A stretch of DNA of 64,000 nt, taken from NCBI RefSeq assembly GCF_006094435.1, contig NZ_CP034783.1, positions 1,577,001 through 1,641,000 on the forward strand, read 5' to 3'. Positions within the stretch are counted from its first letter, which is position 1, and each line of letters starts with the position of its first letter. Shown here one piece after another: positions 1 to 64,000 of the stretch. The stretch comes from Pseudomonas sp. MPC6. Lineage in GTDB: Bacteria; Pseudomonadota; Gammaproteobacteria; Pseudomonadales; Pseudomonadaceae. The position numbers and the translations under genes were made by a program. Under the pieces are notes generated by a model that saw only the letters and a program-made list of their open reading frames with translations, ran no database searches and was not told where the DNA came from.

Positions 1-2
1 TC

Positions 3-1097
3 AGTCTCAGCGGGCCGCTGGTCAATCTGCTCGCCGTGCCCTGGATCAGTCTGGTGGTGCTGCCGCCAGCGTTGCTGGGGACGCTGCTGTTGCCCATTCC
101 TTATGTGGGCGAAGGATTGCTGTGGCTGGCGGGTGGCTTGATCGATCTATTGTTCAGGGGCCTTGCACTGATGGCCGGGCGTTTCCCCGCGTGGGTGCCG
201 GCGGCGGTACCGTGGTGGATAGGGGCCCTGGGCGCACTCGGGGCCTTGCTGTTGTTGATGCCTCGCGGGGTGCCCCTGCGCCTGCCGGGTTGGCCGCTGC
301 TGCTGTTGCTGGTGTTTCCACCCCGGCAACTGCTGCCGGAGGGCACGGCCGAAATCTGGCAACTCGACGTCGGCCAGGGGCTGGCCATCCTGGTGCGTAC
401 CCGTCATCACACGCTGCTGTATGACGCCGGGCCACGCTTCGGCGATAACGACCTGGGCGAGCGCGTGGTGCTGCCGACGCTGCGCAAACTGGGGGTGAGC
501 GCCCTCGACTTGATGCTGATCAGCCATGCCCATGCCGATCACGCCGGCGGGGCGCAGGCTGTCGCCAAGGGGCTGCCGGTGAAGCGCGTACTCAGTGGCG
601 AACCCTTGGAATTGCCCGTAGCGCTGCAAGCCGAGGCCTGCGAGAGCGGTCGGCAATGGACCTGGGACGGTGTGCAGTTCTCGCTCTGGCAATGGGCAGC
701 AGCCCGGGAAAGCAATCCCAAATCCTGCGTGTTGCAGATCGAAGCCAACGGCGAGCGGCTACTGCTGACCGGTGACATCGACACCGCGGCCGAGCGAGCC
801 TTGCTCGACAGCCCCCTGGCGGTGACCACCGATTGGTTGCAGTCACCTCATCACGGCAGTCGCAGTTCATCGTCGCCGGCGCTGCTTGCCGCGTTGCAAC
901 CCGCGGCAGCGCTGATCTCCCGCGGTCAGGGCAATGCCTTCGGCCACCCCCATCCCACGGTGATCGCGCGCTATCGACAGCGCGGCATGGCGATCCATGA
1001 CAGCGCCGAACAGGGTGCCATCCGTCTGCAACTGGGGCAGTTCAAGCCGGCATGGACAATGCGTGAGGAACGGCGTTTCTGGCGGCCTGCACCTTGA
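3..1097 (+). CDS. comEC: ComEC/Rec2 DNA-uptake channel, C-terminal part (5' truncated by window edge)
   Basis: The frame is open from the first bases, so the gene starts outside the window. About 364 residues remain of a family that is usually 700-800 long. The first 90 residues are hydrophobic and are the end of the ComEC membrane channel domain. The rest is a metallo-beta-lactamase-like domain with LDVGQG, a metal-binding SHAHADHAGG, SPHHGS and a late GHPHP motif. In competent bacteria ComEC carries single-stranded DNA across the inner membrane, and this domain is proposed to be the nuclease. The next gene, exbB, follows after 97 bases. Confidence 0.93.
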   Translation, partial: SLSGPLVNLLAVPWISLVVLPPALLGTLLLPIPYVGEGLLWLAGGLIDLLFRGLALMAGRFPAWVPAAVPWWIGALGALGALLLLMPRGVPLRLPGWPLLLLLVFPPRQLLPEGTAEIWQLDVGQGLAILVRTRHHTLLYDAGPRFGDNDLGERVVLPTLRKLGVSALDLMLISHAHADHAGGAQAVAKGLPVKRVLSGEPLELPVALQAEACESGRQWTWDGVQFSLWQWAAARESNPKSCVLQIEANGERLLLTGDIDTAAERALLDSPLAVTTDWLQSPHHGSRSSSSPALLAALQPAAALISRGQGNAFGHPHPTVIARYRQRGMAIHDSAEQGAIRLQLGQFKPAWTMREERRFWRPAP

Positions 1098-1194
1098 TCG
1101 CAAGTCAATGGAGCCCACCGGAGGCGATATCCCGGTCTACGGTGCGCCCAGCCCCTATGTTAGAGTGGCGCACTTTTTCGAGGGGACTGTCACT

Positions 1195-1833
1195 GTGTGG
1201 GAATTGGTCAAATCCGGCGGCTGGATGATGCTGCCGATCATTCTGAGTTCCATCGCGGCCATGGCAATCGTCGCCGAGCGTCTCTGGACCCTGCGCGCCA
1301 GTCGTGTGGCCCCGGAACATTTGCTCGGGCAGGTCTGGGTCTGGATCAAGGACAAGCAACTCAATAAAGAGAAACTCAAGGAACTGCGCGCCAACTCGCC
1401 GTTGGGTGAGGTCCTGGCGGCGGGCCTGGCCAACTCCAAACATGGTCGCGAGATCATGAAAGAGTGCATCGAAGAGGCCGCCGCGCGGGTCATTCACGAA
1501 CTCGAACGCTACATCAACGCCTTGGGCACCATCGCCGCCATGGCCCCGTTGCTCGGCTTGCTCGGCACCGTATTGGGCATGATCGATATTTTCAGTGCGT
1601 TCATGGGCACGGGCATGGGCACCAACGCTGCCGTGCTGGCGGGTGGTATTTCCAAAGCACTGATCACCACCGCCGCGGGCCTGATGGTCGGTATCCCGGC
1701 CGTGTTCTTCCACCGTTTCCTGCAACGCCGGATCGATGAACTGGTGGTGGGCATGGAGCAGGAAGCGATCAAGCTGGTCGAGGTTGTGCAGGGTGACCGT
1801 GACGTGGACCTGTCCGAGGGCAAAAAAGCGTGA
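1195..1833 (+). CDS. exbB: ExbB/TolQ/MotA-family proton channel subunit
   Basis: A 212-residue inner-membrane protein of the ExbB/TolQ family. It uses the proton gradient, with ExbD, to energise TonB-type transport or a related envelope process. Three hydrophobic segments are visible near residues 10-30, 110-131 and 150-172, with a cytoplasmic stretch between the first two. I chose the GTG at 1195 because AGGGGA lies just upstream and the product then begins WELVKSGGWMML, right before the first membrane segment; the frame is open further upstream but that extension is not exbB-like. It overlaps exbD by 4 bases. No tonB gene is present here, so its energised partner is unknown. Confidence 0.9.
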   Translation: MWELVKSGGWMMLPIILSSIAAMAIVAERLWTLRASRVAPEHLLGQVWVWIKDKQLNKEKLKELRANSPLGEVLAAGLANSKHGREIMKECIEEAAARVIHELERYINALGTIAAMAPLLGLLGTVLGMIDIFSAFMGTGMGTNAAVLAGGISKALITTAAGLMVGIPAVFFHRFLQRRIDELVVGMEQEAIKLVEVVQGDRDVDLSEGKKA

Positions 1834-2261
1834 AATTCCGCCGCAAGCAACGGGAGAACGTGGACATCAACCTCGCGTCGCTGATCGACGTGGTGTTTAT
1901 CCTGCTGCTGTTTTTCGTCGTGACCACCACCTTTACCCGTGAAACCCAGTTGCGCGTCGATCTGCCGGAAGCGGTCAGCGGCGCGCCTGCCGAAGACCAG
2001 CAGGCCAAGCACCTGGACGTCGCGATCAGTGCCGAGGGCGTGTTCTCGGTGAACAACCGGATCTTGCCGAAGAACGACCTGGCAACGCTGATGGACGCGC
2101 TGCAGAAAGAATCCAGCGGTGACACCAACCTGCCGCTGTCCATCAGCGCCGACGGCAAGACCCAGCATCAGGCCGTCATCACCGCCATGGACGCCGCCGG
2201 CAAACTCGGCTTCAGTCACCTGCGCATGACCACTGTCGAAGCGGCGCCGCCCGCGCCCTGA
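1830..2261 (+). CDS. exbD: ExbD/TolR-family biopolymer transport protein
   Basis: A 143-residue partner of the ExbB channel. A short basic N-terminus (KFRRKQRE) is followed by one membrane helix at about residues 16-37, carrying the conserved aspartate (D20 in LIDVVF) that takes part in proton translocation. The remaining hundred residues form the periplasmic domain. It starts at a GTG inside the exbB stop region (4-base overlap) and ends on the base where lpxK begins, so exbB-exbD-lpxK are probably translationally coupled. Confidence 0.92.
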
Positions 2262-3271
2262 TGGCCATGTCCGATCGCTTGCTCGCCGCGTGGTACCAGG
2301 GTCATCCGGCCCTGAAGCTGTTGCAGCCGCTGGAGTGGTTGTATCGGCGCGTGGTCAACAACAAGCGCAAGCGCTTCCTGGGGGGTGAGGGCGAGATCTA
2401 TCAGCCACCGGTGCCGCTGATCGTGGTCGGCAACATCACCGTCGGCGGCACCGGCAAGACGCCCTTGATTCTGTGGATGATCCAGCACTGTCAGCGCAGC
2501 GGTCTGCGGGTGGGGGTGGTCAGCCGCGGATACGGCGCCAAACCGCCGCACCTGCCGTGGCGGGTCGAAGCAGAGCAGGGCGCCGAAATCGCCGGGGACG
2601 AGCCTTTGTTGATCGTCCAGCGCACCGGCGTACCGTTGATGATCGATCCGGACCGCAGCCGCGCGGTCAAAGCCTTGCTGGCGAGTGAACCGCTGGACCT
2701 GATCCTGTCCGACGACGGCCTGCAGCATTATCGCCTGGCCCGCGACCTGGAACTGGTGCTGATCGACGCCGCCCGTGGCCTTGGCAATAAACGCTGCCTG
2801 CCGGCCGGGCCATTGCGCGAACCCGCCGAGCGCCTGCACAGCGTCGACGCGGTGCTCTACAACGGCGCTGCCGCCGACCGCGACGGTGGTTTTGCCTTCC
2901 AGCTACGGCCCACCGCGCTGGTCAACCTGCAAAGCGGCGAACGGCGTCCCCTCGACCACTTTGCCGCCGGCCAGGCCCTGCACGCGGTGGCCGGGATCGG
3001 CAATCCGCAGCGTTTCTTCACGACCCTCGAAACGCTACACTGGCAGCCCGTACCCCATGCATTTGCCGACCACGCCGAATACAGCGTCCAGGCCTTGAAT
3101 TTCACGCCGTCATTGCCATTGGTGATGACCGAAAAGGACGCGGTGAAGTGCCGTGCCTTCGCCACCGCCGATTGGTGGTACCTGGCGGTCGATGCTGCGC
3201 CATCGCCGGCCTTCGTGGCCTGGTTCGATACGCAGCTGATGCGCCTGTTGCCGGCTCGTCTTTTGCCTTAA
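2261..3271 (+). CDS. lpxK: Tetraacyldisaccharide 4'-kinase (lipid A synthesis)
   Basis: LpxK phosphorylates the 4' position of the tetraacyldisaccharide 1-phosphate intermediate to make lipid IVA, at the inner face of the cytoplasmic membrane. The 336-residue length is normal for the family. The N-terminus (SDRLLAAWY) is followed by a P-loop [13 protein letters not shown] near residue 60 and by [10 protein letters not shown] near 150, typical of LpxK. A second ATG lies two codons downstream, so the exact start may be 2267. Its place between exbD and kdsB groups lipid A and Kdo genes together. Confidence 0.95.
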
Positions 3272-3295
3272 TCCGTTTTTCTCCAGGGAATGCTC

Positions 3296-3481
3296 ATGGA
3301 CACCAAATTGCTCGATATCCTCGCTTGCCCGGTCTGCAAAGGCCCGCTCAAGCTCAGTGCCGACAAGACCGAGCTGATCAGCAAGGGCGCAGGTCTGGCG
3401 TACCCGATTCGTGACGGCATTCCGGTGATGCTCGAAACCGAAGCCCGCACCCTGACCACCGACGAGCGCCTGGATAAATGA
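3296..3481 (+). CDS. Trm112/YcaR-family small zinc-ribbon protein
   Basis: A 61-residue protein of the Trm112/UPF0434 family (E. coli YcaR). It opens [18 protein letters not shown], with a CPxCK knuckle typical of the family, and has a later IPVMLE segment. Eukaryotic Trm112 is an activator of methyltransferases; the role of the bacterial proteins is unclear. I prefer the ATG at 3296 to the one at 3290 because the family starts MDxKLLDIL. It overlaps kdsB by 4 bases, the same lpxK-ycaR-kdsB order as in E. coli. Confidence 0.9.
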
Positions 3482-4242
3482 CCACAGCCTTTACCGTTGT
3501 CATCCCGTCGCGTTACGCCTCCACCCGCTTGCCGGGCAAGCCGTTGCTGATGATCGCCGGCAAGCCGATGATCCAGCACGTCTGGGAACAGGCCAGCAAA
3601 AGCAGCGCCGAGCGCGTGGTGGTCGCCACAGACGACGCGCGCATTGTCGAGGCCTGCAAGGGCTTTGGCGCCGAGGTGGTGCTGACCCGTGAAGACCACA
3701 ATTCCGGCACCGATCGCCTGGCCGAAGTCGCCGCGAAATTGGGCCTGGCGCCCGATGCGATCGTGGTCAACGTCCAGGGTGACGAACCGTTGATCCCGCC
3801 GAGCGTGATCGATCAGGTCGCCGCCAACCTGGCGGCCCACACCGAAGCGCGCATGGCCACCCTGGCCGAGCCGATCGAAGACGTGGAAACCCTGTTCAAT
3901 CCCAACGTGGTCAAGGTCGTCAGCGACCTCAACGGCCTGGCGCTGACCTTCAGCCGCGCGACCTTGCCGTGGGCCCGTGATGCCTTCGCCAAGAGCCGCG
4001 AGCAACTGCCGGAAGGCGTGCCGTACCGCCGCCATATCGGCATCTATGCCTACCGCGCCGGTTTCCTGCATGACTTTGTCAGCTGGGGGCCGTGCTGGCT
4101 GGAAAACACCGAATCCCTGGAACAGCTGCGGGCCCTGTGGCACGGCGTGCGGATTCACGTCGCCGACGCACTGATCGCACCGCCCACCGGTGTCGACACC
4201 GTTGAAGACCTCGAGCGCGTTCGTCGCCTGCTGGAGGCCTGA
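3478..4242 (+). CDS. kdsB: 3-deoxy-manno-octulosonate cytidylyltransferase
   Basis: KdsB activates Kdo with CTP to give CMP-Kdo, the donor for the inner core of lipopolysaccharide. The 254 residues carry the nucleotidyltransferase signature [15 protein letters not shown] at residues 8-22 and [11 protein letters not shown] near 100, both diagnostic of CMP-Kdo synthetase. The ATG overlaps the upstream Trm112 gene's stop by 4 bases, and the stop touches the ATG of the phosphatase gene. All expected motifs are intact. Confidence 0.96.
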
Positions 4243-4706
4243 TGCGGGTCCTGTTCGTCTGTCTGGGCAATATCTGCCGTTCTCCCACGGCGGAAGGGGT
4301 GCTGCGCCATAAATTGCGCGAAGCGGGGCTGGCCGATCACATCGAAGTCGCCTCCGCCGGCACTGGCGACTGGCACGTTGGCAAGGCCCCGGACAAGCGC
4401 AGCCAGGCTGCGGCCAGGTTGCGCGGTTACGACCTGTCCGCCCAGCGCGCCCAGCAAGTGAGCCGCGCCGATTTCGCCAGCTACGACCTGATCCTGGCGA
4501 TGGACAACAGCAACCTGCGCCACCTCAAGGCCCTGCAACCGGCCAAGGGCAAGGCCGAGCTGGACCTGTTCCTGCGCCGCTACGAGTCGGAAATCGACGA
4601 AGTCCCCGATCCGTATTACGACGGCGACCAGGGCTTTGAGCAAGTGCTGGACCTGATCGAGCGCGCCAGTGATCGGCTGGTGATCGAATTGAAGGGGCGG
4701 TTATGA
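4242..4706 (+). CDS. Low-molecular-weight protein tyrosine phosphatase
   Basis: A 154-residue cytoplasmic phosphatase of the LMW-PTP family. The N-terminal P-loop FVCLGNICRSPTAEG contains the CX5R catalytic signature, and DPYYDGDQGFEQV near residue 125 is the general-acid loop. Such enzymes remove phosphate from tyrosine residues, often on polysaccharide-export kinases, but none lies nearby. The position between kdsB and murB matches the ptpA locus of P. aeruginosa as I remember it. Adjacent genes overlap by 1-4 bases. Confidence 0.93.
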   Translation: MRVLFVCLGNICRSPTAEGVLRHKLREAGLADHIEVASAGTGDWHVGKAPDKRSQAAARLRGYDLSAQRAQQVSRADFASYDLILAMDNSNLRHLKALQPAKGKAELDLFLRRYESEIDEVPDPYYDGDQGFEQVLDLIERASDRLVIELKGRL

Positions 4707-5722
4707 GTTTGCAGGTACAGCCCGGCGTTTCGCTGAAACCGTTCAATACTTTCGGGGTGGACGTCCAGGCCCGGTTGTTCGCCGAGGCCCACAGCGACGC
4801 CGACGTGCGCGAAGCCCTGGCCTATGCGGCGCAACATCAAGTGCCGTTGCTGGTGATTGGCGGTGGCAGCAACCTGCTGCTGACCGCCGATATCCAGTCG
4901 CTGGTGTTGCGCATGGCCACGCGCGGGATTCGCATCCTGAGCGACGATGGCAGCAAGGTCGTGATCGAAGCCGAGGCTGGCGAGCCTTGGCATCCCTTCG
5001 TGCAACACACCCTGGCCCAGGGCTTGTCGGGGCTGGAGAACCTCAGCCTGATTCCCGGCACCGTCGGCGCGGCACCGATGCAAAACATCGGCGCCTACGG
5101 CGTGGAAATCAAGGATGTGTTCGCCGGCCTGACCGCGCTGGATCGCCAGACTGGCAAGCTGCGCGACTTCACCCTGGAAGAATGCAACTTCGCCTACCGC
5201 GACAGCCTGTTCAAACAGGAACCGGGACGCTGGCTGATCCTGCGGGTGCGTTTCCTCCTCGATCGCGCCGCGCACCTGCATCTGGAATACGGCCCGGTAC
5301 GTCAGCGCCTGACCGAGCAGGGTATCGATCAGCCGACCGCTACCGATGTCAGCCAGGCGATCTGCAGCATCCGCAATGAAAAGCTGCCCGACCCGGCGGT
5401 GCTCGGCAATGCCGGCAGCTTCTTCAAGAATCCCTTGGTGTCCGCAGCACTCGTGGCGCAGTTGAAGGGTGAACTCCCGGACCTGGTGGCCTACGCGCAA
5501 CCCGACGGGCAAATGAAGCTGGCGGCGGGCTGGCTGATCGAGCGCGCGGGATGGAAAGGTTTTCGCGAGGCCGACGCTGGCGTGCATAAGCTGCAGGCGC
5601 TGGTGCTGGTCAACTACGGCAACGCCACCGGCCTGCAATTGCTGCATCTGGCGCAGCGCATCCAGAAAGACATTTCAGAACGTTTTCACGTTGAGTTGGA
5701 AATGGAGCCCAATCGTTATTGA
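4703..5722 (+). CDS. murB: UDP-N-acetylenolpyruvoylglucosamine reductase
   Basis: MurB is the FAD enzyme that reduces UDP-GlcNAc-enolpyruvate to UDP-MurNAc in peptidoglycan synthesis. The 339 residues match the longer type I form found in gamma-proteobacteria. The FAD-binding GGGSNLLL occurs near residue 55, PGTVGAAPMQNIGAYG near 115-130, and the NAGSFFKNP segment carrying the catalytic serine near 238. It overlaps the phosphatase gene by 4 bases and is the last gene before a strong terminator, so it probably closes the operon. Confidence 0.96.
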   Translation: MSLQVQPGVSLKPFNTFGVDVQARLFAEAHSDADVREALAYAAQHQVPLLVIGGGSNLLLTADIQSLVLRMATRGIRILSDDGSKVVIEAEAGEPWHPFVQHTLAQGLSGLENLSLIPGTVGAAPMQNIGAYGVEIKDVFAGLTALDRQTGKLRDFTLEECNFAYRDSLFKQEPGRWLILRVRFLLDRAAHLHLEYGPVRQRLTEQGIDQPTATDVSQAICSIRNEKLPDPAVLGNAGSFFKNPLVSAALVAQLKGELPDLVAYAQPDGQMKLAAGWLIERAGWKGFREADAGVHKLQALVLVNYGNATGLQLLHLAQRIQKDISERFHVELEMEPNRY

Positions 5723-5746
5723 AGCTACGCTTTAGTGGATGATTCC

Positions 5747-5783
5747 AAAGCCCTGCACACCTTTAACTGTGCAGGGCTTTTTT
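5747..5783 (+). terminator. Rho-independent terminator after murB
   Basis: A perfect 13-base stem (5747-5759 with 5768-5780, CCCTGCACA / TGTGCAGGG core) with an 8-base loop, followed by an unbroken T-run. It lies 25 bases after the murB stop and separates the envelope genes from the molybdenum hydroxylase operon. Confidence 0.93.
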
Positions 5784-5816
5784 GTTAATGCTGGGTTAAC
5801 TTAGCCACCTAACGAT

Positions 5817-5828
5817 GCAAACGTTTGC
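5817..5828. promoter_or_regulatory. GCAAACGTTTGC palindrome, possible LacI/TetR-type operator
   Basis: A perfect 12-base palindrome (GCAAACGTTTGC) about 140 bases upstream of the molybdenum hydroxylase operon. LacI-family regulators such as E. coli PurR recognise CAAACGTTTG cores; which regulator acts here is not visible, and none is encoded next to it. A second inverted repeat (CCGCCAT / ATGGCGG, 5907-5925) lies closer to the gene. Confidence 0.35.
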
Positions 5829-5970
5829 TCCACCAAAGGCCCGATGCAGACGCTGCCGTCCGCATAAGAGAGCCCCATTAGCCTGAGTCGATCTGCGTGA
5901 TGCCAACCGCCATCCCTCATGGCGGCAGATTGCTCGACCCCATAACCTCCATAACTATGCGGGCGTGCCC

Positions 5971-6444
5971 ATGAACACCCTGATACTCAACGGTCAACCT
6001 TACAAAATGGACGTTCCTGACGAGATGCCGCTGCTCTGGGCCATTCGCGATGTGGCAGGCGGCCATCCGGGAACAAAGTTCGGCTGCGGAATGGGACTGT
6101 GCGGTGCCTGTACGATTCATATTGACGGTCAACCGGCTCGGGCGTGCATCACGCCTGTCAGTTCAGCGAACGGGCAAAACGTCACCACCATCGACGAATT
6201 GCATAACGACCCGGTTGGCAAAATCGTCCAGCAAGCCTGGCTCGACACCGCTGTGGCCCAGTGCGGTTATTGCCAGGGCGGGCAGATCATGTCCGCCACC
6301 GCCTTGCTCAAGACCAATCCAAATCCCAGCGACGCACAGATCGAAGAGGCGATGGTCGGCAACATTTGCCGTTGCGGCACTTACAACCGCATCAAGACCG
6401 CCATCCGTCAGGCATCCACTCACCTGAAGGAGGCCAAGGCATGA
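5971..6444 (+). CDS. 2Fe-2S subunit of a molybdenum hydroxylase (isoquinoline 1-oxidoreductase alpha type)
   Basis: A 157-residue iron-sulfur subunit of the xanthine oxidase superfamily. It passes electrons from the molybdenum centre through two 2Fe-2S clusters. The plant-type cluster ligands are C39, C44, C47 and C59 (GCGMGLCGAC ... ARAC); the second cluster uses C98/C101 (CGYC) and C133/C135 (CRC). Length and pattern fit IorA-like and aldehyde oxidase small subunits. The start is the ATG at 5971, since NTLILNGQPY is the family start; a GTG six bases upstream is less likely. It overlaps the next gene by 4 bases. Confidence 0.9.
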   Translation: MNTLILNGQPYKMDVPDEMPLLWAIRDVAGGHPGTKFGCGMGLCGACTIHIDGQPARACITPVSSANGQNVTTIDELHNDPVGKIVQQAWLDTAVAQCGYCQGGQIMSATALLKTNPNPSDAQIEEAMVGNICRCGTYNRIKTAIRQASTHLKEAKA

Positions 6445-8762
6445 GCCGGTTACCCAATGACTTTGCCCTGAGCAACCTCAGTCGCCGTGGCTTTCTCAAA
6501 GGTGTCGGTGCGACCGGCGCATTGGTGCTGGTGGCCAGTTGGGGTTGGCAAGACGCTTTCGCCGAAGAAAAGCAGAAGAAATTCGGCGCCGACGGCATGC
6601 CCCACGGCTGGATCGATGATCCGAAGGTGTACATCAGCATCGCTGCTGACGGCACCGTGACCGTGGTCTGCAACCGCTCGGAAATGGGCCAGGGTGTGCG
6701 CACCAGCCTGACCATGGTGGTGGCCGATGAACTGGAAGCTGACTGGGCAATGATGAAAGTGCAACAGGCGCCTGGCGACGAAGTACGCTTCGGCAACCAG
6801 GACACCGACGGTTCGCGCAGCATGCGCCACTGGTACGAGCCGATGCGTCGCTGCGGTGCGGCCGCGCGGACCATGCTCGAACAGGCCGCCGCGCAGCAGT
6901 GGAAAGTGCCGGTCAGCGAGTGCCGGGCGCAATTGCATAAAGTGCTTCACCAGCCGACCGGTCGCGAACTGGGTTACGGCGCCCTGGCCGCGGCTGCCGG
7001 CGCGTTGGCGGTGCCGGCCCGTGACAGTCTGCGGCTCAAGCAACCGTCGGAATTTCGCTACATCGGCAAGGAAGGCAGCAGGGCGATCGACGGTGACGAT
7101 ATCGTCAACGGTCGCGCGGTCTACGGCGCCGACGTGTATTTCGAGGGCATGCTCTTCGCCACCATTGCCCGACCTGCGGTGTATGGCGGCAAGGTCAAAT
7201 CCTTCGACGCCAGCGCGGCGATGAAAGTCCCCGGTGTGATCAAGGTCATTCAGATCGAAGATCGGCCGCTGCCGCTGGAGTTTCAACCGCTGGGCGGCGT
7301 GGCGGTGGTCGCCAGCAATACCTGGGCGGCGATCAAGGGCCGCGATGCGCTGAAAATCGAGTGGGATGACGGTCCTCATGCCAGTTACGACTCGATCGCC
7401 TACCGCAAGGAACTGGAGGCCGCGTCCCTCAAGTCCGGCAAAGTGGTGCGCAATACCGGCAACATCGAGGAGGCCATGGCCAGCGCCGACAGCACCCTGG
7501 AAGCGTCCTATTACTTGCCGCACCTGACACAGGCGCCAATGGAACCGATGGTCGCCATCGCGCGCTTCAAGGACGGCCTGTGTGAAGCCTGGGCACCGAG
7601 CCAGGCGCCGCAAGTCACCCGCGAGCGCATCGGCGAACGCCTGGGCATTCCATTCGATAACGTCACCATCAACGTGACGTTGTTGGGCGGCGGTTTTGGT
7701 CGCAAGTCCAAACCGGACTTCATCATCGAAGCGGCGATACTCGCCAGGGAATTCCCCGGTAAGGCGGTGCGGGTGCAATGGACCCGGGAAGACGACATCC
7801 ATTGTTCCTATTTCCATACGGTGTCGGCCGAATACTTGAAGGCCAGCCTCAACAAGGACGGCCTGCCGTCCGCCTGGCTGCACCGCACAGTCGCGCCGAG
7901 TATCACTGCACTGTTCGCGCCGGGTATGAACCACGAAGCAGCCTTCGAGTTGGGCATGGGGTTCACCAACATGGCGTATGCGATTCCCAACGTGCGCCTG
8001 GAAAACCCCGAAGCGGCGATCCACACCCGGGTCGGCTGGTACCGTTCGGTGTCGAACATCCCCCACGGCTTTGCGATTCAGAGCTTTGTCGATGAGCTGG
8101 CGCACAAGGCCGGGCAAGACCCGCTCAAGTACCAGATCAAATTGCTCGGCCCGGACCGGCAGATCGATCCGCGCACACTGAGTGAAGAATGGAACTACGG
8201 CGAATCGCCCGAGCGTTATCCGATCGACACCGGGCGGATGCGCACGGTGCTGGAAACCGCGGCCAAAGCCGCCGGTTGGGGCCGTGAAATGCCCAAGGGC
8301 CGAGGCCTGGGCCTGGCGGTGCATTACAGCTTCGTCACCTACGTGGCCGCGGTGATCGAGGTCGAAGTCAAAGACGACGGCACCTTGATCGTGCACAAGG
8401 CGGACATTGCGGTGGATTGCGGGCCGCAGATCAACCCTGAACGGATTCGCGCGCAGTTCGAAGGCGCCTGCGTGATGGGCCTGGGCAATGCGGTGCTGGG
8501 CGAAATCAGCTTCAAGGACGGCAAGGTCCAGCAGGACAACTTCCACATGTACGAAGTGGCGCGCATGTCCCTGGCACCGAAGGACGTCGCGGTGCATCTG
8601 GTGACGCCGCCGGGCGATGTGCCGTTGGGCGGTGTCGGCGAGCCAGGTGTGCCGCCGATTGCGCCGGCGCTGTGCAATGCGATCTTTGCCGCTACCGGCA
8701 AACGCATCCGCGATCTGCCGGTGCGTTACCAGTTGCAGGGTTGGCAGAAGGCCGAGGCCTGA
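6441..8762 (+). CDS. Molybdopterin-binding subunit of a Tat-exported molybdenum hydroxylase
   Basis: A 773-residue large subunit of the xanthine dehydrogenase superfamily, most like isoquinoline 1-oxidoreductase beta and periplasmic aldehyde dehydrogenases. The ATG at 6441 gives an N-terminal twin-arginine signal (LSRRGFLKGVG at about residues 11-21, then a hydrophobic stretch ending near AFAEE), so the folded cofactor-loaded complex is probably exported. GGGFGRKSK and a C-terminal GEPGVPP, holding the catalytic glutamate region, match molybdenum-cofactor contacts. No FAD subunit or cytochrome gene is adjacent. The substrate cannot be told from sequence. It shares 4 bases with the iron-sulfur gene and 1 base with the XdhC-like gene. 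Confidence 0.88.
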   Translation: MSRLPNDFALSNLSRRGFLKGVGATGALVLVASWGWQDAFAEEKQKKFGADGMPHGWIDDPKVYISIAADGTVTVVCNRSEMGQGVRTSLTMVVADELEADWAMMKVQQAPGDEVRFGNQDTDGSRSMRHWYEPMRRCGAAARTMLEQAAAQQWKVPVSECRAQLHKVLHQPTGRELGYGALAAAAGALAVPARDSLRLKQPSEFRYIGKEGSRAIDGDDIVNGRAVYGADVYFEGMLFATIARPAVYGGKVKSFDASAAMKVPGVIKVIQIEDRPLPLEFQPLGGVAVVASNTWAAIKGRDALKIEWDDGPHASYDSIAYRKELEAASLKSGKVVRNTGNIEEAMASADSTLEASYYLPHLTQAPMEPMVAIARFKDGLCEAWAPSQAPQVTRERIGERLGIPFDNVTINVTLLGGGFGRKSKPDFIIEAAILAREFPGKAVRVQWTREDDIHCSYFHTVSAEYLKASLNKDGLPSAWLHRTVAPSITALFAPGMNHEAAFELGMGFTNMAYAIPNVRLENPEAAIHTRVGWYRSVSNIPHGFAIQSFVDELAHKAGQDPLKYQIKLLGPDRQIDPRTLSEEWNYGESPERYPIDTGRMRTVLETAAKAAGWGREMPKGRGLGLAVHYSFVTYVAAVIEVEVKDDGTLIVHKADIAVDCGPQINPERIRAQFEGACVMGLGNAVLGEISFKDGKVQQDNFHMYEVARMSLAPKDVAVHLVTPPGDVPLGGVGEPGVPPIAPALCNAIFAATGKRIRDLPVRYQLQGWQKAEA

Positions 8763-9745
8763 TGGACAGCGTCGATCTGAATGTTTTGCGCAGTGTGCTG
8801 CAGTGGCGTCGCGCCGGCCAGCGGGTGGTGTTGTACAGCGTGGTCCAGACCTGGGGCACCGCGCCCCGGGCGCCTGGCGCCATGCTGGCCTTGCGTGAAG
8901 ACGGGGTGGTCATCGGCTCGGTGTCCGGTGGCTGTGTCGAGGATGATCTGATTGCCCGGCTGCACGATGGGCGGATTCCGGCCAATGGGCCGCCGGTACA
9001 GCTGATCACCTATGGCGTCACCCGTGAGGAGGCCGCGCGATTCGGTTTGCCCTGCGGCGGCACGCTGCGCCTGACCGAGGAGCGTGTCGCTGATCCGGGC
9101 TGGGTGGCCGAGCTGCTGACACGTTGCGAGGCCCATGAAATCGTGGCGCGGGAGCTGGATATCGCGACCGGTGCAGTGGTTTTGCAACCGGCCAGCAAGA
9201 CCGACGGGCTGACGTTTGACGGCAAGACCTTGCGCGCCATCTATGGTCCGCGTTGGCGGTTGTTGCTGATTGGCGCGGGGCAATTGTCCCGTTACGTCGC
9301 CGAGATGGCGCGGCTGCTGGATTTCGAAGTGCTGATCTGCGATCCACGCACCGAGTTCGTCTACGGCTGGGAGGAGCAGCACGGGCGCTTCGTCTCGGGA
9401 ATGCCGGACGAAGCGGTGCTGAACATCCAGACCGACGAACGCACCGCCATCGTTGCCCTGACCCACGATCCGCGCCTGGACGACATGGCGTTGCTCACCG
9501 CCCTGGACTCCAGGGCCTTTTATGTCGGTGCACTGGGTTCCCGGGTCAACAGCCGCAAGCGCCGGGACAACCTGGTTCAGCTAGGCTTGTCGGATCAGGC
9601 CATCGAGCGGCTGCACGGCCCGATCGGTTTGCACATCGGCAGCCATAGCCCGGCGGAAATCGCCTTGTCGCTGCTGGCCGAAATTGTCGCGATCAAGAAC
9701 GGTGTCGAGCTGAAGCAGATGAGGCCGTTGCAGGAGGACGTATGA
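8762..9745 (+). CDS. XdhC/CoxI-family molybdenum-cofactor maturation protein
   Basis: A 327-residue XdhC/CoxI-family protein. Family members bind the molybdenum cofactor, help its sulfuration and deliver it to xanthine-dehydrogenase-type enzymes. The N-terminal XdhC domain contains VSGGCVEDDL near residue 60, and a Rossmann-type LIGAGQLSRYVAEMA begins near 170. The start is the ATG at 8762 (TGATG junction with the large subunit); the longer frame upstream lies inside that gene. It is the expected dedicated chaperone for the preceding enzyme. Confidence 0.9.
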   Translation: MDSVDLNVLRSVLQWRRAGQRVVLYSVVQTWGTAPRAPGAMLALREDGVVIGSVSGGCVEDDLIARLHDGRIPANGPPVQLITYGVTREEAARFGLPCGGTLRLTEERVADPGWVAELLTRCEAHEIVARELDIATGAVVLQPASKTDGLTFDGKTLRAIYGPRWRLLLIGAGQLSRYVAEMARLLDFEVLICDPRTEFVYGWEEQHGRFVSGMPDEAVLNIQTDERTAIVALTHDPRLDDMALLTALDSRAFYVGALGSRVNSRKRRDNLVQLGLSDQAIERLHGPIGLHIGSHSPAEIALSLLAEIVAIKNGVELKQMRPLQEDV

Positions 9746-10332
9746 GCGAACCCATCGGCGTCATCGTGTTGGCGGCAGGGCAGGGCAGCCGTTTCCGCGA
9801 GGTGGCGGGTGCCGGGAAGGACAAGTTGCTGGCCGATTGTGCCGGGCGCGATGGCGCTATTCATTCGGTGATCGAACAGGTGCTGGTGAATTTGCCGGCC
9901 AACCTTGAGAAGCGCGTCCTGGTGACGACCGTTGACCGCCCGCAAGTGATTCGCATGGCCCAGGCTTATGGTTGCGAGATTGTGCTGATCGAGTCGACCG
10001 GCATGGGCGATAGCATTGCGGCCGGGGTGGCGGCGTGTCCGCAGCTGGGTGGCTGGTTGATAGTGTTGGGCGACATGCCGTTTATCCTGGCGTCGAGTAT
10101 TGAGCGGGTGGTGGCGGGGATTGCGGACGATTCGGTCAGTGTGCCGGTGCAGGACGGTGCGTATGGGCATCCGGTGGGGTTCGGGCGCACGTTTGGGCCG
10201 GGGTTGATGGCGTTATCGGGTGATCAAGGCGCCAAGCCGTTGTTTGCGCAAGCGCGTGTGGTTGAAGTCGCGGTGGATGATCCCGGGGTGTTGTGGGATG
10301 TGGATGTGCCTGAGGCGTTAGTCTTCGCCTGA
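9742..10332 (+). CDS. MobA-like NTP transferase (molybdopterin cytidylyltransferase type)
   Basis: A 196-residue nucleotidyltransferase with the N-terminal GxGxR-type loop VLAAGQGSRFREV and a conserved lysine in GKDKLL. Later LGDMPF and HPVGFG motifs fit the MobA/MocA family. As the last gene of a molybdenum hydroxylase operon it probably attaches CMP to molybdopterin to make the MCD form that this enzyme class uses (MocA role); that is inferred from context. It overlaps the XdhC-like gene by 4 bases. Confidence 0.82.
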   Translation: MSEPIGVIVLAAGQGSRFREVAGAGKDKLLADCAGRDGAIHSVIEQVLVNLPANLEKRVLVTTVDRPQVIRMAQAYGCEIVLIESTGMGDSIAAGVAACPQLGGWLIVLGDMPFILASSIERVVAGIADDSVSVPVQDGAYGHPVGFGRTFGPGLMALSGDQGAKPLFAQARVVEVAVDDPGVLWDVDVPEALVFA

Positions 10333-10340
10333 TAGACCGC

Positions 10341-10449
10341 TTTTGCTGCGGTGCGGCGATCCGACAAGCCAGCTCCTACAGGGGTTTGCGCCGTATGCAG
10401 GACATGTGAACGACACAATCCCCCGTAGGCGCTGGCGTGCCAGCGAAGA
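10341..10449. repeat. REP-type repeats between the mobA-like gene and rne
   Basis: Two REP-like units. The first (10346-10380) reads CTGCGGTGCGGCGATCCGAC and continues into AAGCCAGCTCCTACAGGGG. The second (about 10420-10446) is a GTAGGCGCTGGCGTGCCAGC variant. The first 20 bases are the reverse complement of identical stretches at 31903-31922 and 55435-55454. Confidence 0.75.
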
Positions 10450-10484
10450 ACGATAACGCGGTCCACCTGCTATACCACAGACAT

Positions 10485-10523
10485 AAAAAAAGCCCCGCCT
10501 GGATCACCAGGCGGGGCTTTTTA
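10485..10523 (-). terminator. Terminator shared by rne (minus) and the operon on plus
   Basis: A perfect 15-base stem (10488-10502 with 10507-10521, core GCCCCGCCTGG) with a 4-base loop and T-runs on both sides. It can therefore end transcription from either direction. It lies 14 bases after the rne stop. Confidence 0.93.
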
Positions 10524-10536
10524 GTGGCCGATGGAA

Positions 10537-13500
10537 TCAGACGAGAGGTTTAGGCTCGTGCTCTTTTTCCAGGGCTTGCTCGCGTTGCTCTACCGCTTCC
10601 TGAACGGAGCGCGGCGCTTCGTCGATCGCGGAGTCAACCGGCTCGGCGGCGACTTCGGTAGCCGGGGCAGGAGCTGCCTCGACCACTTCAGCCACAACCG
10701 GTGCCGCAGCGGCCGCCAGTTCGGCTTCCTTCTGCAGACGCTCGGCTTCACGCTTGCGACGACGCACTTCACGTGGGTCGTTCGGCGCACGGCCGCTTGG
10801 CGTCAGGGCGCTGACAGGCGCCGCTTCGACTTCAGGTGCCGCCACTTCGGCGACAACCGATGCGGATTCGACTACCGGTGCAGCTTCGGCCACCGGTACA
10901 GCTTCGACTACCGCTGCAGGTTCGGCGGCGGCTACCACTGGCTCGGACACCATCGCTTCAGCTTCTGGCGCTTCGGTGGCAGTTGGCTCGGCAACCCAAT
11001 TGAATGCGGTCTGCTCTTCGCGAACTTCACGAACGGTTTCGGTCACGGTTTCGGCGACTGTTTCAGCCGCCGGCTCTGCTACCACGGCTGGCGCTTCGGC
11101 GACGATTGCCGGCTCAGCCACAGCCACAGCTTCAACTTCAGGCTGGGTTTCAGGCGTCGGCGCGACTTCGATTTCCGGGGACGCAGTGACTTCGACCGGC
11201 GTGGTCGCTTCAACGGCCGGCGCTTCCACTGGAGCCGTGTCCAGGTTGGCGGCAGTGGCGCGTTCGGCTTGCTCGTTGGCCTGGGCCTCGGCTGGCGCGC
11301 TGATCACGCTGCTGGCAACGGCTGCGGTAACCGCCAGGCCGGCGGCCAGATCGGCAGCGCTTGGTGCTTCGCGGGTTTCGCTGGCTTCGCCGTCGGCGGA
11401 CTCGGACTCATCCGACCCTTCGATCACGTTGCCATTGGCATCGCGTTGACGCTCGCGGCGGTTGCTGCGACGACGCTGGCCACGGGAGCGGCGGCGTGGA
11501 CGATCGCCTTCGGCGCCTTCCTGACCGTCTTCCTGCAGTTGCTCTTCGTTGCCGGTCAGCTCTTCTTCGGCAACGGCTGCAGCCGCTTGCTCGGCACGTG
11601 GTTGACGTTCTTCACGCGGTGGGCGTGGAGCACGTTCTTCGCGTGGCTGGCGGGCAGGACGTTCTTCGGCGGTAGCGGCGGTAGCGGTAGCGGCAGCGGC
11701 GGCCGGAGCTGGAGCTGGAGCCGGAGCGATGGCATCCAGCGGCTCACGCAGTTCACGAACCCGCTCTTCACGGTCGCCACGGGGCTTGCGATCTTCGCGA
11801 GGCGCACGCGGTGCGCGTTCTTCACGAGGCGCGCGTGGTGCGCGTTCTTCGCGAGCAACTACTGGTGTGGTGGTCTCTTCGCGGGCTTCGCGTGGCTGAC
11901 GCTCTTCGCGTGGCTCACGTGGAGCGCGTTCTTCACGCGGTGCGCGTTCCTCGCGCGGTTTGCGTTCTTCGTCGCGGCGACCGTTACGGTTGCGGCTTTG
12001 CTGACGACCGTTGCGACGCTCTTCGTTGCGGGCCGGACGCTCGGTGGTCGCTGGTTTTTCAACCACAACCGGGGCGGCTGGCTCTTGCTTGGTCGCGAAC
12101 AGGCTGACCAGCGACTTCACCAGGCCTTTGAACAGGCTGGGCTCTGGCGCGGCGACCGGTGGGGCAACGGGGGCGGCAGCGACGACTTCGACAGGAACCG
12201 GAGCGTTGGCGCGGGCCGGTGCAGTCTTCACCGCGGCTTCCTGGCGGACCAGGGTGCGGGTCGCGGCGGCTGGCTGGACTTCTTCGACTTCGGCAGCGGC
12301 AGCAGCGATCTCGTAGCTGGACTGGCCGACCGCGGCTTCCGGGCTGTCATCGCGCAGACGCTGAACTTCGAAGTGCGGCGTTTCGAGGTGATCGTTCGGC
12401 AGAATGACGATGCGGGCACGGGTGCGCAGTTCGATCTTGGTGATCGAGTTGCGTTTCTCGTTGAGCAGGAACGCAGCGACCGGAATCGGCACCTGGGCGC
12501 GGACTTCGGCAGTGCGGTCTTTCAGGGCTTCTTCTTCGATCAGGCGCAGGATCGCCAGCGACAGCGATTCGACGTCACGGATGATGCCGGTGCCGTTGCA
12601 ACGCGGGCAAACGATGCCGCTGCTTTCGCCCAGGGATGGACGCAGGCGCTGACGGGACATTTCCAGCAGGCCGAAGCGCGAGATACGGCCGACTTGTACA
12701 CGAGCGCGGTCGGCTTCGAGGCATTCGCGGACTTTCTCTTCCACGGCGCGCTGATTCTTGGCCGGGGTCATGTCGATGAAGTCGATGACGATCAGGCCGC
12801 CGATGTCACGCAAGCGCAACTGACGGGCGATTTCTTCGGCGGCTTCAAGGTTGGTCTGCAGCGCGGTTTCTTCGATGTCGCTGCCTTTGGTGGCGCGCGC
12901 CGAGTTGATGTCGATGGACACCAGGGCTTCGGTCGGATCGATCACGATGGAGCCGCCGGAAGGCAGTTCGACGACGCGCTGGAAGGCGGTCTCGATCTGG
13001 CTTTCGATCTGGAAGCGGTTGAACAGCGGCACGCTGTCTTCGTACAGCTTGATCTTGCTGGCGTACTGCGGCATCACCTGGCGAATGAAGGTCAGGGCTT
13101 CGTCCTGGGCTTCAACGCTGTCGATCAGCACTTCGCCGATGTCCTGGCGCAGGTAATCGCGGATCGCGCGGATGATCACGTTGCTTTCCTGGTAGATCAG
13201 GAACGGCGCGGAGCGATCCAGCGAAGCTTCTTTGATAGCGGTCCACAGTTGCAGCAGGTAATCGAGGTCCCACTGCATTTCTTCGCTGCTGCGGCCCAGG
13301 CCGGCAGTGCGCACGATCAGACCCATGTCGGCCGGGGCAACCAGGCCGTTCAGGGCTTCACGCAGTTCGTTGCGCTCTTCACCTTCGATGCGACGGGAGA
13401 TACCGCCCGCACGCGGGTTGTTCGGCATCAGCACCAGGTAACGACCGGCCAGGCTGATGAAGGTGGTCAGGGCGGCGCCCTTGTTGCCACGTTCTTCTTT

Positions 13501-13809
13501 TTCGACCTGAACGATGACTTCCTGGCCTTCGCTCAGGACGTCCTTGATGTTGACGCGGCCTTCGGGGGCTTTCTTGAAATATTCGCGGGAGATTTCTTTG
13601 AGGGGCAGGAAGCCATGGCGCTCAGAGCCGAAATCGACAAAGGCAGCCTCGAGGCTTGGTTCGATGCGAGTAATCCGGCCTTTATAGATGTTGGCCTTTT
13701 TCTGCTCGCGTGCACCGGATTCGATGTCCAGGTCGTAGAGGCGCTGGCCATCTACCAGTGCAACACGCAACTCTTCGGGTTGGGTTGCGTTAATCAGCAT
13801 TCTTTTCAT
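10537..13809 (-). CDS. rne: Ribonuclease E
   Basis: Ribonuclease E, 1090 residues, the endonuclease and scaffold of the RNA degradosome, which cleaves 5'-monophosphorylated RNA. The start [18 protein letters not shown] is the family start and fixes the ATG at 13809. The catalytic half has the S1 domain (about residues 35-120), the DNase I-like active site with IDINSARA and IVIDFIDM aspartates, and the Zn-link CPRCNGTG. The second half is disordered, with Arg/Glu-rich repeats such as [11 protein letters not shown] and long Ala/Val/Glu/Pro stretches that anchor RNA and partner enzymes. It is transcribed alone, with a long leader. Confidence 0.97.
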
Positions 13810-14509
13810 GTAGTACCGTCGGTTTCCGGGCTGCCGGAAACGGCGTTCGGCACACACGACTTCTCACGGTCGGTGTCAGGTGCGTCGGGAATGGTTGGCC
13901 ATTCCCGTGTCCAGCGAAGTCCGGCCAATGTGGGCCTTCATCGCGACGTACGCGTCCTGCTTGCTGTGGCTACTTAAGCACTCAGTCAGGAGGAGGAATC
14001 AACCGGCGGCTGTGGACGAGATGAAGCGTCTTGATAAAGCCTAATGCTACACAGTCCAGCGGTTGTGCATCTCCACCCTACACGTATCCCTGATAATTCG
14101 GGTGCTGCCGCGCGCAGAATCCGCAGCGGGTTGGCATTTACCGTGAGCTCCGAAGGGGGAGGTCACGCATCATGGCTAATTTAGGCGTTGTTTCCGAAGC
14201 GTTCGCTCGGGGTTGTTCGTAGCTGACTGCACTTTGTGAACTGGCCGTGAATATTTGCTCGCAAGGCGAGTGAAAACTCTGCTTTGCGGCATGATTCAGG
14301 CCTCATGTCACCTGCGCTTGTTACAACTGCAAACTCTACCGTTACGTAGCGAAAGCCCCGTAGGACGGCCTCTCGTCCTCGTGAATTGCGATGGTCAGGG
14401 CCGGTTTTTGACCGTTGGTCCGCTGTCCAGGCCACTTTTGGCGGCGTTCGCGACTATAGCAGCAATGATTAAGTGCTTCAATTCCATAAAAAATTGTTAT
14501 CATCGCGGG
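13810..14509. promoter_or_regulatory. 700-bp divergent region: rne leader and rluC upstream region
   Basis: No gene is supported here. The part next to rne is probably its 5' untranslated leader; in E. coli the rne leader folds and lets RNase E control its own mRNA. A perfect 9-base inverted repeat with a 4-base loop (CGGGAATGG / CCATTCCCG, 13886-13907) would form a hairpin in the rne leader. Near rluC, AGGACG/CGTCCT (14363-14380) is a smaller repeat, and the AT-rich stretch at 14477-14503 probably contains the rluC promoter, but I cannot fix its elements. Confidence 0.5.
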
Positions 14510-15472
14510 ATGACGACTACTGCCCCTTCGACCCCAGCGGTACAACTGCTGGAGGTCTCGCCGGAATATGCCGGCCAACGTATTGACAATTTCCTTCTCG
14601 CTCGGCTCAAAGGCGTGCCCAAGACCTTGATTTACCGCATTTTGCGCAAGGGCGAAGTGCGGGTGAACAAGGGTCGGATCAAGCCCGAATACAAGCTGCA
14701 GGCGGGCGATATCGTGCGCGTGCCGCCCGTTCGCGTGCCTGAGCGCGACGAACCCGTGCCTCTGGCCCAGGGCCTGCTGCAGCGGCTCGAAGCGTCGATT
14801 GTCTTCGAGGACAAGGCGCTGATCGTGATCAACAAGCCTTGCGGCATTGCGGTTCACGGTGGCAGCGGCTTGACTTACGGAGTGATCGAAGCCTTCCGTC
14901 AGTTGCGTCCCGATTGCAAGGAGCTCGAGCTGGTTCACCGTCTCGACCGTGACACCTCCGGCCTGTTGATGATCGCCAAGAAGCGCAGCATGTTGCGCCA
15001 CTTGCACGCGGCCTTGCGCGGCGATGGAGTCGACAAGCGCTACATGGCGCTGGTTCGCGGTAACTGGGCGGCCTCGATCAAGCAAGTCCGGGCGTCGCTG
15101 GGCAAGAGCAATCTGCGCTCCGGCGAGCGCATGGTCGAGGTCGACGAGGAGGAGGGCAAGGAGTCGGTGACCGTGTTCAAGGTCCTGCGCCGCTTCGGCG
15201 ACTTTGCCACCCTGGTCGAAGCCAAGCCGATCACCGGCCGTACCCACCAGATTCGGGTTCACACCTTGCACGCCGGGCATTGCATCGCCGGCGATACCAA
15301 GTACGGCGACGAGGGCTTCAGCAAAGAGATTCGTGACCTGGGCGGCAAGCGCCTGTTCCTGCACGCCTACATGCTGACCGTGCCGCTGCCTGACGGTGGC
15401 GAACTGAAATTGCAGGCGCCCGTCGACGAGATGTGGGCCAAGACCGTGGAGCGCTTGAGTGCACCCATCTGA
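14510..15472 (+). CDS. rluC: 23S rRNA pseudouridine(955/2504/2580) synthase RluC
   Basis: A 320-residue pseudouridine synthase that modifies three sites in 23S rRNA. An S4 RNA-binding domain occupies about residues 22-80 ([16 protein letters not shown]), followed by the RluA-type catalytic domain with [10 protein letters not shown] near 145 (the catalytic aspartate) and [11 protein letters not shown] near 245. I chose the ATG at 14510, giving the usual [11 protein letters not shown] start; the frame stays open upstream into the leader but without similarity. Convention places rluC divergent from rne in pseudomonads. It overlaps the next gene by 14 bases. Confidence 0.95.
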
Positions 15473-16118
15473 TTACAAACTGCTGATTTTCGACTGGGAT
15501 GGCACACTGGCCGATTCCATTGGTCGGATTGTCGAGGCAATGCACGTGGCATCCGAGCGATCCGGGTTTGAGTTGCGCGATGATTTTGCCGTCAAGGGCA
15601 TCATCGGCCTGGGCTTGCCGGAGGCGATTCGTACGCTGTATCCAGACATTAGTGACGATGAGCTGGTCGCCTTCCGTCAGCACTATGCCGATCACTACAT
15701 TGCCTCCGAAGCCGTGCCCTCGCCATTGTTCGAGGGTGTGGTCGAGTCGATGGCAGCGTTTCGCGCCGACGGGTATCGCCTGGCGGTTGCCACCGGCAAG
15801 GCCCGGCGCGGGCTGGATCGGGTGCTGAAGTCGCACGGCTGGGAAGATTATTTCGACATCACCCGGGCCGCCGATGAAACGGCGAGCAAGCCCCATCCTC
15901 TGATGCTGGAGCAGATCGTTGCGCATTGCGGGGTCCGTCCGGAGCAGGCGTTGATGGTCGGCGATTCGTCCTTCGACCTGCAGATGGCGCGCAACGCCGG
16001 GATGGACTCGGTGGCCGTCAGTTATGGCGCGCAATCGATCGAGGCGCTGAAACTGTTCGAACCGCGCCTGGCGATTGACCGTTTTTCAGAATTGCAGGCC
16101 TGGCTGAGCCAGGCTTAA
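15459..16118 (+). CDS. HAD-superfamily hydrolase (phosphoglycolate-phosphatase-like)
   Basis: A 219-residue HAD subfamily IA phosphatase. Motif I is [10 protein letters not shown] at residues 11-20, motif II the VATGK stretch near 110, and motif III/IV the KPHPLML and [12 protein letters not shown] stretches near 145-175. The start is a GTG inside the end of rluC (14-base overlap), suggesting coupled translation. The substrate is not known; homologues annotated as phosphoglycolate phosphatase sit next to rluC in many pseudomonads. Confidence 0.88.
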
Positions 16119-16142
16119 ACCGTTTTTGCTGGGGTACATGGC

Positions 16143-17132
16143 ATGACCGACGAATGGAAGGCGCCCGCCAAGGCGAGCGCAGAGAGCGGTGACGAGAAAA
16201 GCTGGAAGCTGCTGGAAAAGACCCTGCTGGCCAGCGTGCAGGAACAGCGCCGGTCCCGTCGCTGGGGGATCTTCTTCAAGCTGCTGACCTTTGTGTACCT
16301 GATTGGCGCGCTGGTCCTGTTCACACCGCTGATGGACATGGAAAAAGCCGCGACCCGCAGTGGCACCTACACTGCGCTGATCGACGTGACCGGGGTGATT
16401 GCCGACAAGGAGCCCGCCAGCGCTGACAACATCGTCGGCAGCCTGCGTGCCGCCTTCGAGGATGAAAAGGTCAAGGGCGTCATCCTGCGCATCAACAGTC
16501 CGGGCGGCAGTCCGGTGCAGTCGGGTTACGTCTATGACGAGATCCGCCGCTTGCGCGGTCTGCACCCGGATACCAAAGTTTACGCGGTGATCTCCGACCT
16601 GGGCGCTTCCGGCGCCTACTACATCGCCAGCGCGGCCGATCAGATCTATGCCGACAAGGCGAGCCTGGTGGGTTCCATCGGTGTGACGGCGGCCGGTTAC
16701 GGCTTTGTCGGGACCATGGAAAAGCTGGGCGTCGAACGGCGCACCTACACCTCGGGCGAGCACAAGTCGTTCCTCGATCCGTTCCAGCCGCAGAAGCCTG
16801 AAGAAACGCAGTTCTGGCAGGGCGTGCTCGACACCACTCATCAGCAGTTCATTGCCAGCGTCAAGAAAGGGCGTGGCGAGCGCCTCAAGGACAAGGAGCA
16901 TCCGGAGCTGTTTTCCGGCCTGGTCTGGTCGGGCGAACAGGCACTGCCGCTGGGGCTGATCGATGGCCTGGGAAATGCCAGTTCCGTGGCGCGCGATGTG
17001 ATTGGCGAGAAGGAGCTGGTGGACTTCACTGTCCAGGAATCGCCGTTCGATCGCTTCTCGAAGAAACTCGGCGCCAGTGTGGCTGAGCATCTGGCGATGT
17101 GGATGGGGTTTCAGGGGCCGACGCTGCGCTGA
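16143..17132 (+). CDS. S49-family signal peptide peptidase (SppA-like)
   Basis: A 329-residue inner-membrane serine protease of the SppA/S49 family, which degrades cleaved signal peptides and similar membrane fragments. One membrane helix is visible at about residues 45-62 (LLTFVYLIGALVLF). The protease domain has NSPGGSPVQSG near 118 and DLGASGAYYIASAAD near 155, whose serine is the nucleophile in this family. It has the short form of SppA, a single domain. It follows the HAD gene by 24 bases and is likely in the same transcript. Confidence 0.9.
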   Translation: MTDEWKAPAKASAESGDEKSWKLLEKTLLASVQEQRRSRRWGIFFKLLTFVYLIGALVLFTPLMDMEKAATRSGTYTALIDVTGVIADKEPASADNIVGSLRAAFEDEKVKGVILRINSPGGSPVQSGYVYDEIRRLRGLHPDTKVYAVISDLGASGAYYIASAADQIYADKASLVGSIGVTAAGYGFVGTMEKLGVERRTYTSGEHKSFLDPFQPQKPEETQFWQGVLDTTHQQFIASVKKGRGERLKDKEHPELFSGLVWSGEQALPLGLIDGLGNASSVARDVIGEKELVDFTVQESPFDRFSKKLGASVAEHLAMWMGFQGPTLR

Positions 17133-17183
17133 TTTTTTGTTGTCTGGTTGGGGCCCTGTCATGAGGGTCTTGCACCGATTAAC

Positions 17184-17280
17184 TGTTGGAGCTGGCTTGC
17201 CAGCGAAGGCGGTGGGTCAGTCGATGCATTTATCGCCTGAACGGACGCTTTCGCTGGCAAGCCAGCTCCTGCAGGGGGGT
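17184..17280. repeat. Inverted REP pair (BIME) between sppA-like gene and maf
   Basis: Two inverted copies of the GGAGCTGGCTTGCCAGCGAA element face each other (17187-17207 and 17250-17272). The pair lies between convergent genes and may stall transcription from both sides. It is the same repeat family as at 30401, 41408, 45882 and 55502. Confidence 0.85.
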
Positions 17281-17283
17281 GTT

Positions 17284-17862
17284 TCAGGGGATCTGCACAC
17301 CTTCGGCCAGCAGCATATCGATCAGGCGAATCAGCGGCAGGCCGATCAGGCTGGTGGCGTCAGGGCCTTCGGTGCTTTGAAACAGACTCACCCCCAGTCC
17401 TTCGGCCTTGAAGCTGCCAGCGCAGTCGTAGGGCTGCTCAGCATGCAGGTAGCGTTCGATGCGCGCGATGTCGAGTGTGCGCATATGGACGGTGAACGGC
17501 ACGCAATCGACCTGGCAGGCGCCCGTCTGGCTGTTCAGCAATGCCAGGCCGGTCAGGAAGGTGACGCTGGCACCGCTTGCGGCTAAAAGCTGTTCCCGGG
17601 CCTTGTCGAACGTATGGGGTTTGCCGATGATCCGCTCGCCCAATACCGCGACCTGGTCGGAACCGATGATCAGATGAGCGGGGTGGCTATCGGCCAGTGC
17701 GCGCGCCTTGGCCTCGGCGAGGCGCTTGACCAGCTCGATGGCGGATTCCTGCAGGCGATGGCTCTCGTCGATATCCGGCGAGCTGCAGGTAAACGGCAGC
17801 TGCAGGCGGGCCAGCAACTCTCGGCGATAAACCGAGCTTGAAGCGAGTAATAAAGGCAGCAT
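17284..17862 (-). CDS. Maf-family nucleotide pyrophosphatase (YceF, 7-methyl-GTP type)
   Basis: A 192-residue Maf/HAM1-fold protein that hydrolyses abnormal nucleoside triphosphates; the YceF branch prefers 7-methyl-GTP. It begins MLPLLLASSSVYRREL, with the SSSxxR phosphate-binding motif, contains SPDIDES near 31 and IIGSDQVAVLG near 70. The ATG at 17862 is the natural start; the longer open frame runs across the yceD promoter and into yceD. It is transcribed away from yceD, as in other gamma-proteobacteria. Confidence 0.93.
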   Translation of the reverse strand: MLPLLLASSSVYRRELLARLQLPFTCSSPDIDESHRLQESAIELVKRLAEAKARALADSHPAHLIIGSDQVAVLGERIIGKPHTFDKAREQLLAASGASVTFLTGLALLNSQTGACQVDCVPFTVHMRTLDIARIERYLHAEQPYDCAGSFKAEGLGVSLFQSTEGPDATSLIGLPLIRLIDMLLAEGVQIP

Positions 17863-17930
17863 GCGCAACTCCAAAGGGGAGGTGCGAATTCTAGCGAGGT
17901 GACCAAGTGACGGACAGGGCTGAATTTCCT

Positions 17931-17958
17931 TTGACATGCCCGGGGGCATCCCTATAAT
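17931..17958 (+). promoter_or_regulatory. Near-consensus sigma70 promoter of the yceD-rpmF-fab cluster
   Basis: TTGACA at 17931-17936 and TATAAT at 17953-17958, both perfect matches, separated by 16 bases. The expected transcription start, 6-8 bases after the -10 box, is at about 17964-17966. The yceD ATG is at 17968, so the message would have almost no leader. Confidence 0.9.
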
Positions 17959-17967
17959 GCTGCGCCT

Positions 17968-18495
17968 ATGTTGAATGACCCGATTCCACCTCACGTTGAC
18001 CCGCGCAAATTGGCTGACCGTGGCACCACCCTTCAAGGTGAACTGCTGCTGGCCGATTTGGAGAGACTCTGCGACCCGCTTTCCGACACTGTCGGTACGG
18101 TGCAGGCTAAATTCGTTTTTGAGCGAGATGAACGTAAGTCTGTGGTCATCCACAGCTTTATCGACACCGAAGTCAAAATGGTTTGCCAGCGTTGTCTTGA
18201 GCTGGTCACCCTGCCGATCCACAGCGAATGCAGTTATGTTGTGGTGAAAGAGGGTGCGAATACCCAGTCGTTGCCGAAAGGTTATGACGTGCTGGAACTG
18301 GGCGAAGATCCATTGGATCTGCAGTCACTGATCGAGGAGGAGCTTCTGCTCGCCTTGCCCATTGTGCCTGCTCATCATCCGGAAGAATGCCAGCAGCCGG
18401 CGGGTCTCGATGAGCCCGAACCGAGCGAGGACGAGGTAACGCGGTCCAACCCGTTCAGTGTATTGGCGCAGTTAAAGCGTGACCCAAACGTTTAG
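17968..18495 (+). CDS. yceD: YceD/DUF177-family protein (23S rRNA accumulation)
   Basis: A 175-residue DUF177 protein. In E. coli YceD is linked to 23S rRNA processing and in plants to large-subunit rRNA, and its gene precedes rpmF. Here it has FVCQRCLEL-type cysteines (VCQRCLELVTLP near residue 72), a conserved acidic C-terminal part (LIEEELLLALPIVPAHH) and a short acidic tail. Promoter elements just before the ATG suggest a leaderless mRNA. It is 13 bases ahead of rpmF and co-transcribed with it. Confidence 0.9.
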   Translation: MLNDPIPPHVDPRKLADRGTTLQGELLLADLERLCDPLSDTVGTVQAKFVFERDERKSVVIHSFIDTEVKMVCQRCLELVTLPIHSECSYVVVKEGANTQSLPKGYDVLELGEDPLDLQSLIEEELLLALPIVPAHHPEECQQPAGLDEPEPSEDEVTRSNPFSVLAQLKRDPNV

Positions 18496-18508
18496 GAGTT
18501 AATCAATT

Positions 18509-18691
18509 ATGGCTGTTCAGCAGAACAAAAAATCCCGCTCTGCCCGTGACATGCGTCGTTCGCACGACGCCCTGACGGCAAGCACTCTGTCTGTAGAAAA
18601 AACCACCGGTGAAATTCACCTGCGTCACCACGTATCGCCAGAAGGCGTATACCGTGGCCGTAAAGTGATCGACAAGGGCGCTGACGAGTAA
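18509..18691 (+). CDS. rpmF: 50S ribosomal protein L32
   Basis: A 60-residue L32 protein of the large ribosomal subunit, with the basic start [25 protein letters not shown] precedes the ATG. Pairing with yceD upstream and plsX downstream is the standard arrangement that couples ribosome and phospholipid synthesis. The gene is 4 bases before the plsX start. Confidence 0.96.
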
Positions 18692-18695
18692 TCAC

Positions 18696-19706
18696 TTGTC
18701 TGCTCAAGTCATCGCGATTGACGCAATGGGCGGGGACTTCGGTCCCCGCAGCATTGTTCAGGCCAGCCTTGCTTGTCTGAATGCCACGCCCTCGTTGCAC
18801 CTGACCCTTGTCGGTCAACCCTCACTCCTTGAAGAATTGATCGCCAGCCAGTCGGCTGTGGATCGCGCGCGCCTGTCGATTGCACCCGCGAGCGAAGTCA
18901 TCACCATGGACGAAAAGCCGGCCCAGGCCTTGCGCGGCAAGCCCGATTCGTCGATGCGCGTGGCGCTGGAGCTGTTGCGCGACGGCAAGGTCCAGGCCTG
19001 CGTCAGTGCCGGCAACACCGGCGCGCTGATGGCGTTGTCGCGATTTGTCCTCAAGACGCTGCCGGGTATCGACCGGCCGGCCATGGTCGCGGCGATTCCG
19101 ACGCAGAAGGGTTACTGCCAATTGCTCGATCTCGGCGCCAACGTCGATTGCAGCGCCGAGCATCTGTTGCAGTTTGCGGTGATGGGGTCGGTCGCGGCAG
19201 AAACCCTGGGTATCGTTCGTCCTCGGGTGGCGCTGCTGAACATCGGCACCGAAGACATCAAGGGCAATCAGCAGGTCAAGCTGGCGGCGACCTTGTTGCA
19301 GAGGGCCCGTGGCATCAACTACATCGGTTTCGTCGAAGGTGACGGTCTGTACCGCGGCGAGGCGGATGTGGTGGTGTGTGACGGTTTTGTCGGCAATATC
19401 CTGCTCAAGTCCAGCGAAGGCCTGGCGACCATGATTGCCGGGCGCATCGAAGCCCTGTTCAGAAAAAACTTTGCATCAAAAATAATCGGCGCAATGGCGC
19501 TGCCGCTGATGAAGCGGCTGCAAGCCGACCTGGCGCCTGCGCGGCATAATGGCGCAAGCTTCCTCGGGCTGCAGGGGATCGTCGTGAAAAGCCACGGCTC
19601 GGCCGGGGTTCAGGGCTTTCAGAGTGCCATTGCCCGGGCGTTGATCGAGATCCAGGAAAACCTGCCGGAACGGATCCACGGTCGTCTGGAGGATTTGTTG
19701 CTTTAG
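18696..19706 (+). CDS. plsX: Phosphate acyltransferase PlsX
   Basis: PlsX converts acyl-ACP to acyl-phosphate for PlsY, the first step of phospholipid synthesis. The 336-residue protein starts [16 protein letters not shown], with the AMGGD family motif, and has AGNTGALMA near 107 and [16 protein letters not shown] near 228. The start appears to be a TTG at 18696, since no ATG lies nearby in frame before the motif and the reading begins 4 bases after rpmF. The next gene, fabD, follows directly; fabH, which separates plsX and fabD in E. coli, is absent. Confidence 0.95.
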
Positions 19707-19831
19707 GCATTTTTGGCGGACAATGCTTAAATGTGACCGCTCAGTTCAATTGGCCATCCAATTGGCAGTTTTCTTGCGTCCCGGGGTGGGACGTCAATTC
19801 TTCGGCGACAAGATCATTAGGGGCTTGTTAC

Positions 19832-20770
19832 ATGTCTGCTTCCCTCGCATTCGTCTTTCCGGGACAGGGTTCGCAGTCCCTCGGCATGCTGGCCGAGTTG
19901 GGCGCGCAACATCCGCTTGTCCTCGACACTTTCAAAGAAGCTTCCGATGCTCTGGGTTACGACCTGTGGGCACTGACCCAGCAGGGGCCGGAAGAACAAC
20001 TCAATCAAACGGATAAAACCCAGCCGGCCATTCTGACCGCCTCGATCGCCTTGTGGCGTCTGTGGCTGGCAGAAGGCGGCGCACAGCCGGCTTATGTCGC
20101 CGGCCACAGCCTGGGCGAATACAGCGCCCTGGTGGCGGCAGGCAGCCTGAGCCTTGGCGATGCGGTGAAGCTCGTCGAGCGCCGCGGCCAACTGATGCAG
20201 GAAGCCGTTCCAGCGGGGCAGGGCGGCATGGCCGCGATCCTCGGCCTGGAAGACGCCGACGTGCTGGCGGCCTGTGCCGAAGCGGCGCAAGGCGAAGTGG
20301 TCAGCGCCGTCAACTTCAATTCCCCGGGCCAGGTGGTCATCGCCGGTGCCAAGGCGGCGGTCGAGCGCGCCATCGAAGGCTGCAAGGCCCGTGGCGCCAA
20401 GCGCGCCATGCCATTGCCGGTCAGCGTGCCGTCGCACTGCGAGCTGATGCGTCCGGCCGCCGAGCGTTTCGCCGAATCGATCGCGGCGATCGACTGGCAG
20501 GTCCCACAGATTCCAGTGGTACAAAACGTCAGCGCCAACGTGCCGGCGGATCTGGATACCCTCAAGCGCGATCTGCTTGAGCAGCTCTACAAGCCCGTAC
20601 GCTGGGTCGAATCGGTCCAGGCGCTGGCTGCCAGGGGCGCGACCCAACTGGTCGAATGCGGTCCCGGCAAAGTGCTGGCCGGCCTGAACAAGCGCTGCGC
20701 CGAAGGCGTGTCGACATCCAACCTCAATACCCCAGATGCTTTCGCTGCCGCCCGTGCAGCGTTGGCCTGA
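19832..20770 (+). CDS. fabD: Malonyl-CoA-ACP transacylase
   Basis: FabD moves malonyl from CoA to acyl carrier protein to supply fatty acid elongation. The 312 residues hold FPGQGSQ at residues 8-14, the nucleophile motif GHSLGE near 91-96 and VPSHCELM near 200. The ATG at 19832 matches the family start MSASLAFVFPGQGSQ. The 125-base gap after plsX contains small inverted repeats (CAATTGG / CCAATTG at 19747-19764), possibly a weak terminator or extra promoter region. Confidence 0.97.
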   Translation: MSASLAFVFPGQGSQSLGMLAELGAQHPLVLDTFKEASDALGYDLWALTQQGPEEQLNQTDKTQPAILTASIALWRLWLAEGGAQPAYVAGHSLGEYSALVAAGSLSLGDAVKLVERRGQLMQEAVPAGQGGMAAILGLEDADVLAACAEAAQGEVVSAVNFNSPGQVVIAGAKAAVERAIEGCKARGAKRAMPLPVSVPSHCELMRPAAERFAESIAAIDWQVPQIPVVQNVSANVPADLDTLKRDLLEQLYKPVRWVESVQALAARGATQLVECGPGKVLAGLNKRCAEGVSTSNLNTPDAFAAARAALA

Positions 20771-20786
20771 ATCAGGAGAAGCTTGC

Positions 20787-21530
20787 ATGAGTCTGCAAGG
20801 TAAAGTTGCACTGGTCACCGGTGCGAGCCGCGGTATCGGCCAGGCTATCGCCCTGGAGCTGGGTCGTCAGGGCGCCATCGTTGTCGGCACCGCGACCTCC
20901 GCGTCGGGGGCCGAGCGCATTGCCGCTACCCTGAAGGAAAACGGTATCCAGGGTACTGGCCTGGAACTCAATGTCACCAGCGATGAATCCGTCGCTGCTG
21001 TCCTGGCAAGCATTCAGGAACAGTTCGGTGCGCCGGCGATCCTGGTCAACAATGCCGGTATCACCCGCGATAATCTGATGATGCGGATGAAAGATGACGA
21101 ATGGCATGACGTCGTCGATACCAACCTGAACAGTCTGTTCCGCCTGTCCAAGGGCGTTTTGCGCGGCATGACCAAGGCCCGTTGGGGACGAATTATCAGT
21201 ATTGGTTCGGTTGTGGGTGCCATGGGCAACGCAGGCCAAGTAAACTACGCTGCGGCCAAGGCCGGTCTGGAAGGTTTCAGCCGTGCACTGGCGCGTGAAG
21301 TCGGCTCGCGTTCGATTACGGTAAACTCGGTGGCCCCAGGGTTCATCGACACCGATATGACCCGCGAACTGCCCGAGGCGCAGCGTGAAGCCTTGCAGAC
21401 GCAGATTCCGCTGGGCCGTCTGGGACAAGCTCAAGAGATCGCGTCTGTGGTCGCTTTTCTTGCATCCGACGGTGCGGCTTACGTGACTGGGGCTACAATC
21501 CCGGTGAACGGCGGGATGTACATGAGTTAA
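20787..21530 (+). CDS. fabG: 3-oxoacyl-ACP reductase
   Basis: FabG reduces 3-ketoacyl-ACP with NADPH in each round of fatty acid elongation. The 247-residue short-chain dehydrogenase has TGASRGIG at residues 12-19, NNAGITRDN near 90, and the catalytic YxxxK in YAAAKAG with Y154 and K158. AGGAGAAG stands before the ATG at 20787. It is 16 bases after fabD. Confidence 0.97.
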   Translation: MSLQGKVALVTGASRGIGQAIALELGRQGAIVVGTATSASGAERIAATLKENGIQGTGLELNVTSDESVAAVLASIQEQFGAPAILVNNAGITRDNLMMRMKDDEWHDVVDTNLNSLFRLSKGVLRGMTKARWGRIISIGSVVGAMGNAGQVNYAAAKAGLEGFSRALAREVGSRSITVNSVAPGFIDTDMTRELPEAQREALQTQIPLGRLGQAQEIASVVAFLASDGAAYVTGATIPVNGGMYMS

Positions 21531-21721
21531 ATGTGACGGATAGCTTCAAAAAAATGTCATACGAGCTGTCTAAAATCCGTTATAAAGCTGCAATCTATTT
21601 ATAGGCAGAGGGCCACCGGGTTTGAGGAGTGAAGCTTTCAGTTGAAAAACTGAAAAGTCTTTCTATACACTTACCCACTGGCCAGCTGCCTGAATTTGTC
21701 CATTAGGAGTGAAAACAAGGT

Positions 21722-21958
21722 ATGAGCACCATCGAAGAGCGCGTCAAGAAAATCGTTGCCGAGCAACTGGGCGTTAAAGAAGAAGAAGTGGTAAACACTG
21801 CTTCCTTCGTTGAAGACCTGGGTGCTGACTCCCTTGACACCGTTGAGCTGGTGATGGCTCTGGAAGAGGAATTCGAGACCGAAATCCCTGACGAAGAAGC
21901 CGAGAAGATCACTACTGTACAAGCTGCAATCGACTACGTTACCAGCCACCAGGCGTAA
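21722..21958 (+). CDS. acpP: Acyl carrier protein
   Basis: The 78-residue acyl carrier protein carries growing acyl chains on a phosphopantetheine attached to S37 of the [10 protein letters not shown] motif. The protein is strongly acidic, as expected. It is preceded by TTAGGAGTG and lies 191 bases after fabG; this gap is AT-rich and likely carries a separate acpP promoter, but I cannot assign its elements. A terminator follows and may reduce read-through into fabF, matching the high demand for ACP. Confidence 0.97.
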
Positions 21959-21987
21959 CAGTTTGTAATCGTTGCTTGCTGTCATGG

Positions 21988-22022
21988 AAAAACCGCACTG
22001 CCATCACGGCGTGCGGTTTTTT
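21988..22022 (+). terminator. Terminator between acpP and fabF
   Basis: An 11-base stem (AAAAACCGCAC / GTGCGGTTTTT) with a 12-base loop, followed by a T-run, 30 bases after the acpP stop. It probably lets acpP be made in excess of the downstream genes. Confidence 0.85.
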
Positions 22023-22067
22023 CTTTAGGCCTGAGGCAAAGTCGTCATTTGAAAAAAGGAGAGTGCT

Positions 22068-23312
22068 GTGTCGCGTAGACGCGTCGTAGTCACCGGTATG
22101 GGTATGTTGTCGCCACTGGGCACGGATGTGCCGAGCAGTTGGCAGGGCATTCTGGCTGGCCGCAGTGGCATTGGTCTGATCGAACACACCGACCTTTCTG
22201 CCTATTCCACCCGTTTTGGCGGCTCGGTAAAGGGCTTCAATGTCGAGGAATACCTGTCGGTCAAGGAAGCTCGCAAGCTTGACCTGTTCATTCAGTACGG
22301 TCTGGCCGCAGGTTTTCAGGCTGTTCGCAACGCCGGTCTGGAAGTCACCGACGCCAACCGCGAGCGTATCGGCGTGGCCATGGGCTCGGGTATTGGCGGT
22401 CTGACCAATATCGAAGAAACCAGCCGCACCCTGCATGAATCCGGCCCGCGACGGATTTCTCCGTTTTTCGTGCCTGGCTCGATCATCAATATGATTTCCG
22501 GGTTCCTGTCGATCCACCTGGGTGCACAGGGGCCCAACTACGCCATCGCCACGGCGTGTACCACCGGTACACACTGCATCGGCATGGCGGCACGCAACAT
22601 CATGTACGACGAAGCCGACGTGATGATTGCCGGCGGCGCCGAGATGGCGGCCTGCGGTCTGGGCATGGGCGGCTTCGGTGCCTCCCGTGCACTGTCGACC
22701 CGCAACGACGAGCCGACCCGCGCCAGCCGTCCATGGGACAAGGGCCGTGATGGCTTTGTGTTGTCCGATGGCGCCGGTGCGCTGGTGCTCGAAGAGCTGG
22801 AGCACGCCAAGGCCCGCGGCGCGACGATCTACGCCGAGCTGATCGGCTTTGGCACCAGTGGCGATGCCTACCACATGACTTCGCCTCCGGCCGATGGCGC
22901 GGGTGCTGCACGTTGCATCACCAATGCGCTGCGCGATGCCAGGATCAATGGCGATCAGGTCCAGTACATCAACGCCCATGGCACCTCGACGTCGGCGGGC
23001 GACCTTGCCGAAGCCTGTGCAATCAAGTCGGTGTTCGGTGATCACGCCTACAAGCTGGCGGTCAGTTCGACCAAGTCCATGACCGGTCACCTGCTGGGTG
23101 CGGCGGGCGCGGTTGAAGCGATCTTCAGCGTGCTGGCGATCAACAGCCAGGTAGCGCCGCCGACCATCAACCTCGATGAGCCGGACGAAGGCTGCGATCT
23201 CGATTTCGTGCCACACACCGCACGCAATATGGAGATCGATGTAGTGCTGTCCAACTCCTTCGGGTTTGGCGGCACCAACGGCTCGCTGGTGTTCCGCCGG
23301 TTTGCCGACTGA
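22068..23312 (+). CDS. fabF: 3-oxoacyl-ACP synthase II
   Basis: FabF condenses malonyl-ACP with acyl-ACP to extend fatty acids and takes part in temperature control of unsaturated chain length. The 414-residue protein has the catalytic triad Cys-His-His: C164 in ATACTTGTH, a His in NAHGTST near 304 and a His in GHLLGAAG near 340. It starts with GTG at 22068 after AAAAGGAGAG. The stop is shared with the pabC ATG (TGATG). Confidence 0.97.
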
Positions 23313-24127
23313 TGGACAGCTGGGTCGACGGTCAGCCGGCTGACGCACTGTCGCTGAAGGATCGCGGCCTGGCTTACGGCGATGGTCTGTTCGAGACCAT
23401 TGCCGTGCACCATGGCGCTCCGGTACTGCTGGACCGGCACCTGGTGCGATTGGTCAAGGGTTGCCAGCGCCTGGCGATCAACCTCGACCACAGTGCGCTG
23501 CGCACCGAGTTATCGAGCTATGCCCAAGCGCTGGGTGAAGGCGTGCTCAAGCTGATCGTCACACGTGGCGATGGCCTGCGCGGTTATGCACCGGATCCTT
23601 CGGCGCCGGCACGGCGCATTCTGCAAGGCAGTCCTCCCGCCGCGTATCCCGTGGCGAATGCGGAGCAGGGCGTGCGTCTGTTCCCCTGCTCGACACGCCT
23701 GTCCAGGCAGCCCCTGCTCGCCGGGCTCAAGCATCTCAATCGCCTGGAACAAGTCATTGCCCGCTCCGAATGGCAAGACTCCGAGCACGCGGAAGGTCTG
23801 ATGCTCGATCAAGGCGGTCGCGTGATCGAAGGTGTGTTCAGCAACCTGTTCCTGGTGCGCGACGGGGTATTGATCACCGCTGATCTCAAGCGCTGTGGCG
23901 TGGCCGGCGTGATGCGGGCGGAATTATTGTTTCAAGCCGAGTCATTGGGCATCCCCACGCAAATCACCGACATCACCCTCGATCAGCTGCAATGGGCCGA
24001 TGAAGTCTTTGTCTGCAACAGTGTGTATGGTATTTGGCCGGTGTGCGCCTACGCAGCACTGAGCTGGCCGGTTGGCCCGCTCACCCGTAAACTCCAAACC
24101 ATTGCCCGCCTGCTACTGGATGCTTGA
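23312..24127 (+). CDS. pabC: Aminodeoxychorismate lyase
   Basis: PabC is a fold-type IV PLP enzyme that splits 4-amino-4-deoxychorismate into pyruvate and 4-aminobenzoate for folate synthesis. The 271 residues have RGLAYGDGLFETI near residue 18, the PLP lysine in AGLKHLNRLEQV near 140, and the EGVFSNLFLV phosphate-site motif near 172. It starts within the fabF stop, so translation is probably coupled, as in many gamma-proteobacteria. Confidence 0.95.
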   Translation: MDSWVDGQPADALSLKDRGLAYGDGLFETIAVHHGAPVLLDRHLVRLVKGCQRLAINLDHSALRTELSSYAQALGEGVLKLIVTRGDGLRGYAPDPSAPARRILQGSPPAAYPVANAEQGVRLFPCSTRLSRQPLLAGLKHLNRLEQVIARSEWQDSEHAEGLMLDQGGRVIEGVFSNLFLVRDGVLITADLKRCGVAGVMRAELLFQAESLGIPTQITDITLDQLQWADEVFVCNSVYGIWPVCAYAALSWPVGPLTRKLQTIARLLLDA

Positions 24128-24130
24128 TTC

Positions 24131-25396
24131 GTGAGACGTAAATTGTTGCTGCTGCTGGAAACCGGATTGGTTCTGGCGGGGCTGTGCCTGGGTGCTTCTG
24201 CCTGGAAAATCCATTCGGCGCTGCAACAACCGCTGAATATCACCCAGGAAGAACTGCTGGAGGTGCCCAAGGGCACCACGCCGACCCGCACCCTCTATCG
24301 GCTCGAAGCCGATGGCGTGATCAAGGATGCTTTCTGGCTGCGCGTTTACTGGCGCTTCAATCTCGCCCGGCAACCCTTGCACAAGGGCGAATACCGCATG
24401 CAGCCCGGCATGACAGTCGAAGGGCTGATCGACCTGTGGAAGCGCGGGGAAATCGTTCAGTACAGCCTGACCCTGGTCGAAGGCTGGAATTTCCACCAGG
24501 TCCGCGCGGCCTTGGCCAAAGAAGAAAAACTCGAACAGACCCTCGAGGGTCTGAGCGATAGCCAGGTCATGGAGAAACTGGGGCACGACGGGATTTTTCC
24601 GGAAGGCCGATTCTTCCCCGACACCTACCGCTACGTGCGTGGCATGACCGACGCCGAGCTGCTGAAGAAAGCTTACGACCGCCTCGACGAAGTCCTCGCC
24701 AAGGAATGGGGGCAGCGCTCAGCCGACGTGCCGTACACCGAACCCTACCAGGCGCTGATCATGGCTTCGCTGGTGGAAAAGGAAACCGGCGTGCCCCAGG
24801 AGCGCGGGCAGATCGCCGGCGTGTTTGTGCGGCGCATGGAAATGGGCATGCTGTTGCAGACCGATCCGACCGTGATCTACGGCCTCGGTGATCGTTACAA
24901 CGGCAAATTGACCCGTGCCCACCTCAGGGAACCGACCCCTTACAACACCTATATGATTTCCGGCCTGCCGCCGACCCCGATCGCGATGGTCGGCCGCGAA
25001 GCGATCCATGCGGCGCTCAACCCGGTGGCGGGCAATAGCCTCTATTTCGTGGCCCGGGGTGACGGCAGTCACGTGTTCTCCGATGATCTGGACGCCCATA
25101 ACAACGCGGTGCGCGAGTTCCAGATCAAGCGCCGCGCCGACTACCGCTCCAGCCCGGCACGTGCGAGCGCGCCGGAAGCGCTGGACGAGCAGATGCCGAT
25201 TCCGGCCGCTTCGCCCGACATGGCCCCTGAGGCGTTGGAGCCAGTGTCGCCGCAAGCGCCTGCTCAGGTGACATCACCCGAATCACCTGCGCCTGTCGAT
25301 GAACCGCCACAGGAGCCGTCATCAGCGCCGACGCAACAACCCGCTGAAGAACCCGCTGCCGCGCCCGATGCGAGCGCGCCGCACAGCCCGCAATGA
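24131..25396 (+). CDS. mltG: Endolytic murein transglycosylase MltG
   Basis: MltG (YceG) cuts nascent glycan strands in the inner membrane and sets their length. A basic start and one membrane helix (about residues 5-24) precede the periplasmic domain. SLVEKETG near 215 carries the catalytic glutamate and TDPTVIYGLG and SGLPPTPI are family motifs. After about residue 345 the protein ends in a Pro/Ala/Glu-rich tail of about 75 residues, longer than in E. coli MltG and probably disordered. The start is a GTG 4 bases after pabC. Confidence 0.94.
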   Translation: MRRKLLLLLETGLVLAGLCLGASAWKIHSALQQPLNITQEELLEVPKGTTPTRTLYRLEADGVIKDAFWLRVYWRFNLARQPLHKGEYRMQPGMTVEGLIDLWKRGEIVQYSLTLVEGWNFHQVRAALAKEEKLEQTLEGLSDSQVMEKLGHDGIFPEGRFFPDTYRYVRGMTDAELLKKAYDRLDEVLAKEWGQRSADVPYTEPYQALIMASLVEKETGVPQERGQIAGVFVRRMEMGMLLQTDPTVIYGLGDRYNGKLTRAHLREPTPYNTYMISGLPPTPIAMVGREAIHAALNPVAGNSLYFVARGDGSHVFSDDLDAHNNAVREFQIKRRADYRSSPARASAPEALDEQMPIPAASPDMAPEALEPVSPQAPAQVTSPESPAPVDEPPQEPSSAPTQQPAEEPAAAPDASAPHSPQ

Positions 25397-25406
25397 CTTT
25401 GACTAA

Positions 25407-27027
<1,621 letters not shown>

Positions 27028-27069
27028 CCGTTCGCGCATAGACTCTGAATATCAGCCGTGGAGATCAGC

Positions 27070-27426
27070 ATGAATGAAGCCGTCAATCCGGGGCCACGCA
27101 ACGGCATTTTGTCCCTGACGATCAAGGACAAGTCCGTGTTGTATGCGGCGTACATGCCGTTCATCAAGAACGGCGGCCTGTTTATCCCGACCAACAAAAG
27201 CTACAAGTTGGGCGATGAGGTTTTCATGCTGCTGAACCTGATGGACGAGCCGGAAAAAATCCCGGTCGCCGGCACGGTCACCTGGATCACCCCTAAAGGC
27301 GCCCAGGGCAACCGGGCCGCGGGGGTCGGCGTACAATTCAATGAAGGCGACGATACCGCGCGCAGTCGCATCGAAACCCATCTGGCCGGAGCCCTGAAGT
27401 CCGACCGTCCTACCCATACGATGTAA
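27070..27426 (+). CDS. pilZ: PilZ-domain protein, type IV pilus biogenesis
   Basis: A 118-residue protein matching PilZ of P. aeruginosa in length and position (after holB). It works with PilB and FimX in pilus extension. The founding PilZ lacks the RxxxR motif and does not bind c-di-GMP; here too I see no RxxxR before the beta barrel, though DEPEKIPVAGTVTWITPKG and GVGVQF are present. The ATG at 27070 is preferred to a GTG 12 bases upstream. Confidence 0.93.
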   Translation: MNEAVNPGPRNGILSLTIKDKSVLYAAYMPFIKNGGLFIPTNKSYKLGDEVFMLLNLMDEPEKIPVAGTVTWITPKGAQGNRAAGVGVQFNEGDDTARSRIETHLAGALKSDRPTHTM

Positions 27427-27440
27427 GTTGCAGCCCTTTT

Positions 27441-28229
27441 ATGCTCGTAGATTCTCATTGTCACCTTGATCGCCTCGACCTTGCCGCGCACGACGGTTCT
27501 CTGGATGCTGCGCTCGATGCCGCCCGTCAGCGCGGGGTCGGTCACTTTTTGTGTATCGGCGTCAGCGTCGAAAACGCTGCCGACGTCAAAGCCCTGGCCG
27601 AACGCTACGCCGACGTCGACTGCTCGGTGGGTGTGCATCCGCTGGATGTGCAACCCGGTGCGGCGCCAGCGCTGGAGTGGTTGCTGCAGGAACTGAATCA
27701 CCCGCGCGTGGTGGCGATCGGTGAAACCGGCCTGGACTATCACTACGAACCGGAAGCGGCCGAGTTGCAGCAGCAATCGTTTCGTCTGCACTTGCAGGCG
27801 GCGCAGCAGACGGGCAAGCCGGTGATCATTCACACCCGTGGCGCCCGTGCCGACACCTTGAGTCTGTTGCGTGAAGCGGCGCTGCCTCAGGCGGGCGTCC
27901 TGCATTGCTTCACTGAAGACTGGGACATGGCGAAAGCGGCGCTGGACATGGGTTATTACATTTCCCTGTCCGGGATTGTCACGTTCCGCAATGCCGATGC
28001 GTTGCGCGACGTGGCCAGCAAAGTGCCCGCTGACCGCTTGCTGGTGGAAACCGATTCGCCATATCTGGCGCCGATCCCTTATCGCGGCAAGCCGAACCTG
28101 CCGCAGTATGTGCGGGAAGTGGCAGAGTTTCTGGCGATGTTGCGCGGTGAGCCCTATGAGCGGTTTGCCGAGCAGACCACGCAGAACTTCAAGCGCTTAT
28201 TCCCGTTGGCGCATGTGAAACCGGTTTAG
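27441..28229 (+). CDS. TatD-family metal-dependent hydrolase
   Basis: A 262-residue TatD-type hydrolase with the metal-binding DSHCHLDRL at residues 3-11, GETGLDYHY near 95, HTRGA near 132 and ETDSPYLAP near 205. Family members are Mg-dependent DNases or repair nucleases; the exact substrate is open. It follows pilZ by 14 bases and is likely the last gene of the fab-holB transcript. Confidence 0.92.
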   Translation: MLVDSHCHLDRLDLAAHDGSLDAALDAARQRGVGHFLCIGVSVENAADVKALAERYADVDCSVGVHPLDVQPGAAPALEWLLQELNHPRVVAIGETGLDYHYEPEAAELQQQSFRLHLQAAQQTGKPVIIHTRGARADTLSLLREAALPQAGVLHCFTEDWDMAKAALDMGYYISLSGIVTFRNADALRDVASKVPADRLLVETDSPYLAPIPYRGKPNLPQYVREVAEFLAMLRGEPYERFAEQTTQNFKRLFPLAHVKPV

Positions 28230-28281
28230 AGTCAACGCCGCCTTCCTGAGCAGCCTCGGCCCACAAGGCTAAATCGCAGGC

Positions 28282-28427
28282 AAAAAAAACCCGGGTTCTG
28301 GGGGGTGAATCCGGGTTAAGACCATTAGGAGTAAAACAAAGGCACGCGGTCCGTTGGTACCTATATCGGCGCGACACTTGGGGGAGATGCCCCGCCGACA
28401 TTTGAAGTATTGATCAGTATTGCGCCG
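28282..28427 (-). ncRNA. rgsA: Probable RgsA-type small RNA
   Basis: On the minus strand, GCTAAACT (28440-28433) looks like a sigma-S -10 element. About 145 bases later there is a hairpin (CCGG stem, 28290-28317) followed by eight T's on that strand, a typical terminator. No open reading frame lies between. In P. aeruginosa and P. fluorescens the RpoS-dependent small RNA RgsA (P16) lies beside the tatD gene, which is the same place; this is from memory, not a search. The transcript ends are estimates. Confidence 0.65.
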
Positions 28428-28613
28428 AGTCCAGTTTAGCAGGGCGGGTTTTTAAACAATTTTGGAATACGCCCGCTTCGGAAGCGTTCTCATCAATTGC
28501 AAAGCTGCGTGAAATCATCATGAAACACAGATATGGTCGGATGATCCGTGCATTTTGGCGCAAGTTAGGCATAATACGCGGCTTCGAATTTTGACCCCTA
28601 CAGACCTTTTCTT

Positions 28614-29252
28614 ATGCATAAAGAACCTCGTAAGGTCCGTGAGTTTCGTCGCCGCGAGCAAGAAATTCTCGATACCGCGCTCAAGCTGTTCCTCGACCAG
28701 GGTGAAGACAGTGTCACCGTCGAGATGATCGCTGATGCCGTCGGTATCGGCAAAGGCACGATCTACAAGCACTTCAAGTCCAAGGCGGAGATCTATCTGC
28801 GCCTGATGCTCGATTACGAGCGCGATCTGAACGAGCTGTTGCATTCGGCCGATGTCGACAAGGACAAGGAGGCGCTGTCCCGGGCCTATTTCGAATTCCG
28901 CATGCGCGACCCGCAACGCTATCGGTTGTTCGACCGCCTGGAAGAAAAGGTGGTCAAGGGCAACCAGGTGCCGGAGATGGTCGAGGAACTGCACAAGATC
29001 CGCGCCTCGAACTTCGAACGCCTGACCCTGCTGATCAAAGGCCGGATCAGCGAAGGCAAACTCGAAGACGTGCCGCCTTACTTCCATTACTGCGCGTCCT
29101 GGGCGCTGGTGCACGGCGCCGTTGCGCTGTATCACTCGCCGTTCTGGAGCAATGTGCTGGAAGATCAGGAAGGCTTCTTCCAGTTCCTGATGGACATCGG
29201 CGTGCGCATGGGCAACAAACGCAAGCGCGATACCGACACCCCGAGCAGCTGA
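28614..29252 (+). CDS. TetR/AcrR-family transcriptional regulator
   Basis: A 212-residue regulator. The N-terminal helix-turn-helix is about residues 12-58, with ILDTALKLFLDQGEDSVTVE and GIGKGTIYKHFKSKAEIY as the family signature. The C-terminal ligand domain has no recognisable specificity. It is a single gene with its own upstream region and inverted repeats after it. P. aeruginosa has a TetR gene at the same place near tatD (PA2957 by memory). The genes it controls are unknown. Confidence 0.92.
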   Translation: MHKEPRKVREFRRREQEILDTALKLFLDQGEDSVTVEMIADAVGIGKGTIYKHFKSKAEIYLRLMLDYERDLNELLHSADVDKDKEALSRAYFEFRMRDPQRYRLFDRLEEKVVKGNQVPEMVEELHKIRASNFERLTLLIKGRISEGKLEDVPPYFHYCASWALVHGAVALYHSPFWSNVLEDQEGFFQFLMDIGVRMGNKRKRDTDTPSS

Positions 29253-29358
29253 GCCATTCAGCTGCTTGATCGCGCCATGATTTAGCTACATGGCGCAGTA
29301 CCTCAGGAATATACTCAGGCATAGGGCTTGCTAAAACTTGATTTCTGAGTCAAGTTTT
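29244..29358. repeat. Three successive inverted repeats between tetR and the moaA-like gene
   Basis: AGCAGCTGA / TCAGCTGCT (29244-29266, overlapping the tetR stop), GCGCCATG / CATGGCGC (29272-29296) and AAAACTTGA / TCAAGTTTT (29333-29358). All are perfect. The first two have no T-run; the last ends in TTTT and could be a weak terminator or an operator for the next gene. Confidence 0.6.
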
Positions 29359-29392
29359 ACTCCGTCCGAATTTCCTTTTGCCGGAGTGATCC

Positions 29393-30361
29393 ATGATCGT
29401 TGACCGTCAAGGCAGGCGTTTTCGCAATCTGCGGATCAGCCTGACTTCAGCCTGCAATTACGCGTGCACCTACTGCGTGCCTAACGGCAAGCGGCTGGTG
29501 GCTGCGCAGGATGAACTTTCGGCCGAGGCGATGGCCCGGGGCGTGGCCTATCTGATCGAAGCCGCTGGCATCGAGCGTTTGCGCATCACCGGCGGCGAGC
29601 CACTGGTCAGCCCCAAACTTGAAGCCTTCATGACAGCTGTCGGGCAGATGGGCCTTGAGGACATCAGCCTGACGACCAATGGTCAGTTGCTCGCGAAAAA
29701 ACTGCCGCTGCTGGTGGATGCCGGCATCCGGCGCATCAACGTTTCCCTCGATACCCTGGACGCCAGTGCGTTTCGCAGCATTGCCCGCGGCGGCGATCTG
29801 GCGACTGTGCTCGACGGCATGGACCAGGCTTCGGCTGCCGGCATCAAGATCAAGGTCAACATGGTGCCGCTGCGCGGGCAGAACCTCGATCAGGTGATGC
29901 CGCTGCTCGAGTACTGCCTGGAGCGCGGCTATGAGTTGCGTTTCATCGAGCTGATGCGCATGGGCCACCTGGCCAGCGACTCCAATGCCTTCCTGCAGCA
30001 GTTCGTCAGTCTTGCGCAGTTGCTGAGCCTGATCGGCGAGCGCTACGAGTATTTGCAAGCTAACGCACCTGTAGACGCCACGGCAGTGCGTTATGAAGTT
30101 CCGGGGCAGGGTTACTTCGGCGTGATCGCCAACGAAAGCGTGCCGTTCTGCCGGACCTGTTCGCGGTTGCGGCTGTCCTCCACTGGCTGGTTGCATGGCT
30201 GTTTGTCGTCGAGCAATCGCCACTATGTCGGTGACCTGTTGGACAAACCGCGCCATCAGGCATTGCCGGCGCTGCAGCGCTTGCTGGTGAAAGCCCTGGG
30301 CGACAAGCAGGAAGTGGCGTTCTCCGGTGGCGCGACAATCATGAAAATTATCGGCGGCTGA
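29393..30361 (+). CDS. MoaA-like radical SAM protein (GTP 3',8-cyclase type)
   Basis: A 322-residue radical SAM protein. The N-terminal cluster motif CNYACTYC (residues 21-28) is the CX3CX2C that binds the SAM 4Fe-4S cluster. RITGGEPL follows, and near the end CRTCSRLR ... GCL supplies the second-cluster cysteines seen in MoaA. The protein ends in GG, as MoaA does. MoaA starts molybdopterin synthesis from GTP. No moaC, moaD or moaE gene is adjacent, so this may be an extra copy or one of the scattered moa genes of Pseudomonas. Confidence 0.85.
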   Translation: MIVDRQGRRFRNLRISLTSACNYACTYCVPNGKRLVAAQDELSAEAMARGVAYLIEAAGIERLRITGGEPLVSPKLEAFMTAVGQMGLEDISLTTNGQLLAKKLPLLVDAGIRRINVSLDTLDASAFRSIARGGDLATVLDGMDQASAAGIKIKVNMVPLRGQNLDQVMPLLEYCLERGYELRFIELMRMGHLASDSNAFLQQFVSLAQLLSLIGERYEYLQANAPVDATAVRYEVPGQGYFGVIANESVPFCRTCSRLRLSSTGWLHGCLSSSNRHYVGDLLDKPRHQALPALQRLLVKALGDKQEVAFSGGATIMKIIGG

Positions 30362-30400
30362 CAGGCCTCCTTCGCGAGCAAGCCCGCTTAAACACAAGGA

Positions 30401-30505
30401 GTACGCAAAACCCTGTAGGAGCCGGCTTGCTGGCGAACCAGGCGATGCGGTGTGTCAGGCATGCCCCCTTCGCTGGCAAGCCGGCTCCTACAGGGTTTTG
30501 CGTAC
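30401..30505. repeat. REP pair with unusually long perfect arms
   Basis: An inverted pair whose 30-base arms (30401-30430 and 30476-30505) are exact reverse complements, including the GGAGCCGGCTTGC core and flanking GTACGCAAAACCC. A shorter half element (GCGAGCAAGCCCGC) lies at 30374-30387. The surrounding 263 bases contain no gene. Confidence 0.88.
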
Positions 30506-30624
30506 ACCTGAGCGAGGCTTGCCCGCTGAGGTATTCGAATAGGCAACCATGTACTTGAGCTGGCGCGGAAGCTGCATCCAACGCCCATTCGCCGGTTTTC
30601 CGTCACCGGCCTCTGGAGGGAAGG

Positions 30625-31230
30625 ATGCGTAGCCTGGTTTTGCTGCTGGCCATTTTGGCGCTTGGTGGCTGCATGAAGGTCAGCGACATGGCCGAAGGCA
30701 CTCGCTACCACATGAGCGACGCGGGTCTGCTCGACCATAGCGACAGCCGCCGAGCCAATAATCTGCGCATTCAGCCGGACTCCTTTGTCTACATCGCCCA
30801 AGGCGCCTTCGCTCCCCCGGGCAGTGCTTATCCACGGCCCAACGTGATCGCCGAAGTCGCCTTCGATGGCTTTATCGAATACTTCCCGATGGTGCGCCGG
30901 GCCCGCGTGCCGGAAGGTCTCGACCAGGCGATGGGCGAAGCCCGAGCCGCCGGTGCGCATTACCTGCTGTATACCCGCTTTGCCAAGTCCGATGACCGTA
31001 TCGGCAACTCGGACGAATGGCTCGATCAGGAAGCCGTGGATCGACTCGGTATCGACAGTGGCGTCATTCAGATCATGTTGATCGAGACCAGCACCCAGTA
31101 TTTGATTGATACTGCACGGATCAAGAGTCGTGGCGGTTTGCTGACGTTCCACGATACCAAGCCGGAAGACCTGATGGGCCCGCCGCTGGAGCAATATGCT
31201 CGTAGCTTGCTGGGGCTCAGCGACCACTAA
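30625..31230 (+). CDS. DUF4823-type lipoprotein
   Basis: A 201-residue exported protein. The N-terminus MRSLVLLLAILALGGCMK is a lipoprotein signal with C16 as the lipid-modified cysteine (LGGC box). The rest resembles DUF4823 proteins of Pseudomonas, whose function is unknown. The residue after the cysteine is methionine, which points to the outer membrane under the usual sorting rule. AGGGAAGG precedes the ATG. It is 18 bases ahead of the DUF1285 gene. Confidence 0.85.
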   Translation: MRSLVLLLAILALGGCMKVSDMAEGTRYHMSDAGLLDHSDSRRANNLRIQPDSFVYIAQGAFAPPGSAYPRPNVIAEVAFDGFIEYFPMVRRARVPEGLDQAMGEARAAGAHYLLYTRFAKSDDRIGNSDEWLDQEAVDRLGIDSGVIQIMLIETSTQYLIDTARIKSRGGLLTFHDTKPEDLMGPPLEQYARSLLGLSDH

Positions 31231-31248
31231 TTCAAGAAGGAGAACGCC

Positions 31249-31809
31249 ATGAGTGGCCCGCAAAAAGCCAACGACCTGTTGGGGCAAATCCCCAAAACCA
31301 AAGGCTTGCCACCGGTCCACCTGTGGAATCCCGACTTCTGCGGCGACATCGACATGCGCATCGCCCGCGACGGCACCTGGTACTACCTGGGCACGCCGAT
31401 CGGGCGCAAGCCGATGGTCAAGCTGTTCTCCACCATCATGCGTCGCGACGGCGATGACTACTTCCTCATCACCCCGGTCGAGAAAGTCGGCATCAAGGTC
31501 GACGATGCGCCTTTCGTGGCGATTGCCGTGGAGGTGGAAGGCGAGGGCGAGGCGCAGGTCTTGCGCTTTACCACCAATGTCGAGGAGACCGCCGAGGCCG
31601 GTGCCGAACACCCGATGCGGGTAGTGATCGACCCGGTGACGCAAGAGCCGGCGCCGTACGTGCATGTGCGCACCAACCTTGAAGCGCTGATCCACCGCAA
31701 TGTGTTCTATCAGCTGGTGGAACTGGCCGTGACCCGAGAGATCGACGGGCAGCGCTGGCTAGGCGTCTGGAGTGGTGGCGAGTTCTTCCCCATCGGCCTC
31801 GAGCCGTAA
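31249..31809 (+). CDS. DUF1285 domain protein
   Basis: A 186-residue soluble protein of the DUF1285 family. It has no signal peptide or membrane segment. Characteristic stretches are [18 protein letters not shown] near residue 22, GRKPMVKLF near 52 and [10 protein letters not shown] near 150. A structure-based view in the family suggests a ligand-binding beta fold, but no activity is known. AGAAGGAGA stands before the ATG, and it follows the lipoprotein gene closely. Confidence 0.85.
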
Positions 31810-31816
31810 CACTATC

Positions 31817-31922
31817 CCTGTGGGAGCGAGCAAGCCCGCTCCCACAGGTTATATGTCGGCCGCATGATCCGGGCACGACACTTGACCTGTAGGAGCTGGC
31901 TTGTCGGATCGCCGCACCGCAG
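31817..31922. repeat. REP-type repeats before the gntR gene
   Basis: A self-complementary CTGTGGGAGCGAGCAAGCC ... GGCTTGC-type element at 31817-31848 and a half element of GTAGGAGCTGGCTT joined to GTCGGATCGCCGCACCGCAG at 31889-31922. The last 20 bases occur exactly also at 10346-10365 (reverse) and 55435-55454. Confidence 0.75.
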
Positions 31923-32030
31923 CGGAGGCTGCGTCACTGACGCAACCCATTATCACTGAGCGACGCCTACACCCTCCCGTCACCTGCCTGAAATATTCCT
32001 TGCCCGCCCCAGCCCGTTTCGGTTATCACG

Positions 32031-32054
32031 TTGTACATGATTAGACAGGTACGA
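32031..32054. promoter_or_regulatory. Imperfect palindrome over the gntR start codon
   Basis: TTGTACATG (32031-32039) and CAGGTACGA (32046-32054) are inverted with 7 of 9 matches and a 6-base spacer. The palindrome covers the probable start of the GntR gene and could be an autoregulatory site. The match is weak. Confidence 0.3.
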
Positions 32055-32750
32055 TTTGACAAGAAACAACGGGTGGTCGACGAACTCATCCGGCGCATCG
32101 AAAGCGGCCTCCTGGAGGACGGCTTTCTATTGCCGGGCGAGCATCAGTTGGCTCAGGAATTCAAGGTCAGCCGGGGCACGCTGCGCGAGGCCCTGGCCGA
32201 ATTGAAACGGCGCCATTACATCGCGACGCAAAGCGGGGTCGGCTCCATCGTCACCTTCGACGGTGTGGTACTCGATCAACGCAACGGCTGGGCCCAGGCC
32301 CTGGCCGACAGCGGGGCGCTGATCAATACCGAAGTGCTGCGGCTGGAGGCGGTGACCCGTCCTGACCTGCTGCCGCGCTTCGGCACCGACCAATTCATCA
32401 CCCTCGACCGACGCCGGCGTTCCACCGACGGCAAGCTGGTCTCCCTCGAACGCTCACTGATGCCCGCCACCGGAGGCCTGGAAAGCCTGCCGCGGGTCGG
32501 CCTGATCGATAACTCCCTGACCATCACCCTGGCCGCCTACGGCTACATCGGTGAGCGCGGCGATCAATGGATCGGCGCCGAACCCCTGAATGCCGAAGAC
32601 GCCGAACTGCTGGGCCGCCCCCCAGGCACGGTATTCCTCAAAGCCTTGCGCACCACCTACGACCGGAAAAACCGCTTCATGGAGCAGGTCGAAAGCCTGC
32701 TCGACCCGGTGCATTTTCGCCTGCACCTGCAATTTGGCCGTTCACAATGA
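32037..32750 (+). CDS. GntR-family regulator, HutC/UTRA subfamily (YegW-like)
   Basis: A regulator of 237 residues. A winged helix occupies about residues 8-72 (LLPGEHQLAQEFKVSRGTLREAL), followed by a UTRA effector domain of the HutC subfamily. The ATG at 32037 is preferred over a TTG two codons upstream. It overlaps the ADP-ribosylglycohydrolase gene by 4 bases and is the regulator of the four-gene cluster to 36368; E. coli yegW has the same place in yegTUVW. The ligand is probably the substrate of the cluster or a product of it. Confidence 0.85.
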   Translation: MIRQVRFDKKQRVVDELIRRIESGLLEDGFLLPGEHQLAQEFKVSRGTLREALAELKRRHYIATQSGVGSIVTFDGVVLDQRNGWAQALADSGALINTEVLRLEAVTRPDLLPRFGTDQFITLDRRRRSTDGKLVSLERSLMPATGGLESLPRVGLIDNSLTITLAAYGYIGERGDQWIGAEPLNAEDAELLGRPPGTVFLKALRTTYDRKNRFMEQVESLLDPVHFRLHLQFGRSQ

Positions 32751-33745
32751 CCGCACTCAACCGTGCCCTGGGCGCATTTTATGGCCTGGCCCTGGGCGAT
32801 GCGCTGGGCATGCCGACGCAATCCCTGAGCCGCGCCGAGATCAAGGCGCGCTTCGGCGAAATCACCGATCTGCAGGACGCCGGCCCGGATCAGCCGATCG
32901 CCGCGAACATGCCCAAGGGCTCGATCACCGACGACACCGAACAGGCGATTCTGGTCGGCCAATTGCTGGTCGAGGGCGAGGGCTTGATCGACCCGTCAAG
33001 GCTTGCCCGGCGGCTGATCGAATGGGAAGCCGAGATGCAAGCCAAGGGCTCACAGGACTTGCTCGGCCCGTCGACCAAGCGGGCGATCGAGATGATCCTC
33101 GCCGGCCATTCACCGGAAGAAGCGGGGCGTTACGGCTCCACCAACGGCGCGGCCATGCGCATCACGCCAGTCGGGATCGCGGCGGATGTCGCCGCTCCTG
33201 AACCTTTCATCCAGGCCGTGGTGCAGGCCTGCCAGGTCACCCACAACACCACGCTGGGCATTTCCAGTGCGGCGGCGGTGGCGGCGGTGATCTCGGCCGG
33301 GATTAACGGCATGGACCTGGGCGAAGCCTTGAACCTTGGCCAGCAAATGGCATTGCAAGCGGAGGGGCATGGGCACTGGGTCGCGGGCGGACGCATCGCT
33401 TCGCGCATCAGTTGGGCACGGACCCTCAGTGTCGACAGCGATCGGGCGATGCTCGCCGATTTGCTGTATGACGTGATCGGCACCTCGGTGGCGTCTCAGG
33501 AATCGGTGGTGGTGTCGTTTGCCCTGGCCCAGCAAGTGGCCATTGGCGAAATGAACGCCTTCGAAGCGCTGTGCATGGCGGCGAGCCTGGGGGGTGACAC
33601 CGATACCATCGCGGCGATTCTCGGGGCGATGCTCGGGGCCTGCCTGGGGCTGGAGAGCTGGCCGGCGGCGATGATCGAGCAGGTCAAGGCTGTTAATCAT
33701 CTGGAGCTGGAGCCTTTGGTAAAAGGACTTTTAGCTTTGCGTTGA
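32747..33745 (+). CDS. ADP-ribosylglycohydrolase-family protein (YegU-like)
   Basis: A 332-residue member of the ADP-ribosylglycohydrolase/DraG family, whose enzymes split N-glycosidic bonds of ribosyl groups using two Mg ions. GLALGDALGMPTQ opens the protein, SITDDTEQAIL near residue 60 holds the first metal aspartates, and SLGGDTDTIAAILGAMLGA near 285 the second set. The ATG at 32747 overlaps gntR by 4 bases; a longer open frame lies inside gntR. With a nucleobase/nucleoside-type permease and a sugar kinase next to it, the substrate may be a ribosyl compound taken up from outside. Confidence 0.88.
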   Translation: MTALNRALGAFYGLALGDALGMPTQSLSRAEIKARFGEITDLQDAGPDQPIAANMPKGSITDDTEQAILVGQLLVEGEGLIDPSRLARRLIEWEAEMQAKGSQDLLGPSTKRAIEMILAGHSPEEAGRYGSTNGAAMRITPVGIAADVAAPEPFIQAVVQACQVTHNTTLGISSAAAVAAVISAGINGMDLGEALNLGQQMALQAEGHGHWVAGGRIASRISWARTLSVDSDRAMLADLLYDVIGTSVASQESVVVSFALAQQVAIGEMNAFEALCMAASLGGDTDTIAAILGAMLGACLGLESWPAAMIEQVKAVNHLELEPLVKGLLALR

Positions 33746-33757
33746 CCGGACTGGCCT

Positions 33758-33850
33758 CTTCGCGAGCAAGCCCGCTCCCACATGGGTTATGCAGCGCACA
33801 TAATCTTGTGCATGGCACAGATCTAATGTGGGAGCTCGCTTGCCCGCGAT
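33758..33850. repeat. REP pair before the NCS1 permease gene
   Basis: CGCGAGCAAGCCCGCTCCCACATG (33761-33784 region) and its inverted relative TGTGGGAGCTCGCTTGCCCGCGA (about 33827-33849). The pair lies between the glycohydrolase and permease genes and may separate two transcripts of the cluster. Confidence 0.8.
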
Positions 33851-33979
33851 GGGCGCGCCGCGCACTCAAACTTTTCACCCGCAATGGAACGCACGAATAC
33901 GGCCAGGACCGCCGGGATTTTGTTTTCGTCTTCCGAAATTGCCCACAACCACAACAAAGGCAACTGGAGTATTGTTTTC

Positions 33980-35446
33980 ATGAGTTCATCGACCGCCGGG
34001 CCAAGCGCCGGGCAACTGGAAACCCGGGGCATCGAACCGGTACCGGAGGCGGAGTGCAACGGCCATCCGCTGCAACTGTTCTGGGTCTGGTTCGCCGCCA
34101 ACATTTCCATCCTCGGCCTGCCGCTGGGTGCGACCCTCGTGGCGTTTCGCGGCCTGGCGATCTGGCAGGCGATCATCGTCGCGATCCTCGGCGCCGCCGG
34201 TTCGTTTGCGGTGGTCGGCATCATCTCCATCGCCGGCCGGCGGGGCCGGGCTCCGAGCCTGACCCTGTCGCGAGCGATCTTCGGCGTACGCGGCAATATC
34301 GGCCCGACCCTGGTCTCGCTGATGTCGCGTCTGGGTTGGGAAACGGTCAACACCACCACGGCGGCATTTGTGTTGCTGTCGTTGTGCTCGATCCTGTTCG
34401 GCTCGCCAGTGGAAGCCAAAAGCGCACCGCTGCTGACCCTGGTGTTCATCGCGATTTTCGTGCTGCTGACGTTGTCGGTCTCCGGCCTCGGCCATGCCAC
34501 CTTGCTGGTGATCCAGAAGTGGGCGACCTATGTGTTCGGTGCGCTGAACATTCTGGTGGGCGGTTTCCTCTGCGCGACCATCGACTGGAGCGCCGTGTTC
34601 AACGCCGCGCCGGCACCGCTGAGCGCCATGATCATCGGTATCGGCACCATGGCCGCCGGCACCGGCATCGGTTGGGCGAACGCCGGTGCCGATATGTCGC
34701 GCTACCAGCACCGCAGCGTCAAGGCCGTGCGCCTGGTCGCGTCGGCGGCGTTCGGTGCGGGGATCCCGCTGGTACTGCTGATCACCCTCGGCGGGCTGCT
34801 GTCGGTGGGCAACAACGACCTGGCCTCGGCCACCGATCCGATCGTCGCGATCCGCGACATGCTGCCGACCTGGATGGCCGTGCCGTACCTGATGACCGCA
34901 TTCGGCGGGCTGCTGCTGTCGAACAACCTGTCGGTGTACTCCGCCGGCCTGACCACCTTGACCCTCGGCCTGAAGGTCAAGCGCGTCTACGCCGTGGTGG
35001 TCGATATCGTTGCGATCTTCGCCGGTTCGATCTACTTCATGCTGATTGCGGACAGCTTCTACGGTCCGTTCATAACCTTCATTTCGCTGCTGGCCGTGCC
35101 CATCACGGCGTGGGTCGCGATCTTCGTGGTCGACCTGATTCATCGTCACTACTACAGCCCCAAGGATCTGCTGGACGTCAGCCCGAGCAGCGCCTACTGG
35201 TATCGCGGCGGCGTCGAGTGGCGTGCGTTCGGTGCGTGGGCCGTAGCGATCGTGCTGGGTTTCAGCTTTACCACCCTCGGCACCACCGAACAGAACGTCT
35301 GGTTCCGCGGCTTCCTGTCCGACTCCTGGCTGGGCCATAACGGCTTGGGCTGGATCGTGACCTTCCTGGTGGCCGGCGGGATTTACTGTGTACTCGGCGG
35401 GGCCAGGGATCGCCGCGCCGCGTTGCTAGAGAATGCTCATGCCTAG
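33980..35446 (+). CDS. NCS1-family purine/cytosine permease
   Basis: A 488-residue inner-membrane transporter with about 12 hydrophobic segments, of the NCS1 (nucleobase:cation symporter-1) family, CodB-like. FWVWFAANISILGLPLGATL near residue 38 and SRAIFGVRGN near 96 are family signatures. Members bring in cytosine, purines, allantoin or related rings with protons or sodium. The ATG at 33980 has CTGGAG upstream. In E. coli the matching position is filled by YegT, an MFS nucleoside transporter, so the transporter type has been exchanged here. Confidence 0.88.
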   Translation: MSSSTAGPSAGQLETRGIEPVPEAECNGHPLQLFWVWFAANISILGLPLGATLVAFRGLAIWQAIIVAILGAAGSFAVVGIISIAGRRGRAPSLTLSRAIFGVRGNIGPTLVSLMSRLGWETVNTTTAAFVLLSLCSILFGSPVEAKSAPLLTLVFIAIFVLLTLSVSGLGHATLLVIQKWATYVFGALNILVGGFLCATIDWSAVFNAAPAPLSAMIIGIGTMAAGTGIGWANAGADMSRYQHRSVKAVRLVASAAFGAGIPLVLLITLGGLLSVGNNDLASATDPIVAIRDMLPTWMAVPYLMTAFGGLLLSNNLSVYSAGLTTLTLGLKVKRVYAVVVDIVAIFAGSIYFMLIADSFYGPFITFISLLAVPITAWVAIFVVDLIHRHYYSPKDLLDVSPSSAYWYRGGVEWRAFGAWAVAIVLGFSFTTLGTTEQNVWFRGFLSDSWLGHNGLGWIVTFLVAGGIYCVLGGARDRRAALLENAHA

Positions 35447-36368
35447 ATTGCTGCATACCGGCCAGGTCATCATCGACCTGGTCATGGCCGTGGATAAACT
35501 GCCGCAGCCGGGCGGTGACGTGCTGGCGCAATCCGCCCGTTTCGAAGCTGGCGGTGGCTTCAATGTAATGGCTGCCGCCCAGCGTAACGGTTTGCCGGTG
35601 ATTTACCTGGGGCGCCACGGCACCGGACGTTTCGGCGATCTGGCCCGTGAGGCGATGAACGCGCAAGGCATCCGCCTCGGCATCGCCGACTGCGCCGAGC
35701 GCGATACCGGGCTGTGCGTTGCGGTAACGGACGCGTCGGCCGAGCGCAGTTTCATTTCCTATATCGGCGCCGAGGGCGAGTTGACCGCCGAGGACCTGGC
35801 GAGTGTGCCGGCCGAGGCGGGCGACTATGTCTACGTCAGTGGCTACAGCCTGTTGCATCGCGGCAAGGCGCAGGCGCTGGTGGATTGGGTGCTGGCGTTG
35901 CCGGGCGGGATCAAGGTGGTGTTCGACCCGGGCCCGTTGGTGGAGTCGCCGGATGCGCCGTTGATGCAGGCCTTGCTGCCGCGCATTGATCTGTGGACCA
36001 GCAACAGTGTCGAGGCGCTGCGGTTTACCGGCGCGCCGGACATCGGCGAAGCCTTGAACCGGTTGGCTGATCATCTGCCGGCCGAGGTGCTGACAGTGGT
36101 GCGCGATGGGCCGCAAGGGTGCTGGATCAGCCGGCACGGCGAGCACCGGCATGTGCCGGGGTTCAAGGTCGAGGCGGTGGACAGCAATGGTGCCGGGGAT
36201 GCGCATGCCGGGGTATTCGTGGCCGGGTTGGCACAGGGGTTGGCGGCAGGTGAGGCGGCGCGGCGGGCGAATGCGGCGGCGGCATTGGCGGTGACCCGGT
36301 GGGGGCCGGCGACTTCGCCCGGGACTGCCGAGGTGGATGAGTTGATCAGCAACATCTCCGGCGCCTGA
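35439..36368 (+). CDS. PfkB-family sugar kinase (YegV-like)
   Basis: A ribokinase-family protein of 309 residues. GGGFNVMAAAQRNG near residue 35 is the substrate-side motif. The catalytic signature near the end is SNGAGDAHAGVFVAG, where most PfkB kinases have GDAFxG; E. coli YegV, as I remember it, also has His-Ala-Gly there. The start overlaps the end of the permease gene; 35433 is an alternative. The enzyme probably phosphorylates the sugar freed by the glycohydrolase, for example ribose or a ribosyl derivative. Confidence 0.86.
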   Translation: MPRLLHTGQVIIDLVMAVDKLPQPGGDVLAQSARFEAGGGFNVMAAAQRNGLPVIYLGRHGTGRFGDLAREAMNAQGIRLGIADCAERDTGLCVAVTDASAERSFISYIGAEGELTAEDLASVPAEAGDYVYVSGYSLLHRGKAQALVDWVLALPGGIKVVFDPGPLVESPDAPLMQALLPRIDLWTSNSVEALRFTGAPDIGEALNRLADHLPAEVLTVVRDGPQGCWISRHGEHRHVPGFKVEAVDSNGAGDAHAGVFVAGLAQGLAAGEAARRANAAAALAVTRWGPATSPGTAEVDELISNISGA

Positions 36369-36375
36369 TCCACCG

Positions 36376-36537
36376 CTTTCGCGAGCAAGCCCGCTCCCAA
36401 AGGATTTTGTGTCGACCACCCATATTTGGTGAGATTCAGATCCCCCTGTGGAAGCAAGCTCACACCAAGGATTGTGTTGATCATCAATATTTGGTCGAAC
36501 GCAGATCTACTGTGGGAGCGGGCTTGCTCGCGAAGGG
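36376..36537. repeat. REP elements and a diverged direct repeat after the kinase gene
   Basis: REP units GCGAGCAAGCCCGCTCCCAA (36381-36400) and TGTGGGAGCGGGCTTGCTCGCGA (36511-36533) face each other. Between them, about 55 bases occur twice in diverged form (36402-36460 and 36469-36526, both with ATATTTGGT and CAGATC). Confidence 0.75.
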
Positions 36538-36565
36538 GCCCTCAAAGTCAGCGCATCATTCAGCG

Positions 36566-36946
36566 TCAACCCGCCTTGCGCAACGCCTCGATCAACTCCT
36601 GCTTGCGCATGCTCGACCGCCCCGGAATTTTCTTCGCCGTGGCTTCCTTACGCAAACTGTCCACGGTCTGGGTATCGCGCGAAGCCTCGCTGTTGCGCGA
36701 ATGCCCCTCACGGCTGGCCACTGCGCGTCGGGATGACTCCTGGCGATCTTCGGACTTGGCGCTCGCCGGTGTCTTGCGTCCAGAGCCCCCTTTGCGCTCA
36801 CCGCCACCCGACTGCTTGTTGACCGTGGCCCAGGCGCGAGCTTCTGCTTCATCTTTGGCGACACCTTTTTTCTCGTAGCTGTCTTCGATGTGCTCGGCCT
36901 TGCGTTTCTGTTCGCCGGTGTACTTGTCTTTGCTTCCACGAGGCAT
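36566..36946 (-). CDS. Small basic protein with a Rho-N/SAP-like C-terminus
   Basis: A 126-residue hydrophilic protein. It begins MPRGSKDKYTGEQKRKAEHI, then EDSYEKKGVAKDEAEARAWA, a segment found in small proteins annotated 'plasmid stabilization protein'. A Ser/Arg/Gly-rich linker follows, and residues ~90-126 (TVDSLRKEATAKKIPG, then SMRKQELIEALRKAG) resemble the Rho-factor N-terminal/SAP helical domain that binds nucleic acid. I chose the ATG at 36946; a longer frame upstream crosses a repeat. Function unknown; nucleic-acid binding is inferred. Confidence 0.75.
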   Translation of the reverse strand: MPRGSKDKYTGEQKRKAEHIEDSYEKKGVAKDEAEARAWATVNKQSGGGERKGGSGRKTPASAKSEDRQESSRRAVASREGHSRNSEASRDTQTVDSLRKEATAKKIPGRSSMRKQELIEALRKAG

Positions 36947-36982
36947 GGGATTTCTCCTTGCTTCAGGATGTATATCCGCAGG

Positions 36983-37050
36983 TGCTGGCGGAGCCTGCGA
37001 TCTTCCAGCATTCAAGGCAGAAGATCGCAGCCTGCGGCAGCTCCTACACG
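36983..37050. repeat. Repeat hairpin between two minus-strand genes
   Basis: CTGCGATCTT (36995-37004) and AAGATCGCAG (37021-37030) form a perfect 10-base stem. The right part continues into GCCTGCGGCAGCTCCTACA, the same REP class as the pair at 38353-38456. Confidence 0.7.
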
Positions 37051-37051
37051 G

Positions 37052-37306
37052 TTAGATGTCCAGCTTGCGCGCTGCTTCAACCCCGGCAGCGCTGAGTTTG
37101 ATCGGCAAGTTGAGCGCGTGTTCACCGGCCTCGTTGCAGGTCACATGACCGTGTTGAATCAACCCGCGTTCCTGCAGCGTGGCAAGGGTGCTGGCCACGA
37201 CTTTCTCCCCCCGGTAATTGTCCAGGACCTCCTTGCCCAGCCCACTCGGGTGGGCGTGCAACAGGCGGGTCAGGACTTCTTTTTCAAGGTTTTGGTCGAC
37301 GTTCAT
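37052..37306 (-). CDS. Small protein of unknown function, possible winged-helix
   Basis: An 84-residue protein with no signal peptide. LHAHPSGLGKEVLDNY ... LATLQERGLIQHG looks like a small winged-helix fold, and NEAGEHALNLPIKLSAAGVEAARKLDI ends it. I do not recognise a family. It lies between two other minus-strand genes (45 bases to the next upstream one), with GAGGTAAG (reverse strand) before the ATG. Function unknown. Confidence 0.7.
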   Translation of the reverse strand: MNVDQNLEKEVLTRLLHAHPSGLGKEVLDNYRGEKVVASTLATLQERGLIQHGHVTCNEAGEHALNLPIKLSAAGVEAARKLDI

Positions 37307-37350
37307 GCTTACCTCTTTATGCAGGTGAATAAGTCGCTCGCGTGGGCGAA

Positions 37351-37689
37351 CTATTGACTGACACCGCCTTCGGAACCGGAACCACCGGTGGTGGTTTTCG
37401 AGCCGACGCCGGTGTCGGCGTTATCGGGTGTCCGGGTGTCCGGCTGGTTCATGCCACCTTGACGGCCCGCGTCATTGCCCTGAGTCCGTGGGTCGGTACC
37501 GGTGGAGGGCGGCAGGCTGCTGTCGACGCTCGTACCGTTAGTGTTCATGGCGGGTGCGCTTTGGATGGCGGGGGCTTCAGGGCTTTCGACCGGGTTGGTC
37601 GGGCCGGTGCCGGAGGCGGTGGTGGCGGCGGAAGCGGCGCAGGACATCAGGGTGGCAAGAGCGAAGGCGGACAACCTGGACGTGATCAT
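37351..37689 (-). CDS. Small exported Gly/Thr-rich protein
   Basis: A 112-residue protein with a Sec signal peptide (MITSRLSAFALATLMSCAASA, cleavage after about residue 21). The mature part is rich in Gly, Thr, Pro, Asp and Asn, low in hydrophobics, and is probably disordered. No domain is recognised. It is the most upstream of three minus-strand small genes (36566-37689). Confidence 0.72.
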   Translation of the reverse strand: MITSRLSAFALATLMSCAASAATTASGTGPTNPVESPEAPAIQSAPAMNTNGTSVDSSLPPSTGTDPRTQGNDAGRQGGMNQPDTRTPDNADTGVGSKTTTGGSGSEGGVSQ

Positions 37690-37853
37690 GCTGGTGTCTC
37701 CATTTTCGAATGAGAGTCCTTACCTGTTATTGGTCCGGTGCCGATTTGGATTGGTGCCTGATGAACGACGAACGGTCCAAACCGGCAAGCTCTCTCGCCA
37801 CAACATGCGCAGCGACTTAGTATGGCGTTTTCAATTTTGACGAAGGCACGTCC

Positions 37854-38336
37854 ATGACCATCGAGATTCGCCCGGCGACCCCCAGCGATGCACCGCAAAT
37901 CCTCGCGTTCATCACTGAACTGGCCGACTACGAACGTGCCCGCCACGAAGTCATCGCCAGTGTCGCCGACATCGAGCGCAGCCTGTTCAGCGAAGGCGCC
38001 ACGGCCCACGGCCTGATCTGCCTGCGCGACGGCTCGCCGATCGGCTTTGCGGTGTTCTTTTTCAGCTATTCCACCTGGCTGGGCAGCAACTGCCTGTACC
38101 TCGAAGACCTCTACATCACCCCGCAACAGCGCGGTGGTGGCGCGGGCAAGACCTTGTTGCGCCATCTGGCAAAAATCGCCTGCGCCAATGATTGCGGGCG
38201 GTTCGAGTGGAGCGTGCTGGACTGGAACAAACAGGCGATCGAATTCTACGAATCCCTTGGTGCGCAGCCGCAGGAGGAGTGGGTGCGGTATCGGATGGAT
38301 GGGGCGGTGTTGCGGGATTTTGCCCAAGGTATCTGA
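37854..38336 (+). CDS. GNAT-family N-acetyltransferase (diamine acetyltransferase-like)
   Basis: A 160-residue acetyltransferase. LYLEDLYITPQQRGGGAGKTLL near residues 82-103 is the acetyl-CoA binding motif of the GNAT fold, with the QRGGGAG pyrophosphate loop. NKQAIEFYESLGA near 130 is the usual C-terminal strand. The pattern YERARHEV at residue 26 resembles the spermidine/thialysine acetyltransferase (SSAT2) branch, so an amine substrate is likely but unproven. Single gene. Confidence 0.85.
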   Translation: MTIEIRPATPSDAPQILAFITELADYERARHEVIASVADIERSLFSEGATAHGLICLRDGSPIGFAVFFFSYSTWLGSNCLYLEDLYITPQQRGGGAGKTLLRHLAKIACANDCGRFEWSVLDWNKQAIEFYESLGAQPQEEWVRYRMDGAVLRDFAQGI

Positions 38337-38352
38337 TCGCACGCGACACGCT

Positions 38353-38456
38353 TTAAAGATCGCAGCCTTCGGCAGCTCCTACAGATTCGGTGTGCGCCGC
38401 AACATCGCGCCCGACCACGATCCCTGTAGGCGCTGCCGAAGGCTGCGATTTTTTTT
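38353..38456. repeat. Inverted repeat pair after the acetyltransferase gene, terminator-like
   Basis: GATCGCAGCCTTCGGCAGCT (38359-38378) and its inverted copy AGGCGCTGCCGAAGGCTGCG (38428-38447) form a long stem. The right arm runs into eight T's, so the pair may act as a terminator for the upstream gene. Confidence 0.75.
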
Positions 38457-38463
38457 GTCGATG

Positions 38464-38520
38464 CTCAATATATGGGATGCATATTTATATATTGAGATTT
38501 AGGCCCTTGCGGGTTTATAG
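38464..38520 (+). promoter_or_regulatory. Probable operator and promoter of the galactonate (dgo) operon
   Basis: CTCAATATAT (38464-38473) and ATATATTGAG (38487-38496) form a perfect 10-base inverted repeat with a 13-base spacer. The right arm overlaps a possible -35 (TTGAGA, 38492-38497) and, 17 bases on, a -10 (TTATAG, 38515-38520). The IclR regulator encoded at 42934-43737 is the likely binder. A related half (CTCAATAAATAT) precedes the MFS gene at 41532. Confidence 0.5.
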
Positions 38521-38560
38521 TCCAGCTCACTCACTGCCAATAAACAGAACAGGTGAATCG

Positions 38561-39553
38561 ATGCTGGCGCAATTGATCGCGCTCGATTGGGGGACAACCT
38601 CATTACGTGCTTACAAACTGGGCCAGGATGGCCAAGTGCTCGAACAGCGCTCGCTGTCGTCGGGCATCATGCAACTGCCCACAGCGCCACGAATCGTCGC
38701 CGGCCGGGCATGCACCGATGGTTTTGAGCTGGCCTTCGATGAGGCCTGCGGTGACTGGCTCGACGCGCAGCCCGCTTTGCCGGTGATTGCCTGCGGCATG
38801 GTCGGCAGCGCCCAGGGCTGGTGCGAAGCGGCCTACCGCGATACCCCGGCAAACGTCGCCAGTCTCGGCACCGCCCTGCACACCCTGCGCAGCACTCGCG
38901 GTGTCGATGTGCACATCGTGCCGGGCGTTATCCAGCGTTCGCCTTTACCTAATGTGATGCGCGGCGAAGAAACCCAAGTGCTGGGCGTGCTGCAAAACCT
39001 GCCAGTGGATTGCGGCAACGATCTGTTGATCGGCCTGCCGGGCAGTCATTCGAAATGGGTGCAAGTCGCCGACGGCTGCATCGAGCATTTCGATACCTTC
39101 ATGACCGGCGAAATCTTCGCCGTGCTCAGCGAACACAGCATTCTCGGACGCACCCAGCTACGCGGTGCGTCTTTCGATGGCGCCGCCTTCGATCGCGGAG
39201 TGCAAGTGGCCTTGTCGGCGGACGGCGAGATCGGCCCGCTGTCGACCTTGTTCAGCGCCCGCAGCCTCGGGCTGACCGGCGAGCTGAGTGCCAGCGCGCA
39301 ACCGGATTACCTGTCCGGCCTGCTGATCGGTCATGAGCTGTCGGCCTTGGCCAATGTCCAGCGCCGGCGCCGCAACAGCGTGCATCTGCCCTCGATCATC
39401 CTCATCGGTAATGCCCAACTGTGTGCCCGCTATACCCGGGCACTCGACGCCTGCGGTTTTGCCCGGGTGACCCTGGCCGAACAGGCCACCGAACGCGGGT
39501 TGTGGCAGCTGGCGATCGCCGCCGGACTGATGGCCGCAACCCCATCCCGTTAA
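38561..39553 (+). CDS. dgoK: 2-dehydro-3-deoxygalactonokinase
   Basis: DgoK phosphorylates 2-keto-3-deoxygalactonate, the second step of the De Ley-Doudoroff galactonate pathway. The 330 residues start MLAQLIALDWGTTSLRAY, where DWGTTSLRAY is the phosphate-binding motif of this kinase family. GLPGSHSKWV near 155 and TGEIFAVLSEHSIL near 185 are further family motifs. The ATG at 38561 follows AACAGGTG; the longer open frame upstream runs through the operator and a repeat. dgoA follows after 19 bases. Confidence 0.93.
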   Translation: MLAQLIALDWGTTSLRAYKLGQDGQVLEQRSLSSGIMQLPTAPRIVAGRACTDGFELAFDEACGDWLDAQPALPVIACGMVGSAQGWCEAAYRDTPANVASLGTALHTLRSTRGVDVHIVPGVIQRSPLPNVMRGEETQVLGVLQNLPVDCGNDLLIGLPGSHSKWVQVADGCIEHFDTFMTGEIFAVLSEHSILGRTQLRGASFDGAAFDRGVQVALSADGEIGPLSTLFSARSLGLTGELSASAQPDYLSGLLIGHELSALANVQRRRRNSVHLPSIILIGNAQLCARYTRALDACGFARVTLAEQATERGLWQLAIAAGLMAATPSR

Positions 39554-39572
39554 ACCTGACTGGAGGTCTGAC

Positions 39573-40193
39573 ATGCTCAAGCAAGCACTGGCGCAAAACG
39601 GTCTGATCGCGATCCTGCGGGGCCTGCGCCCGCAAGAGGCGGCGGCCATCGGAGAAGTCCTGTATGCCGCCGGATTTCGCGTCATCGAGGTACCGCTCAA
39701 TTCCCCTGAACCCTACGACAGTATCCGCATCCTGAGCAGCACCTTGCCTGCCGACTGCCTGATCGGCGCGGGCACGGTGCTGACGCCGGAGCAGGTCGGG
39801 CAAGTGAAAGCCGCAGGCGGCCAGGTGATCGTCATGCCCCACAGCGATCCCAAGGTGTTGCGTGCGGCGAAGGCCGCGGGGTTGTTCCTGTCGCCGGGTG
39901 TGGCGACGCCGACGGAAGCCTTTGCCGCATTGGCCGAGGGCGCCGACGTACTGAAGATGTTCCCGGCCGAGCAGATGGGGCCGGCCGTCGTCAAAGCCTG
40001 GCTCGCCGTACTGCCTGCCGGAACGATTCTGGCGCCGGTCGGCGGTATCACTCCGGACAACATGCAGGTGTTTATCGACGCGGGCGTCAAAGGCTTCGGC
40101 CTCGGTTCCGGTTTGTTCAAACCGGGCATGACGCCTGAAGAGGTGGCCGTTAACGCCAAGGCCTATGTGGCGGCCTGGAAAGCCCTTCGCTGA
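39573..40193 (+). CDS. dgoA: 2-dehydro-3-deoxy-6-phosphogalactonate aldolase
   Basis: A 206-residue class I aldolase that splits KDPGal into pyruvate and glyceraldehyde-3-phosphate. [11 protein letters not shown] near residue 67 and [13 protein letters not shown] near 126, which holds the Schiff-base lysine, are characteristic of the KDPG/KDPGal family. It follows dgoK with TGGAGG before the ATG. Kinase upstream and galactonate dehydratase downstream favour the galactonate role over KDPG aldolase. Confidence 0.93.
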
Positions 40194-40237
40194 GACTGTC
40201 TGGCGCTGCGAGCGCTGCATCCAATAAGAGAGACAAC

Positions 40238-41386
40238 ATGAAAATCACCAAACTGACCACCTTCATCGTTCCACCGCGCTGGTGCTTTCTCAAGGTCGAA
40301 ACCGACGAGGGCGTCACCGGTTGGGGCGAGCCTGTGGTCGAAGGTCGCGCCCACACGGTCGCGGCTGCCGTCGAAGAATTGTCCGACTACCTGATCGGCA
40401 AAGACCCACGCAACATCGAAGACATCTGGACCGTGCTCTACCGCGGCGGCTTTTACCGTGGCGGCGCGATTCACATGAGCGCGCTGGCCGGTATCGACCA
40501 GGCGCTGTGGGACATCAAAGGCAAGGCCCTGGGGGTGTCGGTCAGTGATTTGCTCGGCGGCCAGGTGCGCGACAAGATCCGCGTCTACTCCTGGATCGGC
40601 GGCGACCGGCCGGCGGACACCGCTCGCGCGGCGAAAGAAGCGGTCGAACGTGGTTTCACCGCGGTGAAAATGAACGGCACCGAAGAGCTGCAATTCCTCG
40701 ATTCCTTCGAGAAGGTCGACCTGGCCCTGGCCAACGTCGCCGCCGTGCGCGACGCGGTGGGCCCGAACGTCGGGATCGGCGTCGACTTCCATGGCCGGGT
40801 GCACAAACCCATGGCCAAGGTGCTGATGAAGGAGCTCGATCCGTACAAACTGATGTTCATCGAAGAACCGGTGCTCAGCGAAAACTACGAAGCACTGAAG
40901 GAACTGGCGCCGCTGACCAGTACGCCGATTGCCCTGGGTGAGCGGCTGTTCTCGCGCTGGGATTTCAAGCGCGTGCTCAGCGAAGGCTACGTCGACATCA
41001 TCCAGCCCGATGCTTCCCACGCCGGCGGCATCACCGAAACCCGCAAGATCGCCAACATGGCCGAAGCCTACGACGTGGCGCTGGCGCTGCATTGCCCGCT
41101 GGGCCCGATTGCGCTGGCGGCGTGCCTGCAGCTGGATGCGGTTTGCTACAACGCGTTCATCCAGGAGCAGAGCCTGGGCATCCACTACAACGAGAGCAAC
41201 GACCTGCTGGATTACGTCAAGGATCCACGGGTGTTCGACTACGACAAAGGCTTCGTCAAGATCCCCAACGGCCCGGGCCTGGGGATCGAGATCAACGAGG
41301 AATACGTGATCGAACGCGCGGCGGTCGGCCACCGCTGGCGCAACCCGATCTGGCGCCATGCCGATGGCAGTTTTGCCGAGTGGTGA
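40238..41386 (+). CDS. dgoD: D-galactonate dehydratase
   Basis: DgoD removes water from D-galactonate to give 2-keto-3-deoxygalactonate, the first step of the pathway. The 382-residue enzyme belongs to the enolase/mandelate racemase superfamily. The barrel holds the Mg ligands: the aspartate in [12 protein letters not shown] near 183, [10 protein letters not shown] near 209 and [12 protein letters not shown] near 235; [12 protein letters not shown] and [14 protein letters not shown] complete the active site. AAGAGAGA is upstream of the ATG. It is 44 bases after dgoA. Confidence 0.94.
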
Positions 41387-41407
41387 AATCTCACTGACCC
41401 ACCGCAA

Positions 41408-41509
41408 TCCCCCTGTAGGAGCTGGCTTGCCAGCGAAAGCGTCCTTTCAGTCACATCAATGCCGGATGTGCCGCCGTCTTCGCTGGCAAGCCAGCTCCTA
41501 CAGGGGGGG
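41408..41509. repeat. Inverted REP pair between dgoD and the MFS gene
   Basis: Two facing copies of GTAGGAGCTGGCTTGCCAGC (41415-41434 and 41480-41502 region), nearly perfect over about 25 bases. They separate dgoD from the transporter gene. Confidence 0.87.
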
Positions 41510-41562
41510 CAGCGCAAATCTTCAGCACGATCTCAATAAATATAAAAAGAGGCACCCCCCCC

Positions 41563-42873
41563 ATGCAACCGCAAACCCTCACCGGGCAGGCGTCGTTGGT
41601 GACGCCCAGTCGCAAGCGTTTTTTCATCATGGTCCTGCTGTTCATCACCGTGGTGATCAACTACCTGGACCGCAGCAACCTGTCGATTGCCGCCCCGGCG
41701 CTGACCAGCGAACTGGGGATCGATCCGATCCATGTCGGGCTGATCTTCTCTGCGTTCGGCTGGACCTACGCCGCCATGCAGATCCCCGGCGGCTGGCTGG
41801 TGGATCGCGTCCCGCCACGGATTCTCTACAGCGTCGCGCTGCTGCTGTGGTCGATCGCCACGGTGATGCTCGGCTTTGCTGCCAGCTTCATCGCGCTGTT
41901 CGTCCTGCGCATGGCGGTCGGTGCGCTGGAAGCGCCGGCCTATCCGATCAACAGCCGTGTGGTCACCACGTGGTTCCCTGAACGCGAGCGTGCCACCGCC
42001 ATCGGTTTTTATACCTCCGGGCAATTTGTCGGCCTGGCATTCCTCACCCCGGTACTGGCCTGGTTGCAGCATCGATACGGCTGGCACATGGTCTTCGTCA
42101 GCACCGGTGCGGTGGGCATTCTCTGGGCGGTGATCTGGTACGCGGTGTATCGCGAGCCGCGGGATTTCAAGGGCGCCAACGCGGCTGAAATCGAGCTGAT
42201 CCGCGAGGGCGGCGGGCTGGTGGATATTCAGGTCGAAACCGCCAAGGCCAAGGCGAAATTCAGTTGGACCGACCTCGGCGTCGTCCTCAGCAAACGCAAA
42301 CTCTGGGGCATCTACCTCGGCCAGTTCTGCCTCAACTCGACACTGTGGTTTTTCCTCACGTGGTTCCCGACCTACCTGGTGAAATATCGCGGCATGGACT
42401 TCATCAAGTCCGGCCTGCTGGCATCGCTGCCGTTCCTCGCCGCCTTCGTCGGCGTGCTGTGTTCGGGGTTCTTCTCTGACTGGTTGATCCGGCGCGGCTA
42501 CACGGTGGGTTTTGCCCGCAAGTTGCCGATCATCGGCGGCCTGTTGATTTCCACCTCGATCATCGGCGCCAACTTCGTCGAGTCGACCCCGCTGGTGATT
42601 GCCTTCCTCGCGCTGGCATTTTTCGGTAACGGGCTGGCCTCGATCACCTTGTCGCTGGTGTCGACCCTGGCCCCGGCCCGGTTGCTGGGACTGACCGGCG
42701 GGGTGTTCAACTTTATCGGCAACCTGTCGGCCATCACCACGCCCATCGTCATCGGTTTCCTCGCCACCGGTAATTCGTTCGCTCCGGCGATCACCTATAT
42801 CTCGGCGCTGGCGTTGATTGGCGCGCTTTCCTACATCCTGCTGGTGGGCAAGGTCGAGCGTATCAAGTTGTAG
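41563..42873 (+). CDS. MFS transporter, anion:cation symporter type (probable galactonate importer)
   Basis: A 436-residue major facilitator transporter with 12 predicted membrane helices. VINYLDRSNLSIAAPAL near residue 28 and GWTYAAMQIPGGWLVDR near 65 place it in the ACS subfamily (hexuronate and galactonate carriers such as DgoT and GudP). Its place in the dgo operon suggests D-galactonate uptake, though the substrate is not proved by sequence. An AT-rich leader with a half operator precedes it. Confidence 0.88.
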   Translation: MQPQTLTGQASLVTPSRKRFFIMVLLFITVVINYLDRSNLSIAAPALTSELGIDPIHVGLIFSAFGWTYAAMQIPGGWLVDRVPPRILYSVALLLWSIATVMLGFAASFIALFVLRMAVGALEAPAYPINSRVVTTWFPERERATAIGFYTSGQFVGLAFLTPVLAWLQHRYGWHMVFVSTGAVGILWAVIWYAVYREPRDFKGANAAEIELIREGGGLVDIQVETAKAKAKFSWTDLGVVLSKRKLWGIYLGQFCLNSTLWFFLTWFPTYLVKYRGMDFIKSGLLASLPFLAAFVGVLCSGFFSDWLIRRGYTVGFARKLPIIGGLLISTSIIGANFVESTPLVIAFLALAFFGNGLASITLSLVSTLAPARLLGLTGGVFNFIGNLSAITTPIVIGFLATGNSFAPAITYISALALIGALSYILLVGKVERIKL

Positions 42874-42933
42874 TTGCAGGCGTCGGGCGACCATAATGCC
42901 GCCCGTTCACTCGCTCAACGGTAAAGGCTGGAT

Positions 42934-43737
42934 ATGCAGGAAGACGCCCCGAAAATCGCCAAGGACGCCGCGCCGACCGGCACCCAGACACTGCTGCGTG
43001 GCCTGGGTGTGGTGCAGGCGGTGGCCAGTGGTGCCCGTGATCTCAAGGAAATCGCCCGGCTGATCGGCACCACGCGCAGCACCACCCATCGTCTGGCCAG
43101 TTGTCTGGTGGATGAGCGTTACCTGCGGGTGGTGCCGCAAATCGGCTATCTGTTGGGGCCCAAGCTGATCGAACTGGGTTTCCAGGCGCGCGAAGAACTG
43201 CCCCTGGTGACCCTGGCCGGGCCGTACCTGGATGAGTTGTCGGCATTGACCGGCGACACCATCCACCTGGCGATTCGTGAAGGCGACGAGGTGCTCTATC
43301 TGCACAAGAATCCGGGGCGCAACGGCCCGGAAATGCGTTCGCGGGTCGGCCACCGCATGCCGTTGGCGCGTACCGGGATCGGCAAGGCGCTGATGCTGGA
43401 TGACACGCAGGAAGAATGGCAGCGGCTGTACGAAGTCAGCCTGCCGGCAGGTGGGAAAAATCTATTCTGGCCGCAGCACCCGGAGCAGTCCTGGGAGCAG
43501 TTTCAGCAGCGCATGCTCGAGTATGTGACGGGCGGCTACGCCTTCGATCTGGAAGACAACGAACCGTCGATCCGCTGTGTGGCGGCGCCGATCCGTGATG
43601 CCTCCAGGCGCATTGTCGCTGGCATCAGCATCGCCAGCACCGTGCCCTACATGCCGCTGGAAAAAATGGCCGAGCTGATCCCTCTGATCAAGGGGGTCAC
43701 AGCCCGGCTGTCTGCGGAGTTAGGCCTGAAGGTTTAG
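42934..43737 (+). CDS. IclR-family transcriptional regulator of the dgo cluster
   Basis: A 267-residue IclR-type regulator. The winged helix spans about residues 20-80 (TLLRGLGVVQAVASGARDLK, then GTTRSTTHRLASCLV), and the effector-binding domain follows, with the GDTIHLAIREGDEVLYLHK core near 108. It sits 60 bases after the transporter and probably senses galactonate or its products and controls the dgo genes through the palindrome at 38464. Its end overlaps the convergent alcohol dehydrogenase by 3-4 bases. Confidence 0.88.
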   Translation: MQEDAPKIAKDAAPTGTQTLLRGLGVVQAVASGARDLKEIARLIGTTRSTTHRLASCLVDERYLRVVPQIGYLLGPKLIELGFQAREELPLVTLAGPYLDELSALTGDTIHLAIREGDEVLYLHKNPGRNGPEMRSRVGHRMPLARTGIGKALMLDDTQEEWQRLYEVSLPAGGKNLFWPQHPEQSWEQFQQRMLEYVTGGYAFDLEDNEPSIRCVAAPIRDASRRIVAGISIASTVPYMPLEKMAELIPLIKGVTARLSAELGLKV

Positions 43738-44786
43738 ACCTTCAGCGTCGCCATGTCGATCACGAAGCGGTACTTCACATCACCGGCGATCATGCGGGTG
43801 TAAGCCTCGTTGATCTGGCGGATGTCGAGCATCTCGATGTCGCAAGTGATGTCGTGCTCGGCGCAGAAATCCAGCACTTCCTGGGTCTCGGCAATGCCAC
43901 CGATCAGCGAGCCGGCCAATACGCGACGGCTCATCACCAGCTTGCCCGCATGCACCGGCGGCTCGACCGGTTCGATCAAGCCCACCAGAATGTGCACGCC
44001 GTCGAAACGCAGGGTGTCGAGGTAGGGGTTGAGGTCGTGCTGCACCGGGATGGTGTCCAGCAGGAAGTCGAAATGACCGGCCGCCGCCTTCATCTGTTCG
44101 GCATCGGTGGACACGATCACGTGGTCCGCGCCCTGACGGCGAGCTTCTTCGGCCTTGCTCGCCGAGCGGGTGAACAGCGTCACTTCGGCGCCCATGGCCT
44201 TGGCGAACTTGATGCCCATGTGGCCGAGGCCACCCATGCCGAGAATCCCGACTTTGTCTCCGGCCTTCACCCCGTAGTGCTTGAGCGGAGAGTAGGTGGT
44301 GATGCCGGCGCAGAGGATCGGCGCGGCGCTGGCCAGGTCGAGTGTTTCCGGGATGCGCACGACGAAGTGTTCGCTGACCACGATGCTGTCGGAATAGCCG
44401 CCCATGGTGTTGCTGCCATCGATCCGGTCCGGGGTGGCGTAGGTCATGGTCGGACCTTCGAGGCAGTATTGCTCGAGATTCGACTGGCAGGCTTCGCAGC
44501 TGCGGCAGGAATCGACCATGCAGCCGACACCGACCAGGTCGCCGACCTTGTGTCGGGTGACATTCGCACCGATGGCGGTCACTTTGCCGACGATCTCGTG
44601 GCCGGGCATCAGTGGGTAAACTGCAATGCCCCACTCGTTGCGTGCCTGGTGGATGTCGGAATGGCAAACGCCGCAGTACAGAATATCGATGGCAACGTCG
44701 TCGGCCCGAGGGCTGCGGCGCTCGAATTTCACGGGGGCGAGGGGCGTGGTGGCCGATTGGGCGGCATATCCGATGGCGGTGTACAT
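43734..44786 (-). CDS. Zinc-type NAD(P)-dependent alcohol dehydrogenase (YahK/cinnamyl-alcohol type)
   Basis: A 350-residue medium-chain dehydrogenase. CGVCHSDIHQARNEWG at residue 38 supplies catalytic zinc ligands, GHEIVGKV the conserved glutamate, and CRSCEACQSNLEQYC four cysteines for the structural zinc. GILGMGGLGHMGIKFAKAMG near 180 is the dinucleotide loop; TRSASK after it hints at NADPH. Related YahK/CAD enzymes reduce aldehydes to alcohols. I start at the ATG 44786; a longer frame has a poor start. It is divergent from the araC gene, which probably controls it. Confidence 0.9.
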   Translation of the reverse strand: MYTAIGYAAQSATTPLAPVKFERRSPRADDVAIDILYCGVCHSDIHQARNEWGIAVYPLMPGHEIVGKVTAIGANVTRHKVGDLVGVGCMVDSCRSCEACQSNLEQYCLEGPTMTYATPDRIDGSNTMGGYSDSIVVSEHFVVRIPETLDLASAAPILCAGITTYSPLKHYGVKAGDKVGILGMGGLGHMGIKFAKAMGAEVTLFTRSASKAEEARRQGADHVIVSTDAEQMKAAAGHFDFLLDTIPVQHDLNPYLDTLRFDGVHILVGLIEPVEPPVHAGKLVMSRRVLAGSLIGGIAETQEVLDFCAEHDITCDIEMLDIRQINEAYTRMIAGDVKYRFVIDMATLKV

Positions 44787-44857
44787 GAGGAACCTCGCAG
44801 AGCAGTGACAGGTGAGGGGGTGAATTCTGGGCGCCGGACCCACGCCCGGCCATGGCG

Positions 44858-44888
44858 ATTCCTCCGGGTGTCATGCCTATTCCTCCGG
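44858..44888 (+). promoter_or_regulatory. Direct repeats, possible AraC-type operator
   Basis: ATTCCTCCGG occurs at 44858-44867 and again at 44879-44888, exactly 21 bases apart (two helical turns). Direct repeats at this spacing are the usual AraC-family binding pattern. The site lies between the divergent dehydrogenase and regulator genes. Confidence 0.45.
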
Positions 44889-44977
44889 CATGCGCCTCGA
44901 AGGAGACGCATTGGCCAGCAGACCTGCGATGATGCTTTCATCCCGATTTCCGCGACTTTTTCCGTGAAGAGCTGCCC

Positions 44978-45868
44978 ATGCTGTTGACCCGTCATCTCGA
45001 TGCCAATGCCACCCTGGTTTCATTGATCCAGCCGCTGACCACTCGTGATGGTTTCGCGCCCACCGCATTGCCGGGTGTGCAGGTGCTGCGCGCCAGTTGT
45101 GATGTGGCCCGTGGCCCGCAGATCTACGAGCCGAGCCTGGTGATCATTGCCCAGGGCAGCAAACTGGCGTATCTGGGGCCCCGTACGCTGGAGTACGGCG
45201 CCGGGCATTATCTGATCCAGGCACTGCCGGTGCCGTTCGAGTGCGAGACGTTTTCGGCACCGGATGGGCCCATGCTCGGGGTGTCCATCGCCATCGACCG
45301 GGTGCTGCTCGGTGAGTTGGTGTTGGCCATGGGGCTGGTGTCGGGACGCACGATTGCGGCGCAGACGCCGGAGTCCATGACCTCTGCGGTGCTCGACGAC
45401 GCGATGCGTGGCTGTGTGGAACGGCTGCTGCGTTGCCTGCACGATCCGCTGGAATGCCAGGTGATGGGGCAGGCCCGATTGCGCGAGTTGTTGTTCGTCG
45501 CCTTGCGCGGACCGCAAGCCGATGTGTTGCGGGCACTGGTCGAGCAGCAGGGACAGTTCGCCCGGATCGCGGCATCGCTCAGTCATCTGCATGCGCATTA
45601 CACCGAGCCGTTGAACGTCGAAACCCTGGCCGGTTGCGCGAACATGAGCGCGTCGACCTTTCACGAGCATTTCAAGCGCAGCACCTTGTTGTCGCCGGTG
45701 CAGTACTTGAAGCGCCTGCGCCTGCTCAAGGCGCAGACCTTGCTGGTGGCCGAGGGGCTGGGCGTGGCGCAGGTGGCGCATCGGGTGGGGTATCAAAGCA
45801 CGTCGCAGTTCAGTCGCGAGTACAAGCGCTACTTCGAGCGCAATCCCGGCGACGAACGCGCCGCCTGA
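44978..45868 (+). CDS. AraC-family transcriptional regulator
   Basis: A 296-residue regulator with an N-terminal cupin-like AraC domain (PSLVIIAQGSKLAYLGPRTL near residue 50) and a C-terminal pair of helix-turn-helix motifs (about residues 200-290; TLAGCANMSASTFHEHFK and AHRVGYQSTSQFSREYKRYF). It is divergent from the alcohol dehydrogenase. E. coli has a comparable pair, YqhC with the aldehyde reductase YqhD, so it may respond to aldehydes. The 191-base divergent region has 21-base-spaced direct repeats. Confidence 0.88.
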   Translation: MLLTRHLDANATLVSLIQPLTTRDGFAPTALPGVQVLRASCDVARGPQIYEPSLVIIAQGSKLAYLGPRTLEYGAGHYLIQALPVPFECETFSAPDGPMLGVSIAIDRVLLGELVLAMGLVSGRTIAAQTPESMTSAVLDDAMRGCVERLLRCLHDPLECQVMGQARLRELLFVALRGPQADVLRALVEQQGQFARIAASLSHLHAHYTEPLNVETLAGCANMSASTFHEHFKRSTLLSPVQYLKRLRLLKAQTLLVAEGLGVAQVAHRVGYQSTSQFSREYKRYFERNPGDERAA

Positions 45869-45881
45869 TGCACCGCAGATC

Positions 45882-45979
45882 CCCCCTGTAGGAGCCGGCT
45901 TGCTGGCGAAGGCGGTGGGCCAGCCAGCATCTATATGACTGACACACCGCCTTCGCTGGCAAGCCAGCTCCTACAGGGG
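45882..45979. repeat. Inverted REP pair after araC
   Basis: GTAGGAGCCGGCTTGCTGGC (45888-45907) faces GCTGGCAAGCCAGCTCCTAC (45955-45974). It lies between araC and the etfQO terminator, two convergent transcripts. Confidence 0.86.
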
Positions 45980-46009
45980 TTTTGTGGTGTGGCATGAATC
46001 CTGGGCAAC

Positions 46010-46034
46010 AAAAAGGCCCCCATTCCGGGAGCCT
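46010..46034 (-). terminator. Terminator of etfQO
   Basis: On the minus strand GGCTCCC and GGGGGCC pair with a 5-base loop (one mismatch) and TTTTTG follows, 20 bases after the etfQO stop. Confidence 0.75.
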
Positions 46035-46053
46035 CGATGTTCAGGCGTGCGAC

Positions 46054-47718
46054 TTACATGTTCGGATAAGTCGGGCCGCCGGAGCCTTCCGGCGCCACCC
46101 AGGTGATGTTCTGTGCAGGGTCCTTGATGTCGCAGGTCTTGCAGTGAACGCAGTTCTGGGCGTTGATCTGGAAGCGCTTCTCGCCGTCTTCTTTGGTCAC
46201 CACTTCGTACACGCCGGCCGGGCAGTAACGCTGGGCAGGTTCATCGTACAGCGGCAGGTTCTTGGCGATCGGGATGCTCGGATCGGTCAGCTTCAGGTGG
46301 CACGGCTGTTCTTCTTCATGGTTGGTACCGGAGATGAATACCGAGCTCAACTTGTCGAAGCTGAGCTTGCCGTCCGGTTTCGGGTAGTCGATCTTCTTGC
46401 AGTCGGCCGCCAGTTTCAGGCACGCGTAGTCCGGCTTGGTGTCGTGCAGGGTGAACGGCAGTTTGCCGCCGAAGATGTTCTGATCGAGCCAGTTGAAACC
46501 ACCGCCGACGATGGCGCCGAACTTGTGGATCGCCGGGCCGAAGTTGCGGCTGGCGAACAGTTCGTCGTAGAGCCAGCTCTTCTTGAACGCGTCGACGTAG
46601 GTGGTCAGCTCTTCGGTGCCGTCCTTTTCCGCGAACAACGCGTCGGCCACGGATTCGGCGGCGAGCATGCCCGACTTCATGGCGGTGTGGCTGCCCTTGA
46701 TCTTGGCGAAGTTCAGGGTGCCGAGGTCGCAACCGATCAATGCGCCGCCCTTGAACACCATTTTCGGCAGCGAATTCAGGCCGCCTTTGCAGATGGCGCG
46801 AGCGCCGTAGCTGATGCGCTTGCCGCCTTCCAGGTACTGCTTGAGCACCGGGTGATGCTTGAGGCGCTGGAACTCGTCGAAGGGCGAGAGGAAGGTGTTG
46901 CTGTAGGACAGGTCGACGATCAGACCCACCACCACCTGGTTGTTTTCCAGGTGATAGAGGAAGGAGCCGCCGGTGTTCTCGGTGCCCATGATGTCCAGCG
47001 GCCAGCCGGCGGTGTGGACCACCAGGCCTGGCTGATGCTTGGCCGGGTCGACTTCCCAGATTTCTTTCAGGCCGATGCCGTAGTGCTGGGCGTCGGCCTC
47101 GCTGTCGAGGTTGAAGCGCTTGATCAGTTGCTTGCCGATGTGGCCACGGCAACCTTCGGCGAACAGCGTGTATTTGCCACGCAGTTCCATGCCCGGGGTG
47201 TACAGGCCTTCTTTCGGCTGACCTTCGCGGTCAACGCCCAGATCGCCGGTGATGATCCCGCGCACTACACCGTTTTCGTCGAACAGCGCTTCCTGGGCGG
47301 CGAAGCCCGGGTAGATTTCCACGCCCAGGTTTTCCGCCTGCTGGGCCAGCCAGCGGCACAGGTTGCCCAGGGAGATGATGTAGTTGCCTTCGTTGTGCAT
47401 GGTCTTGGGCACAAAGAAGTCAGGGATTTTCTGCGCGCTGTCGGCGTTCTTGAGCACGAAGATGTCATCGCGGGCCACCGGTGTGTTCAGCGGCGCACCC
47501 AGTGCTTTCCAGTCCGGGAACAGTTCGTTCAGGGCGCGGGGTTCAAAGATCGCGCCGGAGAGAATGTGTGCACCGACTTCGGAGCCTTTTTCGACCACGC
47601 AGACGCTGATTTCCTTACCGGCTTCGGCGGCCTTCTGCTTCAAGCGGCAAGCGGCGGAAAGACCCGCGGGGCCGGCACCGACGATGACCACGTCGAATTC
47701 CATGTATTCGCGTTCCAC
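46054..47718 (-). CDS. etfD: Electron-transfer flavoprotein-ubiquinone oxidoreductase
   Basis: A 554-residue membrane-associated oxidoreductase that moves electrons from reduced ETF to the quinone pool during fatty acid and amino acid oxidation. The N-terminal FAD site is DVVIVGAGPAGLSAACRLKQ near residue 9. The 4Fe-4S cluster cysteines lie near the end: CPAGVYEV, then NCVHCKTCDIKDPAQNITW. The protein ends GGPTYPNM, a family signature. It runs opposite to etfBA across a 545-base divergent region; the symbol also appears as etfQO or PA2953 in pseudomonads. Confidence 0.96.
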   Translation of the reverse strand: MEREYMEFDVVIVGAGPAGLSAACRLKQKAAEAGKEISVCVVEKGSEVGAHILSGAIFEPRALNELFPDWKALGAPLNTPVARDDIFVLKNADSAQKIPDFFVPKTMHNEGNYIISLGNLCRWLAQQAENLGVEIYPGFAAQEALFDENGVVRGIITGDLGVDREGQPKEGLYTPGMELRGKYTLFAEGCRGHIGKQLIKRFNLDSEADAQHYGIGLKEIWEVDPAKHQPGLVVHTAGWPLDIMGTENTGGSFLYHLENNQVVVGLIVDLSYSNTFLSPFDEFQRLKHHPVLKQYLEGGKRISYGARAICKGGLNSLPKMVFKGGALIGCDLGTLNFAKIKGSHTAMKSGMLAAESVADALFAEKDGTEELTTYVDAFKKSWLYDELFASRNFGPAIHKFGAIVGGGFNWLDQNIFGGKLPFTLHDTKPDYACLKLAADCKKIDYPKPDGKLSFDKLSSVFISGTNHEEEQPCHLKLTDPSIPIAKNLPLYDEPAQRYCPAGVYEVVTKEDGEKRFQINAQNCVHCKTCDIKDPAQNITWVAPEGSGGPTYPNM

Positions 47719-47875
47719 AGGTTATCTCCTACTCAAGGCTCAACAGTTTTTTTTCTAATTGGAGGTTGGGTGTCGCATCCATGAATGCCTGCTCGTTGCA
47801 GGAAAAGGACAAACGATAAACCACCTTTCTCTCTAAGGTGGCGCATTATATCTACACCACTCTCAGCGTCCAATA

Positions 47876-47889
47876 CAAACGTTTGTTTG
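47876..47889. promoter_or_regulatory. PsrA-type operator
   Basis: CAAAC-GTTT-GTTTG fits the published PsrA operator pattern, CAAAC with 2-4 bases then GTTTG. PsrA is a fatty-acid-responsive TetR regulator of Pseudomonas known to act on etf genes (from memory of Kojic and Venturi's work). The 12-base ACAAACGTTTGT within it is also a perfect palindrome. Confidence 0.6.
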
Positions 47890-47947
47890 AATTGGCCCGA
47901 AGCCAGAGAAATCATAGACGCGCGGCTTATGAATGGCCCATTTGGCG

Positions 47948-47977
47948 TATTGACCGGAATTAGTGTTCCGGTCAATA
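47948..47977. repeat. Perfect 12-base inverted repeat in the etf control region
   Basis: TATTGACCGGAA (47948-47959) and TTCCGGTCAATA (47966-47977) with a 6-base spacer. The arms carry a -35-like TTGACC in both directions, so the site may be an operator over promoters or a bidirectional promoter core. Confidence 0.7.
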
Positions 47978-48018
47978 TACGGGCGGTTTTGCGCTCGCCG
48001 TAGGCTGACTGTTGGTTT

Positions 48019-48194
48019 CAAGAGCACCTCTAAAGACAGGGCGGTGGCAGTAGAAGGTGATGCGTTGCGACCCCAGGGGCGCAGTTTACACGCTGCGATA
48101 ACGAATGACTCGTCGGTCACCATGACGAACGGTCATAAACCTCGTGAGCAAGGTTCACCCGATACACCTGCCAGCGTTTTTAGAGGTGCCCTTG
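48019..48194. repeat. 176-base block bounded by inverted 16-base ends
   Basis: CAAGAGCACCTCTAAA (48019-48034) and TTTAGAGGTGCCCTTG (48179-48194) are reverse complements with one mismatch (15 of 16). The interior has no reading frame of note. No target-site duplication is apparent. It may be a small mobile-element relic or a leader structure of etfB mRNA, whose ATG is 70 bases further on. Confidence 0.55.
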
Positions 48195-48263
48195 CGCCGA
48201 TGAGCATCAAACCGCCAGGTTCGCCTAGGCGACTTCTTTTCACCGGAGAGTAACGAGGAATCC

Positions 48264-49013
48264 ATGAAGGTTCTTGTAGCTGTCAAACGCGTTGTGGATT
48301 ACAACGTGAAAGTTCGCGTCAAGGCGGACAATTCCGGCGTCGACCTCGCCAACGTCAAGATGTCGATGAACCCGTTCTGCGAAATCGCAGTGGAAGAAGC
48401 CGTACGCCTGAAAGAAAAAGGTGTTGCGACTGAAATCGTCGTCGTCTCCATCGGCCCGTCCACCGCTCAAGAGCAACTGCGCACCGCGCTGGCTCTGGGT
48501 GCCGACCGCGCCATCCTCGTCGAATCCGCCGAAGACCTGACGTCGCTGGCCGTTGCCAAGCTGCTCAAGGCGGTTGTCGACAAGGAACAGCCTCAGCTGG
48601 TGATCCTTGGCAAACAAGCCATCGACAGCGACAACAACCAGACTGGCCAGATGCTAGCAGCATTGAGCGGTTATGGTCAGGGCACGTTCGCTTCAAAAGT
48701 CGAGATCAGCGGCGACACGGTTGCCGTGACTCGCGAAGTCGACGGCGGCGCGCAGACGGTTTCCCTGAAACTGCCGGCCATCGTCACCACTGACCTGCGT
48801 TTGAACGAGCCGCGTTACGCGTCGCTGCCAAACATCATGAAAGCCAAGAAGAAGCCTCTCGAAGTGCTGACTCCGGACGCTTTGGGCGTTTCCACCGCCT
48901 CCACCAACAAGACCGTGAAAGTCGAAGCGCCGGCTGCACGCAGCGCGGGTATCAAGGTCAAGTCGGTGGCTGAACTGGTCGAGAAACTGAAAAACGAAGC
49001 GAAGGTAATCTAA
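48264..49013 (+). CDS. etfB: Electron-transfer flavoprotein subunit beta
   Basis: EtfB forms the electron-transfer flavoprotein with EtfA and takes electrons from acyl-CoA dehydrogenases. The 249-residue protein starts [19 protein letters not shown], with [18 protein letters not shown] near residue 38 and [21 protein letters not shown] near 115, all family motifs; the AMP site lies in this part. GAGGAATCC precedes the ATG. Its stop is 2 bases ahead of etfA. Confidence 0.97.
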
Positions 49014-49015
49014 TC

Positions 49016-49945
49016 ATGACTATCTTGGTAATCGCTGAACACGACAACAAAGTGCTGGCCCCGGCCACGCTGAACACCGTGGCGGCTGCCGTCAAAATCG
49101 GCGGCGACATCCATGTACTGGTTGCAGGTCAGGGCGCTGGCGCCGCGGCTGAAGCCGCTGCGAAAATCGCTGGCGTAGCTAAAGTGCTGGTGGCCGACAA
49201 CGCCGCCTACGCTCACCAACTGCCGGAAAACGTTGCGCCGCTGGTAGCCGAGCTGGGCAAGGGCTACAGCCACATCCTGGCTGCCGCCACTTCCAACGGC
49301 AAAAACATCCTGCCGCGCGTTGCCGCGCAGCTGGACGTTGACCAGATCTCCGAGATTATCTCGGTAGAAAGCGCCGACACCTTCAAGCGTCCGATCTACG
49401 CCGGTAACGCCATCGCTACCGTTCAGTCCAACGCTGCGGTGAAAGTCATCACCGTGCGTGCTACCGGTTTCGACCCGGTCGCCGCTGAAGGTGGTTCGGC
49501 ATCGGTTGAAGCCGTTGCGGCTGCCCACGACGCTGGCATCTCCAGCTTCGTTGGCGAAGAACTGGCCAAGTCCGATCGTCCGGAACTGACCGCTGCCAAG
49601 ATCGTCGTTTCCGGCGGCCGTGGAATGCAGAACGGCGACAACTTCAAACACCTGTACGCCCTGGCCGACAAGCTGGGCGCTGCCGTCGGTGCTTCCCGCG
49701 CCGCGGTCGACGCAGGTTTTGTTCCCAACGACATGCAGGTCGGTCAGACCGGCAAGATCGTTGCTCCACAGCTGTACATCGCGGTCGGTATCTCCGGCGC
49801 GATCCAGCACCTGGCCGGCATGAAAGACTCCAAGGTGATCGTTGCGATCAACAAGGACGAAGAAGCGCCGATCTTCCAGGTGGCCGATTATGGCCTGGTG
49901 GCGGATCTGTTCGAAGCGATCCCTGAGCTGGAGAAGCTGGTCTAA
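49016..49945 (+). CDS. etfA: Electron-transfer flavoprotein subunit alpha
   Basis: EtfA carries the FAD of the electron-transfer flavoprotein. The 309 residues end in the conserved FAD-binding part: VVSGGRGM near 200, [19 protein letters not shown] near 240-260 and [18 protein letters not shown] near 280, all diagnostic. It follows etfB by 2 bases, in one transcript, and a strong terminator closes it. Together with etfQO it links beta-oxidation to the respiratory chain. Confidence 0.97.
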
Positions 49946-49967
49946 TCCAGCGGCTTCACTTATAAAG

Positions 49968-49998
49968 AGCCCGACCTGTTGGTCGGGCTTTTTTTTTT
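49968..49998 (+). terminator. Terminator of etfBA
   Basis: A perfect 9-base stem AGCCCGACC / GGTCGGGCT with a 4-base loop and a run of ten T's, 23 bases after the etfA stop. Confidence 0.94.
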
Positions 49999-50006
49999 GT
50001 TTTTTC

Positions 50007-50109
50007 TGTGTAGGAGCAAGCTTGCTCGCGATGGTCGCAAAGGCACCGCGTTTATTCAGAAAGAACGCGTTATCGTTAACGTCCATCGCGAGCAAGCTTG
50101 CTCCTACAG
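50007..50109. repeat. Inverted REP pair after etfA
   Basis: GTAGGAGCAAGCTTGCTCGC (50010-50029) faces GCGAGCAAGCTTGCTCCTAC (50088-50107), an exact inverted match over at least 20 bases. This is the AGCAAGCTTGCT variant of the repeat family. Confidence 0.88.
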
Positions 50110-50143
50110 CAGATATAACCGGGTTTAGGAGGAGTGTATTGCC

Positions 50144-50968
50144 ATGGATCTGCGCCGAGTGTTCGGTTGGTCAATGCTGTTGGGGCTGACGGTGTTGCCG
50201 GTGCTGTCTGTTGCTGCGGGCAAATGTGAACGCCTGATAGTCACCGGCAGCCCGGACGCACCCCCTTACCTGTGGCAAGACCCGCAGCACCCCAAACACC
50301 TGATCGGCGCCAGTGCCGATCTGTTGCAGCAGGTGGCGGGGGAGTTGGGGATCAAGGTCGAACTGCTGTATGCCGGCAAACGCGCCCAGGCTCTGGACGA
50401 GGTGCGCAGCGGGCGCATGGACATGCTGGCCGATGCGCCGTTGACCGTCAGTGGACTCGAATCCCTGGATTACATTCATCCGCCGTTGCTGGAAAACGAT
50501 TACCTGGTCTGGACCCGAAAAGACTCGGCACTGGTCTACAACGAAGCGCAGGACCTGCACGGTCATCCCGGCGCTTTATCGGAAAAGGCTCGTCTGACCC
50601 CGGCATTCGGCACCTTCGCCGAGCAGCAATTGACCCTCGCGCACACGCCTAACCTGACCCAGGCTTTTCAGAAGTTGCTGTTGGGCGAGGTCGAGTTTGT
50701 CCTCGCCGGCCGCTACTCGGGCATGGCCGCCGTACAGGCACTGAGCATGGTCAACGACCTGGTCGCGCGACCCCGGCCGGTCGACAAACCCGGCCTATTC
50801 CTCGCGGTCTCCCATAACTCCGCCTGCAACGATCCGTGGTTACGCGGACAGCTGGCTAAAAAGATGACAGAATTGCTCGCGTCCGGACTGGCGGAAGCCG
50901 CATTGCAGCGCAATGTCGAGCGCTGGAAGTTGCAGCAGCAACGACCCGCCAGTACCCCAAAACAGTAG
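50144..50968 (+). CDS. Periplasmic substrate-binding protein, SBP_bac_3 family
   Basis: A 274-residue exported protein. A Sec signal peptide covers about the first 25 residues (LLGLTVLPVLSVAAG). The rest resembles family-3 solute-binding proteins of amino acid ABC transporters (APPYLW-type start, DMLADAPLTVSGLESLDYI near 98-116). No permease or ATPase gene is adjacent, so it may be a sensor or orphan binding protein. The next gene, a lipoprotein, begins 9 bases later and is probably in the same transcript. Confidence 0.8.
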   Translation: MDLRRVFGWSMLLGLTVLPVLSVAAGKCERLIVTGSPDAPPYLWQDPQHPKHLIGASADLLQQVAGELGIKVELLYAGKRAQALDEVRSGRMDMLADAPLTVSGLESLDYIHPPLLENDYLVWTRKDSALVYNEAQDLHGHPGALSEKARLTPAFGTFAEQQLTLAHTPNLTQAFQKLLLGEVEFVLAGRYSGMAAVQALSMVNDLVARPRPVDKPGLFLAVSHNSACNDPWLRGQLAKKMTELLASGLAEAALQRNVERWKLQQQRPASTPKQ

Positions 50969-50977
50969 GGATTTTTA

Positions 50978-51334
50978 GTGAGTATTCGACCTCTTTCCGC
51001 TGCCCTGGCCGTTCTGGCTCTGGCGGGTTGTGCAGCCGATCCGGCGCCGAATGAACAGATACGCCTGACCGAGCAGGCGCTGGTACAAGCAAAAGCTGTG
51101 GGTGCCACCGCCGACGACGTGCCGGAATTGAAACTGGCCGAAGAAAAATTCACCCGTGCCCAGGGCGACATGGCCGATCAGTCCTATAAACATGCGCGCA
51201 TGCGGGCCGAACAGGCCGAGCTGGACGCGCGTCTGGCCGAAGCCCGGGTCCTGACCCGCAAGAGTGAAGAAAAGTTGAACGTGCTCAATACCCGCATCAC
51301 CCGCTTGCGCAAGCAACTGGGAGATGCCCAATGA
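50978..51334 (+). CDS. DUF4398-type lipoprotein
   Basis: A 118-residue lipoprotein starting at GTG. The signal MSIRPLSAALAVLALAGCAA has the lipobox LAGC with C18. The mature part is alpha-helical and coiled-coil-like (KHARMRAEQAELDARLAEAR), as in DUF4398 proteins. It overlaps the OmpA-type gene by 4 bases; the latter's N-terminal half looks like a related helical domain, so the two may act together at the outer membrane. Confidence 0.86.
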   Translation: MSIRPLSAALAVLALAGCAADPAPNEQIRLTEQALVQAKAVGATADDVPELKLAEEKFTRAQGDMADQSYKHARMRAEQAELDARLAEARVLTRKSEEKLNVLNTRITRLRKQLGDAQ

Positions 51335-52143
51335 GCCTCAAGCGCAAAGTACTCGGCGGTTTGCTCCTGGCAGGCTGCGCCAGCCTCTATGGCTGTGCCG
51401 GCCAGCACAGCGAGGCCGCGTTGCAGCAGGCCGGCGTTGATTTCCAGAAGGTCAAGGAAGACGCCAACGTGCTGCGGATCGCGCCCAAGGATGTGATTCG
51501 CGCCGGTGAATCCCTGGCCCGCGCCGATCGTCTGTCCAGCTACTGGGGCAGCGGATCCGACGTGCAGCATTACGCTTATCTGAGCCAGCGCTACAGCGAA
51601 ATCGCCCGTGAACACTCCAACCAGGTGCTCAACGAAGAGCGCGCGGCGAAGCTCGAACTGGAGCGTCAGCGCCTGCAACTGGCCCTGCGCGAATCCAAAT
51701 TGCTCAGCGTGCAACAGCAGGGCAAATGGCTTGAAGAACAGATTCTCGCGCTGGCCACCACCCAGACCGACCGTGGCCTGGTGATGACGCTGGGCGATGT
51801 GCTGTTCGATACCGGCGAAGCGGAGTTGAAAAATTCGGCCAACCGCGTGGTGTTGAAAATCGTGCAGTTCCTGCAGCTCAACCCCAAGCGTGTCGTGCGT
51901 ATCGAAGGCTACGCCGACAGTACCGGCGGCAAGCAGGAAAACCTCAAACTGTCCCGCGACCGTGCGCAATCGGTGGCGAACGTGCTGATGGACCTGGGTA
52001 TTGACGACAAACGCATCCAGGTCGAAGGCTACGGCGATGAATACCCGGTGGACGCCAATGCCTCGGAACGGGGTCGTGCGCAGAACCGTCGGGTGGAAAT
52101 TGTGTTCTCCGATGAAAAAGGCCAGCTTGGCGCTGCTCGCTGA
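51331..52143 (+). CDS. OmpA-family lipoprotein with an N-terminal helical (DUF4398-like) domain
   Basis: A 270-residue outer-membrane lipoprotein. LLLAGCASLYGCAG gives a lipobox cysteine at about residue 16. Residues ~25-140 are helical and like the preceding gene's product; residues ~145-260 form an OmpA peptidoglycan-binding domain: GDVLFDTGEAELKN, IEGYADSTGGKQENLKLS and RAQNRRVEIVF, with the usual Asp and Arg that contact diaminopimelate. It probably ties the outer membrane to the cell wall. A terminator follows. Confidence 0.88.
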   Translation: MSLKRKVLGGLLLAGCASLYGCAGQHSEAALQQAGVDFQKVKEDANVLRIAPKDVIRAGESLARADRLSSYWGSGSDVQHYAYLSQRYSEIAREHSNQVLNEERAAKLELERQRLQLALRESKLLSVQQQGKWLEEQILALATTQTDRGLVMTLGDVLFDTGEAELKNSANRVVLKIVQFLQLNPKRVVRIEGYADSTGGKQENLKLSRDRAQSVANVLMDLGIDDKRIQVEGYGDEYPVDANASERGRAQNRRVEIVFSDEKGQLGAAR

Positions 52144-52168
52144 TCAGCAATCCTAACCCTGCATCCCC

Positions 52169-52201
52169 AACCCGGCCTGCCCAGCAGCGCCGGGTTTTTT
52201 T
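52169..52201 (+). terminator. Terminator after the OmpA-family gene
   Basis: AACCCGGC (52169-52176) and GCCGGGTT (52189-52196) form a perfect 8-base stem with a 12-base loop and a T-run, 25 bases after the stop. Confidence 0.88.
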
Positions 52202-52234
52202 GCGCCTGACAATGTTCGCGCCATGCCAATAGAG

Positions 52235-52267
52235 CAGTACAGATTTTGCTGACACTGCACTGTACTG
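52235..52267. promoter_or_regulatory. Inverted repeat upstream of the mocR-type gene
   Basis: CAGTACAG (52235-52242) and CTGTACTG (52260-52267), perfect 8-base arms with a 17-base spacer. It sits 95-127 bases ahead of the gene and is a plausible autoregulatory site of the MocR-type regulator. Confidence 0.45.
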
Positions 52268-52361
52268 TCGACTATTGTGGCAACTGTCCCCGTACACTTC
52301 TAAACTGTTCCGGTATTGTTTCACACAAGAATAAAATGCCCGTGAAATCGAGTGCTGCGTC

Positions 52362-53801
52362 ATGACCAATCTCTTGCTTTACCAACGTATTGCTCAACAA
52401 CTGGCCGAAGACATCCGCCGGGGTGTCTATCAACCGGGGGAGCGCGTGCCTTCGGTACGCAAGATGAGCTCGCAGCTCAACGTCAGCCATGCGACGGTGT
52501 TGCAGGCCTACGCCAATCTCGAGGATCAGGGGCTGATCCGTGCCCGGCCGCAGTCGGGCTACTACGTGCACCAGACCCCCGCGCTGACCGCGCCGACGCC
52601 GGACATCGCCAGGGTCGAGCGTCCCGGCCTGGTCACCCGCAGCAGCATCATTCAGCAAGTGCTGGTCGAATCCCGCCGCGAGGGGGTGTTTCCCTTGGGC
52701 GCGGCCGTACCGAGTGTCGATTATCTACCGGTCAGGGCGCTGCATCAGCAATTGGCCAAAGTCACCCGTTTCCATAGTCCGCGGGCATTCAGCTACATGT
52801 TCAGTCCCGGTTTCGAACCGTTGCGACGCCAAGTGGCGATTCGCATGCGCGATGCCGGCGTGGTGGTCGATCCCTCGGAAGTGGTCATCACCCACGGCTG
52901 CGTCGATGCCTTGCAGATGTCCCTGCGTGTCCTGACCCGGCCGGGCGACTTGATCGCCGCCGAGTCGCCGACCTACTACGGTTTGCTCCAGCTGGCTGAC
53001 CTGCTGGGCCTCAAGGTCATCGAGATTCCCAGCGATCCGGCGACCGGCATGAGCCTCGAAGCCCTGCAACTGGCGGCCAACCAGTGGTCGATCAAGGCGC
53101 TGGTGCTGACCACTCGTCTGAGCAATCCGCTGGGCGGCACCATGCCCGAAGAGCGACAGAAGCAACTGCTGCGCCTGGCCTCGGATTTCGATATCCAGGT
53201 TGTCGAAGACGATATCTACGGCGAACTGATGTTCGAGCAGGGCCGCACCAAATCGCTCAAGGCCTACGACCGGCTGGATCGGGTGATCTATTGCTCGAGC
53301 TTCTCCAAGACCCTGTCGCCGGGCGTGCGGATCGGCTGGATGATTGCCGGCAAGTACCAGCAGGAAATCCAGCGTTTGCAGACGTTCAGCACCCATTCGG
53401 CCTGCAGCGTCACGCAGATGGGCATTGCCGCGTATCTGGAAAACGGTGGCTACGACCGGCATTTGCGCTACATCCGCCAGGAGTACCGCAAGAACCTCAG
53501 CGCGTTCCAGCTGGCGGTGCAACAGCATTTTCCGGAAGGCACACAGATGACCCGGCCGACCGGCGGCTTCATTCTGTGGGTCAGTCTGCCGGGAAGGGTC
53601 AACACGCAGGAACTGCATGTGCGCGCCTTGCAGCAGGGCATCAGCATCGCGCCGGGGCTGATTTTCAGTAACACAGAACAGTTCAATCACTGCATTCGAC
53701 TGAACTGCGGCATCCCCTGGAACCGGGAAGCCGAGCGTGCATTGATGACCCTGGGCATGCTTGCCACCCAGCTCTGTCAGGAAATGGCCGGCGGTTTTTG
53801 A
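52362..53801 (+). CDS. MocR-type regulator (GntR helix-turn-helix fused to aminotransferase)
   Basis: A 479-residue fusion of a GntR winged helix (residues 1-75; GERVPSVRKMSSQLNVSHAT and QSGYYVHQTP) and a fold-type I PLP aminotransferase domain (about 100-470). The PLP lysine lies in YCSSFSKTLSPGVRIGW near 305, and TRLSNPLGG and EDDIYGEL are cofactor contacts. MocR proteins sense PLP or a PLP-substrate adduct and control nearby genes; here the target is not clear. A palindrome upstream may be its site. Confidence 0.9.
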   Translation: MTNLLLYQRIAQQLAEDIRRGVYQPGERVPSVRKMSSQLNVSHATVLQAYANLEDQGLIRARPQSGYYVHQTPALTAPTPDIARVERPGLVTRSSIIQQVLVESRREGVFPLGAAVPSVDYLPVRALHQQLAKVTRFHSPRAFSYMFSPGFEPLRRQVAIRMRDAGVVVDPSEVVITHGCVDALQMSLRVLTRPGDLIAAESPTYYGLLQLADLLGLKVIEIPSDPATGMSLEALQLAANQWSIKALVLTTRLSNPLGGTMPEERQKQLLRLASDFDIQVVEDDIYGELMFEQGRTKSLKAYDRLDRVIYCSSFSKTLSPGVRIGWMIAGKYQQEIQRLQTFSTHSACSVTQMGIAAYLENGGYDRHLRYIRQEYRKNLSAFQLAVQQHFPEGTQMTRPTGGFILWVSLPGRVNTQELHVRALQQGISIAPGLIFSNTEQFNHCIRLNCGIPWNREAERALMTLGMLATQLCQEMAGGF

Positions 53802-53879
53802 CCGGGCAGGCAGGCCGTGCTTGTCTTGTTGCGTGCAACAGGCGAGCATATGGCTCCTGCCGTTTGCGTCGTTGGTTCC

Positions 53880-54359
53880 ATGAAAGCGATTTTCCCCGCT
53901 GTATGGCTTTCGATATGCCTGCTGATGTCCTTTCAGGCAGAAGGCCTCATGGCAGCTCCCGTCCAGGAAAAACCGGCAGCCAACGCCACCTCGAAACAAC
54001 CGGCACCGACCAGGAAAGCCGCAGCGGTCAAGGTCAAAAAGAAAGCGGCCAAGGTGAAAAAACGCGCGCCAATTGCGTCCAAGTCCAAACCGGCCAGTGA
54101 AGTGGTGAAGACCAAGCTGCCTTCGGCCCATCTGGATTTGAGCCTGCCCGAGGACATGGCCGAGGAACTGAAACCCATCGGTTCGGTACCCTTGCCACGG
54201 CGCGACCCGGTATTGCCGCAAATGTTCGGTGACAAGGCCGACAGCACGCCGTTCCAGCTCAACGGAAGGCTGATCAGTAACGAAATGCAGTTGCAACTGC
54301 GTAACGAAGAGCGCCGGGAAGTCGAAGGCGCTGCGCTGGAATTCGAATTCAAGCGGTAA
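53880..54359 (+). CDS. Small exported Lys/Ala-rich protein of unknown function
   Basis: A protein of about 159 residues. With the ATG at 53880 the N-terminus is a Sec signal peptide (KAIFPAVWLSICLLMSFQAE, cleavage near AEGLMA). The mature part starts with a Lys/Ala/Pro-rich stretch (KVKKKAAKVKKRAPIASKSK) followed by a compact C-terminal part (SVPLPRRDPVLPQMFGDK ... GAALEFEFKR). An ATG at 53850 with AGGCGAG upstream is an alternative start. No family is recognised. Confidence 0.7.
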   Translation: MKAIFPAVWLSICLLMSFQAEGLMAAPVQEKPAANATSKQPAPTRKAAAVKVKKKAAKVKKRAPIASKSKPASEVVKTKLPSAHLDLSLPEDMAEELKPIGSVPLPRRDPVLPQMFGDKADSTPFQLNGRLISNEMQLQLRNEERREVEGAALEFEFKR

Positions 54360-54522
54360 TTGCCATCCATCTGTGACCTGTCGGCCAGACACTTTGTCGG
54401 AGACTGGTCAGTCACGTTCGTTTGAGCAAAAAACCTGGGCCCAGGCAATTTAAAACGACTGTTTTAACGGTTACCCTGTGTCTCGTCTTTAACCCATCGC
54501 CCATCGCGAGGAGCTCGTCGTC

Positions 54523-54777
54523 ATGAAATGCCGTGAAGGCTGTGGCGCCTGTTGCATTGCCCCTTCCATCAGTTCACCGATTCCCGGCATGCCCAATGGC
54601 AAGGCCGCCGGAGAACGTTGCGTACAACTCTCTACAGAGAACCTGTGCAGTATTTTCGGTGATCCGCAACGTCCTGCCGTGTGTTCAGCATTTGAAGCCG
54701 ATGTCGAAGTCTGCGGAAGCAGCAGTGATGAAGCGATCAAATTGTTGGGTTGGTGGGAGCAAATGACGGCGGCGTGA
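54523..54777 (+). CDS. YkgJ-family cysteine-cluster protein
   Basis: An 84-residue protein with the YkgJ/CxxxCxxC cysteine cluster. The start MKCREGCGACCIAP is followed by GERCVQLSTENLCSIFGD and PAVCSAF; about nine cysteines overall, likely to hold zinc or an iron-sulfur cluster. The function of the family is not settled. GCGAGGAG stands just before the ATG. The next gene begins 41 bases later. Confidence 0.88.
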   Translation: MKCREGCGACCIAPSISSPIPGMPNGKAAGERCVQLSTENLCSIFGDPQRPAVCSAFEADVEVCGSSSDEAIKLLGWWEQMTAA

Positions 54778-54818
54778 TGGGTTCAACGAACGGAACTTCA
54801 ACAATAAGGAATAAGATT

Positions 54819-55424
54819 ATGGGTTCGCTGCATCGTATGGCTGTGCTCTGTGGTTTGACGGCAGTTCTGGGCACTTCGCTCGCCCAGGCCGAAGACTGGA
54901 AAGTCGCCAAGAACGAAGACGGTATCAAGGTCTCCCTGAGAGAAGTGCCTGGCTCCGACTACAAGGCCTACCAGGGTGTCACCCTGATGAAGACCACCCT
55001 GGCCAAACTGCGCGCATTGCAGGAAGACGTGCCAGGCGCCTGCGCCTGGATTCACGAATGCAAGACCCAGAAGTTGCTCAAGCACGAAGGCGATCAGAGC
55101 TGGACCTACACCCAGTTCAATACGCCCTGGCCGGTCACCGCGCGTGACTCGGTGCTGCATGTCACCACCGTCGAGGGCGCCGATGGCAGCCTGACCCGCA
55201 AGCTCGAAGGCGTACCGAAGTACCTGCCCGAAGAAAAAGGCTTTGTTCGGGTCACCAAGGTCGACGGTTTCTGGAAGTTCGTGCCCAAGGGCGACCAGAT
55301 CGAAGTGACTTATCAGGTGCACACAGAGCCGGGCGGCAGCATCCCGTCGATGGTGGCCAACAAGTTTGTAGTCGATGCGCCGTTCAATACCTTGAAAGCC
55401 CTGAAAGAACGCGCCGAGAAGTAA
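54819..55424 (+). CDS. Exported START-domain protein
   Basis: A 201-residue protein. The N-terminus is a Sec signal peptide (MAVLCGLTAVLGTSLAQA, cleavage before EDWK). The mature part resembles the START lipid-transfer fold (SDYKAYQGVTLMKTTLAKL, TPWPVTARDSVLHV, DGFWKFVPKGD). Such periplasmic proteins are common in Pseudomonas; the ligand is unknown. ATAAGGAATAAG precedes the ATG at 54819; the longer frame is not needed. Single gene or second after the YkgJ gene. Confidence 0.87.
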   Translation: MGSLHRMAVLCGLTAVLGTSLAQAEDWKVAKNEDGIKVSLREVPGSDYKAYQGVTLMKTTLAKLRALQEDVPGACAWIHECKTQKLLKHEGDQSWTYTQFNTPWPVTARDSVLHVTTVEGADGSLTRKLEGVPKYLPEEKGFVRVTKVDGFWKFVPKGDQIEVTYQVHTEPGGSIPSMVANKFVVDAPFNTLKALKERAEK

Positions 55425-55434
55425 GCGCAGGCTC

Positions 55435-55600
55435 GTCGGATCGCCGCACCGCAGAGAAAACGGCCGCCAGCGCCGACCTGTTCTTGCGGATGTACCTCGA
55501 TCCCCTGTAGGCGTTGGCTTGCCAGCGAAGAGGCCCTTCCAGTCGACATCATTGTTGTCTGAAAGAACGCCTTCGCTGGCAAGCCAGCTCCTACAGGGGG
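55435..55600. repeat. REP elements after the START-domain gene
   Basis: The 408 bases between this gene and the next (55425-55832) hold no gene. They contain the 20-base GTCGGATCGCCGCACCGCAG (55435-55454) and an inverted REP pair (55502-55600; GTAGGCGTTGGCTTGCCAGC facing GCTGGCAAGCCAGCTCCTAC). The remaining 230 bases before 55833 show nothing I can name, though they must contain the next promoter. Confidence 0.82.
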
Positions 55601-55832
55601 ATAGACGCAGGGGCCACTATTTTGTATCCGGATATCGCGTTGCACGAAATTTTCACAAACCCTCCAAGACAATGCCCGCGCCGTGCATGCCGGGCACTAA
55701 TCAATGGCAATGCCGCCAGTGATCGTGCAACATTTGCGCTCCGCGCAAGCCCCGGGGCCGAGAACTGGCCAACAGAGGGCAAGGCGCCGCTGTATTTTTG
55801 CAACTTCAACTTCCAATGGGTCCTAAAACGAC

Positions 55833-57926
55833 ATGGCAAACCCGGACGCCCTGAGTCAGCAGCGAGCTTCTAGTCGCCTGCTGCAACCGACCGTCAAATC
55901 GCATCTGGCCTACACGCTACTGTGTGCCCTGGTCATGATGGTCATGTTCACCCTGCTGCGCGTCGCGCTGCTGGTCTACAACCGCGAGATGATGCTCGAC
56001 ACGCCGGCCTCGACCTTTTTCGAAGCGTTCACCAACGGTCTGCGTTTCGACCTGCGACTGGTGGTCTACTTCAGCGTTCCGCTGGTGCTGGCACTGTTCA
56101 GCGCCCGGGCCATGGCCGCCCGCGGGTTCTTCCGTCTCTGGCTGACCGTCGTCTCGAGCATTGCCTTGTTCCTCGGCCTGATGGAGATGGACTTCTACCG
56201 CGAGTTCCACCAGCGCCTCAACGGGCTGGTCTTCCAGTACATCAAGGAAGACCCGAAAACCGTGACCAGCATGCTCTGGTACGGTTTCCCCGTGGTTCGC
56301 TACCTGCTGGCCTGGGTCGTGGGCACCGTGATCCTGACCCTGGCGTTCAAGGGCGCCGACCGCGCCACCCGTCCCCGCGGTCCCTTCAGCGGCGGCAGCG
56401 TCTCCACGCGCCAGATCGCCCCGTGGTATTCGCGCATCGCGGTGTTCGTGGTCTGCCTGCTGGTCTGCGTCGTCGCAGCCCGTGGCACCCTGCGTCAGGG
56501 CCCGCCGATGCGTTGGGGTGACGTCTACACCACCGACTCCAATTTCGCCAACCAGCTGGGCCTCAACGGCACATTGTCGCTGATCGCCGCGGCCAAGAGC
56601 CGGATGTCCGAAGACCGCGACAACATCTGGAAAGCCACGCTGCCGCAGCCGCAAGCCCAGCAAATCGTGCGTGACATGCTGGTGATGCCGGATGACAAAC
56701 TGGTGGATGGCGAGACGGCCGCCGTGCGTCGCGATTACACGCCGCCGTCCGACAAGACCCTGCCGATCAAGAACGTCGTCGTGATCCTGATGGAAAGCAT
56801 GGCGGGCCACTCGGTGGGCGCCCTGGGTGCACCGGGCAATATCACGCCCTACCTCGACAACCTGTCGAAGGAAGGCTTGCTGTTCGACCGTTTCTTCTCC
56901 AACGGCACCCATACCCACCAGGGTATGTTCGCCACCATGGCCTGCTTCCCGAACCTGCCGGGTTTCGAATACCTGATGCAAACGCCTGAGGGCAGCCACA
57001 AGCTGTCCGGCTTGCCGCAATTGCTCAGCGCCCGTCACTACGACGACGTGTACGTCTACAATGGTGACTTCGCCTGGGATAACCAGTCGGGTTTCTTCAG
57101 CAACCAGGGCATGACCAACTTCATTGGTCGTAACGACTTCGTCAATCCGGTGTTCTCCGATCCGACCTGGGGCGTGTCCGACCAGGACATGTTCGACCGT
57201 GGTCTGGTCGAGCTCAAGGCGCGGGAAAACGGCAAGCCGTTCTATGCACTGCTGCAAACCTTGTCCAACCACACGCCATACGCCTTGCCGACCCCTTTGC
57301 CGGTCGAGCGCGTCACCGATCGCGGTAGCCTGAACGAGCATTTGACCGCCATGCGCTACTCGGACTGGGCGCTGGGCCAGTTCTTTGAAAAGGCCCGCAA
57401 GGAGCCGTACTTCAAGGAGACCCTGTTTGTCGTCGTGGGTGACCACGGGTTTGGCAACGAGCGCCAGATCACCGAAATGGACCTGGGCCGCTTCAACGTG
57501 CCGATGCTGTTCATCGCACCCGGTATCCAGGAAAAGTTCGGTCAGCGTGACCATACCGTGGGCACACAGATCGACATCGTGCCGACCATCATGGGCCGGA
57601 TCGGTGGCGAAGTGCGCCATCAGTGCTGGGGGCGTGACCTGCTCAACCTTCCCGAAGGCGATACCGGTTTCGGTGTGATCAAGCCGTCGGGCAGCGAACA
57701 GACCACGGCCATCATCACGGCCGACCAGATTCTGGTGCTGCCGAAGGATAAGGACATGGCGCCGAAGATGTACCGGTATGAATTCGGTGCTACGCCGCGC
57801 GCCGAGGTCATTGCGGATGCGCCGCGAACGGCAGAGCTGAAACTCAAGCTCGAAGCGTTCCTGCAAACCGCCACCAAGAGCCTGATCGACAACACCGCCG
57901 GCGTGGTGGACGGCAAGCCTGACTAA
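55833..57926 (+). CDS. LTA-synthase-family membrane sulfatase-type transferase
   Basis: A 697-residue protein. About five hydrophobic helices lie in the first 220 residues, followed by a periplasmic alkaline-phosphatase/sulfatase-type domain from about 310. LMESMAGHSVGALG opens the domain and FFSNGTHTHQGMFATMA has the threonine that is the nucleophile in LTA synthases; GDHGFGN near 535 is a metal site. In Gram-negative bacteria this family includes phosphoglycerol and phosphoethanolamine transferases such as OpgB relatives, so it probably modifies envelope glycans or lipids. Single gene closed by a terminator. Confidence 0.86.
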   Translation: MANPDALSQQRASSRLLQPTVKSHLAYTLLCALVMMVMFTLLRVALLVYNREMMLDTPASTFFEAFTNGLRFDLRLVVYFSVPLVLALFSARAMAARGFFRLWLTVVSSIALFLGLMEMDFYREFHQRLNGLVFQYIKEDPKTVTSMLWYGFPVVRYLLAWVVGTVILTLAFKGADRATRPRGPFSGGSVSTRQIAPWYSRIAVFVVCLLVCVVAARGTLRQGPPMRWGDVYTTDSNFANQLGLNGTLSLIAAAKSRMSEDRDNIWKATLPQPQAQQIVRDMLVMPDDKLVDGETAAVRRDYTPPSDKTLPIKNVVVILMESMAGHSVGALGAPGNITPYLDNLSKEGLLFDRFFSNGTHTHQGMFATMACFPNLPGFEYLMQTPEGSHKLSGLPQLLSARHYDDVYVYNGDFAWDNQSGFFSNQGMTNFIGRNDFVNPVFSDPTWGVSDQDMFDRGLVELKARENGKPFYALLQTLSNHTPYALPTPLPVERVTDRGSLNEHLTAMRYSDWALGQFFEKARKEPYFKETLFVVVGDHGFGNERQITEMDLGRFNVPMLFIAPGIQEKFGQRDHTVGTQIDIVPTIMGRIGGEVRHQCWGRDLLNLPEGDTGFGVIKPSGSEQTTAIITADQILVLPKDKDMAPKMYRYEFGATPRAEVIADAPRTAELKLKLEAFLQTATKSLIDNTAGVVDGKPD

Positions 57927-58010
57927 GTGTTCAGGCGATAAAGCAGAGCCCGGGATGGGCTAGTGCCTGTGGTCAAGGTTTTCTGCTTGCTCTTTCGGCA
58001 GTAAAAAAAG

Positions 58011-58044
58011 AATCCGGTGTCAGTAATGACAGCGGATTTTTTTT
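58011..58044 (+). terminator. Terminator after the LTA-synthase-family gene
   Basis: AATCCGGTGTCA and TGACAGCGGATT form a 12-base stem (one mismatch) with a 4-base loop, followed by TTTTTT. It lies 85 bases after the stop. Runs of A before it allow a role on the other strand too. Confidence 0.86.
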
Positions 58045-58418
58045 GCTCCTCGTTCGGGGTGCCTACCGCTTTGAAGTACTGGATCAAAGAGCAGTTGAAG
58101 GGGAGTACCTGTCAACTCTGACAGTAGACAGCCTAGTGGTTTGAGGATTTCATCAAGGCGCTTGGTATGGGGTCCAACGATTGAAAAAAGGACTGTATTT
58201 CAAGGATGAATGTCTCTCTGTTCCTGTCTCTTTGGCGTCATTGCCATGTCGTGATCATGCAGTTGGAACCTGTGGGAAGGCATTCCAATAGAAACGCCGG
58301 GGTCGGCTTTGGCTTTGGGTTGCCTGCCGCCCCGGTTCAGGTGGTTCACCGCAGGACACTGAATCAGCAGATTTGTCCGAAAGGTTGAAACGCTTGGCTG
58401 ACGAGTGAGGCTTGCTTC
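58045..58418. other. Gene-poor region before the DUF1592 gene
   Basis: With the terminator this makes a 492-base stretch without a supported gene. It contains CTGTCA / TGACAG (58109-58124), a perfect 6-base inverted repeat with a 4-base spacer that may be an operator. A 60-codon open frame (58206-58388) has no similarity or codon bias that I trust. The promoter of the large gene downstream must be here but I cannot place it. Confidence 0.5.
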
Positions 58419-61400
58419 ATGAATAAGTCTGTCGGTGTGCTTCGTTTGCTGTGGTTCGCATGTCTGGTGGCGCTGGGCGTGATCATTGCCGTGGTGGTTT
58501 TCACCCGAACATCAGAGTCATCCCCCTCACCTCGGTCATGTACCGCGCCCGATTATGAAAAGGGCAAGAGTTATGAGCAGGGGGACCAGGTCAAGCATGC
58601 CGACCGGCTATTCGAATGCTGGAAAGATGACGAGGCACCACTGGGTGTCGGCAGTTGGCAGTGGTGCCGGCAAGTGAGTTACGAGCCACTTCTTTTGAAT
58701 GGGCCTTGGAAAGATGCATGGAAGGAACTCGGCGAATGCGGCGGATTCGCGGGCAATCGCCTGACGCTGGATTTTTCCACGCTCAGTGGCAAAGCGCCCT
58801 TGAAACCGGCGGTGCCCGGCGTCGCTCGCGCCGACCAAATGGTCACCGGAGTCTTGCGTTGCAAGGCCGAAGAGATTGCGATCAGCGCGAAGGCCAACGA
58901 AACGATCCACCTCGATAATCTGAAAGCTTGCGACTATCAACTGGTGATGAATACCGCTGATGGGTTCAGCCCGCTGAACACTCCACGCATTATCTCGTTC
59001 AAGGAGCCGCAGGGGGAGGAGCAAGCCGTGACGGTCAAGTATCGACCGCCGGTCGATGTGAGCAAGCTCAGTGGTTTGCCGGGGATAAAAATCGAGCTGT
59101 TTGCCCAGGGGCTTATTCAGCCTCGGCAGATGGCGATGGGCAAGAACGTGTTGTATGTCGGCTCCAGCGCTATTCCTTCATACGTCTATGACGGAAAAAT
59201 CGGCGACATGATCTACGCACTGCCTCTGGATGAGACAGGTAAACCGATAGGCATCCATGTGATTGCCAGTGGTCTGGAGGAGCCTCACGGCGTGGCGTAT
59301 CGCGACGGTGATCTGTATTACTCGACCACGGGTGGTCTGTATCGCTTGCGTAACGCCGACGAAAACTACAAAGCTCCAGAGCCCGAACTGGTGTTCAACT
59401 TTCCGGCGGACGACAAGCAGTTTCCCTTGCCTTCGCAAGCGTCGGGGTCGAGCACTCGCATCTGGCACATGAAACACCCTTTGCGTTTCAATCCGCTCGA
59501 TCCGTCAGACAAGTGGATTTATACGGCAGTCGGCATTCCCTGCAACCTGTGCATGATTCCTCCCGACAAGCGTTATGGCACGATCTTGCGTTATTCCCTG
59601 GAAACAGGAGCGTCCGAGATTGTAGCCACGGGGGTGCGTAACTCCGTTGGTTTCGACTGGAATCCCCAGGACGGCCAAATATGGTTCAGTGACAACAATC
59701 GCCAAGGCTTCCCCAACCCGGACGAAGTCAACTTGATCAGCAAGCCCGGGCTGCATTTCGGCGTGCCTTACAGGTTTGGTAAAGACACGCCCGGATTCAC
59801 CGAGGAGGAGTACCTGGACCCAACGGTGATCCAGCCGCCGCTGGTGCCAGGTGCCATTGTGTCTGACAAGTCGCTTGAACAGATCAATCCCGCCGATTAT
59901 GTGTCAGCAGCTTTTGCCTCGGGAACCAACACCGCGCCGCTGGGCGTCAAGTTCTGGTCTGGCTACCCAAGCGCCGGGCCGGGTACCCAGCGTTTGCTTG
60001 TCGCGATGCATGGTGCGGGCTCCACCGCGCGCCCCGGCATGGATATACAAATGCTGACCATTCAGGGCGGTACGCAAGTAGTCAATCAGATCCCGTTGAT
60101 CAACGGATTTGTGCAGGACCCGGATCGATTCGATGTCTACTGCCTGGATAACTCGTGCATCGGACGCCCCGTCGAGTTTCTTGAACTGGCGGATGGCAGC
60201 CTGTTGATCAGCGACGACGTCGCGGGGGTCATATATCGCGTGCGCCATGACGCAAGCGGTTTGCCACAGACTCGGTTGGAGTTGCGCCCCATGCTGCCGC
60301 CAGGCGGACTGGAAAACGAGATGATCAGCGGTTACCTGATTGATCCCGATGGGAATACCCGGCTGGTGCAATTGTCATGGCGCGACGCAGACAGTGCGGC
60401 AAGAATTATTCTCGAGGGGCTTGAGTATGGTCAGTATCAGTTGCGGCTCAACGACGTAAAAAACTGGATTCCTCAGGTACGAAATACATCCTTTACCCTC
60501 TCGGAAGCTACCAAGAGTCAGACCATCACCCTGAATTACCGCGAGCGGCCGATCAAGCTCGAGGTCAAGGTCAAGATTCAGGCGCCGGCCAAACCTGCTT
60601 CGGTCACCGATGCTCAATGGCGCATCAGCCTGGTCACCGAGGCCAGGAACAATGCTGAACCACGGGTCATTGAAGTTCCATGGGGTGCAAGTACGACCCA
60701 AACCCTCGACTATGGCAGTTACAAGGTTATCTACCCGTTCTACTCGAAGGAAAAACCGCAGCCGGAACTGGAATCGGTAGTGATCGATGAGGCGAGTGAG
60801 GACCAGCAGCTAACCCCCATTACCTATCGGCACGTCGAAAACCTGGGCGAGGCGGTCTTGGCTGAATCCTGCACCAAATGCCACGCCGTCGAGTATTTCG
60901 ACAGTTTGCGCATGGCTTTGGCGTGGAGCGTGGCGGGCCAGGATGCGCTGGTCAAACACATCAAGACCATGCCGGTGTCAGGGCACTGTGACACCACCTG
61001 TGCGACCGAAATCAGCAAGCAATTGATCAACGTCATCTGGAAACCTTACCTGGATCAGGCCGATTCCTACGGCACACGTCAGATGCGATTGTTGACGCCC
61101 GACGAGTATGCCGCCAGCGTCAGGGACATCCTGGGGGTAGAGATCAATGCCGAGAAGTTGCCAGCAGACAAATCGGAGAAAGACTTCAAGTATCCCGGGG
61201 AGGCGGACAAGGGCATTTTGCAGGCAGAGGACGTCAGACTGTTCTACGACATGGCATTGTCGGTGGCAGACAGCGTTCCGTCGGCACGCTTGAGTGCGTT
61301 GGCAACCTCCCGCGCGGGAACTGACCTGGTTACCTCGTTGGGCTATCAGTTGTTCCGTCGTCCTGTGTCCGACGCCGAGCGTGTGCGTTATCAGAAACTG

Positions 61401-62543
61401 TTCGATGAGCAGGGGGCGCCTGCTTTGATCGCCGCTCTTTTGCTATCGCCGCATTTTCTCTATCGCTCGGAGTTGGGGGTGCAGACACCGGCTGGAGGCA
61501 AAGTGTATCAATTGACGCCGTTCGAAGTGGCCACTGCGCTCTCCTTCGGTTTCCTGGGCACTACTCCGGATGTTGAGCTGTTGGCCAAGGCGCAGCGAAA
61601 CGAGCTGCAGACTACGCAACAGATCTCCGCGGAGATTGAGCGAATGATGAAAACGGATCGCGGCATCGAGCAATTCAACCGCTTCGTCAGCTACTACGTC
61701 AGGACAGTGCGCGGTGTTCAGGAAAAGCCGGGGTTGAGTAAGGACCTGGTTGAACTGATGGCTCGAGAGCAGTATCTGCTGAGCAAAAACCTGCTGCTGG
61801 GTGCCGGTACCCTGAGTCAGCTGTTCAACCCCGGTTACACCTATCTGAACCAGGACCTGGCCGCGCACTACGCAATCAGCGGAGTCACGGGCAGCACGAT
61901 GCAAAAGGTAGCGGTAGACGAGAGACGGGGAGGCTTGTTGCATCTGGGGCTGACCCAGGCTGCCACCTCGGACTACGTGAGCACTTCATTGGTCAAGCGT
62001 GGAATCATGATTCGCGAGCAAATGTTCTGCCGCGAGTTTGGTGCCCCCGTGGAAGCCGATCCTACGACCCCTGTCTATCCTCCTCGCGCAGTGACCACCC
62101 GTGAGCACTGGGACCTGGTAAACGGCGAGCAGGCTTCAGAGGGGCGCTGCTGGCAATGCCATCAATACATGAATGACACCGGGTCATCGATGGAACATTA
62201 CGACGCGGCCGGTCGCTATCGCACGGAGGAGAAAGCCTACAACTTTGACCAGTACCCGCAGATGCTACCGATCAAGGCCTCCGGTCCGTTCATCAGTACG
62301 ACCGGAACCGAGCAGATCAATGACGTCCGGGATATCGCAAAGATTGTTCCACGCAATCCAGCGTCACAATTCTGCATGGCCGACAGCTACTTCCGATTTG
62401 TGTTTGGCAACAAATCGGATGTATCGACCTCGGGGACCGTGAAGGCGATTGCCGATGGTTTGAACGCCTCAGGCTCCCTGGCAGAGATGCTGCAAAACCT
62501 GGGTACTTCCAAAGCATTCATCTACAAGACCGAAAGGAATTGA
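58419..62543 (+). CDS. Large membrane-anchored DUF1592/1588/1585 protein with sugar-dehydrogenase-like propeller and two CxxCH motifs
   Basis: A 1374-residue protein. A single membrane helix (about 9-28) anchors it outside the cytoplasm. Residues ~40-75 (YEKGKSYEQGDQVKHADRLF) resemble a CBM5/12-like carbohydrate-binding module. Residues ~223-610 look like a sugar/sorbosone-dehydrogenase beta propeller (EEPHGVAYRDGDLYYS, GVRNSVGFDWNPQDGQIWF). A heme-type CTKCH is at 818. Then come the planctomycete-type segments: TPDEYAASVRDILGVE near 892, LGYQLFRRPVSDAERVRY near 973, LLSPHFLYRSELG near 1008, CWQCH at 1244 and FCMADSYFRFVFG near 1318. AGTGAGG precedes the ATG. Function unknown; it pairs with the DUF1552 gene. 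Confidence 0.82.
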   Translation: MNKSVGVLRLLWFACLVALGVIIAVVVFTRTSESSPSPRSCTAPDYEKGKSYEQGDQVKHADRLFECWKDDEAPLGVGSWQWCRQVSYEPLLLNGPWKDAWKELGECGGFAGNRLTLDFSTLSGKAPLKPAVPGVARADQMVTGVLRCKAEEIAISAKANETIHLDNLKACDYQLVMNTADGFSPLNTPRIISFKEPQGEEQAVTVKYRPPVDVSKLSGLPGIKIELFAQGLIQPRQMAMGKNVLYVGSSAIPSYVYDGKIGDMIYALPLDETGKPIGIHVIASGLEEPHGVAYRDGDLYYSTTGGLYRLRNADENYKAPEPELVFNFPADDKQFPLPSQASGSSTRIWHMKHPLRFNPLDPSDKWIYTAVGIPCNLCMIPPDKRYGTILRYSLETGASEIVATGVRNSVGFDWNPQDGQIWFSDNNRQGFPNPDEVNLISKPGLHFGVPYRFGKDTPGFTEEEYLDPTVIQPPLVPGAIVSDKSLEQINPADYVSAAFASGTNTAPLGVKFWSGYPSAGPGTQRLLVAMHGAGSTARPGMDIQMLTIQGGTQVVNQIPLINGFVQDPDRFDVYCLDNSCIGRPVEFLELADGSLLISDDVAGVIYRVRHDASGLPQTRLELRPMLPPGGLENEMISGYLIDPDGNTRLVQLSWRDADSAARIILEGLEYGQYQLRLNDVKNWIPQVRNTSFTLSEATKSQTITLNYRERPIKLEVKVKIQAPAKPASVTDAQWRISLVTEARNNAEPRVIEVPWGASTTQTLDYGSYKVIYPFYSKEKPQPELESVVIDEASEDQQLTPITYRHVENLGEAVLAESCTKCHAVEYFDSLRMALAWSVAGQDALVKHIKTMPVSGHCDTTCATEISKQLINVIWKPYLDQADSYGTRQMRLLTPDEYAASVRDILGVEINAEKLPADKSEKDFKYPGEADKGILQAEDVRLFYDMALSVADSVPSARLSALATSRAGTDLVTSLGYQLFRRPVSDAERVRYQKLFDEQGAPALIAALLLSPHFLYRSELGVQTPAGGKVYQLTPFEVATALSFGFLGTTPDVELLAKAQRNELQTTQQISAEIERMMKTDRGIEQFNRFVSYYVRTVRGVQEKPGLSKDLVELMAREQYLLSKNLLLGAGTLSQLFNPGYTYLNQDLAAHYAISGVTGSTMQKVAVDERRGGLLHLGLTQAATSDYVSTSLVKRGIMIREQMFCREFGAPVEADPTTPVYPPRAVTTREHWDLVNGEQASEGRCWQCHQYMNDTGSSMEHYDAAGRYRTEEKAYNFDQYPQMLPIKASGPFISTTGTEQINDVRDIAKIVPRNPASQFCMADSYFRFVFGNKSDVSTSGTVKAIADGLNASGSLAEMLQNLGTSKAFIYKTERN

Positions 62544-62545
62544 TC

Positions 62546-63910
62546 ATGGGCATTTTGAAAAGTCGTCGGCGTTTTCTGGCGGGCCTGGCTGCGGCTGGTG
62601 TCTATGGTCCCCTGACCCAATTCGGATTGGCGCGCATGGCATTGGCGGGGCAAGCTCAGGAAGCCCGGCTAAAGGTAGTGTTTGTTGTAGTACCCGACGG
62701 CCTTGCGGTGGACTCCTACACCGGTGGTGGTTTTGGTGACGGGCGTGGATTGTGGCACCCCACTGCGTCGCAAATGGATACCACGGCATTTACTTTGAAC
62801 GAGATCAGCTCGGAATTGGCCGCCTACCGTAACCAGTCGTTGTACTTGCGCGGAATTATTCTGGGGCCGGGAAATGTGGGCCATGACGGCTGGAACTGGG
62901 TATTGCGTGACACTGCAAAGACTCAGTCGTCAATCGACATCGTGCTGGGGCAAGCGATTCCGGGTGCTGAACCGTCGCACCGCAGCCTTTTTTCCGGTCC
63001 CCATGCCGGGATCGACGGGACGCCCTGGTTTGTATCGTTTCAGGGCGCTGCGATTCGCACGCCCTATCGCGACCCCAGGCTGATGGCGGAATCGTTGTTC
63101 AAGGCACCCGCTCAAAGGTCAAGCCCGCCGCAGCCTGGCGCTGGTAGTTTGCTGGAGGCAGCCGTGGTGGATATTCAGGAAGTCAAAAGCAAGCTATCCG
63201 CCGGCGAGCGACAAAAGCTTGATACCCATCTTGACTCGGTGGAGCAGGTCATCAAGGACCTTGAGGAGGCGCGGCCGCCCGTGGGTGAGTGCAAGCCGGT
63301 GGAGCTGGAACCACTGGATTATCGGTCCGCGCTGCACCGTAACCGCATTCAGGCTGATCATCATCAAGTGGTGGCAACCGCCTTGGGTTGTGGGATTACC
63401 CGTGTCGCCACGCTACAGATCGGGCGCTCGGCGGAGTCGCTCAATATTATTGATGTCAGTCCCGACAGTAACCCTCATGAGTGTGCTCATCGTCGCTCAG
63501 GGGAAGCATTTTGGAAGGGGACGCGGCAATGGTACGTTCGGCAGGTCAAGTTATTTATGGACGAATTGGCTCGATATCAGGATCCGCACGTGCCCGGTGA
63601 CAATCTGCTTCAACATACCCTTGTCGTCCTTACCAGCGAAATGGCCGATGGCGCCCCTGAGCACATGATCGATATGCCCATGGTGTTGATGGGGGGGGCT
63701 GGTGGCTTGCTTAAAAGCGGGGAGGGTGCAGGACGGTATTTCAATATCACGCAGCAGGCGGATCGTCAGCACCACACCGGGAACCCGGAGATTGGCAAGA
63801 GCTTCGTTGACATGCAGCGCATATGGGCGACCATTGCCAAAGCCGCCGGAACGAGCGTGCCTTACGCAGGTAACATCGAGCCGGTGACAGGAATTTTCAG
63901 CAACGTGTGA
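62546..63910 (+). CDS. Tat-exported DUF1552 protein
   Basis: A 454-residue protein. The N-terminus has a twin-arginine signal (SRRRFLAGLAAAGVYGP at residues 7-23), so it is exported folded, probably with a cofactor or metal. The mature part is DUF1552, distantly like sulfatase/DUF1501 proteins: VVPDGLAVDSYTGGG, NVGHDGWNW, VLTSEMADGAPEHMIDMPMVLMGGAGG are characteristic. AAAGGAA precedes the ATG at 62546, 2 bases after the previous stop, so the two genes are translated from one message. DUF1552 and DUF1592 genes are adjacent in planctomycetes and myxobacteria. Confidence 0.85.
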   Translation: MGILKSRRRFLAGLAAAGVYGPLTQFGLARMALAGQAQEARLKVVFVVVPDGLAVDSYTGGGFGDGRGLWHPTASQMDTTAFTLNEISSELAAYRNQSLYLRGIILGPGNVGHDGWNWVLRDTAKTQSSIDIVLGQAIPGAEPSHRSLFSGPHAGIDGTPWFVSFQGAAIRTPYRDPRLMAESLFKAPAQRSSPPQPGAGSLLEAAVVDIQEVKSKLSAGERQKLDTHLDSVEQVIKDLEEARPPVGECKPVELEPLDYRSALHRNRIQADHHQVVATALGCGITRVATLQIGRSAESLNIIDVSPDSNPHECAHRRSGEAFWKGTRQWYVRQVKLFMDELARYQDPHVPGDNLLQHTLVVLTSEMADGAPEHMIDMPMVLMGGAGGLLKSGEGAGRYFNITQQADRQHHTGNPEIGKSFVDMQRIWATIAKAAGTSVPYAGNIEPVTGIFSNV

Positions 63911-63954
63911 GGGCGGTTTGCAGCGCTGTGGGTGCGTGAAATGCTGATAATAAC

Positions 63955-63990
63955 AATGCCAGTCAGTATCACTGACTGGCATTGGGTTTT
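63955..63990 (+). terminator. Terminator after the DUF1552 gene
   Basis: AATGCCAGTCAG (63955-63966) and CTGACTGGCATT (63972-63983) form a perfect 12-base stem with a 5-base loop, followed by GGGTTTT, 44 bases after the stop. It marks the end of the two-gene unit. Confidence 0.82.
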
Positions 63991-64000
63991 CAGCAGGTTA

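Follow-up and report, generated by a model that had tools for sequence, protein, structure and literature searches.

The last part of the window, by which we mean the whole 64,000-nucleotide stretch of Pseudomonas sp. MPC6 DNA analysed here, carries an accessory cassette of two genes. Gene 1 encodes in a single chain a CBM73 module, an AA12-like propeller, beta domains, an X183-like cytochrome and an X132 region (PSD3/PSD5/PSD4/PSCyt3), and gene 2 encodes a DUF1552 (HXXSHH) protein of the alkaline-phosphatase superfamily fold, with a twin-arginine signal. The domain order, the folds, the conserved cofactor-site residues, the pairing of the two genes and their accessory status were all computed. 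Our best explanation, to which we give an even chance, is that the pair would form a chitin-directed quinohemoprotein at the cell surface or in the periplasm, a PQQ dehydrogenase-cytochrome working here without an LPMO. The preliminary description had proposed a redox system of the periplasm or surface that acts on a polysaccharide, an idea that is supported and can now be sharpened to a candidate chitin-directed sugar dehydrogenase-cytochrome; it had covered only the C-terminal part of gene 1, missing the CBM73 and the AA12-like propeller that precede residue 790. Published work is cited below by PMC number, from parts of each text.

The cassette, its insertion site and its spread

Gene 1 corresponds to the forward-strand ORF 58419-62543, which encodes 1374 residues with CxxCH motifs, as had been described, at 818 and 1244, and nowhere else. 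Gene 2 (62546-63910, forward strand, 454 aa) most likely starts at ATG 62546, preceded by AAGGAA and lying, as stated before, two bases past the gene 1 stop; the listed start of this ORF is TTG 62540, giving a protein two residues longer (456 aa). A terminator-like hairpin (63954-63984, forward strand; -25.9 kcal/mol, z -7.7) follows the pair, in keeping with the claim that the unit has its own terminator. The less GC-rich codon use that had been noticed by eye was borne out by the numbers: GC is 0.565 and 0.579 for genes 1 and 2 vs 0.610 for the window, and GC3 is 0.68 and 0.64 vs 0.83 in the upstream sulfatase gene. We considered this sulfatase gene (55833-57926) as part of the cassette and rejected it; since relatives carry it without the module, it is a flank.

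The accessory segment, consisting of both genes with their own upstream and downstream DNA, occupies 57952-64000 of the window and extends to about 64016, 16 bases beyond the window end. In nine other Pseudomonas genomes the sulfatase and SDR flanks are present and the site is empty: similarity to these relatives breaks off at 57924-57951 and begins again at 64014-64020 (in the numbering of the window, continued into L002), and the gap between the flanks measures from 33 bp (L081) to 140 bp (L089). These nine were the informative ones among 22 loci of other Pseudomonas genomes, the remaining 13 having no SDR gene within about 5 kb. The cassette is accessory, because about 6.06 kb is present where the nine relatives have 33-140 bp, and its gain at this site is supported; loss in nine relatives would be the less simple account. 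Between the 200-bp insertion ends there was no direct repeat of at least 8 bp (one inverted match of 8 bp was found), so the ends bear no transposon signature. The cassette occupies the same place in P. lini, P. umsongensis and two Pseudomonas sp., and other Pseudomonas cassette loci have other neighbours. At L012, some genes of the present site are found at a distance of 5-9 kb from the cassette, and two of the cassette sites may therefore be close together.

Within the genus, PF07631 was found in 13 of 398 genomes, that of MPC6 included, and 12 of these have a frame of at least 1370 aa; with nine empty sites besides, the pair is not core in all Pseudomonas. The nearest relatives listed come from other Pseudomonas, Lysobacter, Luteibacter, Dyella, Stenotrophomonas and Vibrio. 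A gene 1 tree, built by a quick method and with several long branches flagged, places the window together with the 14 Pseudomonas loci on the same side of a branch (SH-aLRT 98), and the gene 2 tree is compatible with it, weakly at that point (43); the trees held 23 and 29 rows. The transfer suggested earlier keeps the accessory status and the gain at this site in its favour. A planctomycete, verrucomicrobial or myxobacterial donor is not supported, and the planctomycete or myxobacterial one was rejected, because the nearest kin are gammaproteobacterial. We read the cassette as belonging to a gammaproteobacterial pool, and as not recent in the genus. Gene 2 had no match in PLSDB when plasmids were searched.

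We also sampled 77 loci, mostly of Proteobacteria and Myxococcota. The CBM73, propeller and X183 profiles all match the Pseudomonas, Lysobacter, Luteibacter, Dyella, Stenotrophomonas and Vibrio loci, and the propeller profile matched none of the others (L025 and parts of L023 being without such a full frame); L026 and L028 are matched by the profiles for CBM73 and X183 and not by that for the propeller. Among the homologues listed, GbpA_2 is present in the Vibrio proteins P0081 and P0105, and P0113 has CBM5/12 together with PKD domains.

The domains of gene 1

The chain begins with a hydrophobic stretch at residues 8-28 (58440-58502, forward strand), read by eye, which is a probable membrane anchor and makes the anchoring claimed earlier plausible. 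Also by eye, several relatives of other genera have lipobox-like N-termini in its place. Residues 37-112 (58527-58754, forward strand) are a predicted chitin-binding module of family CBM73, similar to CjCBM73 (6z41, E 2e-6) in a search with an 18-sequence profile (A6, using 17 of 24 full-type loci, omitting L020, L023, L025, L010, L011, L015 and L016). C41, C67, C83 and C107 align with the disulfide cysteines of CjCBM73 (predicted bonds), and W82, Y88 and W97 with the aromatics of its binding surface, both sets being named in PMC8449059.

Residues 208-611 (59040-60251, forward strand) adopt in the structure model a propeller fold of the AA12 kind, as in fungal PQQ sugar dehydrogenases, and align with CcPDH and TrAA12 (AA12) at 18-19% identity. 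The propeller occupies the fold-match list of the gene 1 model, whose pTM of 0.59 leaves the placement of the domains uncertain. The AA12 residues, mapped by motif and spacing and not by superposition, have their predicted equivalents in R236 (the first-blade Arg), H350 (the catalytic His), R407 and N408 (the Arg-Asn pair), H531 (the second His) and R583 (the C-terminal Arg). R583 is kept in 55 of 66 sequences and the other five are invariant in 66/66 (alignment A2, the window plus 65 relatives drawn from the best 120 of 124). Two ligand positions depart from CcPDH: its PQQ ligand His539 becomes N504 in gene 1 (Asn in 51/66), and its Ca ligand Asp451, described as less preserved (PMC6881789), becomes Q429 (53 Gln and 11 Asp among the 66). 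N504 speaks against our best explanation, and so does the weak sequence support for the propeller: the GSDH Pfam model reaches 20.5 bits, below its cut-off of 25, the Pfam TrAA12 model (PF22807) has no match at gene 1, and a profile search with the propeller found no AA12 chain. PF22807 is precomputed on many gene 1 homologues. The cofactor itself would be available, as pqqC is present in 13/13 carriers (and in 37/40 controls) and PQQ is therefore at hand.

By predicted secondary structure, all-beta linker domains (residues about 620-794; 60276-60800, forward strand) lead from the propeller to an X183-like cytochrome c at residues 795-885 (60801-61073, forward strand). Here the first heme motif reads CTKCH (60870-60884, forward strand); its CxxCH (residues 818-822) and the axial candidate M851 are invariant in 66 sequences. 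Profile A5 (like A4, built from 21 of the 24 full-type loci, without L020, L023 and L025) gave as its top match in the PDB the CcoP-type chain 6xkx_p (E 0.00092, in several short pieces). The second match, 8q1v (E 0.0017; 0.023 for the single stretch), was the best along one stretch, and the solved X183 domain 7b21 (CjX183) was not among the 27 matches. The code 8q1v does not occur in the text of PMC10916295, and the entry is presumably an X183 domain. Because of this match, of the CDxxC motif common with 8q1v and of the position before X132, we take residues 795-885, as judged from sequence, to be of the X183 type described in PMC8981238 and PMC10916295.

The X132 region (61086-62540, forward strand) comprises DUF1587 (residues 890-929, E 5.7e-6), DUF1595 (969-1018, E 1.3e-9), DUF1592 (1032-1153, E 2.4e-23), DUF1588 (1170-1271, E 6.2e-23) and a C-terminal part, all four models scoring above the Pfam cut-off, and contains the second heme motif, CWQCH (62148-62162, forward strand). 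The HMM search that had been proposed thus detected DUF1587, DUF1592 and DUF1588, together with DUF1552 in gene 2, and DUF1595 in addition. Of the segments named from the letters, DUF1592 and DUF1588 stood, but DUF1585 was not detected in the gene 1 protein at E 1; it matches 6 of 14 aligned gene 1 relatives. X132 presumably equals this DUF1587/1595/1592/1588 set, judging from the DUF1587 in a figure legend on Cbp2D and from the loci L033 and L035. In an alignment of 74 rows (the window and 69 loci, shorter matches dropped), H1248 of the CxxCH is conserved in 99% and Y1015, Y1151 and R1194 in 99-100%, the next His column reaches 65% and has Gln in the window, and the highest Met column, M1114, reaches 84%. 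Because only H1248 is His in more than 65% and no Met exceeds 84%, the X132 heme may have no fixed Met or His as its sixth ligand; M1114 may be that ligand in most X132 domains.

The DUF1552 partner

Gene 2 matches DUF1552 (PF07586) at E 5.8e-26, with 92.2 bits against a cut-off of 30, and its model (mean pLDDT 83.4) has the alkaline-phosphatase/sulfatase fold. A sequence search with it found no solved protein at E 10, and a kinship to the LtaS-like flank by profile was rejected (a 75-column local match, probability 2%). The N-terminus holds SRRRFL, of twin-arginine type, and R9 and R10 are Arg in 58/58 of the relatives reaching those columns (66 aligned), which favours the Tat export claimed before, but the Pfam TAT model stayed below its cut-off. 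The HXXSHH motif is present in the local form HECAHR (within NPHECAHR, 63476-63490, forward strand), where both metal-type His are kept: in the 456-aa numbering, H313 and H317 are His in 65/65 and H115 in 62/62 of the sequences reaching the columns (66-row locus alignment, shorter matches dropped). The usual DxxxH pair of the alkaline-phosphatase superfamily reads HxxxH here, and the positions of D53, E367 and H375 are variable in the wider DUF1552 family; a further alignment of relatives (A1) held the window plus 76, drawn from the best 120 of 151.

A DUF1552 gene accompanies gene 1 in 12/12 Pseudomonas genomes with the full-length gene and occurs in 0/386 others, among them G136 with its PF07631 frame of 406 aa. 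The 77 loci hold 84 PSD genes. A DUF1552 gene directly follows 68 of them, one PSD gene is cut off by a contig end, and the other 15 are not followed by DUF1552; in 14 of these 15 cases the locus has a DUF1552 gene at another place, possibly belonging to another PSD gene. In most myxobacterial loci DUF1552 lies upstream of the PSD gene. The DUF1552 protein is a strictly co-occurring and probably metal-binding partner.

Known systems and possible functions

Gene 1 is a Cbp2D-family variant whose own chain includes a candidate domain for generating electrons. It unites an AA12-type propeller with the X183-like and X132 parts in a small cassette of Pseudomonas, a genus in which gene removal is routine, and a genome without AA10 would permit a test free of LPMOs. 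Cbp2D of Cellvibrio japonicus is built as CBM2 - X158/YceI - X183 - X132 and has in common with gene 1 the C-terminal half, X132 preceded by X183 (X183-like in gene 1), and a CBM on the N-terminal side; gene 1 has CBM73 where Cbp2D has CBM2, and an AA12-like propeller where Cbp2D has a YceI-like quinone-binding domain. The Cellvibrio loci L033 and L035 show the Cbp2D layout (CBM2-YceI-cytochrome-PSD) followed by DUF1552. The gene pair brings in DUF1552, a name found in two papers of the open-licence PMC literature searched, neither of them on Cbp2D. A Cellvibrio DUF1592 protein with CBM2 has been reported in a lignocellulose community (PMC6004670). As far as the DUF names go, the earlier statement that no function is established for such pairs is right, but a knockout of Cbp2D, which has the C-terminal half in common, does show a phenotype on insoluble cellulose (PMC8981238, PMC12542752). 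CcPDH of Coprinopsis cinerea resembles gene 1 in combining a CBM, a cytochrome and a propeller in a single chain, and the propeller fold and most cofactor-site residues are common to gene 1 and CcPDH/TrAA12; it differs by its AA8 cytochrome b and CBM1, whereas gene 1 has predicted c-type hemes, CBM73, an extra X132 and the DUF1552 partner. Among the open-licence PMC papers listed as matches (30 of 426 and 15 of 22 in two of the searches), no title or abstract beginning describes a CBM73-AA12-X183-X132 architecture.

In our best explanation the CBM73 would dock the gene 1 protein on chitin. With PQQ and Ca2+ bound, the AA12-type propeller would oxidise a reducing sugar at C1, in the simplest case a chito-oligosaccharide or a chain end. 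The His/Met heme of the X183-like domain would receive the electrons and relay them to the X132 heme; this second heme would hand them to an acceptor or use them itself, and the Tat-exported DUF1552 protein would work on the same substrate or assemble with X132. The PQQ and heme loading, the sugar, the electron direction, the location and the DUF1552 role in this scheme are what we infer. A point against it is that the chitin link rests on CBM73, because a profile search of the MPC6 genome found no AA10, GH18 or GH19. Chitinase companions were rejected by the counts among carriers: GH18 occurs in 1/13 carriers and 7/40 controls, and of the 13 carriers, the genomes searched for GH19, 10 gave matches that were partial, covering 58 to 116 of 232 positions, and MPC6 gave none.

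The strongest published counterarguments are the negative results on the propeller and X183 of Teredinibacter turnerae (PMC10916295). Its TERTU_3803 and TERTU_2913 are large secreted proteins with X183 and X132, much as predicted for gene 1. TERTU_3803 additionally carries CBMs and a domain resembling a propeller, and its propeller-X173 pair bound no PQQ and had no glucose dehydrogenase activity. That propeller is of the pf08450-X173 type, unlike the AA12-like type of gene 1. Among 120 of 127 rows listed, most of them without a name, none names Teredinibacter.

An unlikely alternative is that gene 1 plays in bacteria the part of cellobiose dehydrogenase or CcPDH and reduces, through its hemes, the copper of chitin-cutting AA10 LPMOs. 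CcPDH (AA8-AA12-CBM1) does drive LPMOs (PMC5960967), the X183 of Cbp2D reduces bacterial AA10 LPMOs (PMC8981238), and an AA10 gene is present in 8/12 full-length carriers; but AA10 is found in 196/386 other genomes as well (p 0.38) and is absent from MPC6 and three other full-length carriers, and the results with the T. turnerae proteins were reported as 'inconsistent with' LPMO electron donation (PMC10916295). LPMO donation as the main role is weakened by these carrier counts, and LPMO feeding is not the whole story here, because MPC6 has no AA10, GH18 or GH19.

It is unlikely, too, that the propeller binds no PQQ and serves only for binding or support, with the X132 heme attacking the polymer oxidatively, as proposed for Cbp2D/Cbp2E, which may cut cellulose directly, beyond electron transfer (PMC12542752). 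The Cellvibrio relatives, which have X132 and DUF1552 without this propeller, and the X132 conservation given above, which fits a heme with no fixed sixth ligand, agree with such a role; the invariant PQQ-contact residues of the propeller and the possible ligand M1114 argue against it.

More doubtful is an extension of our best explanation, an LPMO-independent, self-sufficient oxidiser of crystalline chitin in which the PQQ propeller and X183 would feed a catalytic X132 c-heme, with DUF1552 as obligate partner. If true, the Cbp2D/Cbp2E system would exist here in its full form, and a domain set familiar from planctomycetes, verrucomicrobia and myxobacteria would gain a role.

That DUF1552 is instead the enzyme, an ester hydrolase on polysaccharide with gene 1 as targeting and redox scaffold, is improbable, given HxxxH for DxxxH, the varying D53, E367 and H375 and the empty search for a solved protein.

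The planctomycete, verrucomicrobial and myxobacterial PSCyt3/PSD genes have, as here, the DUF1592/1588 family and an adjacent DUF1552, and the full CBM73-propeller-X183 front half is found only in Pseudomonas, Xanthomonadales and Vibrio among the 77 sampled loci. A further pair, DUF1501-DUF1800, stands beside bacterial chitin synthase genes and likewise has a Tat-exported member and a chitin link (PMC5122149); its families differ from those of genes 1 and 2, so it is a parallel only.

pqqC in carriers and comparison genomes

Two full copies of pqqC, counted here as a sign of supply of PQQ, the cofactor proposed for the AA12-like propeller, lie in the MPC6 genome at G000:C4:3646510-3647214 and G000:C4:6482532-6483236. 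At least two pqqC matches over the cut-off were found in 6 of the 13 PF07631-carrying Pseudomonas genomes, compared to 2 of the 40 controls (p 0.0016, uncorrected for kinship).

Possible variants and relatives of the cassette genes

The Pseudomonas cedrina version of gene 1 (locus L023, 4470-8485) falls into two frames that overlap and is therefore possibly disrupted. In another Pseudomonas genome, a weak PF07631 match (G136:C1:1472166-1472402) lies inside a 406-aa frame, which is either a remnant or a different protein; a search of that genome found no DUF1552.

Among the matches listed, proteins P0105-P0111, each longer than 2000 aa, share the propeller with gene 1, fused to LamG, CBM or cytochrome domains; most lack the DUF1587/1595/1592/1588 region, and the sources, where named, are Vibrio, Photobacterium, Shewanella and Agarivorans. 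A further protein, P0086 (854 aa), joins DUF1552 to a partial propeller, reflecting either a deletion or an assembly artefact.

Downstream transposase

About 2.7 kb beyond the cassette, outside the window, lies a transposase frame (L002, 3729-4757), which we take to be IS110-like.
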